From: an uncultured Halomicronema sp.
GTDB taxonomy: Bacteria > Cyanobacteriota > Cyanobacteriia > Phormidesmidales > Phormidesmidaceae
Direction: 5' to 3'
DNA length: 47,111 nt
NCBI GenBank assembly: GCA_937899725.1
Contig: CALCCA010000078.1
Span: 1 to 47,111 of the forward strand
Part shown: positions 1 through 47,111 of the stretch, in pieces
Numbering within the stretch: position 1 is the stretch's first letter
Layout: the number at the start of each line of letters is the position of its first letter
Notes under the pieces: generated by a model
Told to the model about the DNA's origin: nothing
The model's input: the letters and a program-made list of their open reading frames with translations, nothing else
The model's database searches: none
Position numbers and translations under genes: made by a program

Positions 1-515
1 ATTTGACCTTGCAATTGCTGTTGTTATTGTTACAGGTTCATCGTCAAGTCAAGCTCTCGACCCTCGCCAGTGTCTTTCCCCAACCCATCCATTATCAGAG
101 TCGTAAACGGAACTTACAGCGGTTTTTAGCGCTGCCCCAAATGACGGTCAAAGCGCTGTGGTTTCCGCTGATGAAGGATTGGCTTCGTCAAGTGCAAACG
201 GGCCGGGGGATGAATCGGGAGCAACGCCGACGACTGAGGCGGCTGAAGCATCACAAATGGGGCGATTGGCTGCTGGCGATCGACCGCACCCAATGGCAAG
301 ACCACAATATCTTTATGGTGTCCTTAGTCTGGGGCACCCATGCCCTCCCACTCTATTGGGAGACCTTAAACCAACTTGGAAACAGTAACCTGACCACCCA
401 AAAACGTCTTTTGAAAGCGGTGTTGCCTCTCTTCCAGAAGTATCCGGTGCTGGTGCTCGGAGACCGGGAGTTCCATCGTCCAAAACTGGCTGAGTGGCTA
501 GACTCACGAGGCCTT
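1..515 (+). pseudogene. IS4-type transposase, truncated fragment
   Basis: The reading frame is open from the window edge and ends at 548, but recognisable transposase sequence stops near 513. It carries the IS4-type catalytic neighbourhoods: LAIDRTQW (first Asp, about residue 93 of the visible part) and VLGDREFH (second Asp, about residue 152). The C-terminal part with the catalytic Glu is missing, and the last codons before the stop are unrelated and run into the terminal repeat of the next element. The true start may lie upstream of the window; the first start-like codon here is TTG at 3. The break coincides with the left end of the ISKra4-type element, so insertion or deletion there probably killed the gene. 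No continuation was recognised after 1368. Confidence 0.75.
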
Positions 516-535
516 GCCTTGAGTGCATCCCAGTT
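516..535 (+). repeat. left terminal inverted repeat of ISKra4-type element
   Basis: Its reverse complement matches 1349-1368 at 16 of 20 positions. The shared core is ACTGGG-N-TGCACTC. Confidence 0.6.
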
Positions 536-617
536 ATGCAATGAGTAATAATGCTTACTCTCGGATAATGGCCTGAGCAGGAAGCTTTAGTGAGTTCATC
601 TCTTATCGGTTACCCCC

Positions 618-1339
618 ATGGATGTCTCTAAGGAAGCCCGTCTTAAAGCCCTGACTGAGGAGATCGCAGCGTTGCTCTATGAGGAAACTGACCCCGAAGC
701 AGTCAAGACGTTGGAAGGGATCGAGAAAGCGGTGCGTGGACACTTGCTAGAGCATGTGGGACCAGCCATCGGGAATTTTTCATCCGTGAATGGCGCGATG
801 ATAAAGCGGTCAACCGACACCAATGCGGTGTTAATGCCTACTTTCGAGCGAATGAGCGCCTAGTCGACTGGGTGAACCAGCAACCGCTCGCCTCGCCGTT
901 GGTCTGTCTGGGCGATGGTCATGATGGCATTTGGAAGCTGTTTGCCCAACTCGACGGGGCGATCCAGCGGCTGGAGATCCTGGACTGGTACCACCTGATT
1001 GAGAATCTCGGTCAAGTCGGCGGTTCGTCACAGCGCCTCGACGCCGTGGAAGCCAAGCTGTGGAACGCTGATGTCGAGAGTGCCGTCGCCTTATTCGAGG
1101 ACTGGCACCATGAGCGCGTAGAGCGATTCATCGCTTATCTGGCCAAACACCGACACCGCATCGTCAACTACCGTTATTACCAGGCTGAGGGCATTTCGAT
1201 TGGCTCCGGTGAGATTGAGTCAACCGTCAAGCAGATTGGACGACGGGTCAAAATCTCCGGGGCTCAGTGGCATGAGGATAATGTGCCACAGGTGCTGTGG
1301 CAGCGCTGTGCTTATCTCAATGGGAAATTCTCGTCGTGA
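618..1339 (+). pseudogene. ISKra4-type transposase with internal deletion and frameshift
   Basis: The N-terminal piece (618 to about 778) starts MDVSKEARLKAL, typical of the family. The remainder is readable in another frame from about 777, beginning FFIREWRDDKAVN, through the annotatable open piece 872-1339. The junction at about 776-780 lies in a T-run; it joins the N-terminal segment straight to the catalytic half, so a central block including the expected first catalytic Asp region is gone. The downstream half keeps GDGHDGIWKLF (Asp) and SIGSGEIES (Glu). Total coding length is about 240 codons, clearly shorter than I expect for the family. It is therefore an inactive deletion derivative. 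Confidence 0.7.
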
Positions 1340-1348
1340 GTCCTGCAA

Positions 1349-1368
1349 GACTGGGTTGCACTCGATGC
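1349..1368 (+). repeat. right terminal inverted repeat of ISKra4-type element
   Basis: It pairs with 516-535 at 16 of 20 positions and lies 10 bases after the stop codon of the transposase remnant. Confidence 0.6.
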
Positions 1369-1698
1369 AGTTTCTCTTGATTGAGAGATCACTACAAATT
1401 TGAAGACGAGCGGGTATACAGGCGCAAAGTCGAGCTATTCACGATCGTCTATCTGCCCTCAGTCCCTCCGCCCATAAACCTGAACGCTGGTTGACCCAGA
1501 AGTTTCCGCTCTCATCAGTTGGGTGAGTTGCCGCATGCCTGAATGCACCCGCAGCGAACATTCTCGGCAAATCGACGCGATCCGAGACAGGAGCTTGGTA
1601 TTTTCCCAACCTGAAAATTTTTTCAGCCTAGATTCAGGTAGCGAACGGTACAACTTGCGACGCTCAGAACATGTCAACCGTTCAAACACACCTGAACC
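1369..1698 (+). promoter_or_regulatory. gene-free leader with repeated ACCTGAA heptamer
   Basis: No gene is seen in these 330 bases. The heptamer ACCTGAA occurs at 1478-1484, 1609-1615 and 1690-1696, and as its reverse complement at 1633-1639. The second and third form an inverted pair (arms 1609-1615 and 1633-1639). Overlapping the first arm is a short palindrome at 1611-1626 (CTGAAAA, 2-base loop, TTTTCAG). Their position just upstream of the NADH dehydrogenase start suggests an operator or promoter region, but no -10/-35 pair can be assigned with confidence. Confidence 0.3.
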
Positions 1699-3024
1699 AT
1701 GCAAACAGTCTCAAATCCCCCCCGGGTCGTTGTTGCCGGTGCTGGCTTTGGCGGTATGCAAGCGGCTCAGTCTCTCGCCCAGAGTGGGGCCGAGGTCTTG
1801 CTCATCGATCGCCATAACTACAACACGTTCGTGCCGCTGCTATATCAGGTAGCGGCTGCCCAAATTGCGCCCGAGAGCATCGCCTATCCGCTGCGGACGG
1901 TGCTGCGTCGGGCACCGCGCACTCGATTTTTGATGGCGACTGTCCAGAGCATCGACTTTGCCCACCAAGTGGTCGAAACTGACGATCAAGTCATTCCCTA
2001 TGACTATCTGGTGCTGGCCACCGGCAGCCAGACCCAGTTTTTGGGTGTCCCCGGCGCGGTGGAGCACGCCTTTCCATTGCGGACGTTAGCCCAGGCGACG
2101 GCGCTACGCAACCACATTCTGCAGCAGTTTGAGCAAGCCACTCGCGAGCGTGACCCACAGCGGCGGCAGCAGTTGCTGACCTTCGTTATCGTGGGCGGCG
2201 GCCCCACCGGTGTCGAGATGGCGGGCACCCTGGTGGAACTCAAGCGTGCCGTTCGTCGCGACTATCCCGGCCTAAGCTGGCAGGAGATGCAGATCATTCT
2301 GGTGCAGTCGGGGGATAATCTCCTGGTGAATCTGCCTGATCGCCTGGGTCGCTACACCACTCGCAAGCTGCGTCAGCTGGGCGTTAAGGTTCATTTTAAA
2401 ACGCGGGTGAGTCGGGTAACTGAGCAGACCGTTGAGTTTCAAGATGGCTCAGTCCTGCCTGCTGAAACGGTCGTCTGGGCCGCCGGACTCGAAGCCGCTA
2501 TGCCAGCAGCAACAGCGAGCCTAGCGACTGCACGCAAAGGCAAACTATGGGTCCGACCAACGCTGCAACTAATTGACTACGACACCGTGTATGCGATCGG
2601 TGATTTGGCCCAGGCCGAGCAGAACGGCAAACCCCTGACGGGAGTCGCCCCCGAAGCGTTACAGCAGGGGGTGGCGGTGGCGTGCAATATTCGCCGCCAA
2701 CTGCGGGGCAAAGCACCGACAGCCTTCAGCTATCTAAATAAAGGCCGCCTCGCCATCATTGGTGGCTATGCCGGAGTCGGCAAAGTTGGCCCCGTTTTGT
2801 TGACCGGATTTTTGCCCTGGCTGATGTGGCTTAGCGTGCATCTAGTGTATTTGCCGGGAGTGTGGAATCGCCTAGCGGTGCTGCTGAACTGGCTGCATGG
2901 TTATAGCCGAGGCGATCGTGCCATTCGCGTCATTCTGCCTGCGCCAGGAATAGCTAACCCCATGTCTGCTGGGGCTCAGGGCGATCGCCCTTGGCTACTG
3001 ACCAAATCAACTAGCCATTTCTAG
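1699..3024 (+). CDS. ndh: type-II NAD(P)H dehydrogenase (NDH-2)
   Basis: This is a single-subunit, non-proton-pumping flavoprotein that oxidises NAD(P)H and reduces quinone at the membrane surface. The N-terminal FAD-binding Rossmann fold has VVVAGAGFGG (residues 10-19). The NADH-binding fold has FVIVGGGPTGVE (about 162-173). YAIGDLAQ in the C-terminal half is the second FAD motif. The final third has an amphipathic, membrane-associating look (after PGVWNRLAV). At 441 residues the length is normal for NDH-2. The ATG at 1699 starts just before the FAD fold; no strong ribosome site precedes it. A DoxX gene and a two-component pair follow on the same strand, suggesting a redox-related locus. Which cyanobacterial subclass (NdbA, B or C) it belongs to cannot be told from motifs alone. 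Confidence 0.9.
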   Translation: MQTVSNPPRVVVAGAGFGGMQAAQSLAQSGAEVLLIDRHNYNTFVPLLYQVAAAQIAPESIAYPLRTVLRRAPRTRFLMATVQSIDFAHQVVETDDQVIPYDYLVLATGSQTQFLGVPGAVEHAFPLRTLAQATALRNHILQQFEQATRERDPQRRQQLLTFVIVGGGPTGVEMAGTLVELKRAVRRDYPGLSWQEMQIILVQSGDNLLVNLPDRLGRYTTRKLRQLGVKVHFKTRVSRVTEQTVEFQDGSVLPAETVVWAAGLEAAMPAATASLATARKGKLWVRPTLQLIDYDTVYAIGDLAQAEQNGKPLTGVAPEALQQGVAVACNIRRQLRGKAPTAFSYLNKGRLAIIGGYAGVGKVGPVLLTGFLPWLMWLSVHLVYLPGVWNRLAVLLNWLHGYSRGDRAIRVILPAPGIANPMSAGAQGDRPWLLTKSTSHF

Positions 3025-3028
3025 AGCC

Positions 3029-3061
3029 GGCTGATATTAACGCTAATCAGCCCAATGTTTT
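3029..3061 (+). terminator. possible hairpin terminator after NDH-2
   Basis: GGCTGAT (3029-3035) pairs with ATCAGCC (3046-3052) around a 10-base loop, followed within a few bases by TTTT. The stem is short, so termination may be partial. Confidence 0.35.
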
Positions 3062-3152
3062 CCTGACTTCCTGGCCTGAGTTATTTTTCATCCCTGACCT
3101 TTGCGGTCAACCGGTCTGTTCATTCACCTGCGTAAATTAGGAGAAAATTCTC

Positions 3153-3578
3153 ATGATTCTGCAAAAGTACATTCCTCTGCTGGCTCGCACCGCGATCGCA
3201 GTCATTTTTCTGCATAGCAGCATCGGCAAAATTTCAGATTTTGCGGGTCTTCAGCAGCAGATTGCTGGGGCGGGCCTGCCGTTGGCAGCGCTCGTGGCCA
3301 TATTCACCGTGGCCTTTCAATTGCTTGGCAGCCTGTCGCTGATTGTGGGCTTCAAAGCCCGTATTGGCGCTGGCTTGCTGCTGGCGTTCCTCATCCCCGC
3401 AACCCTGGTGTTTCACAACCCCATCGTGGATCCGACCCAGATGACTCAGTTCCTGAAAAATCTGGCCATCATTGGTGGCCTGTTGATGGTGGTCACCTAC
3501 GGCTCAGGGCCGGTCAGCCTCGACCGACCGACTAGCAGCACTACCCCTGCCGCCTACTCTGAGGAATCGGTACGATGA
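3153..3578 (+). CDS. DoxX family membrane protein
   Basis: The 141-residue hydrophobic protein has four predicted membrane segments, the size and layout of DoxX/SURF4-like proteins. Signature-like stretches include ARTAIAVIFLHSSIGK near the N-terminus and a conserved LGSLSLIVG after the second segment. DoxX relatives are often linked to oxidative or thiol stress, and some act with quinone-linked oxidoreductases; the NDH-2 just upstream fits this, as inference. AGGAGA at 3139-3144 gives a good ribosome site 8 bases before the ATG. The stop overlaps the start of the next gene by 4 bases (ATGA), indicating translational coupling with the kinase. Confidence 0.85.
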   Translation: MILQKYIPLLARTAIAVIFLHSSIGKISDFAGLQQQIAGAGLPLAALVAIFTVAFQLLGSLSLIVGFKARIGAGLLLAFLIPATLVFHNPIVDPTQMTQFLKNLAIIGGLLMVVTYGSGPVSLDRPTSSTTPAAYSEESVR

Positions 3579-5053
3579 AACGAGTAACGGAGTGGCTGAT
3601 GTCTTTTCGTAACTTTCGCACGCGACTCTTAGCCTGGTATTTCCTGCTGGCCGTCTCGACGACTGTCATGGCGACTTGGGTGACTCGGCAAATCTATTGC
3701 GATCGCTTGTACGAGCAAGCAGAAGCCGCTCTGGCCGAAGAGGTGACCCGATTTCAGCAAGCGGCCGAGCCCCTGACTGCTCGGCGGCCCACCGAGCCAG
3801 AGATCACCGCTTTGTTTGACCAGATGGTGGCCGCCCATGTGCCCGCTGAGGATGAATGGGTGGCCACCTTTGTGGACGGTGAGTTGTATCGCGCGAGCGG
3901 GCCGCTGCCCGATTGGTTGGTGCGCGACCCTGACTTAGTCACCCGCTGGGCCAACCTGTCAGCACCGCAGCAGCAGCGCCTAGAAGGGGCCGATCACAAC
4001 GTCGTCTACGCTGCCGAGCCGCTGATCATTGGCAATGAGGTTGAAGGCATTTTCATTGCGGTCGAAGATAAAACGACCGCCTACCAGTCAGGCACGGCGG
4101 CCATTCGACTGGTGCTTAAGGTGTCGGTCGCCGTGCTGGGCAGCTTCTTTGTCATTGCCTGGGTCACGGCCGGCCGGCTGCTCCGCCCCCTGCATTTGAT
4201 GAACCGCACGGCACGCCAAATTACCGAATCGGATATGAGTCAGCGGATTCCCCTGCAGGGGAAGGACGAAATCACCGCCGTCGCGGCGACCTTCAACGAC
4301 ATGCTAGATCGGCTGCAGGGGGCTTTTGATGGGCAGCAGGAGTTTCTCAAAGATGTCAGTCATGAGTTGCGTACGCCGATTACGGTGATTCAGGGTCAGC
4401 TAGAAACCCTGGCCTACCGCCCGGAAAAACAGGCGGAAACCATTGCGCTGATGACCAATGAACTGCAGCAGATGAATCGGTTGGTCAATGACCTGCTACT
4501 GCTAACGAAAGCCGAGCGGCCCGATTTCCTCATCTTGAAACCGGAGGATTTGGACTGGCTGACCGAGGAACTATACCTAAAGGCGCGATCGCTCACCCCA
4601 GAGCGCGACTGGCGACTAGAGACTAAGGGTCTGTATCCAGCGACGTTAGACCGCCAGCGCTTTTCTCAAGCAGTAATGAACCTGGTGCAAAATGCCCTGC
4701 GGCATACCCAGCCCGGAGACCCCATCGCCCTGGGCTCCGCCATAGATGGCGACTATCTGCGATTTTGGGTGCGCGATACCGGCGAGGGCATTGCCCCAGC
4801 TGACCAGCAGCAAATTTTTGAGCGGTTTGCCCGCGCCACCAATAATGATCAACCGTTTGAAGGGGCAGGCCTGGGGCTCGCCATCGTTAGCGCGATCGTT
4901 GAGGCCCACAGCGGGCGGGTGGAACTGGCCAGTGAACTGGGTCAGGGTGCTACCTTTACGCTCATTCTGCCGCTCGATCCCGCAGTTTATCCATCGGCAA
5001 CTCTGCAGTATGAATCGCATTCTGATCGCGGAAGACAACCCACACATCGTTGA
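3575..5053 (+). CDS. membrane sensor histidine kinase (HAMP-HisKA-HATPase)
   Basis: The protein autophosphorylates in response to an unknown signal and passes phosphate to the response regulator encoded next. There is a membrane segment at about 18-36 and a periplasmic sensor region of about 140 residues with no recognised domain. A second segment at 178-199 is followed by a HAMP linker (about 200-250), the H-box FLKDVSHELRTPIT with His263, the N-box around Asn373, the G1 motif VRDTGEGI (399-406), the F-box IFERF (414-418) and the G2 motif GAGLGLAIV (430-438). All catalytic boxes are intact. It overlaps doxX by 4 bases at its start and the regulator gene by 44 bases at its end. Confidence 0.92.
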   Translation: MKRVTEWLMSFRNFRTRLLAWYFLLAVSTTVMATWVTRQIYCDRLYEQAEAALAEEVTRFQQAAEPLTARRPTEPEITALFDQMVAAHVPAEDEWVATFVDGELYRASGPLPDWLVRDPDLVTRWANLSAPQQQRLEGADHNVVYAAEPLIIGNEVEGIFIAVEDKTTAYQSGTAAIRLVLKVSVAVLGSFFVIAWVTAGRLLRPLHLMNRTARQITESDMSQRIPLQGKDEITAVAATFNDMLDRLQGAFDGQQEFLKDVSHELRTPITVIQGQLETLAYRPEKQAETIALMTNELQQMNRLVNDLLLLTKAERPDFLILKPEDLDWLTEELYLKARSLTPERDWRLETKGLYPATLDRQRFSQAVMNLVQNALRHTQPGDPIALGSAIDGDYLRFWVRDTGEGIAPADQQQIFERFARATNNDQPFEGAGLGLAIVSAIVEAHSGRVELASELGQGATFTLILPLDPAVYPSATLQYESHSDRGRQPTHR

Positions 5054-5681
5054 CTTTCTCCAAGCGGGGCTCAAGGCCCATGGCTTCACCACTTTAGTCG
5101 TCGAAGATGGCTATCGAGCCGCAGAGCTAGCGCGGGGCGATGATTTTGACCTACTCATTCTCGACTTAGGCTTACCCGGCCAGGATGGTCTGAAGGTGCT
5201 GCAGGCGGTGCGGGGGCAGGGAGAGTGCCTGCCCATCATCGTCCTCACCGCGCGAGATGGCGTTGACGACACGGTGACGGCGCTGGAAGGGGGGGCCAAC
5301 GACTACATGACTAAACCCTTTCGCTTTGAAGAGTTACTGGCTCGCATCAAAGTCCAGCTCCGCGATCGCCGTCCTGCCTATGCCAGCCCCTCAGAAACCC
5401 GTTTAGAGGTGGGTCACTTATCGCTCGATTTGCTGACGCGGCAAGCCTGGGTAGAGGGCCGCCTGGTGGAACTGTCGGCCAAAGAGTTCGTCCTGGCCGA
5501 GGTGCTGCTTCGACATCCCATGCAGGTGATGAGTAAGGAGCAATTGCTCAACCGGGTCTGGGGCTACGACTATGATCCCGGCTCTAACATTATCGAAGTC
5601 TATATCCGCCATCTGCGGCGTAAGTTAGGAAATGATGCGATCGAAACAGTGAGAGGTATGGGCTATCGGCTGCGTAGCTAG
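5010..5681 (+). CDS. OmpR/PhoB-type response regulator
   Basis: This 223-residue DNA-binding regulator is the likely partner of the kinase just upstream. The start is the ATG at 5010 (MNRILIAEDN): the frame is open further upstream but only as kinase antisense-frame sequence, and the receiver fold begins exactly here. The receiver domain carries Glu8/Asp9, phosphoacceptor Asp52 in LILDLGLPG, Thr80 and Lys102 in MTKPF. The C-terminal winged helix ends with the recognition region YIRHLRRKLG and GMGYRLRS. The 44-base overlap with the kinase gene implies tight coupling. Targets are unknown; NDH-2 and doxX upstream are natural candidates. Confidence 0.93.
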   Translation: MNRILIAEDNPHIVDFLQAGLKAHGFTTLVVEDGYRAAELARGDDFDLLILDLGLPGQDGLKVLQAVRGQGECLPIIVLTARDGVDDTVTALEGGANDYMTKPFRFEELLARIKVQLRDRRPAYASPSETRLEVGHLSLDLLTRQAWVEGRLVELSAKEFVLAEVLLRHPMQVMSKEQLLNRVWGYDYDPGSNIIEVYIRHLRRKLGNDAIETVRGMGYRLRS

Positions 5682-5789
5682 AGGCCGCTTCATATCCGCT
5701 GAGCGATCGCCCGCCACTGCCGCCGGTCTTACCAGGATGGACTGGCGGCTAAAACAGCGCCCTGCTGGTTACATTGGACAACCGCTCGA

Positions 5790-5918
5790 TCATCGCCTGC
5801 GCGACTCGCTGTAAACGATGGCCGGCACACCGCCAGTCACGTAGTACGGAATATCTGCGGCGGCAAAAATCTGGTGCCGGTCTGCCGCGAGCTGCATTGG
5901 ATCTTGAATCCACGACAT
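5790..5918 (-). pseudogene. nucleotidyltransferase-like N-terminal remnant
   Basis: The minus-strand ORF reads 42 codons from an ATG at 5918 that has a strong ribosome site (AGGAGG, 5926-5931) 7 bases upstream. Its sequence holds ADIPYYVTGGVPAIVYSE, which resembles the start of stand-alone nucleotidyltransferases (usual pattern YVTGGVAAIAYGEPR followed by TRDLD). The frame stops exactly where the catalytic DxD segment should follow, so this is a truncated remnant. The good ribosome site suggests it was a real gene until recently. The family assignment rests on one motif. Confidence 0.45.
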
Positions 5919-5956
5919 CTCTGACCCTCCTGGCACATCATCAGCAAGGCAGTGCT

Positions 5957-6057
5957 CTATCGGTAAACCAGCAAATACTCGAACAGTGACTCATCCACCC
6001 CTAAGTCTTCGTGACGATACGCTGGAATCGGGCTCCCTCTCGGGAACCACTCACACG
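5957..6057 (-). pseudogene. 3' end of an unidentified gene upstream of the nucleotidyltransferase remnant
   Basis: On the minus strand a frame ending at 5957 reads HEDLGVDESLFEYLLVYR then stop. It has no start codon of its own because its 5' side is occupied by the IS1-type remnant. The protein-like composition and its position 38 bases before the next start suggest it was the first gene of a two-gene unit. The family is not recognised. Confidence 0.3.
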
Positions 6058-6473
6058 ACTAATCCAGTAGCGCCTCTCTCGTTCTAGTGAGATCGCTGTT
6101 TACCCCTCGCTTTCATGGGCTGGGCGGGTGCGTTCGACTTTGGTGTAAAGTTCGTCGCTTTCTACCGTCACCGAGGCGGCGGTGACAACTGTTTAGCTTG
6201 CGTCGCCAAGCGAGCCTCCCAGGTGCGAATGCTGTTACGGGCTTGACTCACCACTCGCCCGGTAGCTCTGATACCCAGTCCTTCGCTGCTCGCTTGCCGC
6301 GCTATCTCGACGACCGCAGTCGGTGTCCTCAGTCGATGCATGGGAGTTCCTGCCCGCGCGTCAAACCGTTTCTGACAAACTTTACAGCGATAGTACTGAA
6401 CGGGCTCACCAGATTTGAGTTGACGCACACCGTTCTTCAATAGCTGTTCACTGCCACATTGAGGACATTGCAT
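6058..6473 (-). pseudogene. IS1-type transposase, frameshifted and interrupted
   Basis: The intact 5' part (6473 to 6168) encodes a zinc-ribbon start MQCPQCGSEQLLKNG with a second pair CKVCQK, followed by a helix-turn-helix-like segment, as in InsA-type proteins. Past a frameshift at about 6170-6180 the reading continues as TVESDELYTKVERTRPAHE, the first catalytic Asp region of IS1-type DDE transposases. A TAA at 6099-6101 then stands where TGG is expected, and the frame carries on as AISLERERRYWIS before homology fades near 6058. Two lesions plus loss of the remaining catalytic residues make it inactive. No terminal repeats were identified. Confidence 0.65.
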
Positions 6474-6719
6474 CTTAAGAAGCTGAAATCATCTCTAGTT
6501 ATAGTATTCAGCTTTCCTCACTATGGCTGACCAGTGCCCAAATAACGGCTCACGGGAGGGAGAAAGTCAAGAAAGCTTGTGGTTGAGGCCGCAACCACGG
6601 TGGGCCACGTTAAACAATGTCACGGTGAGACAGGGATTCCTTAAGGCTTCCAAAAGTTCGCGGCCTAATGCTGCAGAAGCTCAGTATTGTGTACGTCGAA
6701 CATATCATCGTGGTTGGTT

Positions 6720-6935
6720 ATGACCGTTTCTAAAGATCGATCGCTGCCGGCTCGTCAAGGGGCGATCGCACCAGAATATCTCGAAGCCTATGCTGAAGCC
6801 GATGCCCAAACCGGTCAGCCGAATCCCCGTTTTAAGCAGTCCTCGATTTATACCAGCCGGTACCTCACGATTCGCACTGAGCTAGTGGGCAGCGAAGCAC
6901 TCAGCGATGCTGAACTTGACCTCATGATCTTTTGA
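6720..6935 (+). CDS. small hypothetical protein
   Basis: A 71-residue ORF from the ATG at 6720 (MTVSKDRSLPARQG). The C-terminal half (SSIYTSRYLTIRTELVG, then an acidic end finishing LDLMIF) looks like a real soluble protein, and no competing gene lies opposite. There are no membrane segments or Cys motifs. I do not recognise the family. The frame extends upstream to a TTG at 6687, but that extension has poor composition. A hairpin with 7-base arms (6579-6585 with 6592-6598) lies upstream, in otherwise featureless DNA between 6474 and 6719. Confidence 0.45.
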   Translation: MTVSKDRSLPARQGAIAPEYLEAYAEADAQTGQPNPRFKQSSIYTSRYLTIRTELVGSEALSDAELDLMIF

Positions 6936-7012
6936 GCCCCAGCTCCCCCTGTGAGTTGCCCACTTGGGAGGCTGACAGTCTGTGGTTTGATCGGTTGGGC
7001 AAATGCCCGGTT

Positions 7013-8539
7013 TTAACCGATGCCCAACCGCCCGGCTAAAGACGGCGTCAAGGGTAGCAGCGTCGCCAACGTCAAAAATAGGGCCAGCAGCCCCAAGGCC
7101 GCTCTGGCGTCATCGGGCTCAGTGATTTCGTTAGTGGCCGGCCGCTCTTGCTGGCGCTGCAAAAACAAAATCAGCACCGCCCAATACAGCGCTAGGGGAT
7201 TGGCTAAAGAGGCAATCGCCAGCAGCGCCACGGTGATGACGGTCACCCGGCCAGCGGTTTTGCGGCCATAAATTGCCTGCACAATGCGACCGCCATCTAA
7301 CTGACCGGCAGGCAACAAGTTGAGGGCGGTAATGATCAGCCCCAACCAGCCAATCAGCACAAAGGGGTGAACGTCAACCAAAGGCTCGGTCAGTGCTGCA
7401 CCCAAGATGATCTTGGCTAACGTGCCCACTAAAGCCGACCCCTGAAAAAACGCGACCGGTAGCTGAAACTCACTACCGGGATGGGAGAGCACAAACCCCA
7501 AAACCAGCAACACAAACGACAATAGGCCCCCGGCGGCTGGCCCCGCTAGGGCGACATCAAAGAGCACCGAACGGTTGGGCAAAACCGACTCAATGCGCGT
7601 CAGCGCTCCAAATGAGCCAATCTCCCAGGTGGGAATCAAAAATGGCCAGCTGAGCTTCACGTCACGGCGCTGCGCCATCAGCCAATGGCCGATTTCATGG
7701 GTGATCAAAATGGCCATCGTCCCTAGGGCAAAGGGCAGGGCAGCAGGCCACTTATCGGGGGCGGTCAGGAGGTCAAAGCCGAGCAAGATGCCGCTCGCTT
7801 CTAAGCAAGTTAGGAACGTCGCGATCGCGAGCAGTACCGCCGCCCCTTTTTGAAAAGCTGACAGCGGCTGAGGGTCGCGGCTTTTGGGTAGGGCGACGAT
7901 GACGGGTTTGCCCTGTGGGTCGGGCACTAAAAAGAGCCGATATCGCTGCTCTAGCCGGTCGTCTGCTAGGGCGGTGAGTTGGGCCAACGCTGCCTCGGGC
8001 TCGCCGCGGAGGTTGCCCTTAAAAATTGCCCCTTGGTCGTAGGACACGGTCTCAGTTCGAAAAAAGGTGTCAATGCCAAAGATCCCTTCTAACAGGGTCT
8101 GGTCTTCGGCTGGTAGCCGCACCTCTTCATCATCAGTGCTGGCCTTGGCGGGTTCGGCGGTAGGGTCAGCCTCGGCTGTCGCCGGTGAGGTGCTCATCGT
8201 CGCCGGAGCCCCCTGGTCGTGGGCCGGCTCATTGGCCGCCAGATCGGAGGCGACCATCGCGGTTTTCAGCTTTTGCATCGCGAGCTCGTCTTGCCCCAGC
8301 GCTCGCAGGCGACGACCCAGGTAGATGTAAATGCCGACGGAGGATACCACCAAAAACAGCACCCCGACTAAGTTGAAGTAGATGCCGAGGGTAAATGACC
8401 CAAAAAATAGCAGCCACGGCAGCATCAAGACGACGGACTGCAGCCAAGCCAAGAGACCAATTTTGCCCAGCGGTCGCGCTCGCACAAAGCCCCAGACCAG
8501 GAGGGCGATCGCAACTAAAAAGAGGAGTAACGTAACCAT
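7013..8539 (-). CDS. M50 site-2-type metalloprotease (EGY-like)
   Basis: An intramembrane zinc protease of 508 residues. Two N-terminal membrane segments (about 3-19 and 35-73) are followed by a Pro/Ala/Thr-rich linker (about 100-145) and a soluble domain (about 145-225). The protease core then begins: zinc motif HEIGH at 281-285 within ILITHEIGHWLMAQ, and the second zinc-side motif LLPAGQLDGGRI at about 410-420. Several membrane helices surround these. This arrangement matches plant and cyanobacterial EGY1/S2P proteases implicated in thylakoid development and stress signalling. It lies 181 bases downstream of prfB on the same strand. The substrate is unknown. Confidence 0.9.
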   Translation of the reverse strand: MVTLLLFLVAIALLVWGFVRARPLGKIGLLAWLQSVVLMLPWLLFFGSFTLGIYFNLVGVLFLVVSSVGIYIYLGRRLRALGQDELAMQKLKTAMVASDLAANEPAHDQGAPATMSTSPATAEADPTAEPAKASTDDEEVRLPAEDQTLLEGIFGIDTFFRTETVSYDQGAIFKGNLRGEPEAALAQLTALADDRLEQRYRLFLVPDPQGKPVIVALPKSRDPQPLSAFQKGAAVLLAIATFLTCLEASGILLGFDLLTAPDKWPAALPFALGTMAILITHEIGHWLMAQRRDVKLSWPFLIPTWEIGSFGALTRIESVLPNRSVLFDVALAGPAAGGLLSFVLLVLGFVLSHPGSEFQLPVAFFQGSALVGTLAKIILGAALTEPLVDVHPFVLIGWLGLIITALNLLPAGQLDGGRIVQAIYGRKTAGRVTVITVALLAIASLANPLALYWAVLILFLQRQQERPATNEITEPDDARAALGLLALFLTLATLLPLTPSLAGRLGIG

Positions 8540-8720
8540 GTCACTGACTAAATGGGGGAGCGCTAACGTTTCATCAATTTAACGGAGTCCTTGCTTCCAT
8601 ACCCTACAGGACGAGTGCGGATATCCCCAGCCGCGCTCGGGCAAGTCCGGATGGGAGCATCGAGGGCAAAGCACTGGCTTCGGGGGGAACGCCGCCCATT
8701 GAGCTTGACCAACCGCAGCA

Positions 8721-9846
8721 TTAAACGACCTCGGCGGCTACCGTTTGCGTATCTTTTCTCAAATAGGACTGAATAAACGGGTCTAAAGCGCCATCCATCA
8801 CGTCGGCGATCGCCGTGGTTTCTTCGCCGGTGCGCAAATCTTTCACCATTTGATAAGGGTGAAACACATAGTTGCGAATTTGGTTGCCCCAGGCCGCTTC
8901 GACCATATCGCCGCGAATCTCGGCAATGGCCTGAGCCTGTTGTTCTTGGGCAATGATTAGTAGCTTTGCCGTCAATAGGGCCATCGCCTTTTCCCGGTTT
9001 TGCAGCTGCGATCGCTCCTGAGTACACCGCACGGAAATGCCCGTAGGCAAATGGGTAATCCGCACGGCGGTTTCTACTTTGTTGACGTTTTGGCCGCCCG
9101 CGCCACCCGAGCGTGACGTTTTGATTTCCAAATCTTTATCGGGAATATCTAGCTCAATCGACTGATCCAGAATGGGCATGATCTCGACCCCGGCAAAGCT
9201 GGTTTGCCGCTTGCCGTTAGCGTTAAAGGGGGAAATGCGCACCAGCCGGTGGGTGCCTTTTTCGGCCTTGAGATAGCCAAAGGCATAGCGACCCTGAATT
9301 TCTAACGTGGCCGACTTGAGGCCCGCCTCTTCACCGTCTGACTGCTCTACCAACGCGACCTTGTAGCCTTGGCGTTCGGCCCAGCGGGTATACATGCGTA
9401 GCAGCATTTCGGCCCAGTCTTGGGCATCGGTGCCGCCCGCTCCAGCATTGATGGTGAGCACCGCCCCACTTTTGTCATACACCCCCGAGAGCAGCTGCTG
9501 TAGCTCCCAAGTGTCGAGCGCCTGAGTCATTTCGCTCAGCGTACTCTGAGCTTCGACGAGTAGCGTTTCGTCAGAGTCTTCTTCCAGCAGTTCTAAGATG
9601 GCTTCAGTATCGTCTAAACTGCCCTGCCAGGTTTTGAGCTGTTCTAGCTGCGCTTTATTGTCGTTTAGCTCCTGCAAAATCTGCTGGGCTCTGGCCTGGT
9701 CATCCCACAGCTCCGGTTGGGCTGCCAGTTGCTCTAAGTCTTTAATTCTGGCGGTAATCGCATCAACGTCAAAGATACTCCTGAGCGGTGCCCAGGCGCT
9801 GTGTCAACACGGCTAAATCGCGCTTCAAATCTGTCGTTTCCAACAT
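8721..9846 (-). CDS. prfB: peptide chain release factor 2, +1 programmed frameshift
   Basis: RF2 recognises UGA and UAA stop codons and triggers peptide release. The gene is in two frames. A 25-codon first frame starts at ATG 9846 ([10 protein letters not shown]) and ends at TGA 9769-9771; the long frame continues from 9770 with [12 protein letters not shown]. Joined, they give 374 residues. The SPF anticodon-mimic tripeptide falls at 205-207 and GGQ at 250-252, the same positions as in E. coli RF2. The local sequence around the TGA is the standard autoregulatory frameshift site, so this is not a sequencing error or pseudogene. A GPH symporter gene lies upstream and the M50 protease downstream, both on the same strand. 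Confidence 0.95.
9768..9783 (-). promoter_or_regulatory. prfB: prfB programmed +1 frameshift site
   Basis: Reading the minus strand: CAG GAG TAT CTT TGA C. The AGGAG Shine-Dalgarno-like element (9778-9782) stands three bases before the slippery CTT (9772-9774), which is followed by the in-frame TGA (9769-9771). This is the canonical bacterial arrangement: when RF2 is scarce the ribosome pauses at UGA, slips +1 on CUU and makes full-length RF2. Confidence 0.93.
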
Positions 9847-9995
9847 GGTCAATAGAACCCGTAGCGTAGTTTCCCATGCTAGAGCGATCGCGAGTGATCA
9901 GCAACTAACCATAGACTCAGATCGGTCAAATCCCAGTTAAGGATTTTGCTGCTCTATCTCCCCTGATTGCCTAACCTGGCATCCTACTGCCCCGG

Positions 9996-11408
9996 TCACA
10001 GCTCTTGCCCAGTGGGCGCATTGATGGTCAGCTTTTGCTGTCGTTTGTCGTGCAGGGCTAAGAGAATTTCTTGATGGCGCTGCCGATTAATCGGATAGCG
10101 ATAGGCAAACCAGACGCTGCACAGCAGCAAGACTGCGGGCAAGGGGCCAATCAGCAACCGAATTGTCCACAGAGCTACCGGCGGTTGGGTCGTCGCCTCT
10201 GCGGCAAAGCCGGTGAGGTCTAACAGCGTGCCCGAGGCGAATAGGGCCACGGCGATGCCGAGTTTCTGCAAAAACACCACCGCGCTAAAGTACAGCCCTT
10301 CGCGGCGCAATCCGGTTTGTAGCTCATCCAAATCCACCACGTCAGGCAGCATCGAGAACGGCACCATATACATCGTGGCGACGCCCGTGCCCGCAACCAT
10401 GCCCAGCAGATACATCATGACGACATCCCCCGGCTGCAGGGTCAGCAGCAGCAGCAGCGCTGCAATGGCTAAGGGCGCCCCCAGCATAAAGACCGTTCGT
10501 TTACCGCTTAGTCTCGCTACCCGCTCCCACACGAGCACCATGGCGATCGCCGTGCCCTGTACGGTCAGAGCCATGCGGGCAAAGTGACTTTCCGATAGGC
10601 CCATCCACGCGCTCACAAAATACGGCAGCATCACCGCCGTGAGTTGAATGCCAATCCAGCCGCACAGATAAAGCCCCAAAATCTTACGAAAAGCCCCATT
10701 TTTAAACACGCTGCGAATTTCTGAGAATAGTGAAGTTGTCTGCTTCTGCGTGTGAAGTTTGGGCCGGCTGGCGTGCACCAGCCAATACCGGCGATAGGTG
10801 CCCACCACGCAAATCAAAATCATGAATACAGCTGGGACGGCCGAGAGGCGACCCAGGAGATGGTATTGCGCTCTCGGATCGACCACATGATCAAACACGA
10901 TTTGGGCCATGACCAGACCCAAAATGCTGCCGCTAATGCTGAAGGCTGACTTCATGCCAATCAGCGCCGTGCGTTCGTCGTAGTCATCGGATAGTTCAGC
11001 CGCGAGAGTCGTATAAGGCAGCTGCACCGCCGTCAGCGAGGCAAAAGCAAACAGCGAGAGGATAGCATAGTAGGCAAAGAGGCCCCATTGCGTTTCGACT
11101 GGGGGAACCGTCCACAGCAGCACAAAGCAAATCGACAGCGGAACCGACCCGATCAGCATCCAGGGATAGCGCCGCCCTAAGGGCGATTCGGTGCGATCGC
11201 TTAACCAGCCCACCAGCGGGTCGTTGATCGCATCCCATAGGCGGCCAAACATGAGTACGCCCCCGGCCAGCGCCGGGCTCAAGCCCGCCACTGACGTAAA
11301 GAAATAGAGCAGAAAGAACGCTGACAAACTAGACGGTACCGCCGCTGCGAGTTCTCCGGTGCCGTAGGCTAACTTGACTGAAAAGGGTAAAGGCGGCAGT
11401 TTCCGCAA
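9996..11408 (-). CDS. MFS sugar:cation symporter, GPH (MelB-like) family
   Basis: The 470-residue protein has twelve predicted membrane helices. N-terminal KLAYGTGELAAAVPSS and the loop DPLVGWLSDRT followed by GRRYPWM are hallmarks of the glycoside-pentoside-hexuronide:cation symporter family, related to melibiose permease. Such proteins import sugars or glycosides with sodium or protons; the substrate cannot be told from sequence. A short basic tail follows the last helix. The start at 11408 (MRKLPPLPFSVK) fits the family. It is transcribed toward prfB, with about 150 bases between them. Confidence 0.85.
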   Translation of the reverse strand: MRKLPPLPFSVKLAYGTGELAAAVPSSLSAFFLLYFFTSVAGLSPALAGGVLMFGRLWDAINDPLVGWLSDRTESPLGRRYPWMLIGSVPLSICFVLLWTVPPVETQWGLFAYYAILSLFAFASLTAVQLPYTTLAAELSDDYDERTALIGMKSAFSISGSILGLVMAQIVFDHVVDPRAQYHLLGRLSAVPAVFMILICVVGTYRRYWLVHASRPKLHTQKQTTSLFSEIRSVFKNGAFRKILGLYLCGWIGIQLTAVMLPYFVSAWMGLSESHFARMALTVQGTAIAMVLVWERVARLSGKRTVFMLGAPLAIAALLLLLTLQPGDVVMMYLLGMVAGTGVATMYMVPFSMLPDVVDLDELQTGLRREGLYFSAVVFLQKLGIAVALFASGTLLDLTGFAAEATTQPPVALWTIRLLIGPLPAVLLLCSVWFAYRYPINRQRHQEILLALHDKRQQKLTINAPTGQEL

Positions 11409-11882
11409 GGCTGAGATCTCCTATTAGGGCATGACCGATATTCCCATACCGGCGCCGGCCATCATGTTCTAGTGGGGGCACCGCACCGGTCCCCCAACCG
11501 AGTTGCTCCGGCCTAGGTCATGAGGCCCGAGGACGGCGACCGTGGCCGGCAAGCAACATTCTGCAGACATCCCTGATGGTGTCGCCTGTACATAGCCTCT
11601 TTGCCCTGGCATCGAGCTGGCCCGATGACGACCCTGGCGACGGCAATAGCGGCTGGCGATGGCGATTAGCTCGGCGACTGCTTGCAGTGTAGCCCGACAC
11701 GATGGTTGGTTTCTGTTGTTGCCAACCGGTATCGTTGCGGCTATCAGCTCAATCCATTACAGAGAAGTGCCAGCGATCGCATAAAACCATGGCTAGCCGT
11801 CACCCATTGATTTTCGTCGCATGAACTGAGCTCTGTGGTAAATAACCATCAGTTCGCCATGGCTCAGCCCGATAAACTTGAC
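11409..11882. other. intergenic, no gene seen
   Basis: This 474-base stretch lies upstream of the symporter and downstream of the Cache kinase. A bulged hairpin near 11473-11497 pairs two runs of five G and five C. Short open frames on the minus strand have poor composition. I see no RNA gene. Confidence 0.4.
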
Positions 11883-14126
11883 TTATACCGTCGCCGGTAC
11901 TGAGGTCGCCGTGGGTACCGTTATGCCATCCGTCTCATTAGACGTTTGATGAATGGGAATCTGAATCACAAACTCGGTACCTTGATCCAGCGTGGAATCA
12001 CATTTCAGACCACCGCCATGTTTTTCGACCACAATGCTGTAGCTGATAGACATGCCCATGCCCGTGCCTTTGCCGAGCGGTTTGGTGGTGAAGAAGGGGT
12101 CAAAGACCCGCCGCTGCACTGGCTCAGTAATGCCTGGGCCGTTATCGGCGATGGTAATGCGAACCTGCTGATTTTCCAGCAGCGCTGTGGTGATTGTGAT
12201 GATGTTGGGATTGGCTTTAATCGCCGCTAGCGATCGCGATTCATTCATCTCCTCCAATGCATCCAATGCGTTAGAGAAGATATTCATAAACACCTGATTG
12301 AGCTGTCCGGCATAGCATTCCACGAGGGGCAGATCACCATACTGGCGAATGATTTCAACCGCTGGTTGCTCGGGTTGCGCTTTGAGGCGATGGTGCAAGA
12401 TGACCAGCGTGCTCTCCAGCCCTTCGTGAATATCGACCGATTTCATCTCGGCCTCATCCATGCGTGAGAAGTTACGGAGCGATAGGACAATCTGACGAAT
12501 CCGCTGAGTGCCTAACCGCATCGAGGCCAAGATTTTGGGCAAGTCCTCTTGCAAAAAGTCCACATCGGCATCTTCCAGGCTGTGCTGAACCGCTGAATCC
12601 GGTTCTGGATAATGCTGCTGAAACACGTCCACCACCTTCAACAGGGCCTGTGAGTACTCTTCCACATGGGTCAAGTTGCCGTAGATAAAATTGACGGGGT
12701 TGTTGATTTCGTGAGCCACGCCTGCCACCAACTGCCCCAAGCTCGACATTTTTTCGCCCTGAATCACCTGCAGTTGAGTTCGCTGCAACTCTGTGAGCGC
12801 GGCTTGTAACTCGGCAGTACGAGCCTTTACTCGATTTTCTAACTCGCCTTTGCTGGCTTCGATCACCGCAAACGATTCGCGTAACTGCTGAGCCATGTAA
12901 TTGAACGAATGGGCCAGTGTGTCGAGTTCCCGAATGCCACTATCACCCACCGCTTCATCGAGTGAGCCGGAGGCAATTTTTTGACTCGCAGCATTCAATT
13001 CTTTGACCGGGCGAGTAATATGCCGCGCCGTTATGAGGCCAAAGACGGTCGCCACGAAAAGAGCACCGCCGCACAGTAGAGCAGTGGTACGAGCATTCGC
13101 ATAGATCTGTCCCATAAACACCCGCTGCGGCACCGCCACCACAAACATCCAGTCGAGGCCGTAGTCATCTTGCCAAGGTTGAACCTCGACAAAATAGGTC
13201 TCGTCGTTCAGGTTCAGATGCAGATCTTGAGATTCCGAGAGCGTGACCAAGTCTGAGGCTTGCTGTAGGTACTGCGCAATGCCTTGAATCCTCTCGTCGG
13301 GACTGTTGATGGCGTTGATTCGTTGAATTTCACCATCGACCAGCTTGAAGGGATCCTGATCACCAGAGCTGGCAATCAGAGTGCCATCCCGCTCAACAAT
13401 AAAGACTTGACCCGCTTGACTGATTTCTAATTCCCGCAGGAAGTCGCTCAGCTTGAGCAAATGAATATCCGCTGCGATCATTCCCAGTAGTTGGTTATTA
13501 GCATCGTAAACTGGTCGTCCGGCAGAAGCCGTAATGTAGGGGTAACCATCTGGATGCATCCAGGTATAGATGCGCGACCAGGTCGGCTCTCCAGCGGCGA
13601 GCGGCTCGTTGTACCAAGCTTCGCTGAAGTTATCAAAGTCAAACGGTGCGTTGACCGACAGGCGATTGCCTTGCTCGTCAGTGGCATAGTTGAAGCCGTT
13701 ACCGGGAGAATTCTCAGACCAGTCGTCAATGGTGACCGTTTTGCCGTCGTAGCGAGCTGCCCCGGCCCCAGCCCCCGTCGTCAATCCATAGCCAACGTAG
13801 GTTAGGTCATAGGCCTGCATTTGCCGCCAAAAATACTGGGCCGTAGCTTCGCGATCGTTGAGGTCGAGCAGGCCCATCTGAATCGCATCGGCATTGATCT
13901 GATTGACCTGGTGGGGGATCGACAAATAATAATCCAAGCGACTATCAACGGTTTTAGTGACCTCGTTGATGAGCTCTTCTGCTAACTCCTCAACCGCTTG
14001 TTCACCCTTGCGGAACGAGATATAGCCGATTAGACCAACAGCTCCAAAAATCTGCAGCACAAAGGGCACAATCAGAAAAAGCTGCAGGGCTCTACCCCGA
14101 TCAGATATTCGCATTTTGGCAACCAC
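11883..14126 (-). CDS. Cache-domain sensor histidine kinase
   Basis: A 747-residue membrane sensor. Membrane segment 1 is at about 15-36. An extracytoplasmic region of about 300 residues (40-340) looks like a double Cache ligand-binding domain (SAGRPVYDANNQLLGMIAAD and FIVERDGTLIASS are typical). Segment 2 is at about 348-367, followed by HAMP (about 366-418) and a coiled-coil linker. The H-box is GQLVAGVAHEINNPVNF with His472, and the catalytic boxes are the N-box FSNALDAL, ADNGPGI, DPFFTTKP and GTGMGMSIS. It resembles the cyanobacterial hybrid-free kinases with the AHEINNP motif. No response regulator is adjacent, so it is an orphan kinase in this window. The start is the ATG at 14126; MRISDRGRALQ a few codons on is an alternative. 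Confidence 0.9.
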   Translation of the reverse strand: MVAKMRISDRGRALQLFLIVPFVLQIFGAVGLIGYISFRKGEQAVEELAEELINEVTKTVDSRLDYYLSIPHQVNQINADAIQMGLLDLNDREATAQYFWRQMQAYDLTYVGYGLTTGAGAGAARYDGKTVTIDDWSENSPGNGFNYATDEQGNRLSVNAPFDFDNFSEAWYNEPLAAGEPTWSRIYTWMHPDGYPYITASAGRPVYDANNQLLGMIAADIHLLKLSDFLRELEISQAGQVFIVERDGTLIASSGDQDPFKLVDGEIQRINAINSPDERIQGIAQYLQQASDLVTLSESQDLHLNLNDETYFVEVQPWQDDYGLDWMFVVAVPQRVFMGQIYANARTTALLCGGALFVATVFGLITARHITRPVKELNAASQKIASGSLDEAVGDSGIRELDTLAHSFNYMAQQLRESFAVIEASKGELENRVKARTAELQAALTELQRTQLQVIQGEKMSSLGQLVAGVAHEINNPVNFIYGNLTHVEEYSQALLKVVDVFQQHYPEPDSAVQHSLEDADVDFLQEDLPKILASMRLGTQRIRQIVLSLRNFSRMDEAEMKSVDIHEGLESTLVILHHRLKAQPEQPAVEIIRQYGDLPLVECYAGQLNQVFMNIFSNALDALEEMNESRSLAAIKANPNIITITTALLENQQVRITIADNGPGITEPVQRRVFDPFFTTKPLGKGTGMGMSISYSIVVEKHGGGLKCDSTLDQGTEFVIQIPIHQTSNETDGITVPTATSVPATV

Positions 14127-14485
14127 ATTAGACCATCGACGTCACTAGAAGAGTGCCCATTAACGAAAGCATAGTCAATCTAAAACAAATCTAAAATTGC
14201 GATAGTTTCTGTAAATCAATATTTTTAGGTTATTTTACTGACATGCCCAATCTTTTTGTCTTCATACCTAGATTGCACGGATGACGGCTTGGGAAATTCA
14301 GGAAATCTCATTACGACTGTTGATTTTTAGAACCTGGAAATCAACAATGTAGTGTATGAGCTGGTTAGACAAACTGTCTTGAGTAAAAGCACTGATGAAA
14401 GATCGTTGGCCAAGGCCAAACGGTCTCGAAAACTTACTGTTGCCAAACAGCATAGTAAAGAAGTGCCAGTTGCCAGAAACTCTCT
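14127..14485. other. AT-rich upstream region of the Cache kinase
   Basis: About 360 bases with no credible gene. The stretch 14155-14275 is conspicuously AT-rich and probably holds the promoter of the minus-strand kinase gene. No clear -10/-35 pair could be assigned. A 92-codon minus-strand frame (14298-14576) crosses palindromes and is not credible as a gene. Confidence 0.35.
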
Positions 14486-14642
14486 GAAATTCAAGAATTT
14501 CTAAAAGGGCGAAAAAAATCGCCCTTACTGCGGACATAAAGTCACCTAGAAGGGTGACTTGTCCTGACATCAACAACCCTGCTGAACATACTCAGAGGGG
14601 ATGTCTAAGCAAGGTATAGGATTTTACCTGAACATCCTCTCT
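14486..14642 (-). terminator. cascade of four hairpins downstream of the SET gene
   Basis: Four inverted repeats lie in 157 bases. They are 14486-14492/14495-14501 (7-base perfect arms), 14505-14512/14519-14526 (8-base perfect arms, homopolymer loop), 14539-14546/14553-14560 (8-base perfect arms) and 14594-14604/14632-14642 (11-base arms, one mismatch). Read on the minus strand, the second is a GC-rich stem ending in CTTTTAG, a plausible intrinsic terminator for the SET-gene transcript. The others could be mRNA 3'-end stabilisers or a structured RNA. Confidence 0.45.
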
Positions 14643-14663
14643 TTTGCAGAGCAAGACTGTGCC

Positions 14664-15134
14664 TCAAGCTGACACTTGAGCTTCTATACCCTTGCCAACT
14701 AAGTGTTCTAAGGCGGCACCACCAATATGGCGATTAATGAAGTAGCGACCTAACACATTTAGCGGCAAATCCCTTGCCCCTGAGATCGTGCCAATACAGT
14801 TGGCTGTGCCACACAGGCAGGTAAATGGCTCTGCCATCGCCCACTCCGTGCTGGGATAAAAGAAGGTCAGGTCTTCACCGGGTTGGATATCACGGATCGC
14901 TCGCAATTCCAGACTGGTCGCATCGATGATGACATTCGGATTGCAGCTGTGATTGAGATGAGCTAAGAAATGTTCTTCAATGCTCTCGTCTGAGTCAATT
15001 TGAACGCTTGTGTAGGTTCGTTCATCAGCAAAGCGATAGTTCGCGATGGTATGAAAAGCCGCGCCGCGCTGAATCGGCTGGGTTGTGGTCAGGCGCTTAC
15101 CTTTACCATCTGCCGCTGTTTGCACAATAAGCAT
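14664..15134 (-). CDS. SET-domain protein (putative lysine methyltransferase)
   Basis: This small protein (156 residues) carries a SET fold, which uses S-adenosylmethionine to methylate lysine. The signature NHSCNPN is at 61-67, the C-terminal SET segment GEDLTFFYP at 86-94, and a post-SET zinc cluster CLCGTANC (Cys106, Cys108, Cys113) that probably works with Cys64. I chose the ATG at 15134 (MLIVQTAADG) because GGAG precedes it and the fold begins there; an upstream ATG at 15221 adds 29 residues of poor composition. It is the second gene of a minus-strand unit, 117 bases after the helical protein gene. The substrate is unknown. Confidence 0.85.
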   Translation of the reverse strand: MLIVQTAADGKGKRLTTTQPIQRGAAFHTIANYRFADERTYTSVQIDSDESIEEHFLAHLNHSCNPNVIIDATSLELRAIRDIQPGEDLTFFYPSTEWAMAEPFTCLCGTANCIGTISGARDLPLNVLGRYFINRHIGGAALEHLVGKGIEAQVSA

Positions 15135-15251
15135 GTTGAGGAATCTCCGAAAGGGTGTGTGAAATGATTTACGAAATTTGGCAGCGTGACTGACTTGGCC
15201 GCCACGTGAGTGGTCGGGCAAGGTCGGGCTGCGACGAGGACTAAACAGGTA

Positions 15252-16109
15252 TTAAGCGGCCACAGAGAGCCCTGCATGCTCTCGAAGTTCTTGCTGGACT
15301 CGCTGGAAAAAGCGGGTTTGGATCGTGGCCAACTGACGGACACCTTGGCCTGCCCATGCCACAATTTGGCCCTCGGATACCGAGGAATAGCGAGTTGCAA
15401 GGTTCAATGCCTGAATCGCATCATCGGCATGGCCGAGTTCGACGCCTTCGGTTGTCGATGTGCCGTGAATCACGATCCAATACCAGGGGCTGACCGTGCC
15501 AGCTGCAAACCGGGCTTTATGCTGCTTGATAAACTGGCCGAAATCGCCCTCGCGTTGACCCGAAAAGAATATCGAGTTGATGATGCTAAACTCATTGCCG
15601 CCAATCGTTTCAGCGGCGGCGTGAAAGCCCATTGCCCGCACCATCTGCTCTAAGCTGTGAGGTTCTGCCTGATAAGCATCCTGCACGAATTGAGTCATGT
15701 CATCTAGCCAGCTTTCGGCCTGCATCACCCGCTCCACCGCCGCGTCAGAGAGCCCAGCGTACGCGGCCAACGCATCGAGTAGCGCATAGGCCAGCGTGCG
15801 ATGAGAAACGCCCGTGCGAGGATCCTGAAATTCTTCGATAGAAGCAGAAAAAACTTTGGCGGCAACGTCCATCCCACGGTTGCTGTGGCGGGCGATCGCG
15901 ACCTGTGGATCGCAGAATTGCTCACTGCGGCCAATGGTGCCACATAGGGTCGGTACTGAGTGACTGTAGGAGGCGCTGTACTTCACAAAGCGCTCCATGA
16001 ACAAGTGCATTAATTCAGGCGATGCGATCGCTGCTTGACAAGCACTTTTCATGGCAGCGTTGATATCATCAGCATTCAAATAAGCCTGAAAATCATCTAA
16101 CGTAATCAT
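15252..16109 (-). CDS. conserved-looking helical protein, possible heme-oxygenase-like metal enzyme
   Basis: The 285 residues are all-helical by eye, with no signal peptide or membrane segment. I do not recognise a named family with certainty. Several acidic and histidine residues are spaced as in heme-oxygenase-like diiron oxidases: Glu93 and His103 (ten apart, in EEFQDPRTGVSH), Glu167 in HAAAETIGG, and His215, Glu224 and His227 in IHGTSTTEGVELGHADD. This pattern is suggestive only; PqqC-like cofactorless members share the fold. GGGAG lies about 10 bases before the ATG at 16109. The SET gene follows, so the two are probably co-transcribed and act in one pathway. The substrate is unknown. Confidence 0.6.
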   Translation of the reverse strand: MITLDDFQAYLNADDINAAMKSACQAAIASPELMHLFMERFVKYSASYSHSVPTLCGTIGRSEQFCDPQVAIARHSNRGMDVAAKVFSASIEEFQDPRTGVSHRTLAYALLDALAAYAGLSDAAVERVMQAESWLDDMTQFVQDAYQAEPHSLEQMVRAMGFHAAAETIGGNEFSIINSIFFSGQREGDFGQFIKQHKARFAAGTVSPWYWIVIHGTSTTEGVELGHADDAIQALNLATRYSSVSEGQIVAWAGQGVRQLATIQTRFFQRVQQELREHAGLSVAA

Positions 16110-17116
16110 CTCAAAATCACTCCCTTAGAAGTCAGAAACGGTAGGTAACTGCAGCTATTCGCTATAAATCGAACTCAACACACAGGCAAACATTTAAGGC
16201 TGTCTGACAGTAGACAACCCATCGGTTTTTCAAGAAATAGAAAGCACCTCACTAACCCTGCCCTTAAGCTGGTGACGCAGCTCAAAAATCTTCAGCCTGG
16301 TTTAGCTATCTCCACAGTTGACGACAGTGAAGCAACTCAAACTAAGCCGCAGTAGTCACGCAATGACTTATGGCGGTATGAGGGTGGTAAGAAATTAAAG
16401 GAACTGCGTGCTGATGAGAACCCTGAACCCAGAGAATCAGCACAACATTTCACTCGCCACCGGGATGGCTGAGGGTGACCAAGGTCATGACAAAAACACT
16501 TGTAGCAAAGCGCAGCAGGGGAAGCCTGAGACGCTTGGGGGCACTGCCAAAAGGAATTGCTTGATCGAGACCCGGCCAGATTATTAAACCGCTTGCCCCC
16601 TAAGACTGTTGCCAGTGCTTTTAGAAGTGGGCCAGTTAGTTGAATAATCTGAAATTAATATGAAGCAATTAAAAGTTAACACAAAGAAACGAACAGTCAA
16701 CATAAATTCGCGTTAGTTATTAAAATATTTGGGAGAGGGATCTCCAGAAGTCCTGTCTTCTAGCCCTTTTGACGATATTCGTTGACCCATTCATTAATTT
16801 AAATCGGCGATCTGTCTCAGAGCGGATGACTTAAGTTTGGTGATGAGTTACCCGATATCTTGCCGCAGACGCATTTAGGGCGTCGTTCAAACGGTCCTTG
16901 AACAGTGAAGTTGAGTTGTCTAAAACCTCACTTTAGGTGCTTTTTTATACGCCAGACATGGAGTCGCAGGACGGGGCGCTACGCTGAGTATTGAAGGCCG
17001 ATAGAGCCGCAAATTCCTCACAAAAAAGGAGCAGAGCGATCGCCCTGCCCCCGACTGGAGTAGCTTCTCCTTTTAACCTGACGGGTTATTGAGTTACACG
17101 CCCCTTAGTCATGCCC
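16110..17116. other. 1-kb gene-poor region
   Basis: No ORF with a convincing start or composition is seen on either strand. The first 150 bases should hold the promoter of the helical-protein gene. A perfect 8-base inverted repeat with a 20-base spacer lies at 16408-16415/16436-16443. The segment 16640-16800 is AT-rich. At about 16919-16947 a short stem (CTAAA/TTTAG) is followed by a T-run on the plus strand, which could end a small RNA. I found no small peptide gene associated with the SET unit. The last part contains the terminator of the HpsJ-type gene. Confidence 0.4.
17022..17074 (-). terminator. hairpin terminator of the HpsJ-type gene
   Basis: On the minus strand AAAAGGAG (17074-17067) pairs with CTCCTTTT (17031-17024), followed by two more T. 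An inner near-palindrome containing the HIP1 octamer sits in the loop. It starts 43 bases after the stop codon at 17117. Confidence 0.45.
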
Positions 17117-17896
17117 CTAAGCGCCACCCATGCTCAACAAGCGACGAAGCCCCGTCCAGCCAATCACGATGTAGGCGATCGCCATAATGAAGCTACTGAT
17201 GGAAACTCGAGTTGCCGACTTAATGGCTTCTCGTCTTACCTGAGAGCGCGCTTCTTCGCGACGAGTGCCGATCTCAGTGGCAATCTGCTGCTGTGCTTCG
17301 CCTGCTCGCTGGGTCAAAAACTCATCTAAGCCCGAAGGATTACCTCTGAACTGCTCAATCTCTGCCGGCAGCTGTCCAGCTTCGATCGCCTGCTGCAAGA
17401 GTGCATCATCTTCAAACAAAATCTGTAGCTGACTTTGCTGCTGGTTAAGCTCGCCTTCGAGGCGTTGCTCAAGCTGTGAAGTCGCTTGATTTGCCTCGCG
17501 CTCAACTTGCGCTAGGGCCTCCTGGGTCGTAATGCGCACGTTATTCACGTGTAAAAATGTCACCACTAAAAAGATGAGACCCAAAAGGCTAGAAATCGCA
17601 CAGGCCCAAAAGCGTAAGTCGGTAAGCAGAGTCCCTGGCTGGGCTGACTTGCCAGCACTGCGTTCAACCCAAAAGCCCGCAAGTAGCAGGGCAATACCGA
17701 CCAGCGGCACAATCCCTCGGTCAACAATTTGGGTGGTCGCGTTGAGCTGCCACTGAGCATTCAAAAAATCGGGCGGTATCAGTAAAACCAAAAAGTCTAA
17801 GAGCGCTGACGCAATCGTTACCACGCCGACAAGTTTCAGCGCGATCGCAGCTAAGGGAGAAACCGCAGAACTTGTAAAAGAATTTTCGGCAGTCAT
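17117..17896 (-). CDS. HpsJ-like membrane protein
   Basis: The 259-residue protein has three membrane segments at the N-terminal side (about 18-40, 61-77, 94-116). A long Gln/Glu-rich probable coiled coil follows (about 120-225), with a final membrane segment at about 233-253. This layout matches the HpsJ family, which takes part in hormogonium polysaccharide secretion and motility in filamentous cyanobacteria and is also found beside cyanoexosortases. The ATG at 17896 (MTAENSFTSS) is chosen because the frame upstream to 18004 is low-quality sequence. No other hps or exosortase genes are nearby, so the role here is open. Confidence 0.65.
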   Translation of the reverse strand: MTAENSFTSSAVSPLAAIALKLVGVVTIASALLDFLVLLIPPDFLNAQWQLNATTQIVDRGIVPLVGIALLLAGFWVERSAGKSAQPGTLLTDLRFWACAISSLLGLIFLVVTFLHVNNVRITTQEALAQVEREANQATSQLEQRLEGELNQQQSQLQILFEDDALLQQAIEAGQLPAEIEQFRGNPSGLDEFLTQRAGEAQQQIATEIGTRREEARSQVRREAIKSATRVSISSFIMAIAYIVIGWTGLRRLLSMGGA

Positions 17897-18517
17897 AAAG
17901 TTTTTAGGGCTAAGGGTTCGCGATAGTGTGCCCGGTTGGCTTTCGACAACATCAGGGCAAAACAAATGCCAACGGTGAGTTGGCAACAAACTGGCTCTTT
18001 GCACTGGTTAGCCAGGCAAAAGACAACCTCTCAAAGCTACACCCTAGCGCCACAGCTAACGGGGTTCACCGAAAAAACTTTAACTCTTTTGATAGAAACT
18101 GTGAGGCCGACTGACTCAATTCCGGATGGGTTGTCGGTCTCTAGTAAATCGATGCGAGTTAAATCTAGAACGACCAGCTAGCAGATATGGCGTAGATGTA
18201 CTGACGAATGATGACTCGGGTTTAAGGCTCGCGATTGCCGGTTCAAAGTCGGTAACAGCCCCAGGATAGGGAGAATTTTGCCAGGTAAGACTGTCGTCTA
18301 TCGATTTCAGAAATTGGAGTTTACCTAAACCTGCCAACTCCAGCCTGACAGACTATTTAGTCGATCAACTGATCACCTGGGAGCCTCAGACGGATATGGC
18401 GGTCTGGTACTAGCCTGGCAAAGATGGCCGCTGAAACCAGACGACACATCTGGCCTCCTGGCTGCCCCTCGGCATGGCCCACTTGGTGGCAGCCGTGCCG
18501 GAACGCAGGGCCGGTGG
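17897..18517. other. intergenic, no gene seen
   Basis: About 620 bases between two minus-strand genes. Short overlapping frames exist on both strands but none has a ribosome site or protein-like composition. The promoter of the HpsJ-type gene should lie in the first 150 bases. Confidence 0.4.
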
Positions 18518-19006
18518 TCAATTTTCTAGGGGTATCAGCCGTTCAAGATTGGCTGGATCGACCTCATAGGCCGCGCCAAAGCCCACCACAAACCGACCGG
18601 CTTGCGGGGTAAGCTTGAAAATCTGGAAATCGGGCAGTTGCCGCAGCATGTCAATTAAATTGCCAAATCGCGCCTTAAACTTATCTGCCAACCCAGCCCA
18701 CTGGGGATCATGGCGCTCAATCAGCACTACGCCACAGTCATACATCAGACGTTGACGCGCAAAAATTTGCGGCGCTTGCGCCTCATCCTCAATCAGCAAA
18801 ATCCCGGCTTTTGCCGTCGTTTGGAGATTTTGAGTGTGCTTAGAAAGTCCACTCACGAAAATGTAGAAGGCGCGATCGCCCGCCATCACAAACGGGGTAT
18901 AGCTTGCTTGTGGCTGCCCCTCAGCACTGATTGTGCTCAGCATCAGGCTTTGCAGGCGACTCGGAAAGTCGATGTAGGCAGACTGGATCTCAGTAAAACT
19001 AACCAT
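18518..19006 (-). CDS. HugZ-like pyridoxamine-phosphate-oxidase-fold protein
   Basis: The 162 residues form one split-barrel flavin/heme-binding domain. Features seen in HugZ-type heme-utilisation proteins are ASYTPFVM (34-41), FYIFVSGLSKHTQNL (47-61), LIEDEAQAPQIFARQRL (71-87) and the C-terminal GRFVVGFGAAYEVD. HugZ proteins bind and can degrade heme; many relatives are uncharacterised. The longer frame upstream to 19147 is rejected because it would run into the divergent gene; the ATG at 19006 starts the fold. Only 46 bases separate it from the plus-strand SRPBCC gene, so their promoters must overlap. Confidence 0.75.
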   Translation of the reverse strand: MVSFTEIQSAYIDFPSRLQSLMLSTISAEGQPQASYTPFVMAGDRAFYIFVSGLSKHTQNLQTTAKAGILLIEDEAQAPQIFARQRLMYDCGVVLIERHDPQWAGLADKFKARFGNLIDMLRQLPDFQIFKLTPQAGRFVVGFGAAYEVDPANLERLIPLEN

Positions 19007-19052
19007 GCAATCGTTCGTTACACTAGCGTTTAGATGTTCTCTTTTCGATTCT

Positions 19053-19601
19053 ATGCCCCTCGCCACGCCCCCCGAACAGCTGACACAGAATTTGAGCCCG
19101 GCCCAACACCGAGATTTGCAGCAGGGTAACGTCGTTCTGACGGGCACCGCGGGGGCCTATGCCGTTTTTTCTCAGGTGCAGGCACCGGTTAATGTCGTGT
19201 GGCAAGTTTTGACCAGCTATGAGCAGTTTCCTGATTTTTTGCCGTCGGTGGTCGCCAGTCGCATTTTAGAAAAGCGCGACAACCGTATTGTTGTCGAGCG
19301 CAAAGATCGCCGCAAGATTGGCTGGCTGCCGATCCGAGTCAAAATCGTCACCGAAAATATCGAAACGCCGCTTGATCGCATCGACTACCGCATGCTTGAA
19401 GGCACCTTAGATGAAATGTCGGGTCATTGGCAGGTCGCAGCGATCGCCAACCAGAGCGCTGACTCAGACCACACGCTATTAGTGCAAACCATCATGGCGA
19501 AAGCCAGCCTGGGGCCACTGCAACCCTACTTCTACGAAGTGTTTGAAGCGGGCTTGACCGAAACGATGGCGGAACTAAGAACGGAAATGGAGCGGCGATA
19601 G
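19053..19601 (+). CDS. SRPBCC (START-like) cyclase/dehydrase family protein
   Basis: The 182-residue protein has one START-like hydrophobic-ligand-binding domain. The pattern begins AVFSQVQAPVNVVWQVLTSY, followed by EQFPDFLPSVVAS, and ends in a long C-terminal helix (ETMAELRTEMERR), as in polyketide cyclase/dehydrase-type proteins. The ligand is unknown. The start at 19053 (MPLATPPEQL) is preferred; an upstream ATG at 19005 would add 16 residues and overlap the start codon of the divergent HugZ-like gene. No clear ribosome site is visible for either. Confidence 0.75.
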   Translation: MPLATPPEQLTQNLSPAQHRDLQQGNVVLTGTAGAYAVFSQVQAPVNVVWQVLTSYEQFPDFLPSVVASRILEKRDNRIVVERKDRRKIGWLPIRVKIVTENIETPLDRIDYRMLEGTLDEMSGHWQVAAIANQSADSDHTLLVQTIMAKASLGPLQPYFYEVFEAGLTETMAELRTEMERR

Positions 19602-19759
19602 ACCGTTTCGTAGAGCTGGCAATAAATTTTCAGAGCTCCTGCGAGACCGACCGGCACAGGCAGGCACTGTCGTTCGCGCCGCCCTCTAATGAAGGCAGTC
19701 TCAGTCGATGCCTACCAGGCGGCTTGACAGGATGAGATGTGAATCGTGAGATAGCTGAT

Positions 19760-20437
19760 ATGTGTGGTCGATTTGCCCAGACTCAAGCCGGAGAAACCGT
19801 TGCCACAGCGTTTCAGCTGTCGGTCACGCCAGAGCTAACGCCTCGCTACAACATTGCCCCCAGTCAATCGGTGGCCGTCATTACGCAGGCTCGACGCACG
19901 GGCGATCGCCAATGCCATGACAAACGCTGGGGCCTCATTCCCAAATGGAGCAAAGATGCCAAAATTGGTTACAAGCTGATTAATGCTCGGGCTGAAACGG
20001 TGGCGACAAAACCTTCATTTCGCGGGGCCTTTCAGCAGCGGCGCTGTTTGATTGTGGCCGACGGATTTTATGAATGGCAAAAACCTCAGTCGACCGAGCC
20101 CAAACAGCCGCATCTGATTCGGCTGCAGTCGCGATCGCTGTTTGCCTTTGCGGGACTATGGGAGCGCTGGCAAGATCCGCAAACGGAGGAAACGACCTTC
20201 TCTTGCACGATTTTGACTACCACGGCTAATGCCGCAGTAGCGCCCATTCATCACCGGATGCCAGTTATTTTGCCCAGCCGTGACTACGATGCCTGGCTCG
20301 ACCCCAATTTCTATAACTCTGGCACTTTAGAGTCGCTGCTGCGCCCCTTTACGGGTGAGGCGATAGAAACCTTGCCGATCACCCGTGCCGTCAACAATCC
20401 CCGCAACGAGACTGTGGCCATTCAACAACCCGCCTAA
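19760..20437 (+). CDS. SRAP-domain abasic-site DNA-protein crosslink protein (HMCES/YedK-like)
   Basis: This protein shields abasic sites in single-stranded DNA by forming a covalent thiazolidine link through Cys2. The sequence starts MCGRF, giving the catalytic Cys once Met is removed, which fixes the start at 19760. Other active-site features are NARAET (75-80), Glu105 in FYEW and the histidines of HHRMPVI (164-170). At 225 residues it is full length. The frame extends seven codons upstream to 19739, which would bury Cys2 and is rejected. It stands alone on the plus strand, convergent with the RRM gene. Confidence 0.93.
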   Translation: MCGRFAQTQAGETVATAFQLSVTPELTPRYNIAPSQSVAVITQARRTGDRQCHDKRWGLIPKWSKDAKIGYKLINARAETVATKPSFRGAFQQRRCLIVADGFYEWQKPQSTEPKQPHLIRLQSRSLFAFAGLWERWQDPQTEETTFSCTILTTTANAAVAPIHHRMPVILPSRDYDAWLDPNFYNSGTLESLLRPFTGEAIETLPITRAVNNPRNETVAIQQPA

Positions 20438-20550
20438 ATAATTGTTGGCAGTTGCAAATGGCAATCAGCAAACTTCAGAAAACCGGCTAGCCTAATAGCT
20501 GCTCGATCTTCCCACATACTGCCCAGGTGTGCTCACCGCCGCTGATCGCG

Positions 20551-20859
20551 CTAAAGCGGATTACTCGTGACGTTGGAGCGATCGCCACCCCGGCCACCGC
20601 CACCGCCGCCACTTTCGTTACGAGGCCGTGCTTTGTTGACGCGCAGCTCGCGGCCTAACCACTCAGCCCCGTCCAGTTCTGAGATGGCCGCATCTTCGTG
20701 AGCGACTTCGGCCATTTCGACAAAAGCAAAGCCCCGTTTACGGCCAGTTTCGCGATCGCTGGGCAAGCTAATGCGCTTGACCTCACCATATTCGGCAAAC
20801 ACGTCACGTAGGTCATCTTCTGTCGCCTGAAACGACAAATTGCCAACGTAAATAGTCAC
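20551..20859 (-). CDS. RRM-type RNA-binding protein (cyanobacterial Rbp)
   Basis: The 102-residue protein has one RNA recognition motif and a Gly/Arg-rich tail, the form of cyanobacterial Rbp proteins, many of which are cold-induced and bind mRNA. RNP2 is IYVGNL (3-8) and RNP1 is KRGFAFVE (41-48). The tail has seven glycines in a row region, then RGGDRS. The start is most likely the GTG at 20859, with GGAG about 6 bases upstream; the frame continues to an ATG at 20928 but family members begin right at this point. The 5' leader upstream is a likely site of cold control, which is inference. Confidence 0.88.
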   Translation of the reverse strand: MTIYVGNLSFQATEDDLRDVFAEYGEVKRISLPSDRETGRKRGFAFVEMAEVAHEDAAISELDGAEWLGRELRVNKARPRNESGGGGGGRGGDRSNVTSNPL

Positions 20860-21424
20860 AGTATTCTCCAAGCGAACCAGAATGAAAGCAATACTGAATA
20901 GCCCCTCAGGCAAAGAAAGAAGCTTCAAGCAAGCAGCGGCTTTTCTAAGTATTTGGCTGCAATCATAGCCGATTCAATTCAAAAGCTTGGTAGTCCATCT
21001 CACATGTGTCGCTGCGCGGTAAAAATGCCGTCATCTAAGGCTGATTCATCTTCTGCCTGAGTCGGATAAAGCCTTTCCGACAGAGGGGTAACGGCCTGTT
21101 GAACCGGACTGTTAATTTTCGTGAGGTCGGGGCTGACTTCGCTCCGATCAATGCAGTTGGCTCCGTTCAAGAAGAGTGAACATCAGGCCCGCCAGCTGGC
21201 TATCTTCAATAAGGGTGAGTAAGGGCGATCGCCCCGCTGGACTGAAGCAGTTTTGTCGATGACGTGCTCACCAGTCCACCGCTCTTCTGCAGCCGTTGAG
21301 GACTAAAATTTGTGCCCAATCGTGAAATGTCGGTTTTCGGCGCAAACCCCTGTGGCACAATAAAGGCTGACTATATAAAGCCTGTAAAGCTTGTTTGAAG
21401 AGTTTGTAAGAGAGTTGATTGCTT
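20860..21424. other. intergenic region between rbp and chlI
   Basis: This holds the upstream regions of two divergent genes. A possible decayed minus-strand coding remnant occupies 21000-21270 (listed separately). No RNA gene or clear promoter was found. Confidence 0.35.
21000..21270 (-). pseudogene. possible frameshifted remnant of an unidentified gene
   Basis: On the minus strand one frame reads LLTLIEDSQLAGLMFTLL down to about 21171. A different frame then reads NGANCIDRSEVSPDLTKIN and onward to a stop at 21000-21002, giving 56 open codons with protein-like composition. Removing one T near 21168-21172 joins the two smoothly. There is no recognised family and no start codon for the first part. 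This could be chance openness. Confidence 0.28.
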
Positions 21425-22522
21425 GTGACTGCGACTGCTGACCGTTCGACCGCCCCCCGCCGCGTTGTGTTTCCGTTCACGGCTGTGATTGGCCAGGCAG
21501 ACATGAAGCTGGCTTTGATTTTGAACGTCATTGACCCGCGTATTGGTGGCGTTATGATTATGGGCGATCGCGGCACGGGTAAGTCGACGACCATTCGCGC
21601 CCTCGCTGACCTGCTGCCCGAAATTGATGTCGTCGCGAACGATCCCTTTAGTCGCTCTCCTCAAGACCCAGACGCGCAGCGAGAGTACAACACCCAAACG
21701 CTGCCCGTGGCCCAAAAAAAGGTGCCCATGATTGACCTGCCCCTCGGGGCCACCGAAGACCGGGTGTGCGGCACCATTGATATCGAGAAAGCCTTGTCCG
21801 AGGGGGTTAAAGCCTTTGAGCCTGGGCTGTTAGCGAAAGCTAATCGAGGCATCTTATATGTGGATGAGGTCAACCTGCTAGACGACCATTTAGTCGATGT
21901 GCTGCTCGATTCGGCCGCTTCCGGGTGGAACACCGTTGAGCGCGAAGGGATCTCGATTCGTCATCCCGCCCAATTTGTGTTGGTTGGTTCGGGCAACCCG
22001 GAAGAGGGCGAGCTGCGCCCTCAACTGCTTGATCGCTTCGGGATGCACGCCGAAATTCGCACCGTGCGTGATCCGGAACTGCGCGTGCAAATTGTTGAAC
22101 AGCGTTCTGACTTTGACCAGAGCCCTCAGGCGTATCTACAAAAGTTTTCTGAGACTCAAGCGACCTTGCAACAGCAAATTATTGAGGCCCAATCGCGCCT
22201 GCCAGAGGTGGTGATTGACCACGACTATCGGGTCAAGATTTCTCAAGTGTGCTCAGAGCTAGACGTCGATGGGCTGCGGGGCGATATTGTCACCAACCGG
22301 GCCGCTAGAGCCCTGACCGCCTTTGAGGGCCGCACTGAAGTCACCTTGGATGATATTCGCCGCGTCATTGTAATGTGCCTGCGCCATCGGCTGCGTAAAG
22401 ATCCCCTTGAGTCAATTGATTCGGGCTATAAGGTCGATAAGGTCTTTGGCCAAGTGTTTGGGGTGGCCCCCGCCGACGAAGACTCGACCGCCAATGGTCG
22501 CCAACCGGTCGGGGCGCGCTAG
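21425..22522 (+). CDS. chlI: magnesium chelatase subunit ChlI (AAA+ ATPase)
   Basis: ChlI forms the ATPase ring that, with ChlD and ChlH, inserts Mg2+ into protoporphyrin IX, the first committed step of chlorophyll synthesis. Walker A is [11 protein letters not shown] (about 47-57) and Walker [14 protein letters not shown] (about 143-155). The sensor and arginine-finger region [20 protein letters not shown] is present. The 365 residues match the usual length. The start is taken as GTG 21425; TTG 21419 two codons upstream is possible. The stop shares one base with the ruvC start, so the two are co-translated. chlD is not in the window; chlH is 20 kb away. Confidence 0.95.
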
Positions 22523-23010
22523 TGAAACAGCGCATCCTGGGTTTAGATCCGGGGCTGGCAATTCTAGGATTTGGGGTCATTGACGGTATGGGGACCTCAG
22601 CGACTACGGCGGCGGGGGCTGAGGTGGTCGATTTTGGCGTTGTTGAAACGCCAGCCAAAACCCCCGTTGGTGATCGCCTGTGCACGCTTCATGACGATTT
22701 GCACAGCCTCATCACCCAGTTCAAGCCTGACCGCGTCGCGTTAGAGAAGCTGTTTTTTTATCGGATGGGCAACACGATTTTGGTGGCTCAAGCTCGGGGC
22801 GTCATTATGTTGGTGCTGGCTCAGCATCAACTCTTGCCCGTCGAGTTTACGCCCGCCCAAATTAAGCAGGCCTTGACCGGATACGGCAATGCGGATAAAT
22901 CTATGGTGCAAGAATCCGTCATGCGCGAGCTCGGCCTCCCCAAAATTCCTAAGCCCGATGATGCGGCGGATGGGTTGGCGGTAGCTCTGACGGCCTGGTT
23001 TCAGCGCTAG
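22522..23010 (+). CDS. ruvC: Holliday junction resolvase RuvC
   Basis: RuvC cuts Holliday junctions symmetrically after RuvAB branch migration. The RNase-H fold carries Asp9 in ILGLDPGLA, Glu75 in RVALEKLFF and the acidic pair near Asp147/Asp150 in [13 protein letters not shown]. The length, 162 residues, is typical. Translation begins with GTG at 22522, overlapping the chlI stop by one base. The pairing of ruvC with chlI is seen in other cyanobacteria. The convergent DUF3181 gene follows after a long hairpin repeat. Confidence 0.95.
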
Positions 23011-23072
23011 CGATGAGCCTCAACGCTGGATTAGGAATACTTTTAAACCCCTTAGGGAACCGCGCCCAAATA

Positions 23073-23157
23073 AAGTACCGGCAAATCCGGTTTCGACTCC
23101 GCTCAACCTACGCATCCCGAGAGTTGAGCGGAGTCGAAACTCGTGCCACTGGTACTT
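23073..23157. repeat. long hairpin repeat between ruvC and DUF3181
   Basis: Perfect 18-base arms at 23090-23107 and 23123-23140 enclose a 15-base loop. Outside them AAGTACC (23073-23079) and GGTACTT (23151-23157) also pair, with GGCA/TGCC in between, making an 85-base hairpin. The arm core GACTCCGCTCAAC is of a type found as a dispersed intergenic repeat in many cyanobacteria. It may also end transcription from both convergent genes. The rest of 23011-23326 holds nothing recognisable. Confidence 0.7.
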
Positions 23158-23326
23158 GATTTTCAAGCGCATCCCTTAGGGCTTTCCGCGGTCGCCTGTC
23201 ATAGCGGTCATACCCATTCTCTGCAACAAGATTATAAATCTGACTCCCTTGCCTTGCTTAAGATTGCAGCGAGAGTCCAATTACTGAGAAATGTTATTCC
23301 CTCGCGATCGCCAAAAACCAGTTTCC

Positions 23327-23635
23327 TCAGATGCGATCTTTAAAGTCTTCCAACGCCCGAGTTAAATCACTCATGCAGGCAGTAGGTACAAGATCGCCCA
23401 GCGGCAGCTGCTTACGTCCACCTCCTAGAGAGATGGGAATATCCTGCAGCACCTGGGTGACGTCGGCTTCTGCCAGACGATTGTCAGCCACTAGAGAATA
23501 CAGGCGCTCAGCGACCAGGGTATGTAATTTCGCATCGTTTAGGTAGAGGTGCCATTTGGCCACGTCGATGTAAACGACGTCACCGATGCTAGCGGCCAGT
23601 GCTTCAATGGTTTCAGCTGGGGGAGAGTAAGACAT
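23327..23635 (-). CDS. DUF3181 family protein
   Basis: A small soluble protein of 102 residues that I recognise as a cyanobacterial DUF3181 member, function unknown. Characteristic stretches are IGDVVYIDVAKWHLYLNDAK, AERLYSLVADNRLAEADV and IPISLGGGRKQLPLGDLV. AGGAGA (about 23642-23647) is a good ribosome site before the ATG at 23635. It is conserved widely in cyanobacteria, which suggests a housekeeping or photosynthesis-associated role, but none is shown by sequence or by its neighbours. Confidence 0.8.
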   Translation of the reverse strand: MSYSPPAETIEALAASIGDVVYIDVAKWHLYLNDAKLHTLVAERLYSLVADNRLAEADVTQVLQDIPISLGGGRKQLPLGDLVPTACMSDLTRALEDFKDRI

Positions 23636-23795
23636 CGTGATTCTCCTAACAATCTTGTTGAGTCACCGATCGCGTGAGTCATTCCGCTGGCGCAGTGAGT
23701 CAGCGGCAATTTGAGCATGCTGGTTGAGCATTTAAATGCCGTCACCGACGATGTGACCCATGCGATCGCCAATAGCATAGGGGAGCGATCGCCGT

Positions 23796-24077
23796 TTAGC
23801 TTCCCCCTTCGGAGGCATCTTCAGATTCCAGAACGTAGGTGCCAGAATAATCGGCGATCGCAAAAATATAGATGGCGTGGCTAACTAACCCAGCTAGCCA
23901 GAGCAACGTCAATTTGCTGACCCAGGCGACCCAGTCACCATTAATTTGATGGGCAAACCACAGTCCAGAATTAATGGCGGCAAAGAGTGCCACATGAATG
24001 GCAAAATTCATGCGGTCATCCAGTTTGCGAAAGGCCGGGTCACGGCGATCAGGCTTACGGGGCCAACGCGGCGGCAT
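23796..24077 (-). CDS. 2TM-domain membrane protein
   Basis: The 93-residue protein has a basic N-terminus (about 1-22), two membrane helices (about 24-43 and 52-74) and an acidic tail. The pattern DDRMNFAIHVALFAAIN-SGLW is typical of 2TM domains, which also occur fused to histidine kinases. The function is unknown. It lies 32 bases downstream of moaC on the same strand, so the two may be co-transcribed, without implying a molybdopterin role. Confidence 0.7.
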   Translation of the reverse strand: MPPRWPRKPDRRDPAFRKLDDRMNFAIHVALFAAINSGLWFAHQINGDWVAWVSKLTLLWLAGLVSHAIYIFAIADYSGTYVLESEDASEGGS

Positions 24078-24109
24078 AGAAACAGATCCAAACGGTTCAC
24101 TCTCTTATC

Positions 24110-24610
24110 TTAAGGGGCGGCCTGATATTCGCCTGACTTTCCCCCGGTTTTTCGTAACAGGCGCACTGATTGAATGGTGATCGACTTTTCGATCGCTTTG
24201 GCCATGTCATACAGCGTCAGTGCAGCGATGGAAACCGCCGTCAGCGCCTCCATTTCGACCCCCGTTTCGGCCTTGGTGCGCACGGTGGCTTGAATGCGAT
24301 AGCCTGGTAGGCTCGACTCGGGAGTAATTACGACTTCGACTTTGCTGAGTGGCAGCGGATGACAGAGGGGAATCAAGGCCGACGTCTGCTTTGCCGCCAT
24401 GATGCCAGCCAATCGAGCCGTGCCCAACACATCGCCCTTGGGACTATCCCCCTGCTCAATCTGGGTCAGCGTTGACGCGGCCATGAGCACTAGCCCCTCG
24501 GCGATCGCCACTCGCACCGTGGATGGCTTATGGGAAACATCGACCATGTGGGCTTCACCTGCTGCGTTTAGGTGACTTAATGCCGCCGGGGAATTTTCTG
24601 TTTGGGCCAT
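24110..24610 (-). CDS. moaC: cyclic pyranopterin monophosphate synthase MoaC
   Basis: MoaC converts the MoaA product to cyclic pyranopterin monophosphate in molybdenum cofactor synthesis. The 166 residues include [14 protein letters not shown] near the start, the substrate-binding [18 protein letters not shown] and the catalytic [20 protein letters not shown] with its conserved Glu and Asp, plus a late Lys-rich end (MAKAIEKS). The length is normal. Other moa genes are not in the window. It diverges from tRNA-Arg, with 52 bases between them. Confidence 0.95.
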
Positions 24611-24662
24611 GGCAAATCTCTATTTTTGTACCGAGGACTGTGCTACTATTTAACTCCTAGAA

Positions 24663-24736
24663 GGGCGTGTAGCTCAGTGGACTAGAGCACGTGGCTACGA
24701 ACCACGGTGTCGGGGGTTCAAATCCCTCCATGCCCG
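24663..24736 (+). tRNA. trnR-ACG: tRNA-Arg (anticodon ACG)
   Basis: The cloverleaf folds well. The acceptor stem is 24663-24669 with 24729-24735 (one G-U), discriminator G at 24736. The anticodon stem is CGTGG/CCACG around the loop CTACGAA, giving ACG, and the T-loop is TTCAAAT. The 3' CCA is not encoded. ACG is expected to be read as inosine-CG and decodes CGU/CGC/CGA. A terminator follows. Confidence 0.96.
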
Positions 24737-24751
24737 TTGCATTTTCAATAT

Positions 24752-24794
24752 CAAAAAGCGCTGTGGAGCTGAAAGAGTCCCATAGCGCTTTTTG
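24752..24794 (+). terminator. rho-independent terminator of tRNA-Arg
   Basis: AAAAAGCGCT (24753-24762) pairs with AGCGCTTTTT (24784-24793), extended inward by TGG/CCA with a G-U-type offset, and ends in a T-run. The right arm and following bases recur imperfectly at about 24819-24851, giving a second AGCGCTTTTT. Confidence 0.8.
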
Positions 24795-24932
24795 TTTGGA
24801 TGTTTAACCGGCCTGTCAGAGCGCTTTTTGGAGATGTTTTACCGCGCTGACCTGCAGGTTTAGACTTGAGGTTTTTCGCTCAATCCATCTTTACAGCATG
24901 GATACATTTGTTCTTAGAAATTGGCAAAGCTT

Positions 24933-26240
24933 CTAATCGGCTGCCTGCGCTTCAACAGCATAAATATCGCGACCCTGACCCAGGGAAAATTGCAGTGAAT
25001 GCTTGAGACTTTTGCTAGATGCGGTGATGAAGATCAAGAATCCGAGGAAGGTCATGAGTCCCGACAGGCCAAAACAGTCACGATAGCTGGCCCAGTCAGC
25101 AAAGGTGCCAAACAATGGCCCGGCGATCGCAATGCCGACGTCAAACCCCACCATCACAAGACCAAACACTTTGCCGCGTTCGTCAGCCGCTGAGCGATCG
25201 CCCATCAGCACGGCAATCATGGGAATCAGCGTACCTGCCGCGCCTCCCTGAATCAGGCCCGCAATCAGAAACATGGCCGGGGTGGTGGCTTGCCAAAACG
25301 TCAGCATTGACAGGGTATACAGCAGCAGCCCCATGGTAATGAACCGACCGCGTCCGTGACGATCGGAGGCGCGCCCGACCAGCAAGCGAATGCCAAAGCT
25401 AGCGATCGCGGAGGCGGTGTAGATCAGCCCCACGTTTAACGCTAGTCCAGTTTCTCTCACAAACAGAGGGACAAAGGTGCTGAGGGTGCCAAACGCGAGG
25501 CCCACCAGCAGCAAAATCATCGCGGGCGTGCGGACGCGCGGCGTCCATAGCAGGCTCCAAAAGACTGGACGAGCCGCCCCGACGGCGGGGACGGCGGGGC
25601 GAGGCGTGTAGGTTTCCTTGACCTGAGTGACGCACACAATACCCAGAATGCCTAAGATCCCCATGGCGGTGAAGGCCACAGAAAAATTCTGCCATTCCAG
25701 TAAAAAGCCGCCGAGTGCCGGACCTAGAGCCATGCCAATGGGATTGACCAAACTCATGTAGCCAATCAGTTCGCCCCGATTCGCCGGGGGGGAAATATCA
25801 ATCACCAGGGCGCTGTAGGCGACCACAAAAGCGGCAATGCTCAAGCCATGAAAGGCGCGGAACACCATCAACAGCAGCAACACCCCGTTGACGGTAATGG
25901 TCTGATCACCCAGGCGGATTTGGCCTGTCAACGGCGGCAGCACCACCGCCAACAGATACAGAAAAGGCGCGATCGCGATCGCCACAATCCCGATCAGCAG
26001 CACTAGCTTGCGCCCGCGCTCATCGGCGAGACGCGCCAGCCAAGGACGGGCCACCAGCAGGCCAAAGGCAAACGAGGCCATGACCACACCAATTTGCGAG
26101 CCGGTGGCTCCCAGGGTTTCGATAAATAGCGGCAGCGTCGGCAACAATCCCGCCAATCCGGCCCAAAAGCACAATCCAGCGACAAATAAGATGGTCAGAT
26201 TCCAGCGGAGTGCCGGACTAAATGTGGTGAAGACTTTCAC
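24933..26240 (-). CDS. MFS transporter (DHA1-like efflux type)
   Basis: The 435-residue protein has twelve predicted membrane helices. The conserved MFS loop between helices 2 and 3 reads ARPWLARLADERGRKLVLLI, and a similar loop, GRASDRHGRGRFI, lies in the second half. This is the organisation of drug:H+ antiporter-type or YfcJ-like transporters, but the substrate is not predictable. The start at 26240 (MKVFTTFSPALRW) fits directly before helix 1. It diverges from the lipoprotein gene. Confidence 0.85.
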   Translation of the reverse strand: MKVFTTFSPALRWNLTILFVAGLCFWAGLAGLLPTLPLFIETLGATGSQIGVVMASFAFGLLVARPWLARLADERGRKLVLLIGIVAIAIAPFLYLLAVVLPPLTGQIRLGDQTITVNGVLLLLMVFRAFHGLSIAAFVVAYSALVIDISPPANRGELIGYMSLVNPIGMALGPALGGFLLEWQNFSVAFTAMGILGILGIVCVTQVKETYTPRPAVPAVGAARPVFWSLLWTPRVRTPAMILLLVGLAFGTLSTFVPLFVRETGLALNVGLIYTASAIASFGIRLLVGRASDRHGRGRFITMGLLLYTLSMLTFWQATTPAMFLIAGLIQGGAAGTLIPMIAVLMGDRSAADERGKVFGLVMVGFDVGIAIAGPLFGTFADWASYRDCFGLSGLMTFLGFLIFITASSKSLKHSLQFSLGQGRDIYAVEAQAAD

Positions 26241-26410
26241 AGCACTTCGCTCCCATCGTCAAGAAATTGTATGGCTGTTACCAAATGTAACAAAGTTCAC
26301 TTTGTCGAGGCGTCTATCTATCAATGCCGCCGTTCAAGAAATGGCGGACGATAATGGAAACAACGCGGTCTCACCTCACAACCCTTGCCGATTAGAACTC
26401 TTTTAGAGCC

Positions 26411-26983
26411 ATGCTACCTACCCAACCGTTTAAGCTCTCAGCCCCGCGCACCGTTAGCGCGATCGCCGCCACTGGTCTATCGCTACTACTGGGATTCACC
26501 CTCGCCGCCTGCGCCACTCAGCCACCCCCACCCGAATCAGCGGCAGAGACCCCAGTCTCACCCGACGCTCCCCCCGCAGTGACCGCCGCCTCTGGCGAGA
26601 ACCTGGCCACCGTCACCCTCGTTGAAACGACCACTCAGTCACCCGATAGCCACACCTTTGCGGTGACCATCAGCAGCCCTGATACAGGGTGTGATCAGTA
26701 TGCCGACTGGTGGGAGGTGATTACGCCAGAAGGTGATCTGCTGTATCGGCGGATTTTAGCCCATAGCCATGTGGATGAGCAGCCCTTTGAGCGCACGGGT
26801 GGGCCGGTCAATGTCGCCCCTGACCAAACCGTGATCGTGCGGGCACACATGTACCCTAGCGGCTATGGCACACAAGTGATGCAGGGTAGCGTGACTGCCG
26901 GTTTTGAGACGGTCACGCTGCCAGCAGATTTTGCCTTGGCACTGGCTGAGATGGAGCCGTTGCCCGGTAACTGTACCTTCTGA
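26411..26983 (+). CDS. putative lipoprotein of unknown function
   Basis: The 190 residues begin with a basic segment and hydrophobic signal peptide ending in the lipobox LAAC (Cys34), so the protein is likely lipid-anchored in the periplasm or at the outer membrane. A Pro/Ala/Glu-rich spacer (about 36-60) leads to a compact domain with GCDQYADWWEVITPEG, LYRRILAHSHVDEQPF and GGPVNV. This domain looks conserved in uncharacterised bacterial proteins, and the Cys there could pair with the C-terminal Cys (GNCTF end). No enzymatic motif is recognised. Confidence 0.7.
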   Translation: MLPTQPFKLSAPRTVSAIAATGLSLLLGFTLAACATQPPPPESAAETPVSPDAPPAVTAASGENLATVTLVETTTQSPDSHTFAVTISSPDTGCDQYADWWEVITPEGDLLYRRILAHSHVDEQPFERTGGPVNVAPDQTVIVRAHMYPSGYGTQVMQGSVTAGFETVTLPADFALALAEMEPLPGNCTF

Positions 26984-27197
26984 AGCTGGCCTGCTCTGCC
27001 CTCAAGAGACTTGCGAGAAAGAATATACCGGCACGGTCAGGGCGGGGCAGCGAGAACCTCGATTTCGTCGAGACCAAGCATCCACAAAAACTGTCCCGAC
27101 AGGTATCGTCTTCACAGGCAATCTCCTAAAGTCGCAGATCAAAATCCTTCACGTTGAAGGCTGATAGCCAGCAAAATCGCCGTTAAACCATCCCCCT

Positions 27198-27692
27198 GTG
27201 CCGACCCATACCCTGCAGCGCTCGGCTGAGTTTGACTCTACTCGGCAATATCGATATTGGCTCAAACGACAGTGGCATCCGACCCGGCCCGCGATCACCC
27301 TGATCATGCTCAACCCTAGTCGTGCCGACCATCAGCAAGATGACCCCACCCTGCGGCGATGTATTGGCTTAGCGCAGCAGTGGCAGTATGGCAGCCTCAT
27401 GATCGTCAACCTGTTTGCCTACTGCACAGCGTCGCCCAAGGTTTTAAAAACGGTGAGTCAGCCGGTGGGTGTCGGCAATGATGAGCATATTCTGCAGGCT
27501 TGTGAGACTGCGGACACGATTGTGGTGGCCTGGGGTAACGCGGGGAGTCTGCAGCAACGCGATCGCGCCGTTTTAGAATTGCTCAAGCCCTATCGCGAGC
27601 GGCTGTACTGTTTGGGTCAAAACCAGACCGGCCAGCCCCGGCATCCGCTCTATGTGCCCCGACAAACCGAACTTTGCCGCTGGGCGTGGTGA
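27198..27692 (+). CDS. DUF1643 family protein
   Basis: The 164-residue protein is recognised by the DUF1643 pattern: YRYWLKRQWHPTRPAITLIM, LNPSRADHQQDDPTLRRC, IVNLFAYCTASP and a late VVAWGNAG. The function is unknown; members occur in many bacteria and phages. The start codon is GTG at 27198 (residues MPTHTLQRSAEF). It is a single gene; the preceding 214 bases (26984-27197) hold nothing recognisable. Confidence 0.85.
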   Translation: MPTHTLQRSAEFDSTRQYRYWLKRQWHPTRPAITLIMLNPSRADHQQDDPTLRRCIGLAQQWQYGSLMIVNLFAYCTASPKVLKTVSQPVGVGNDEHILQACETADTIVVAWGNAGSLQQRDRAVLELLKPYRERLYCLGQNQTGQPRHPLYVPRQTELCRWAW

Positions 27693-27912
27693 ATTCTCCG
27701 CATTCAACAGAGCGCCCTTACTCGCGATCAGCGCCTCAATTTCTCGATAGGGCACCCAGTTGTGCCGGTTTTTCGATAGCAACCAGGGCGCTGGGCAATT
27801 CTTTTCAGAGCATTGCCCAGTGGCCGATCGTTCAATATCGATTCGTAAGCGAGACGCGGATGGCCTTGGTTTGTGTGGCAGGATAGTGACCAACCTGGAG
27901 ATTTACGGCACT

Positions 27913-28284
27913 ATGGATACCCCCTTACCAACAACTGATTCCAATCCAGATACCACGACTAAGCCGGTCGAAGATCCGCTCTCTACGCAACGCATTCTCC
28001 GCGCGTTTACCGGGTCGCTGATGGCGGGCACGTTTACGCTGCTGTTTTACAAAATGACGATCGCGATCGCTACGACCTTTGCCAATAAGCCCGTCGTTTC
28101 TGACAACATTACCGTGATCAACCTGTCGTCAGCGGTACGGACTTTGGTCGTTGGCGTTGTGGCGATGGGTACGGGCGTCTTTGGCATGGCCGCGATCGGC
28201 TTGTTTGCCTTAGGTATACAAATGATCGGACAACGCCTGAGAGGAGCACAGCCCACAGGCCTGTCATCCGACAATCAAAAATAG
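27913..28284 (+). CDS. DUF3082 family membrane protein
   Basis: The 123-residue protein has a polar, Asp/Thr/Pro-rich N-terminus (1-30), a membrane segment at about 31-55 and a long hydrophobic stretch at about 75-105 that could make one or two helices. It resembles the cyanobacterial DUF3082 family, whose function is unknown. The ATG at 27913 (MDTPLPTTDS) is chosen because the frame upstream to 27760 has non-protein composition. Its end is 204 bases before the TIR-like gene. Confidence 0.65.
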   Translation: MDTPLPTTDSNPDTTTKPVEDPLSTQRILRAFTGSLMAGTFTLLFYKMTIAIATTFANKPVVSDNITVINLSSAVRTLVVGVVAMGTGVFGMAAIGLFALGIQMIGQRLRGAQPTGLSSDNQK

Positions 28285-28488
28285 TACAATTGATCTAGTA
28301 GAATATTTTGCTTTAGGCAGTTAGTTGCGACTCGTCTAGGGGTGCTTGCGCTGTGAATCAGTCATTACCAGAGGGGGCAAAAACTCAGATGTGTTGAAAA
28401 TTTCACATGACACTTGATTTATTGACGCCGCCGCGTAAAGTAGCGGATATTCTGTTGTCTTCGGCTCCCGTCGAGAAAGGTTGACCCC

Positions 28489-29253
28489 ATGGCGATTATT
28501 GCCCTCAAGGCCTGGTATTTAGAACAATATGAACCCGCACGGGAATTGGAGAAGCGTCCCCAAGATCTCCGCCTGAGCCGCAACAGCCTGCTGAAGTCCG
28601 GTTTGCGGGCTGACTTTTTGGACGATAGCGAAGATGTGCGGGATGCCGCATGGTTCCAACGGTACCTGTCGGGTGAAGCCGTGGAATTCTACATTGAGGG
28701 CAGCGGCACTTATGCGATTTCTAACATTGACCTGCTCAGCCATGAGATTTATTTCACCAAGCAAGAGTCTTTAGTGCAGCTAGAACCGTCGATCTTTTTC
28801 TGCTATCAAACGGCCTATTCAGACTCTAGTTCGCTGCTGCGTGACGAGCTAGAGAGCTTGCTGAAAAAGACCAATAAGAAATCGCGCTTACCCCTCTCAC
28901 TCGAAGAATCTAATCGCGCTGGCGAAGGTGCTCTCCGGCGCAACAGTCCTCTCATGCGGAAACTGCGCAAGTCTCTCATCTTCATTGCCGATGGCACGTC
29001 CGTGGCCCAACTGTCAGGGACTCCGCCACAACTCTTGCCCAGCGCTAATGTGTGCATTGAGCTGGGTTATGCGTTGCAGTGCAAGCGCCCAGAGCAAATC
29101 ATTTTGGCGCGACAGGAGCGCGACGATTTGCCCGGCCATTTTCCCTTTGAAGTTCCCTCTGAACAGCAAATCGTGTTTCACGATGCCTCAGATTTAGCGG
29201 CTCAGTTAAAAGTGAAAATTGACGGTGAGCTACAGCGCTATGGGCTGCTGTGA
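28489..29253 (+). CDS. conserved protein with C-terminal TIR-like nucleotide-binding domain
   Basis: The 254 residues fall in two parts. The N-terminal region (1-97) begins MAIIALKAWYLEQYEPAREL and includes WFQRYLSGEAVEFYIEGSG. The C-terminal part (about 100-250) begins SIFFCYQTAYSDSSSLLRDE, like a TIR first strand, and holds LIFIADGT and PSANVCIELGYALQCKRPEQ. This NV-x-x-ELGYA pattern is characteristic of predicted TIR-like nucleotide-binding proteins, and Glu191 sits where TIR NADases place their catalytic Glu. I believe close relatives are widespread in cyanobacteria, so it may be a core gene rather than a defence gene. No partner or effector is adjacent. Enzymatic activity is unproven. 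Confidence 0.6.
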   Translation: MAIIALKAWYLEQYEPARELEKRPQDLRLSRNSLLKSGLRADFLDDSEDVRDAAWFQRYLSGEAVEFYIEGSGTYAISNIDLLSHEIYFTKQESLVQLEPSIFFCYQTAYSDSSSLLRDELESLLKKTNKKSRLPLSLEESNRAGEGALRRNSPLMRKLRKSLIFIADGTSVAQLSGTPPQLLPSANVCIELGYALQCKRPEQIILARQERDDLPGHFPFEVPSEQQIVFHDASDLAAQLKVKIDGELQRYGLL

Positions 29254-29302
29254 GGTGATTTTCAAATCCACCGTGCAGCGCTCTGCTGTTGCCCATTGAG
29301 GC

Positions 29303-30034
29303 TTAAATGCCCGCGCCGTCTAAGTATTCAGTAATGACCCGGTCTTGAATGCGGCAGCTCTGAATGGGCGCGATCGCCACTAATTCTCTTTGGCTGATTT
29401 TGAGAGTTTTCAAATCTTCGACCTGTTGCTCTAGCCCTTCGATGCGATCGACCAGAGCGCGAATTACTTGGGCCTCAGAGTCAGGCAAGCAGTCATGATC
29501 TAGCGGGCCCACCCGTTCCCCAGCGCGGTACACCACCCGTCCGGGCACGCCCACCACCGTGCAGTCAGAAGGAACCTCTCGCAGCACCACTGAGCCGGCG
29601 CCAATGCGCACGTCATTGCCCACTTGAATATTGCCAAGCACTTTGGCCCCCGCCCCAACGACCACATTGGTGCCCAGCGTTGGGTGACGCTTACCCGATT
29701 CTTTGCCGGTGCCACCCAATGTCACGCCTTGATAAATGAGGCAAGAGTCGCCGATGATGGCGGTTTCACCGACCACGACACCCATGCCGTGATCAATAAA
29801 AACGCCTTGGCCAATCGTGGCTCCAGGATGAATTTCGATCCCCGTCACGAAGCGGCTGATGTGGGAGAGAAACCGGGGAATAAAGGGCAACCCGACGTTC
29901 CACAACCAATGGGCAACCCGATGAAAAGCCAGCGCCTGTAGACCCGGATAGCAGGTCAACACCTCTAGCCAGTTGCGGGCGGCTGGATCACGTTCAAAAA
30001 CGATCTTGAAATCAGCTCGCAACGCCTTTAGCAC
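29303..30034 (-). CDS. cysE: serine O-acetyltransferase CysE
   Basis: CysE acetylates serine with acetyl-CoA, the first step of cysteine synthesis. The N-terminal helical part holds [17 protein letters not shown]. The left-handed beta-helix of hexapeptide repeats follows (about 65-170), with [27 protein letters not shown] and KRHPTLG, which carry the catalytic His/Asp and CoA-binding residues. The C-terminal helical region of about 60 residues is longer than the minimal form. The ATG at 30034 fits the family. It is convergent with the TIR-like gene. Confidence 0.93.
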
Positions 30035-30390
30035 AGGAATCGGTCCCTAAGAAAATACTAGAGCTAATCTTAGCGTTACTCGTAGCGTCCTGAATATAGC
30101 TAGAGGGTGAGAATTCCCCTATATGAACGATGGCCGGTCGAAAAAATCCATTGGAGTTTATCGGCATCCAGCGCCTTCACCATAGACTAATGTCAGTTGT
30201 TGCGTTCAAGATGGCACTGGTCACAAGCAGCGCGGCCGTCATTGCACCGAATCGACCCAGCGATTGGGAACGGGGCAAGCTATTTATTGCTCGTCCGTGC
30301 CCCTTATGAACTCGAAGCCCGGGTTTTCTGCCTGAAAAGAGGACAGGCGTCTATATTTTGGCTTTTGCCAGGGCTCGTAGTCTGGAATGT
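30035..30390. other. intergenic, no gene seen
   Basis: About 355 bases hold the upstream side of cysE and the downstream side of ppk2. A 68-codon plus-strand frame (30197-30403) has poor composition and overlaps ppk2. No terminator is obvious. Confidence 0.4.
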
Positions 30391-31362
30391 TCAATATGTT
30401 TGAGGGACAAAAAACTGCTCATTGAGAGGGGGGCGCACATAGTCGAGGGGCGCATTCTTGCGCGGTGGCAGCTCCAAGGGCTCTGGTGTCATATCAACAT
30501 AGGGAATCTTGCTCAGGAAATGACTGATGCAGTTCAGGCGAGCCCGCTTTTTGTCGTCGGCTTCCACCGTAAACCAGGGCGCTTCAGGGATATTAGTGTG
30601 GGCAAACATCGTATCTTTAGCGCGAGAATAGTCGACCCAGCGATCGCGTGACTCCAGATCCATCGGGCTGAGCTTCCACCGGCGCGCTGGGTCCGTCGTG
30701 CGCGATTGAAAGCGCCGCTCCTGCTCTTCATCACTGACCGAAAACCAATATTTCAGCAAAATGATGCCTGAACGCACCAACATGCGCTCAAATTGGGGGC
30801 AGGTCTCCATAAATTCTTGATACTGTTCATCGGTGCAGAAGCCCATCACCCGCTCAACCCCGGCCCGGTTGTACCAGCTGCGGTCAAAGCAGACAATTTC
30901 GCCTGCCGCTGGCAGGTTCGCGACATAGCGCTGAAAGTACCATTGAGTCTTTTCGCGATCGCTCGGTGTTCCCAAAGCGACAATGCGACAGCCCCGAGGA
31001 TTCAGGGGTTCGGTGAGGCGCTTAATCGTGCCGCCTTTGCCCGCCGCATCGCGACCCTCAAACAAAAGCACAATGCGCGTATCGGTTTGCTTGACCCAGT
31101 ACTGCATTTTGACTAGCTCGACTTGCAGCCGGGTCAGCTCTTTTTCGTAAACCTGCTTTGGTAATTTTGGATGGCTTTCTTTTGCAGAGGTCGAACGAAT
31201 GCCTTTTTGCTCTGACCCGGCAGCGCGATCGCGCTTCTGCTTTTTGCCTTTCTTTTGTTTGCCTTTCTTTTTGTCTTCTTTAACCAGAATTGTTTGAGGC
31301 GGCAGGTTCTCTACAACTTCGGTCACAGAACTATTGGCATTTATATCGTTTGTCATCATCAC
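30391..31362 (-). CDS. ppk2: polyphosphate kinase 2 (PPK2)
   Basis: PPK2 enzymes transfer phosphate between polyphosphate and nucleoside di- or monophosphates. The 323-residue protein has Walker A FEGRDAAGKGGTIKR (about 101-115), the Walker B region CFDRSWYNRAGVERV (about 158-172) and the lid with its paired arginines (RRFQSRTTDPARRWKLS). It is preceded by an unusual N-terminal extension of about 65 residues, very rich in lysine between 28 and 44 (KKGKQKKGKKQKRDR), which could bind polyphosphate or nucleic acid. Three Met codons in a row make the exact start uncertain by two residues. It is likely a one-domain class I or III enzyme by length. Confidence 0.9.
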   Translation of the reverse strand: MMMTNDINANSSVTEVVENLPPQTILVKEDKKKGKQKKGKKQKRDRAAGSEQKGIRSTSAKESHPKLPKQVYEKELTRLQVELVKMQYWVKQTDTRIVLLFEGRDAAGKGGTIKRLTEPLNPRGCRIVALGTPSDREKTQWYFQRYVANLPAAGEIVCFDRSWYNRAGVERVMGFCTDEQYQEFMETCPQFERMLVRSGIILLKYWFSVSDEEQERRFQSRTTDPARRWKLSPMDLESRDRWVDYSRAKDTMFAHTNIPEAPWFTVEADDKKRARLNCISHFLSKIPYVDMTPEPLELPPRKNAPLDYVRPPLNEQFFVPQTY

Positions 31363-31904
31363 CAGGCTACGAGGCGTTCATCTATTCTTAATCATAAAAA
31401 TGAATCAGACTCCTGATGTGTTGAGCTCTACTAAAAATTATCAATGCAATAAAAGTTTGCGCATCGCCAATGTCTCTGTACATCAGCAAATTAGCTCTTT
31501 TGGCTGAAATTTAGATGCGCTCTCTCATCTTCTGAGAAGGCCAGCGTAATGCCTGCGTCGGGGAATCAGGGCAAAAAAACTAGTGCATGAATCATGGACG
31601 TCAGGCGAAGTGATCAAAATATCGTGGTCAAGAGCGATGAAAACTGAGCCAGGTGGGCATACTGAGCAGGTGATCGCTAGAGCATTGAGGTACCTTAAGC
31701 CGCGACGAAAGGAGTCCACCAGACCTCACTGGTTGCTGACAGTGTACCCTTCCTGACTCACGGAGCATGGCGGTTGAAGCTGAGGTGAGCGTGGCAAATC
31801 TTTATGAATACTCAATTAGGTTAGAGCTCCCGACTCCCCGCTAAACAGAATTTCCTTCTCTTTGAGCATTTTTATTGTTAATGACTGAGTGATTACATTT
31901 AACT
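31363..31904. other. AT-richer intergenic, no gene seen
   Basis: About 540 bases with several short open frames on both strands. One plus-strand frame (about 31547-31755) is open without an ATG and rich in Trp/Arg, and is not convincing. AT content rises toward the glycosyltransferase-like gene, whose promoter probably lies in the last 100 bases. Confidence 0.35.
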
Positions 31905-32693
31905 ATGCTGGCTTTTATTATTCCTTTGAAGAGTGCCAAGGTTTCTAAAGATTGGCAGAGAACTTCTGCTCTGTTTGAACGCTGTCTGCGATCGACCTGC
32001 AATCAGAGTCATAACAACTTTAGAACGATTGTTGTCTGTAACGAGTTACCCGACATCACCTTTCAGCACAAGAATGTTGAATATGTGACAGTGGATTTTT
32101 TGCCGCCCGAAAAGGTTGAAAATCCGATTCCGCGGGGGCTGACCGATAAGGGCAGACGAGTTCTCAAAGGCATGATGTATGCTCAGAAATTTTCTCCTAC
32201 CCACGTCATGACCGTAGATGCAGATGATTGTGTTAGCAGCCGACTGGCCGGCTTTGTGGATCAAAATCCTGCTGCTAACGGCTGGTATCTCAATAAGGGA
32301 TGGAAGTATCGGGAGGGAGATGCTCACATCTACCTCAAGCGCCGCCGATTTTACACCATGTCTGGCACCGCCAATATTGTTCATAATGACTATCTAGACT
32401 TGCCAGAAACTCCTGAATACAACCGAGGATATGGCTACTACAAGTTTTATATTGATCACCAGAAAGTCAAAGGCTTCATGGAGGCAAAAGGTGCCCCTAT
32501 GCAGCCATTACCTTTTCAAGGTGCAGTCTATATTTTGGCGACAGGAGACAACATTTCAGGTAATGAACAGAATTTGTCTTTTAATTTTCTGAATCGCAAA
32601 AGAATCTCTAATGAGCTGCGGCAAGAGTTTTGCCTAGGCGAGCTAGATTTCAGCAAGTGCTTGCCGACACCAACCTTACAAGTCGAACACTAG
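31905..32693 (+). CDS. glycosyltransferase-like protein (GT-A fold)
   Basis: The 262-residue protein begins MLAFIIPLKSAKVSKDW, like the first strand of GT-A glycosyltransferases. It has a metal/nucleotide-sugar motif VMTVDADDCVSSRLAGF with Asp105, Asp107 and Asp108. No membrane segment is seen. The family is unplaced by eye; it resembles small family-2-like enzymes involved in surface glycans. Base composition here is AT-richer than in the flanking genes, suggesting transfer. The sulfotransferase gene follows 352 bases downstream on the same strand, so they may modify the same extracellular glycan. The acceptor is unknown. Confidence 0.6.
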   Translation: MLAFIIPLKSAKVSKDWQRTSALFERCLRSTCNQSHNNFRTIVVCNELPDITFQHKNVEYVTVDFLPPEKVENPIPRGLTDKGRRVLKGMMYAQKFSPTHVMTVDADDCVSSRLAGFVDQNPAANGWYLNKGWKYREGDAHIYLKRRRFYTMSGTANIVHNDYLDLPETPEYNRGYGYYKFYIDHQKVKGFMEAKGAPMQPLPFQGAVYILATGDNISGNEQNLSFNFLNRKRISNELRQEFCLGELDFSKCLPTPTLQVEH

Positions 32694-33045
32694 AGACATC
32701 TTGGTCAGCTGAGGCACTTAATTGTGATTGAAGAAAACCCCATCATTGCGGAATTTATTCATGGGATTTTCTCTGTTAATAATTTGACAGCGCAGTTCAC
32801 CGTGACTAGATGATTGACCCGAAGTTGGAATAAATGTTGAAAAATTCGTGAACTGTCAGATATTCATTGGGGACTCAACGCAAGAGCCGTATTCGATTGC
32901 TTTTGACTGTAGTTAGCTCCTAGCTGATTTTTTCGATGACCATTATTAAGCAGTCCTATTTTCCAGATCGTCTTGCACTAAAAGCTTTAGTCTCTAACAA
33001 ATTAAGCCTACCCTTTTTGAAACTCAGTCATCAGGCAAATTTCCT
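32694..33045. other. AT-rich intergenic, no gene seen
   Basis: These 352 bases between the glycosyltransferase-like and sulfotransferase genes contain no ORF, RNA or strong hairpin that I can recognise. The promoter of the sulfotransferase probably lies here. Confidence 0.4.
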
Positions 33046-33963
33046 ATGAATCATAATCCTTTGAAGGTGATTTACATTGCGGGTTGGGGAAGAAGCGGCA
33101 GTACGCTACTCGCTCGAATTTTGGGCCAAGTCGACGGCGTTGCTCACATGGGAGAGCTACGAACCATCTGGACAGATGGGTTTAAGTCTAAAAGTGTCTG
33201 CGGTTGTGGTACACCCACTCATGATTGTGAGGTTTGGCAAGCCATCATGAATCAAGCTTTTGGCGGTATTGAACAGGTTGATTTGCCCGCCATGGTTCAG
33301 CTTCGCCGTCAGTCTGAACCCAAAACGTCAGAGCTGTTAAAGTTTTTGGTTTCATCTAATAAAGCTAAACGTTTTCTGCATAATTCTGAATCTTATCGTC
33401 ATGTTTTAGAGAAGCTGTATGGCAGCATTCAAAATGTCTGTGGTGCAGAGGCGATCGTCGATGATTCTCTACATCCTGGATATGCTTATGCGCTGGCTTC
33501 AGTACCCAATCTAGAAGTATTTCTGGTGCATCTGATTCGTGATGCTAGAGGCTGCACCTACTCTTGGGAAAAGCGCTGCAAAAATGGTTTGGGTTCCTAC
33601 ACGCTGAAAGATAGCGCTTTGGGATGGGATTTACGAAACATCGCCACTGAGACACTAAGAAAGCATCCAAACATCAAATATCATCAGCTGCGCTACGAAG
33701 ATTTCGTCAATCACCCTCAAGAAAGTGCTAAGGCTATCTTGGAATTTGCCGAAATGCCCACGAACTCGCTAACGTTCTCATCGCCTTCAACGGTAGCGCT
33801 GGAAGCCACCCATAGTATTTTTGGCAATGATAATAGAGCCGAAACAGGGACAATCTCTCTGCGTTTAGATGAGGTCTGGAAGAAGAAAATGCCTCTGGTC
33901 GACCAGTTAAAAGTTTGCTCTATGACCTGGCCCTTGTTGCTCAAATATCAATATATGCCTTAG
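33046..33963 (+). CDS. PAPS-dependent sulfotransferase
   Basis: The protein transfers sulfate from 3'-phosphoadenylyl sulfate to an unknown acceptor. The 305 residues hold the 5'-phosphosulfate loop IAGWGRSGSTLLARIL near residue 12-27 and the 3'-phosphate-binding stretch VHLIRDARGCTYSWEK near 163-178. This is the standard organisation of the sulfotransferase family. A Cys-rich loop, CGCGTPTHDCEVW, follows the first motif. No signal or membrane segment is seen, so it acts in the cytoplasm. Codon and base use is AT-richer than the surroundings, as in the glycosyltransferase-like gene upstream, and suggests a transferred surface-glycan module. Confidence 0.8.
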   Translation: MNHNPLKVIYIAGWGRSGSTLLARILGQVDGVAHMGELRTIWTDGFKSKSVCGCGTPTHDCEVWQAIMNQAFGGIEQVDLPAMVQLRRQSEPKTSELLKFLVSSNKAKRFLHNSESYRHVLEKLYGSIQNVCGAEAIVDDSLHPGYAYALASVPNLEVFLVHLIRDARGCTYSWEKRCKNGLGSYTLKDSALGWDLRNIATETLRKHPNIKYHQLRYEDFVNHPQESAKAILEFAEMPTNSLTFSSPSTVALEATHSIFGNDNRAETGTISLRLDEVWKKKMPLVDQLKVCSMTWPLLLKYQYMP

Positions 33964-34022
33964 CCGTCACCCACATTTTGAGGTAAGCGAACACTCTTTT
34001 AAGAGGTGCTGTGAATCTGCCT

Positions 34023-36473
34023 TTATTCACGCTGTAGGGCCTGTAGAGGCGCTGGGAGGCTCATCGCTTGGGCTGTGTAGCCGCCGTAAAGGGCGTGGGT
34101 CTGGCGAATCACTTGATTGAGGGCATCGATATCGGCTTGGCTTGGTTCCTGGGGTAGGGCAATGCGAGCCATATAAGCTGGCGAATAGATCGACTCAAAA
34201 TGACGGCTGATCTCGGGAAAAACCATTTGCTCGCCATCGAGTTCAAACAACAGGTCGATCGCGCCATTTTGGTTGCCGACAAACAATGGATCAGTGAGCA
34301 AGATCAGCGGTATCGAAAGGGATATCTCGCCGCTGTGATTTGACAGCTTCCAGATCAGGTTATTGATGTCTTCTGGAGATAAGTCGGGAAAGATTGGCTG
34401 CAGGGCGGCTGGATCTATCCGATTAAGGCGGGGAGGATTGGGATCGCGATCGCGGGGCCAGTTAGCAATTCTAAAATCGAGTCGTAAACGACCGTGCAAA
34501 ACCGTCGGAGCACTGCTACCATCGGCCCCCGCTACCCGTTTGAGTTCGGGGCGATACCGGTCAACGAGGGGCAGCATCGCGACTTGCTCAGCGGGAAGTT
34601 TAGTCGGTGGATGGTTAGATGACAGATTGTAGCCCGTGTTCAGCAGCTTCATAAATTTGTTGACGTCCCACCGATCAAGGTCATTGTTAGAGACCATCTT
34701 GTACCAGAGTGCCCCCATGGCGGCGAGCGTGGGTGAGTCCGCTGCCGTGAGCGCCATCAAATCTGGCACGACATAATTATCGAGGCCAAACCGTTTGATA
34801 TCAGACCCGTTGCCCCACATCATGTTGAGGTCAGGCATATCGCGAATAAAGGGATACAGGGCACGGGTAAAGTCCAGGTAGTCAGGATGGCGGCGATCGC
34901 CCGGTTGAAACGTGGCATCGACGAAGCCGCTGAGTCGCTTCGCCATCGCGACGGACAACAGCGACAACGCCTCTGTCGTGATGTCTAAATCGTGATGCTG
35001 TAGCAAGCGAAAAACTTCAGCTTCTTGAGCGGCTGCTTCCGTAGACTGGGTTTCCAAAGCTTGGATATCCTTTTGCAACGCCCTCACTTCCAGCGCCAAC
35101 TCTGGTTGACGTCGCTGTAAGGATTGCCAAAACCACGGATTAAATACCTGGTCGCACAGCAGCACGGTCAGCAGTTCTGTTTCTGACAAATTGGGAGAAT
35201 TTTGCTGAAAGAACTGGATAAAGTGCGCCCTTGCATCCGGATAACTTTCGGCCGCTGAGGCGCGATTGAGCATCTCAAACCGCGTGGCGAAAATGCCGAC
35301 TAAGCGGGACGTATCCATCTGATTGACTGACTTCCGGCTGAGGTCTGCGGTGAGGCCAATATTGAGCCAAAAGTCTTCACTGTAGTAGTGGTTAATCGAG
35401 GTGAGAATTTTGCCGTGATGCCGCTCGGCAAAGTCTCTCAATCGCAGTTTTAGCGCCGCTTCTTGAGCCAGCTTGTGTTCATATCGGCGACGATATTCAA
35501 TCGCCGCCTGTTCTAAATCATCGGGAAATAAGTCAATGCCCTGCTGCGCGACCTCGGCAATATTGAGGGCATGGACGGCCGGGGTATCTTCGGCTGCGGT
35601 GGGTGTGGGCAAGGGGAGTCGTCCGACGGCAATGGTTGTGCTGGTGGATTCGGCATCGGTATAGTCTTGCTTGACCTGAGAGTCTTCAATCTGCTTAATG
35701 GCTTCGAGTCGCGCCCAGGGTTCAACGGGCGTCGCGAGGAGCGATCGCAGCAAATATTGCTTATTGGTCAGCTCCTGCTCATAGCGATAAAAAGAGCGCA
35801 CAGCGCCCGAGCGAGTGGCCAAGTCGGTTTCTCGGAGGTAAGGAAACTCCAGCGTTAGCAGATGGGTTTCGAGCAGGGGGAGCACTGCCTGCAGCGGGAC
35901 ATCGGCCTTTTGCGCAGCCCAAAATAGATGTCCTAAAAAGGGCTTGAGATAGTAAGCATCGGTATCAAACACCTGATTGCTGATAAATTCGCGATACTCC
36001 CCTTTTGCCAAACCGGCAGCAATCAACGGAATGGCGGGATTGCGCTGGAGATGCCAAAAAAATTTGTCGTCTAGGATTTCTCGTTGGTTGGCGGGCAGCG
36101 TGTTTTTAACCGCCTCGTAGCCCGCTCGCGAAATTGGCGGTACGAGAGTGCCATCGGCCAGGGTAAAGGTAATGCTGTTATCTTCAGCGATGCTATAGGT
36201 GGCCCCTTCGAGCAGCCAGATCGGTTGCCGGGGCTGCACCCCCGTGAGGGCAACGAAGCCGCCCTTTTGCGCTTCGACTAAGAAGGCGTTTGTGCCTTGC
36301 TGTAATCCCTGCAGTAAATCCGGCAGGCGGTTTCTGCGCAGGGGAAAGGTATAGGCTAAGGGCGATTGCGCTAAAGCCGGAGTGGGCGCAGCGATCGCGC
36401 GCTGCTGGAACCCGCCCCCTAGCATTACTGCCAAACTCCCCAGCAGGATTTTGCTCAGCCGAACGGTCGCCAT
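34023..36473 (-). CDS. large exported protein of unknown function
   Basis: I do not recognise this 816-residue protein. From the ATG at 36473 it starts MATVRLSKILLGSLAVMLGG and continues to AIAAPTPALAQ, a classic signal peptide, so it should be exported. The frame continues 25 codons upstream to 36548, which would spoil the signal peptide. There are no further membrane helices. It is mixed alpha-rich, with a probable coiled coil around LEVRALQKDIQALETQSTEA. Odd Trp/Asn-rich stretches such as NMMWGNGSDIKRFGLDNY and WYKMVSNNDLDRWDVNKF look like a conserved globular domain. No catalytic motif was identified. It is a single gene with no functional partner nearby. Confidence 0.75.
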   Translation of the reverse strand: MATVRLSKILLGSLAVMLGGGFQQRAIAAPTPALAQSPLAYTFPLRRNRLPDLLQGLQQGTNAFLVEAQKGGFVALTGVQPRQPIWLLEGATYSIAEDNSITFTLADGTLVPPISRAGYEAVKNTLPANQREILDDKFFWHLQRNPAIPLIAAGLAKGEYREFISNQVFDTDAYYLKPFLGHLFWAAQKADVPLQAVLPLLETHLLTLEFPYLRETDLATRSGAVRSFYRYEQELTNKQYLLRSLLATPVEPWARLEAIKQIEDSQVKQDYTDAESTSTTIAVGRLPLPTPTAAEDTPAVHALNIAEVAQQGIDLFPDDLEQAAIEYRRRYEHKLAQEAALKLRLRDFAERHHGKILTSINHYYSEDFWLNIGLTADLSRKSVNQMDTSRLVGIFATRFEMLNRASAAESYPDARAHFIQFFQQNSPNLSETELLTVLLCDQVFNPWFWQSLQRRQPELALEVRALQKDIQALETQSTEAAAQEAEVFRLLQHHDLDITTEALSLLSVAMAKRLSGFVDATFQPGDRRHPDYLDFTRALYPFIRDMPDLNMMWGNGSDIKRFGLDNYVVPDLMALTAADSPTLAAMGALWYKMVSNNDLDRWDVNKFMKLLNTGYNLSSNHPPTKLPAEQVAMLPLVDRYRPELKRVAGADGSSAPTVLHGRLRLDFRIANWPRDRDPNPPRLNRIDPAALQPIFPDLSPEDINNLIWKLSNHSGEISLSIPLILLTDPLFVGNQNGAIDLLFELDGEQMVFPEISRHFESIYSPAYMARIALPQEPSQADIDALNQVIRQTHALYGGYTAQAMSLPAPLQALQRE

Positions 36474-36942
36474 GGTCCGGTTTAGTACCGCTGAGTGGTG
36501 ACTGTGAGAGGCTTGGGCTATCTTGGCTGTTTGTTTGTGTAAAACCATCCAACCGCGATCGCCTCAAACAATACAAGTCAGACCAGGTCAGTGATGATGA
36601 CTTCTGGCGTCCAGTATATCGATGATTTTTCGGCAGCGATTTTTAAGTTTTCCAACCCAAAGAGCTGAGCCGTCGCGACACCGATCAGGATTGGTACAGC
36701 GATCGCTCAGCCGTGGAGGCTTCAGGCATAGATGCTGCCGAGCCAGAGATTGCCCAGCAAGATGTTTTCCTGTCAGGCAGGCGTGTCAACTAGGGAGTCG
36801 CTTTAGATAACCTCCTTGATCGCTGGGGTTTGGCACTGCCAAACCCTCGCCAAAAGTTGTCTGTCCTGAGGACATCATTCAAGTGCAGCGCCCTGACCGC
36901 AGGGGCATGGGGACACCTAGAAAATTCTGCAGAACAGGTAAA
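36474..36942. other. intergenic with a dispersed palindromic repeat
   Basis: About 470 bases between two minus-strand genes. It holds the repeat copy at 36825-36868 (listed separately). Short plus-strand frames here have no protein-like character. Confidence 0.45.
36825..36868 (-). repeat. dispersed repeat copy 1 with TTTGGCA/TGCCAAA palindrome
   Basis: A perfect palindrome with 10-base arms (36826-36835 and 36837-36846, one-base centre) is followed on the plus strand by 22 bases ending CTGTCCTG. The reverse complement aligns without gaps to 42522-42565 at 35 of 44 positions, including an identical 12-mer CAGGACAGACAA. Confidence 0.6.
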
Positions 36943-39150
36943 TCACCCCAACAGTGCTTTGGCTCGAGCCACAAAGTTGTCAGCGGTAATGCCGTTGAGC
37001 GCCATCACTTGGGCGGCGCTGCTAGCGGTATCGCCCCGTTTCCAAGCAAAGGTGTCGCGAGGGGCCAGGCTGCGGAGCATCACGGGCTCCAACATGGCCG
37101 AAGAGCCGCCCGTCACACCAATTAGCGCATCACCGCCAAAGAGTTGCTCGAAGTCAGCATCACTGAGAAATTCACCATCGGCTTGAGAGGTACTTTCCCA
37201 AGCAACATCGCTGGGACGATAGAGCCGTCGGGGATTCACAATCGAGACGATGCGGACACCAATGCCTGCAGCGGCAAGCTGTTCAGCCGCTGCGAAGGCG
37301 GGAAGCAAAGTCATATCGCCAATCACCGCGAACACCACGGTTTGGCTACCGGTGGCTGAGTGCAGCACCACGGCACCCTGTTGCAAAGCGGTACGAGTTT
37401 GCTCAAACGTCGTGCGAATCGGCAAGGGTGACTTGCTGGCTGTAATGGTGATGCCCTTGTTTTGGGTGGTCACCGCCCAGTCGTAACAGGCTTGAATGCT
37501 ATTGGCATCGACCGGGAAGAGTGGGAACACATTGCCGTTGCGCATCATGCCGGCAAAGTAGTTCTCAATTTCGGGCCGTTGATGGGTCCAGCCGTTGCGG
37601 CCCTGTTCTAAAGCCCCGGCGGTAAACAGGGTGATGGTCGAAGGGGTGGGTCGACGCAGCTCAGCCATCGCCTGGGTCACCGTTTGCCAGATGGGGAGGC
37701 CATTGATGGCAAACGACTCGTAGGAGCACCAGAGCGATCGCGCCCCAAATAGTGCTTGCGCCGCTGCCAGCCCGGCGCAGGCATCTTCACTCAGAGGTTC
37801 ATAAACCTGACCCTGCGGCCCTTGAAAATAGACGTCGTCGCGGGTGGGGTGAATGATTTTGAGCGCCTGGTTGATGTTGTTGATGCCAGAGGCCGCATTG
37901 CCATCCGCGTTCGTCACCACAAACTGCGGATCCTGCAGCCCGACGTGGCCGACGAGGACGCCCATCGCGGTGGTCGCTACCTGCTTGTCGCCCCCAAGGG
38001 CAAATTCGTTCAAGGGCAGAGAGCCCAACTCGGGTACCGGCAGCACCGATTCGGTGACGGCCATTTGGGAATTGGGGCCGCCCATCGATCGCTCAAAATT
38101 AGTGCGCACTAAGTGCCAAGCTGCTGGAGGCAGGGCACGAGTTTGGAGCGCATCAACAATGTAGTCTTTTTCTAAACTGTCGCCCGGATACAGGTTATGG
38201 GATTTAGCGCCCCGCTTATGCACCCCGGCGCCTTTGAGCTGCTTGATGATGAGGACGGTGAGGGTGCCGCCGAGCGCTGACTTAGCGGCTCTATCAGTAG
38301 CTTCTAACACGGCTTGGGTAAAGGCGAACCGCTGCTGGGGTGAGAAGGCAGTGCTATCGACATAATCACCGGCTTGATTAGCATCGTCGTAGGCCTTAGC
38401 ATCGACCAAAATAATTTCCTTAAAACCGTTGCCCCGCCAGTAGGCCAGCATCGTTTCGTTTGATTGAGTGGACACCATGCTGTGGTGTTCTTGCGAATAG
38501 CCGTTCCACACCAAGATTGGCAAGAAGTTAGTGACGTTGGGGTAGGCGGTGTGGAAATGGCCAAAGCTACTCATGATATAGGGCTCGCCCAGGCCCCCAT
38601 CGCCAATGGTGACCGGAAACAAGGTGCCGGGATGCAGCTTCGCCCCGGCCATGGCAAAGTGCTGCCCCTGCCCCAGCGGCCCAGCCGGATTGAGCAAACC
38701 GGGAATTTGTCCTGACAGGTGACCGAGGAGGCCGTGCGTTTCGCGGAAGCGATCGCACATTTGCGACACGGTTTCGATGCCCATGGCTTCTAAAGAGCGA
38801 TCTAAAAAGACCGTGCTGTAAAAACCGGGCGCATGGTGGCCCACTTCGGTAATCAAGTTCTTGTAGCCCAGCATAACCAGGGAGGCAATACCATCAGCCA
38901 CGCTGGCAAAGCCGCCGGGGTGACCTGATTGCTTGCTCGCCGTCACCTGCAGCGTCAAATATCGCAGCGCATCAGCTGCCAGCATGGTTTGATAAACCGC
39001 AGTCGCATCCGTGGGATCGGCGATCGCCGTTTGCCCCTCGCCAATTGCCGGAGCACTGCCATACTGGTCAAAATCGGACAGCGTCTCAGCAAAATGCTGA
39101 ATCCCTTCGCAAAATGCCGGGGTTGTGGGCTTAGAGGTGACTGCGGTCAT
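36943..39150 (-). CDS. transketolase-superfamily thiamine-diphosphate enzyme
   Basis: The 735-residue protein carries transketolase-type cofactor motifs. These are SKQSGHPGG (72-80), GPLGQG (157-162) and the ThDP/metal motif starting GDGG at 183-186 and ending at Asn216 in VWNGYSQEHH. A pyrimidine-binding-type middle domain and a C-terminal domain follow. Between motifs the sequence departs strongly from ordinary transketolase, and it lacks obvious phosphoketolase signatures, so the reaction is uncertain; it should act on ketose phosphates or related alpha-hydroxyketones. The ATG at 39150 with AGGAA 7 bases upstream is preferred over the ATG at 39189. No sugar-phosphate genes are adjacent. 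Confidence 0.75.
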   Translation of the reverse strand: MTAVTSKPTTPAFCEGIQHFAETLSDFDQYGSAPAIGEGQTAIADPTDATAVYQTMLAADALRYLTLQVTASKQSGHPGGFASVADGIASLVMLGYKNLITEVGHHAPGFYSTVFLDRSLEAMGIETVSQMCDRFRETHGLLGHLSGQIPGLLNPAGPLGQGQHFAMAGAKLHPGTLFPVTIGDGGLGEPYIMSSFGHFHTAYPNVTNFLPILVWNGYSQEHHSMVSTQSNETMLAYWRGNGFKEIILVDAKAYDDANQAGDYVDSTAFSPQQRFAFTQAVLEATDRAAKSALGGTLTVLIIKQLKGAGVHKRGAKSHNLYPGDSLEKDYIVDALQTRALPPAAWHLVRTNFERSMGGPNSQMAVTESVLPVPELGSLPLNEFALGGDKQVATTAMGVLVGHVGLQDPQFVVTNADGNAASGINNINQALKIIHPTRDDVYFQGPQGQVYEPLSEDACAGLAAAQALFGARSLWCSYESFAINGLPIWQTVTQAMAELRRPTPSTITLFTAGALEQGRNGWTHQRPEIENYFAGMMRNGNVFPLFPVDANSIQACYDWAVTTQNKGITITASKSPLPIRTTFEQTRTALQQGAVVLHSATGSQTVVFAVIGDMTLLPAFAAAEQLAAAGIGVRIVSIVNPRRLYRPSDVAWESTSQADGEFLSDADFEQLFGGDALIGVTGGSSAMLEPVMLRSLAPRDTFAWKRGDTASSAAQVMALNGITADNFVARAKALLG

Positions 39151-39743
39151 GTCTAGATTCCTGTGTGCATCAACAGAACAGCTATTCAACCGAGATAGCT
39201 AGTTGAATTCATCCTACCGACATTAGGAACGCTAATCGCACCTGAACGGTAGATGACTGCTTCACTAAAAGTCTACTGCAAATATCGAGTCAATCAATCA
39301 AAAAACAAAAAACGATTGACTTGAATCAATCAATCTGACGGTGATCGCTATCCAGACAGCCAAATTTGACCCGCCAGATGCCGTTCGGTCAGAGGGGATT
39401 CAATAACGCCAGTTCGGGTTAAGCCAAACCCCGTTTCTTTTCCTTCTGGGGAGGGGCGAATGGAGTGGGTGGAATCACTCTGAGCGCGAGGATCGACACC
39501 CACCCTGCCTTTGGCACCCTGCTCCAGAGGGGATTGTCACCTCAAAAGGCTGGTCAGCGTGCCTCATGCCCTGATCCCAAACTCAGGTTCAATACTATGG
39601 CCGTTAATCGATGGCCCTAGAGGCTGTCATCATTTAGCGGCTGAGTCCTGATGCTAAAAGCGGTTCAGCCTCTAGCTAGGTTTACAGAGCGGGCGCGGTA
39701 GTGCCCAGTCTACAAGGCTTTCGAGTTTAATTGATGACGCGCC
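39151..39743. other. intergenic, AT-rich repeats near the transketolase-family start
   Basis: About 590 bases with no gene. Around 39285-39340 the motif AATCAATC appears twice, with an inverted TCAATC/GATTGA pair, in an A-rich stretch; this may be a regulatory site. The phrase CAGAGGGGATT occurs twice, near 39393 and 39525. Confidence 0.35.
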
Positions 39744-40862
39744 CTAAGCCTTTAGCTGCTTGAGGGCTGCCTCAGCATACAAACGGGTGTGAGCATTTGG
39801 CCCCTGCTGCAGCTCAAGCAGCAGCGATAGGGCGGGCGCGTAGTGTAACTGCCCCAAAGCCAGGGCGATCGCTTGGTATACCGCGGCGGAGCCCGTTGCC
39901 GCCCCGAGGTCAGTTGTGAGCCAATGGCAAAGCAATTCGCCAGCGCGTTGCTGCAGTTGCGGTGCCCGAAAGCGCGACAGCGTATTAATGATTTCTACTT
40001 GGACAGCGACAGACGTTTGGTTGCGAGCTGAGAACAACGCTAGCAGGGCCGAGGGTTTTTCAATCCAGCCCAGGGCTCTGACGACATCAATTTGTAAGCT
40101 TTCTGGCGTATGTATCGAAGACAATACCTGGGCTAGGCTCGTTACCGACGTCTCGGTATTCAAGCGGCCCAGAGCGATCGCCGTGGCCTTGTTGATGCGG
40201 GGAGACAGATCCCATAAGCCAGGCATCAAGACACTCACCAGATCGAGCTGCGCTAACAAATGCGATCGCAATCCTAAATGGGTGATGGCTTCCTGTCGCA
40301 CCATGGCATGGGTATCCTTCACCGCCGCCAAGAGCAACGCATCCACCGGCGGCACTTTGAAATTGGCTAAGGCCGGCATCACCAAACTTCTAATGGTTGG
40401 GTCAGGATCATCGGCGAGAGCCAATAGCGGTTCAAAAATGGCCGGATCGCGGACGTTGGCCAGCGCTTGTATCGCTGTTAGACGATGAGAGGGCTTTGCT
40501 AGTAGCTGCACCAGCGCGTCAACGCCACGTTTGCCAAAGTGACTCAACCCCTCAGCGGCGATCTCAATTAACTCTGGCTCAGTAGTTTCTTGCAGCAGCT
40601 GCACCAACGCTGCTAGTGCCGCCTCGTGGTCAAACTCTCCTAGGGTGCGGGCAATAAACCACCGGGCCTCCCAATCGAGTTCTGCATCGGCTAGCAGAGG
40701 AGTCAAGCACTCAATGGCCTCGGGGCCAAAAGCCGTCAGCCGCTTGGCAGCTTCCCATCGGGTTTGGAAATCCCCTTCGATGAGCTGGCTCAAAGCCCCT
40801 CCCAAAAGAGTGTCAACATCGGCGCTTGAGGCTATTCCAGCAGCATCACACTTTAGAAACAT
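39744..40862 (-). CDS. HEAT-repeat protein
   Basis: The 372 residues are built of about nine alpha-helical HEAT repeats. Typical units are RWEAAKRLTAFGPEAIECL, RWFIARTLGEFDHEAALAAL and EIAAEGLSHFGKRGVDALV, then TAIQALANVRDPAIFEPLL. Such solenoids act as protein-interaction scaffolds; cyanobacterial relatives include bilin lyase-type subunits, but no lyase-specific feature or phycobilisome gene is seen here. The start at 40862 (MFLKCDAAG) is an ATG; a TTG at 40889 is possible. It is a single gene. Confidence 0.75.
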   Translation of the reverse strand: MFLKCDAAGIASSADVDTLLGGALSQLIEGDFQTRWEAAKRLTAFGPEAIECLTPLLADAELDWEARWFIARTLGEFDHEAALAALVQLLQETTEPELIEIAAEGLSHFGKRGVDALVQLLAKPSHRLTAIQALANVRDPAIFEPLLALADDPDPTIRSLVMPALANFKVPPVDALLLAAVKDTHAMVRQEAITHLGLRSHLLAQLDLVSVLMPGLWDLSPRINKATAIALGRLNTETSVTSLAQVLSSIHTPESLQIDVVRALGWIEKPSALLALFSARNQTSVAVQVEIINTLSRFRAPQLQQRAGELLCHWLTTDLGAATGSAAVYQAIALALGQLHYAPALSLLLELQQGPNAHTRLYAEAALKQLKA

Positions 40863-41383
40863 TCGATGACTTGGCAGATCAAACTTCAAGGGAAATCTAC
40901 AACAAATTCTAGTTAAAGAAACTCTTTGTATCTATTCATGCCGGCTACAACTCGGAAAGTTGCCGACGAACATTTGCCCGACGGGCATGTGATTATTGCA
41001 TCAGTTAATTGCAGCGACTGCATATTTCTGCGGAGCTTGCCGGGCACGGAGTCATCACCTCCATTGCCCCCTTTTTGCTGAAAGAGAGGTGCCGGCGGCG
41101 GTGAGAGTTTCCCCGTAAGTCTCGTCTGGGGCCTTGGGTGAGTCGGATTTTGCCCAAGGATGACGAATGGATCGCGCCTGGAGCTGAGGGGCAAAACAGA
41201 TGCAACTGCTTCAGCCCAGTTGCGGACGGACTGCCAGTTGATTGGGGGGCACTGGGCGTGTGAAGGTCTCTTTGTTGAGCAGGCCGCCCCGCTTTTGCAG
41301 CAAGGCATAACCGGATATCCTCACTGGGCAGCGCCCTAACATAGTCGGCAGGATCACCGTACTTTCCTCCACGCGGCACAATC
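40863..41383. other. intergenic between divergent genes, no gene seen
   Basis: About 520 bases. Two overlapping minus-strand frames (40913-41308 and 41005-41406) are open but have poor composition and no starts. A small palindrome TGCCCG-A-CGGGCA lies at 40975-40987. Confidence 0.35.
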
Positions 41384-42421
41384 ATGAGAATTCGCCCCCA
41401 ATTCATTTCCGATCCTCACTCATCCCCAAGCCCTCAACCCGCCGATGACGCTGACGACAGCCGCGATGAGGGGCTGCTAGATGCCTATTCGCGGGCGGTG
41501 ACCCACGTGGTCGAAACCGTTAGTCCCGCCGTTGTCAATATCGAGGTGAAGCGGCTGCGACTGCGAGCCGATATGCAGCGCCCCTTAGAGGTCTCCGGCA
41601 GCGGCTCGGGATTTCTGTTCACCCCCGATGGCTACATTCTCACCAACAGCCATGTGGTGCACAACACTGATGTAATCGAGGTCACCCTGTCAGACGGGCA
41701 ACCCCATCGAGCTGAACTGATTGGCGACGACCCCGATACTGATTTGGCGATTATTCGCATCCCTGGCAGCAATTTCACTCATGTTGAACTGGGCAACTCA
41801 GCCGCTCTCAAGGCGGGTCAGTTGGTCATCGCCATTGGCAATCCGCTGGGCTTTCAATGTACGGTCACGGCGGGGGTGGTGAGTGCCTTGGGGCGATCGC
41901 TGCGGGCCAAAACGGGACGACTCATTGACAACGTCATTCAAACCGATGCCGCTCTGAATCCCGGCAATTCGGGTGGGCCTTTGGTCAACTCTCAGGGCCA
42001 GGTAGTGGGCGTCAACACTGCGGTTATTCAACCGGCTCAGGGCATCTGCTTTGCCATGCCGATTAACACGGCCAAGCGGATCATCGGCCCCCTCATGCAA
42101 ATGGGCCGAGTGCGCCGTGCCCGCATCGGCATTGCCGGACAAACGGTGCCGCTGCCGCAGCGGTTGGTGCGAGAGTATGACCTCACGGTCGATACTGGCG
42201 TGCTGGTGACCGGGTTAGAAACGGGCAGTCCGGCGCAGGCTGCGACCCTACGAGAACGAGACATTATTGTGACTTTTAACGGGGAGCCTGTTTGCGCGGT
42301 TGATGACCTGCATCGGCTGTTGACTGCCGATTACATTGGCGTGCGATCGCTCCTGACTCTGCTGCGACGAGGACAACGGTTAGAGCTGACCATCGTGCCC
42401 TCGGAGTCCAGTTTTGAATGA
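41384..42421 (+). CDS. HtrA/Deg-type serine protease with PDZ domain, no signal peptide
   Basis: A trypsin-fold protease followed by one PDZ domain, 345 residues. The catalytic triad is His90 in LTNSHVV, Asp120 in DPDTDLAIIRI and Ser196 in NPGNSGGPL; the regulatory loop GNPLGFQCTVTAG is also present. The PDZ region spans about 255-340 (VLVTGLETGSPAQAATL, RERDIIVTFNGEPV). Unlike HhoA, HhoB and HtrA of cyanobacteria, the N-terminus (MRIRPQFISDPHSSP, then an acidic DDADDSRDEG) lacks a signal or anchor, so it is probably cytoplasmic. The start is the ATG at 41384. It is a single gene, followed by a strong hairpin. Confidence 0.9.
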   Translation: MRIRPQFISDPHSSPSPQPADDADDSRDEGLLDAYSRAVTHVVETVSPAVVNIEVKRLRLRADMQRPLEVSGSGSGFLFTPDGYILTNSHVVHNTDVIEVTLSDGQPHRAELIGDDPDTDLAIIRIPGSNFTHVELGNSAALKAGQLVIAIGNPLGFQCTVTAGVVSALGRSLRAKTGRLIDNVIQTDAALNPGNSGGPLVNSQGQVVGVNTAVIQPAQGICFAMPINTAKRIIGPLMQMGRVRRARIGIAGQTVPLPQRLVREYDLTVDTGVLVTGLETGSPAQAATLRERDIIVTFNGEPVCAVDDLHRLLTADYIGVRSLLTLLRRGQRLELTIVPSESSFE

Positions 42422-42448
42422 TGTAAGGGTGCGATTGCACTGATTGTG

Positions 42449-42492
42449 CTCACGGTGCCCTTAAACTGCAGCACCTTTAAGGGCACCGTGAG
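42449..42492. repeat. 17-base perfect inverted repeat downstream of the protease
   Basis: Arms 42449-42465 and 42476-42492 pair perfectly around a 10-base loop. It lies 28 bases after the protease stop codon and could form a strong mRNA 3' hairpin; no T-run follows, so classical termination is doubtful. Confidence 0.65.
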
Positions 42493-42521
42493 GCCGCGTT
42501 GCTGAGCTGCGGGAATAGCCC

Positions 42522-42567
42522 CAGGACAGACAATTTTGGGTCGGGATCTGGCATTGCCAAATCCCGA
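42522..42567 (+). repeat. dispersed repeat copy 2 with TGGCA/TGCCA palindrome
   Basis: Positions 42522-42565 align without gaps to the reverse complement of 36825-36868 (35 of 44 identical). The palindrome 42541-42553/42555-42567 has 13-base arms with one mismatch. The rest of 42422-42747 has no gene and must hold the chlH promoter. Confidence 0.6.
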
Positions 42568-42747
42568 CGAGCGAGGACGCGATGGCTGAGCCACTCCCTC
42601 AATACGAATCCATGAAACCTATTCTCTGAGACCAGACTACGACTCTTGCCATCCAGCGGCTCAGGCGGTGGATGGCCGCAATTTTGTTGATGCCTGTCGT
42701 CAGAGGAGCGCCCCCTTAAGATAGAAACAGGGTTCAGAGGTTCCCAG

Positions 42748-45700
42748 ATGCCGAAGCTTGTGTTGATTGCCGGTTTTGAAACCTTTAATGCGGGGCTCTA
42801 TCGGCAGGCGGCAAAGCAAGCCGTTCAGCGCTGCCCTGACCTAGAGATTCACGTTTTTAGCGATCGCGATATCGCGCAACAGCCCGCCGCGATCGCCCAA
42901 TCCCTCGACGGCGCGGATGTCTTTTTCGCCAGCCTGATCTTTGACTATGACCAGGTGCTATGGCTGCGCGAGCGGGTGCAGGCCATTCCCGTTCGCTTGG
43001 TCTTTGAGTCGGCGCTGGAACTGATGTCGCTGACCCAGTTGGGGAAGTTTGCGATCGGTGACCAGCCCAAGGGCATGCCCAAGCCGGTGAAATTTATCCT
43101 CAGCAAGTTTGGCAACAGTCGCGAAGAAGACAAGCTGGCGGGGTATTTGAGCTTTTTGAAAGTCGGCCCGAAGCTGCTCAAATATATTCCCGTCGGCAAG
43201 GTGCAGGATTTGCGGAACTGGCTGATCATCTACGGCTATTGGAACGCCGGCGGCACCGACAATGTGGCGGCGATGTTCTGGTTCCTCGGCGAAAAGTATC
43301 TGGGGCTGGCCGGGGGTGACATTCCCGCTGCCGTGACTGCGCCCAATATGGGGCTGCTGCACCCTGACTACGACGGCTATTTTGAGTCGCCCAGGGATTA
43401 TTTGGCCTGGTATGGAGAAAAAAGCCAGGGGGCAGAGGGGCTAGGGAGCCAGAAGGTTTTCGCAAAAACTGCCACATCCCCGCATTCATTACGCTCCCCC
43501 GCTCTCCCGCTCCCCCTCACCACGACATCCTCGCTCCCATCGTCTCCCATTGTTGCGCTACTGCTCTATCGCAAGCACGTCATCACCCAACAGCCGTACA
43601 TTCCTCAGTTGATTCGAGCCTTTGAAGCGGCGGGCCTAGTGCCACTACCCGTTTTTATCAACGGGGTGGAGGGGCATGTGGTGGTGCGCGACTGGCTGAC
43701 GACCGATGATGAACAGACCCAGCGATCGCTCGGCAATATTCAAACGCCCTCCCTGTCAGATCAGGCGGTGCGGGTAGATGCGATCGTCTCCACCATTGGC
43801 TTTCCCCTAGTGGGGGGGCCAGCGGGCTCGATGGAAGCCGGACGGCAAACGGCAGTGGCAGTCCGCATTTTGACGGCGAAAAATGTGCCGTATTTCGTGT
43901 CAGCGCCCCTGCTGATTCAAGACATTCATTCCTGGACGCGTCAGGGGGTCGGCGGGCTGCAAAGTGTGGTGCTTTATGCCCTGCCTGAGCTAGATGGGGC
44001 GATCGATCCGGTGCCCCTTGGCGGGCTAGTGGGCGAAGACATCTATCTGGTGCCGGAGCGGGTGCAGCGGTTGATTGGCCGCGTCAAAAGCTGGGTCTCA
44101 CTGCGGCAGACGCCCGTGGCGGAGCGCAAGCTGGCGATCATTCTCTACGGCTTTCCACCGGGGTACGGGGCGACGGGTACCGCCGCTTTGTTGAATGTGC
44201 CTCAGTCCTTGCTGCAGCTACTGCAAAGGCTGCAGGCCGAAGGGTACCACCTGGGTGAGCTGCCCGACGCGGGCGAAACGCTAATCGACTGGGTCAAAGC
44301 GGCAGATGAGGCCGATCCTCGCTTGTCTGCTAGCGCCCAGGGAGTGCCCATCTCCCCAGGATCGGAATCGCCCACCACCGTCAACGTGCGGCAGCTAGAA
44401 AAGTGGCTGGGCTATCTGCTCACCACCCGCGTCGTTCAGCAGTGGGGCGAGCTGACCCGCACGGGCCTCAAAACCTACGACGAAGACTTTGCTCTCGGGG
44501 GCATCCAGCTGGGCAATGTGTGGATTGGGGTGCAGCCGCCGTTGGGCCTGGCGGGTGACCCGATGCGGCTGATGTTTGAGCGCGACCTCACACCCCATCC
44601 GCAATACGCCGCCTTTTACCAATGGCTGCAAAAAGACTTTCAAGCCGATGCGGTGGTGCATTTTGGCATGCATGGCACAGCTGAATGGCTGCCCGGTTCA
44701 CCCTTGGGCAATACCGGTTATTCTTGGCCGGATATTTTGCTGGGCCATCTGCCGCACCTCTATGTTTACGCCGCGAACAATCCGTCAGAATCGATTTTGG
44801 CGAAGCGGCGGGGCTATGGCGTGCTGGTGTCGCATAACGTGCCCCCCTACGGTCGGGCCGGCCTCTACAAAGATTTGGTCACCCTGCGGGAACTGATTGC
44901 CGAATACCGCGAAGAGCCGGTGAAAAACGAAGGGTTGCGCGAGGCGATTTGCAAAAAAATCACCGATACCGGTCTGGCCGCCGACTGTCCTTTTGCCGCG
45001 GCTCGTGAACTGGGCCTCGACTTCACGCTAGAAACGGCCCGCCTGTTTAGTAAAGAGCTTCTGCTGGCCTACTTCACCACGCTCTACGAATATCTGCAGG
45101 TACTCGAAAATCGCCTGTTTTCGTCGGGGCTGCATGTGCTGGGGCAGGCTCCGACGGCGGCAGCACTCCACAGTTATCTAGAGGCGTACTTTGGCGAGAC
45201 GCTCAAGCCAGACGTGTTGGCCGCATTGAGTCAGTTCGACCCGGCGGGCGATCGCCCCGATCGCTCCCCCCACTCCCCCGTGCCTCCGCGCGCTGAGTGG
45301 CCGCAGCTGATCGATGAGTTGCTGCTGCACCACTATCGCCACGCCGCCGATGTGCCCCAGCGCGAGACTGCCCGCCAAAAAATTGCCGAAGCCCTAGAGA
45401 TCTGCGATCGCCTGGCCCAAACCACCGACGAACTGACCAATTTGCTGCGGGGCCTGAATGGGGAATATATTCCTCCCGCGCCAGGGGGCGACCTGCTGCG
45501 CGATGGCCCCGGCGTGCTGCCGACGGGCCGCAATATTCACGCCCTCGACCCTTACCGCATGCCTTCTTCAGCGGCCTATGAGCGGGGCCGTCAGGTGGCC
45601 CGACAGCTGATTGCTCAGCATTGTGACGAGCACGGCACCTTTCCGGAAACTATTGCCGTCATGCTGTGGGGGCTAGACGCGATTAAAACCAAGGGCGAGT

Positions 45701-46719
45701 CCATCGGCACGCTGCTAGAGCTGGTGGGGGCGGCCCCAGTCAAAGAAGGAACGGGGCGCATTGTGCGCTATGACCTGATCCCGCTGGAGCAGCTCGGGCA
45801 TCCCCGTATCGACGTGCTGGGCAACCTGTCGGGCATCTTCCGCGATAGCTTTGTCAACATCTTGGAACTGCTGGACGATCTCTTTTGCCGTGCTGCCGCC
45901 GCCAATGAGCCCATTGAGCAGAACTTCATTCGTAAGCATGTGCTGGCCCTGCAGGCTGAAGGCGTGGAAAATCCCACTGCGCGACTGTTTTCTAACCCAG
46001 CAGGAGACTACGGTTCCTTGGTGAACGATCGCGTGGTCGATAGCAATTGGGAATCGAGCGAAGAACTGGGCAACACCTGGCGCGATCGCAATGCCTTTAG
46101 CTATGGTCGCGGTGACAAGGGGCAGGCCCGTCCTGAAATTCTCGATACGCTGCTGACCACCACCGGGCGCATCGTGCAGCAAATCGACTCGGTGGAATAT
46201 GGCCTTACCGACATTCAGGAGTATTACGCCAACACGGGTGCTCTCAAGCAAGCGGCTGAACAGCGCCAGGGGCAACGCGTCACGGCCAGCTTTGTCGAAA
46301 GCTTCTCGCCCGATACCACGCCCCGCCCGCTCGAAGATTTGCTGCGGATAGAATATCGCACCAAGCTGCTGAATCCGAAGTGGGCGGAGGCAATGGCCGA
46401 TCAGGGCTCGGGCGGCGCTTACGAAATTTCGCAACGGCTGACGGCCATGGTGGGCTGGGCCGGGACGACCAACTTCCAAGATGATTGGGTCTATGACCAA
46501 GCCGCTGAAACCTATGCCTTCGATGCACAGATGGCGGCCAGGCTGCGCCAAGCTAACCCCGAAGCCTGGCGCAACATCGTCGGCAGAATGCTCGAAGCTC
46601 ACGGTCGCGGCTACTGGTCACCCGAAACAGAGACCATTGATCAGCTGCAAGCGCTCTACGACCAAGCCGATGAAGCCCTGGAAGGCGTATCCGTGGATGC
46701 CCTGGCCCCCTCAACCTGA
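42748..46719 (+). CDS. chlH: magnesium chelatase subunit ChlH
   Basis: ChlH binds protoporphyrin IX and, driven by ChlI/ChlD, receives Mg2+ for chlorophyll synthesis. The 1323 residues fit the CobN/BchH family. The N-terminal region includes MPKLVLIAGFETFNAGLY. The conserved core has VVHFGMHGTAEWLPGS (with the metal-site His/Glu) and YVYAANNPSESILAKRRGYG, and the C-terminal half has LRGLNGEYIPPAPGGDLLRD and MPSSAAYERGRQVA. It ends in a helical region typical of the family. A low-complexity insertion is seen at about residues 224-267. No clear ribosome site precedes the ATG at 42748. chlI lies 20 kb upstream, so the chelatase genes are not in one operon. Confidence 0.96.
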   Translation: MPKLVLIAGFETFNAGLYRQAAKQAVQRCPDLEIHVFSDRDIAQQPAAIAQSLDGADVFFASLIFDYDQVLWLRERVQAIPVRLVFESALELMSLTQLGKFAIGDQPKGMPKPVKFILSKFGNSREEDKLAGYLSFLKVGPKLLKYIPVGKVQDLRNWLIIYGYWNAGGTDNVAAMFWFLGEKYLGLAGGDIPAAVTAPNMGLLHPDYDGYFESPRDYLAWYGEKSQGAEGLGSQKVFAKTATSPHSLRSPALPLPLTTTSSLPSSPIVALLLYRKHVITQQPYIPQLIRAFEAAGLVPLPVFINGVEGHVVVRDWLTTDDEQTQRSLGNIQTPSLSDQAVRVDAIVSTIGFPLVGGPAGSMEAGRQTAVAVRILTAKNVPYFVSAPLLIQDIHSWTRQGVGGLQSVVLYALPELDGAIDPVPLGGLVGEDIYLVPERVQRLIGRVKSWVSLRQTPVAERKLAIILYGFPPGYGATGTAALLNVPQSLLQLLQRLQAEGYHLGELPDAGETLIDWVKAADEADPRLSASAQGVPISPGSESPTTVNVRQLEKWLGYLLTTRVVQQWGELTRTGLKTYDEDFALGGIQLGNVWIGVQPPLGLAGDPMRLMFERDLTPHPQYAAFYQWLQKDFQADAVVHFGMHGTAEWLPGSPLGNTGYSWPDILLGHLPHLYVYAANNPSESILAKRRGYGVLVSHNVPPYGRAGLYKDLVTLRELIAEYREEPVKNEGLREAICKKITDTGLAADCPFAAARELGLDFTLETARLFSKELLLAYFTTLYEYLQVLENRLFSSGLHVLGQAPTAAALHSYLEAYFGETLKPDVLAALSQFDPAGDRPDRSPHSPVPPRAEWPQLIDELLLHHYRHAADVPQRETARQKIAEALEICDRLAQTTDELTNLLRGLNGEYIPPAPGGDLLRDGPGVLPTGRNIHALDPYRMPSSAAYERGRQVARQLIAQHCDEHGTFPETIAVMLWGLDAIKTKGESIGTLLELVGAAPVKEGTGRIVRYDLIPLEQLGHPRIDVLGNLSGIFRDSFVNILELLDDLFCRAAAANEPIEQNFIRKHVLALQAEGVENPTARLFSNPAGDYGSLVNDRVVDSNWESSEELGNTWRDRNAFSYGRGDKGQARPEILDTLLTTTGRIVQQIDSVEYGLTDIQEYYANTGALKQAAEQRQGQRVTASFVESFSPDTTPRPLEDLLRIEYRTKLLNPKWAEAMADQGSGGAYEISQRLTAMVGWAGTTNFQDDWVYDQAAETYAFDAQMAARLRQANPEAWRNIVGRMLEAHGRGYWSPETETIDQLQALYDQADEALEGVSVDALAPST
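43417..43548 (+). other. low-complexity in-frame insertion within chlH
   Basis: Residues about 224-267 are Ser/Pro/Leu/Thr-rich (TATSPHSLRSPALPLPLTTT is typical) and interrupt what should be a direct passage from DYLAWYG to PIVALLLYRKHVI. The DNA has purine-rich GGGGGCAGAGGGGC at its left and a C/T-rich segment (GCTCCCCCGCTCTCCCGC) at its right, the look of short intergenic repeats common in cyanobacteria. A shorter stretch of similar character lies at about 45240-45300. Confidence 0.55.
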
Positions 46720-46817
46720 CGGGCGATCGCCAGCAAGTGCAAAGATTGCGAGACAGTCCCATGGTCACCGTCGCTGAAATCCTTCGCGCATCCGCAAAGT
46801 GGCTCCGCAGTCTCGTC

Positions 46818-47006
46818 CTAACCGGACTGGCGACTGCTATCGCTATCCACCTCCAGGTGACACATTAAAGATTCGTTTTGGAGAAAATCCAACGCCACCC
46901 AAGCCTCGATCATGGTCGATCGCCAGGGGATTTTCAGGTATTGAGTGACTTGCACCAAATGGCTGGACGTTGAACTAACCGCCGCGAGTGGGTAAAAAAA
47001 ATGCAT
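46818..47006 (-). CDS. small hypothetical ORF
   Basis: A 62-codon minus-strand ORF from the ATG at 47006, with GGGA-like sequence upstream. The part TQYLKIPWRSTMIEAWVALD looks protein-like, so it may be a real small gene or a fragment of one. The family is not recognised. It is the only coding candidate in the last 392 bases (46720-47111), which otherwise show nothing. Confidence 0.35.
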   Translation of the reverse strand: MHFFYPLAAVSSTSSHLVQVTQYLKIPWRSTMIEAWVALDFLQNESLMCHLEVDSDSSRQSG

Positions 47007-47111
47007 TAAAATTCCCGCAAATTTTGTCGCGGAACTCGGTCAAGCACTTGTCCTTTAGTAGACCTTATCGGAAATTGAACCGATAGGATGATTCATATCA
47101 GACGCATCGAC

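Follow-up and report, generated by a model that had tools for sequence, protein, structure and literature searches.

Two neighbouring minus-strand genes in a 47,111-nucleotide stretch of cyanobacterial DNA (the window; it belongs to a genome of 6.99 Mb, G000) encode a predicted heme-oxygenase-like dimetal oxidase (HDO) and a SET-domain methyltransferase resembling BurB. Our main reading, to which we give a probability of about 0.5, is that both enzymes act on a small amino-acid-like molecule and that the sensor kinase encoded downstream senses its substrate or its product.

The HDO candidate, a protein of 285 amino acids taken from the listing of open reading frames (ORFs) and from its predicted model, is encoded at 15252..16109 on the minus strand. 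It is followed, after an intergenic gap of 117 bases (15135..15251) in which no inverted repeat was detected, by the gene of the 156-amino-acid BurB-like SET protein (14664..15134, minus strand), which was assigned by its PF00856 match (E 1.3e-10), the PDB search, Foldseek and a tree. The SET ORF starts with ATG at 15134 and ends at 14664; an alternative, longer reading with a TTG start reaches 15221. A spacer of 537 bases with short inverted repeats (14127..14663) lies between the SET gene and that of a 747-amino-acid sensor kinase (11883..14126, minus strand) with dCache_1, HAMP, HisKA and HATPase domains, the probable third partner according to Pfam and to the comparison of neighbours. The preliminary description of this locus had placed both genes on one strand 117 bases apart, had named the shorter one a SET protein and had noted a gene-poor kilobase beside them; all of this was confirmed, with no listed ORF of at least 60 amino acids in 16110-17110. 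It had also regarded the unit as isolated from housekeeping genes by a hairpin cascade, which held only in part. The gene-poor stretch and six inverted-repeat pairs in 14120-14670 (raw count; three short ones are perfect) agree with it. However, the first large ORF beyond it on that strand encodes the dCache-HAMP-HisKA kinase, so the unit is not followed solely by housekeeping genes. Terminator-like sites in 14000-17200 were not in excess (5 found against 4.0 ± 1.7 in shuffles), and within 11000-19000 no Rfam family reached its gathering threshold.

An AF2 model of the 285-amino-acid protein, built from alignment A2 with its 12 rows (11 relatives besides the window protein), had a pLDDT of 91.2 and a pTM of 0.89. 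Its top Foldseek match was a cyanobacterial CADD-like protein (E 3.3e-4), followed by PolF-type azetidine synthases (from 6.2e-4). The Z scores given by VIA-align, in which differences below 1 are ties, were 19.3 for HrmI (218 residues at 2.9 Å), 18.6 for PolF, 18.4 for CADD, 17.3 for UndA, 17.1 for BesC, 16.3 for PqqC and 14.7 for SznF, and TenA-type proteins reached about 14 to 16. As PqqC, TenA and heme oxygenases appear in the same match list, a metal site cannot be deduced from the fold by itself. The residues first pointed out as a possible site are all present: E93 and H103 (codons 15831-15833 and 15801-15803, forming E-x9-H at 15801..15833), E167 (15609..15611) and H215, E224 and H227 (H-x8-E-x2-H, 15429..15467), all on the minus strand. 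E93 and E167 were kept in 12/12 rows, the window protein included, H103 in 10/12 (it is Arg in L005 and lost in L007) and H215, E224 and H227 each in 11/12, L007 being the sole exception; the full 3H/3C set was retained in 10/12. H163 and E173, in the same predicted helix as E167, were also invariant. The motif of the third core helix is lengthened to H-x8-E-x2-H in the window protein, with a predicted break between helices, and it is readable because relative L006 keeps H-x3-E-x2-H. An excerpt of an HDO review locates the 3H/3C set on the core helices in the majority of members (PMC13108848). The Z scores of PqqC and the TenA-type proteins, together with homologue L007, which lacks H103, H215, E224 and H227, would suit a metal-free protein of the PqqC or TenA type; but a full 3H/3C set in 10/12 rows and the E-x9-H spacing shared with most PF14518 members compared make such a protein very improbable. 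The heme-oxygenase-like fold that had been suggested was thus supported by structure prediction and comparison, and the possible metal site by a ligand set conserved in the sequences; from model and alignment the protein is very likely an HDO-type oxidase, whose metal is probably diiron.

At the sequence level the 285-amino-acid protein had no Pfam match up to E 1, no PHROGs match up to 0.1 and a single NCBIfam match far under the cut-off of that family. When 10 members of the HDO alignment A1 were scanned against Pfam, only chance-level matches were obtained, one member each. The PDB sequence search gave a chance-level match with the protein itself and none up to E 5 with the A1 profile, and tblastn against a plasmid collection yielded zero matches. 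A PF14518 comparison set, consisting of 8 hand-chosen sequences of the 17 matches from related genomes, kept the 3H/3C ligands, with E-x9-H in 6/8, E-x6-H in 2/8 and H-x3-D-x2-H in 8/8. Alignment of the HDO clade with this set by hhalign was weak (probability 2.5%, E 0.019); within it, E93, H103, H215, E224 and H227 fell on PF14518 ligand columns and E167 was left unaligned. Because of this weak score, sequence alone does not prove kinship, and the HDO assignment rests on fold and ligands. The window HDO belongs to a rare, unnamed cyanobacterial HDO clade. Matches were found in 9/59 relatives (among them the window genome itself; two of these matches are fragments or very weak), in 4/386 genomes of the phylum (again with the window genome) and in 8/63 genomes of the family (a count that takes in the window genome and one with fragments). 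Two short HDO remnants in G033, of the same family (L080, L081), were read as decayed copies. Separately, an HDO relative with H-x3-E-x2-H (L041, in G007) clusters with an ATP-grasp amino-acid ligase, a putative amidoligase and a GNAT-like gene.

The SET protein is a single-domain SET that has the active-site Tyr as well as post-SET cysteines. In the PDB search BurB (9l4t) came first, with E 1.8e-18 over residues 3-144; the following match, a histone enzyme, reached E 9.5e-7 over residues 59-120 only, and a histone-type protein-lysine SET was rejected as the closest class since this best match of its kind is partial and far behind BurB. Identity to BurB was 36% (51/140), a level comparable to the 35% that an extract of the published work (PMC7496086) gives for BurB and the corresponding S. 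mobaraensis protein. The SET model (9-row alignment, pLDDT 76.5) retrieved BurB-SMM-SAM as the top Foldseek match (E 4.8e-9, TM 0.68). As controls, the SET relatives L074 and L070 likewise matched BurB first in the PDB; one more distant cyanobacterial SET matched histone enzymes first, with BurB in 16th place, and another (L053) matched BurB first at 1.1e-11 by a smaller margin. In a 17-row tree BurB, on a long branch, grouped with the window-type SETs (support 99/96). BurB converts methionine into S-methylmethionine (SMM), as described in excerpts of two papers (PMC12542666; PMC7496086). Of its residues, R70, T73, H93 and Y124 are kept in the window SET, and R42, A44, H72, S88, V130, M132, R133 and H138 are changed. 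The six SAM-contact residues of BurB correspond to K11, K13, Y41, H62, E102 and L107 in the window protein, one being identical (H93) and one conservative (R42 to K). As several named residues differ, the protein is described as one that would work like BurB and not as BurB itself. Sequence and analogy indicate that it is probably a small-molecule enzyme, and a methionine or sulfonium as its actual substrate, proposed by analogy, is doubtful. Genes for the BurB partners (SMM decarboxylase, aminotransferase and aldehyde dehydrogenase) could not be recognised when the window ORFs of at least 150 amino acids were read by eye.

The neighbours of other SET relatives were also compared. The SET gene of G019 lies beside an A-MT-T-reductase NRPS, a BesD-like HalD and a dCache kinase, and that of G430 adjoins a HalD. 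In two cyanobacteria a BesD-like HalD stands directly before the SET gene (L070:6859-8250 and L076:6846-8104); against the NCBIfam BesD model, the HalDs scored 203 and 71.6 bits, below its cut-off of 450. An aminotransferase and a 2-hydroxyacid dehydrogenase adjoin the SET genes of G405 and G124, and EamA transporters are encoded near those of G324 and G124. At L071, L074 and L075, an LL-DAP-aminotransferase-like gene lies near the BurB-like SET, as does a 2-hydroxyacid dehydrogenase, an arrangement that resembles a transamination-type route; the L075 SET has an internal stop. HalD was discarded as a general SET partner: only 6/386 genomes had a match, three of them strong, and a SET gene lay within the short flanks in one of these three (G430). 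The window genome had zero HalD matches. An NRPS partner was not retained there either; the search gave 7 matches, the best being 41% identical over the reductase part.

Protein lysine is the classic target of SET domains, and the preliminary description had offered, as one possible example, a lysine-containing substrate that is methylated and oxidised, taken here to mean that the SET enzyme methylates a lysine within a peptide or protein and the HDO then oxidises it. HDOs do include enzymes that modify ribosomal peptides, as stated in part of the same review (PMC13108848). On the other hand, among solved structures BurB stands clearly closest to the SET protein, and in the 10 loci compared nothing matched the flanking spacers or the small ORFs, a 92-amino-acid ORF among them, in a meaningful way. 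Phormidesmis RL_2_1 (G456) likewise shared no matching small ORF with the window, and a RiPP-type precursor was discarded on these grounds. The lysine proposal is therefore improbable, and owing to the BurB relationship and to the amino-acid-metabolite genes near SET relatives a small molecule resembling an amino acid, which may be a sulfonium, was put in its place.

The two genes are adjacent in three genomes only: the window genome, Phormidesmis RL_2_1 (G456) and Leptolyngbya SIOISBB (G005), the last of the same genus as the window. The HDOs of these loci are 72-73% identical, and the gaps between HDO and SET measure 117 bases in the window and 302 and about 40 bases at the other two. Among the 63 family genomes, the three with a SET at least 70% identical are the same three with an HDO at least 72% identical. 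The SET gene beside the HDO of G005 (L043:9504-10030) is a pseudogene, interrupted by several stops and a change of frame. A second, intact SET of this genome, 76% identical to that of the window, lies 1.5 Mb away by another dCache kinase and an A-T-reductase NRPS whose adenylation domain is split over two reading frames. In the stretches around other HDO loci (L012, L014, L015, L016 and L036-L042) no SET match was detected. Conservation of the genes as neighbours, suggested earlier as a check, was found in three genomes; in the stretches covered it does not extend to the other HDO loci, and in one of the three the adjacent SET has decayed.

Other HDOs have different neighbours. In G014 and G022 a fatty-acid (FA) desaturase-type gene follows directly, together with an unnamed membrane protein; in Scytonema NIES-4073 an FA-desaturase-type gene also follows directly (loci of this type are L036, L037 and L012). 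The HDOs of G397 and G122 adjoin this unnamed membrane protein as well as a dCache kinase, and that of G047 adjoins a PLP decarboxylase. The unnamed protein had no family match, and "membrane protein" is a reading of its sequence. This variety of partners, and the fact that the paired loci are only three, closely related and in one case with a SET pseudogene, would be expected if the HDO functioned by itself or with different proteins and its SET neighbour had arrived there incidentally in a single small lineage. However, the paired genomes span two genera: 4/6 genomes of the window's genus are without both genes, and in the other genus (7 genomes) intact copies occur only in G456. In addition, gene order, strand and downstream kinase are identical at two of the three loci and the gaps are short. 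Incidental adjacency is for these reasons rather unlikely, and the HDO and the SET enzyme would probably serve one pathway, although no SET was seen beside the other HDO relatives compared and the adjacent SET of G005 has decayed, that genome nevertheless retaining an intact copy by an NRPS.

The desaturase neighbours bear on a further explanation, in which the HDO, like UndA, has a fatty acid or lipid as its substrate and the SET performs unrelated chemistry. The FA-desaturase-type genes directly after the HDO in G014, G022 and Scytonema NIES-4073 and the Z score of UndA speak for it. Nevertheless, an FA desaturase of that type gave no match in the stretches examined at the window, G456, G005, G397 and G122, and the model resembles HrmI, PolF and BesC, all of them enzymes with amino-acid substrates, about as closely as UndA or more so (Z differences below 1 being ties). 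A lipid substrate is unlikely on this evidence, and a small amino-acid-like substrate is preferred.

The sensor kinase has its closest relative in the tree at the same position in G456, the two sensor parts being 64% identical. Such kinases were found within 5 kb of 7/18 HDO or SET loci against 0.106 expected from chance placement, a count that is post hoc (the link was noticed before the test), uses distances and counts entered by hand and includes G005 twice. The 18 loci were 10 HDO and 8 SET loci, and 17 genomes were searched with the sensor part, of which 16 had at least one match. L012, L014, L015 and L016, which belong to genomes outside these 17, were omitted, as were the fragments of G033, G016 and G034 and the weaker SET matches; one G405 SET, with an internal stop, was included although imperfect, and so were G022 and G007, where the contig stops close to the HDO. 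L012 has a different kinase with a response regulator, and the sensor part of the window kinase had no match at L012, L014, L015 and L016. The seven loci are not independent, since the kinases of G000 and G456 are nearest in the tree (99/99) and those of G397 and G122 likewise (93/85); the remaining three (two of G005 and one of G019) branch apart from both pairs. When the G122 kinase was searched in the 386 genomes, the top three were G122, G397 and G014, the same three that carry the second HDO clade. A fourth, G152, followed closely, at 57% identity against 59%, but gave no match to the HDO, and both searches scored few candidates per genome.

In PctA, R126 is the Arg that binds the amino-acid carboxylate in the dCache domain, according to a section of the work describing it (PMC10104139). 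In the window kinase, with the alignment read by eye, this position is Glu, and it is usually acidic in these kinases; the WY pair and the late Asp are present. The change from Arg to an acidic residue was rejected as a receptor-specific mark: it is common to many kinases of the clade encoded away from HDOs, and the kinase adjacent to the G005 HDO has Tyr, so that it constitutes weak evidence. A functional link of the kinase to the HDO and SET enzymes is, on balance, somewhat favoured. As a separate observation, contig C172 of the window genome (L083) carries a paralogous dCache kinase next to a Trp_halogenase-type flavoprotein, with a ferritin-like protein encoded nearby.

In the proposed pathway the SET enzyme would cap an amino-acid-like small molecule using SAM; if its action follows that of BurB, the cap would sit on sulfur and a sulfonium would result. 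The HDO would then use O2 to cleave, desaturate or rearrange the molecule, and the downstream dCache kinase would most likely sense the substrate or the product. A bolder version, in which the SET makes a sulfonium amino acid, the HDO converts it into a new molecule and the kinase, with an acidic residue in place of the carboxylate-binding Arg, is its dedicated receptor, is improbable; if true, this signalling cassette would join a SET and dimetal-oxidase pathway to a sulfonium-derived cyanobacterial signal. Should the main reading be correct, an unnamed HDO clade would be added together with a pairing of HDO and SET enzymes for which our searches gave no printed precedent, and there would be a cheap test of whether bacterial SETs near metabolite genes are small-molecule and not lysine methyltransferases. 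The recurrent kinase would offer a direct handle on the metabolite, its ligand probably being the substrate or the product. No pairing of an HDO with a SET was found in the openly licensed literature, most subscription papers being outside this scope, and within that literature only the BurB paper joins a SET domain, S-methylmethionine and DMSP.

Comparison of the window proteins with known systems revealed both shared and distinctive traits. With the HDOs HrmI, PolF, CADD, UndA, BesC and SznF the 285-amino-acid protein shares the fold over nearly its whole length (Z 14.7 to 19.3) and the 3H/3C set, and its E-x9-H spacing is that of 6/8 PF14518 members compared. It differs from them in having no Pfam match, PF14518 included, and no NCBIfam match above the cut-off, in its H-x8-E-x2-H motif where the others have H-x3-D/E-x2-H (the exact spacing is not treated as defining), in the additional invariant H163 and E173 of its clade and in an identity of 5 to 15% to the listed solved matches. 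The SET protein is, like BurB (PDB 9l4t, 9l4v), a small single-domain SET, 36% identical over 140 amino acids with the gating-loop region aligned, and it keeps the active-site Tyr (BurB Y124, window Y93) and the post-SET cysteines. In contrast to BurB, it has Leu in place of S88 and five of the six SAM contacts changed (one from R to K), and it lies next to an HDO and a sensor kinase in a window where DMSP-pathway partner genes were not recognised. Regarding the BesD/BesC pathway, the window genome has no HalD match and the HalDs found elsewhere fall below the NCBIfam BesD cut-off, whereas HalD genes do lie beside SET relatives at two loci and the neighbour of the window SET resembles BesC (Z 17.1). 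Finally, although the window kinase has Glu where the carboxylate-binding Arg of the dCache_1AA and dCache_1AM kinases is expected, it shares with them the dCache_1 domain, the WY pair and the late Asp.
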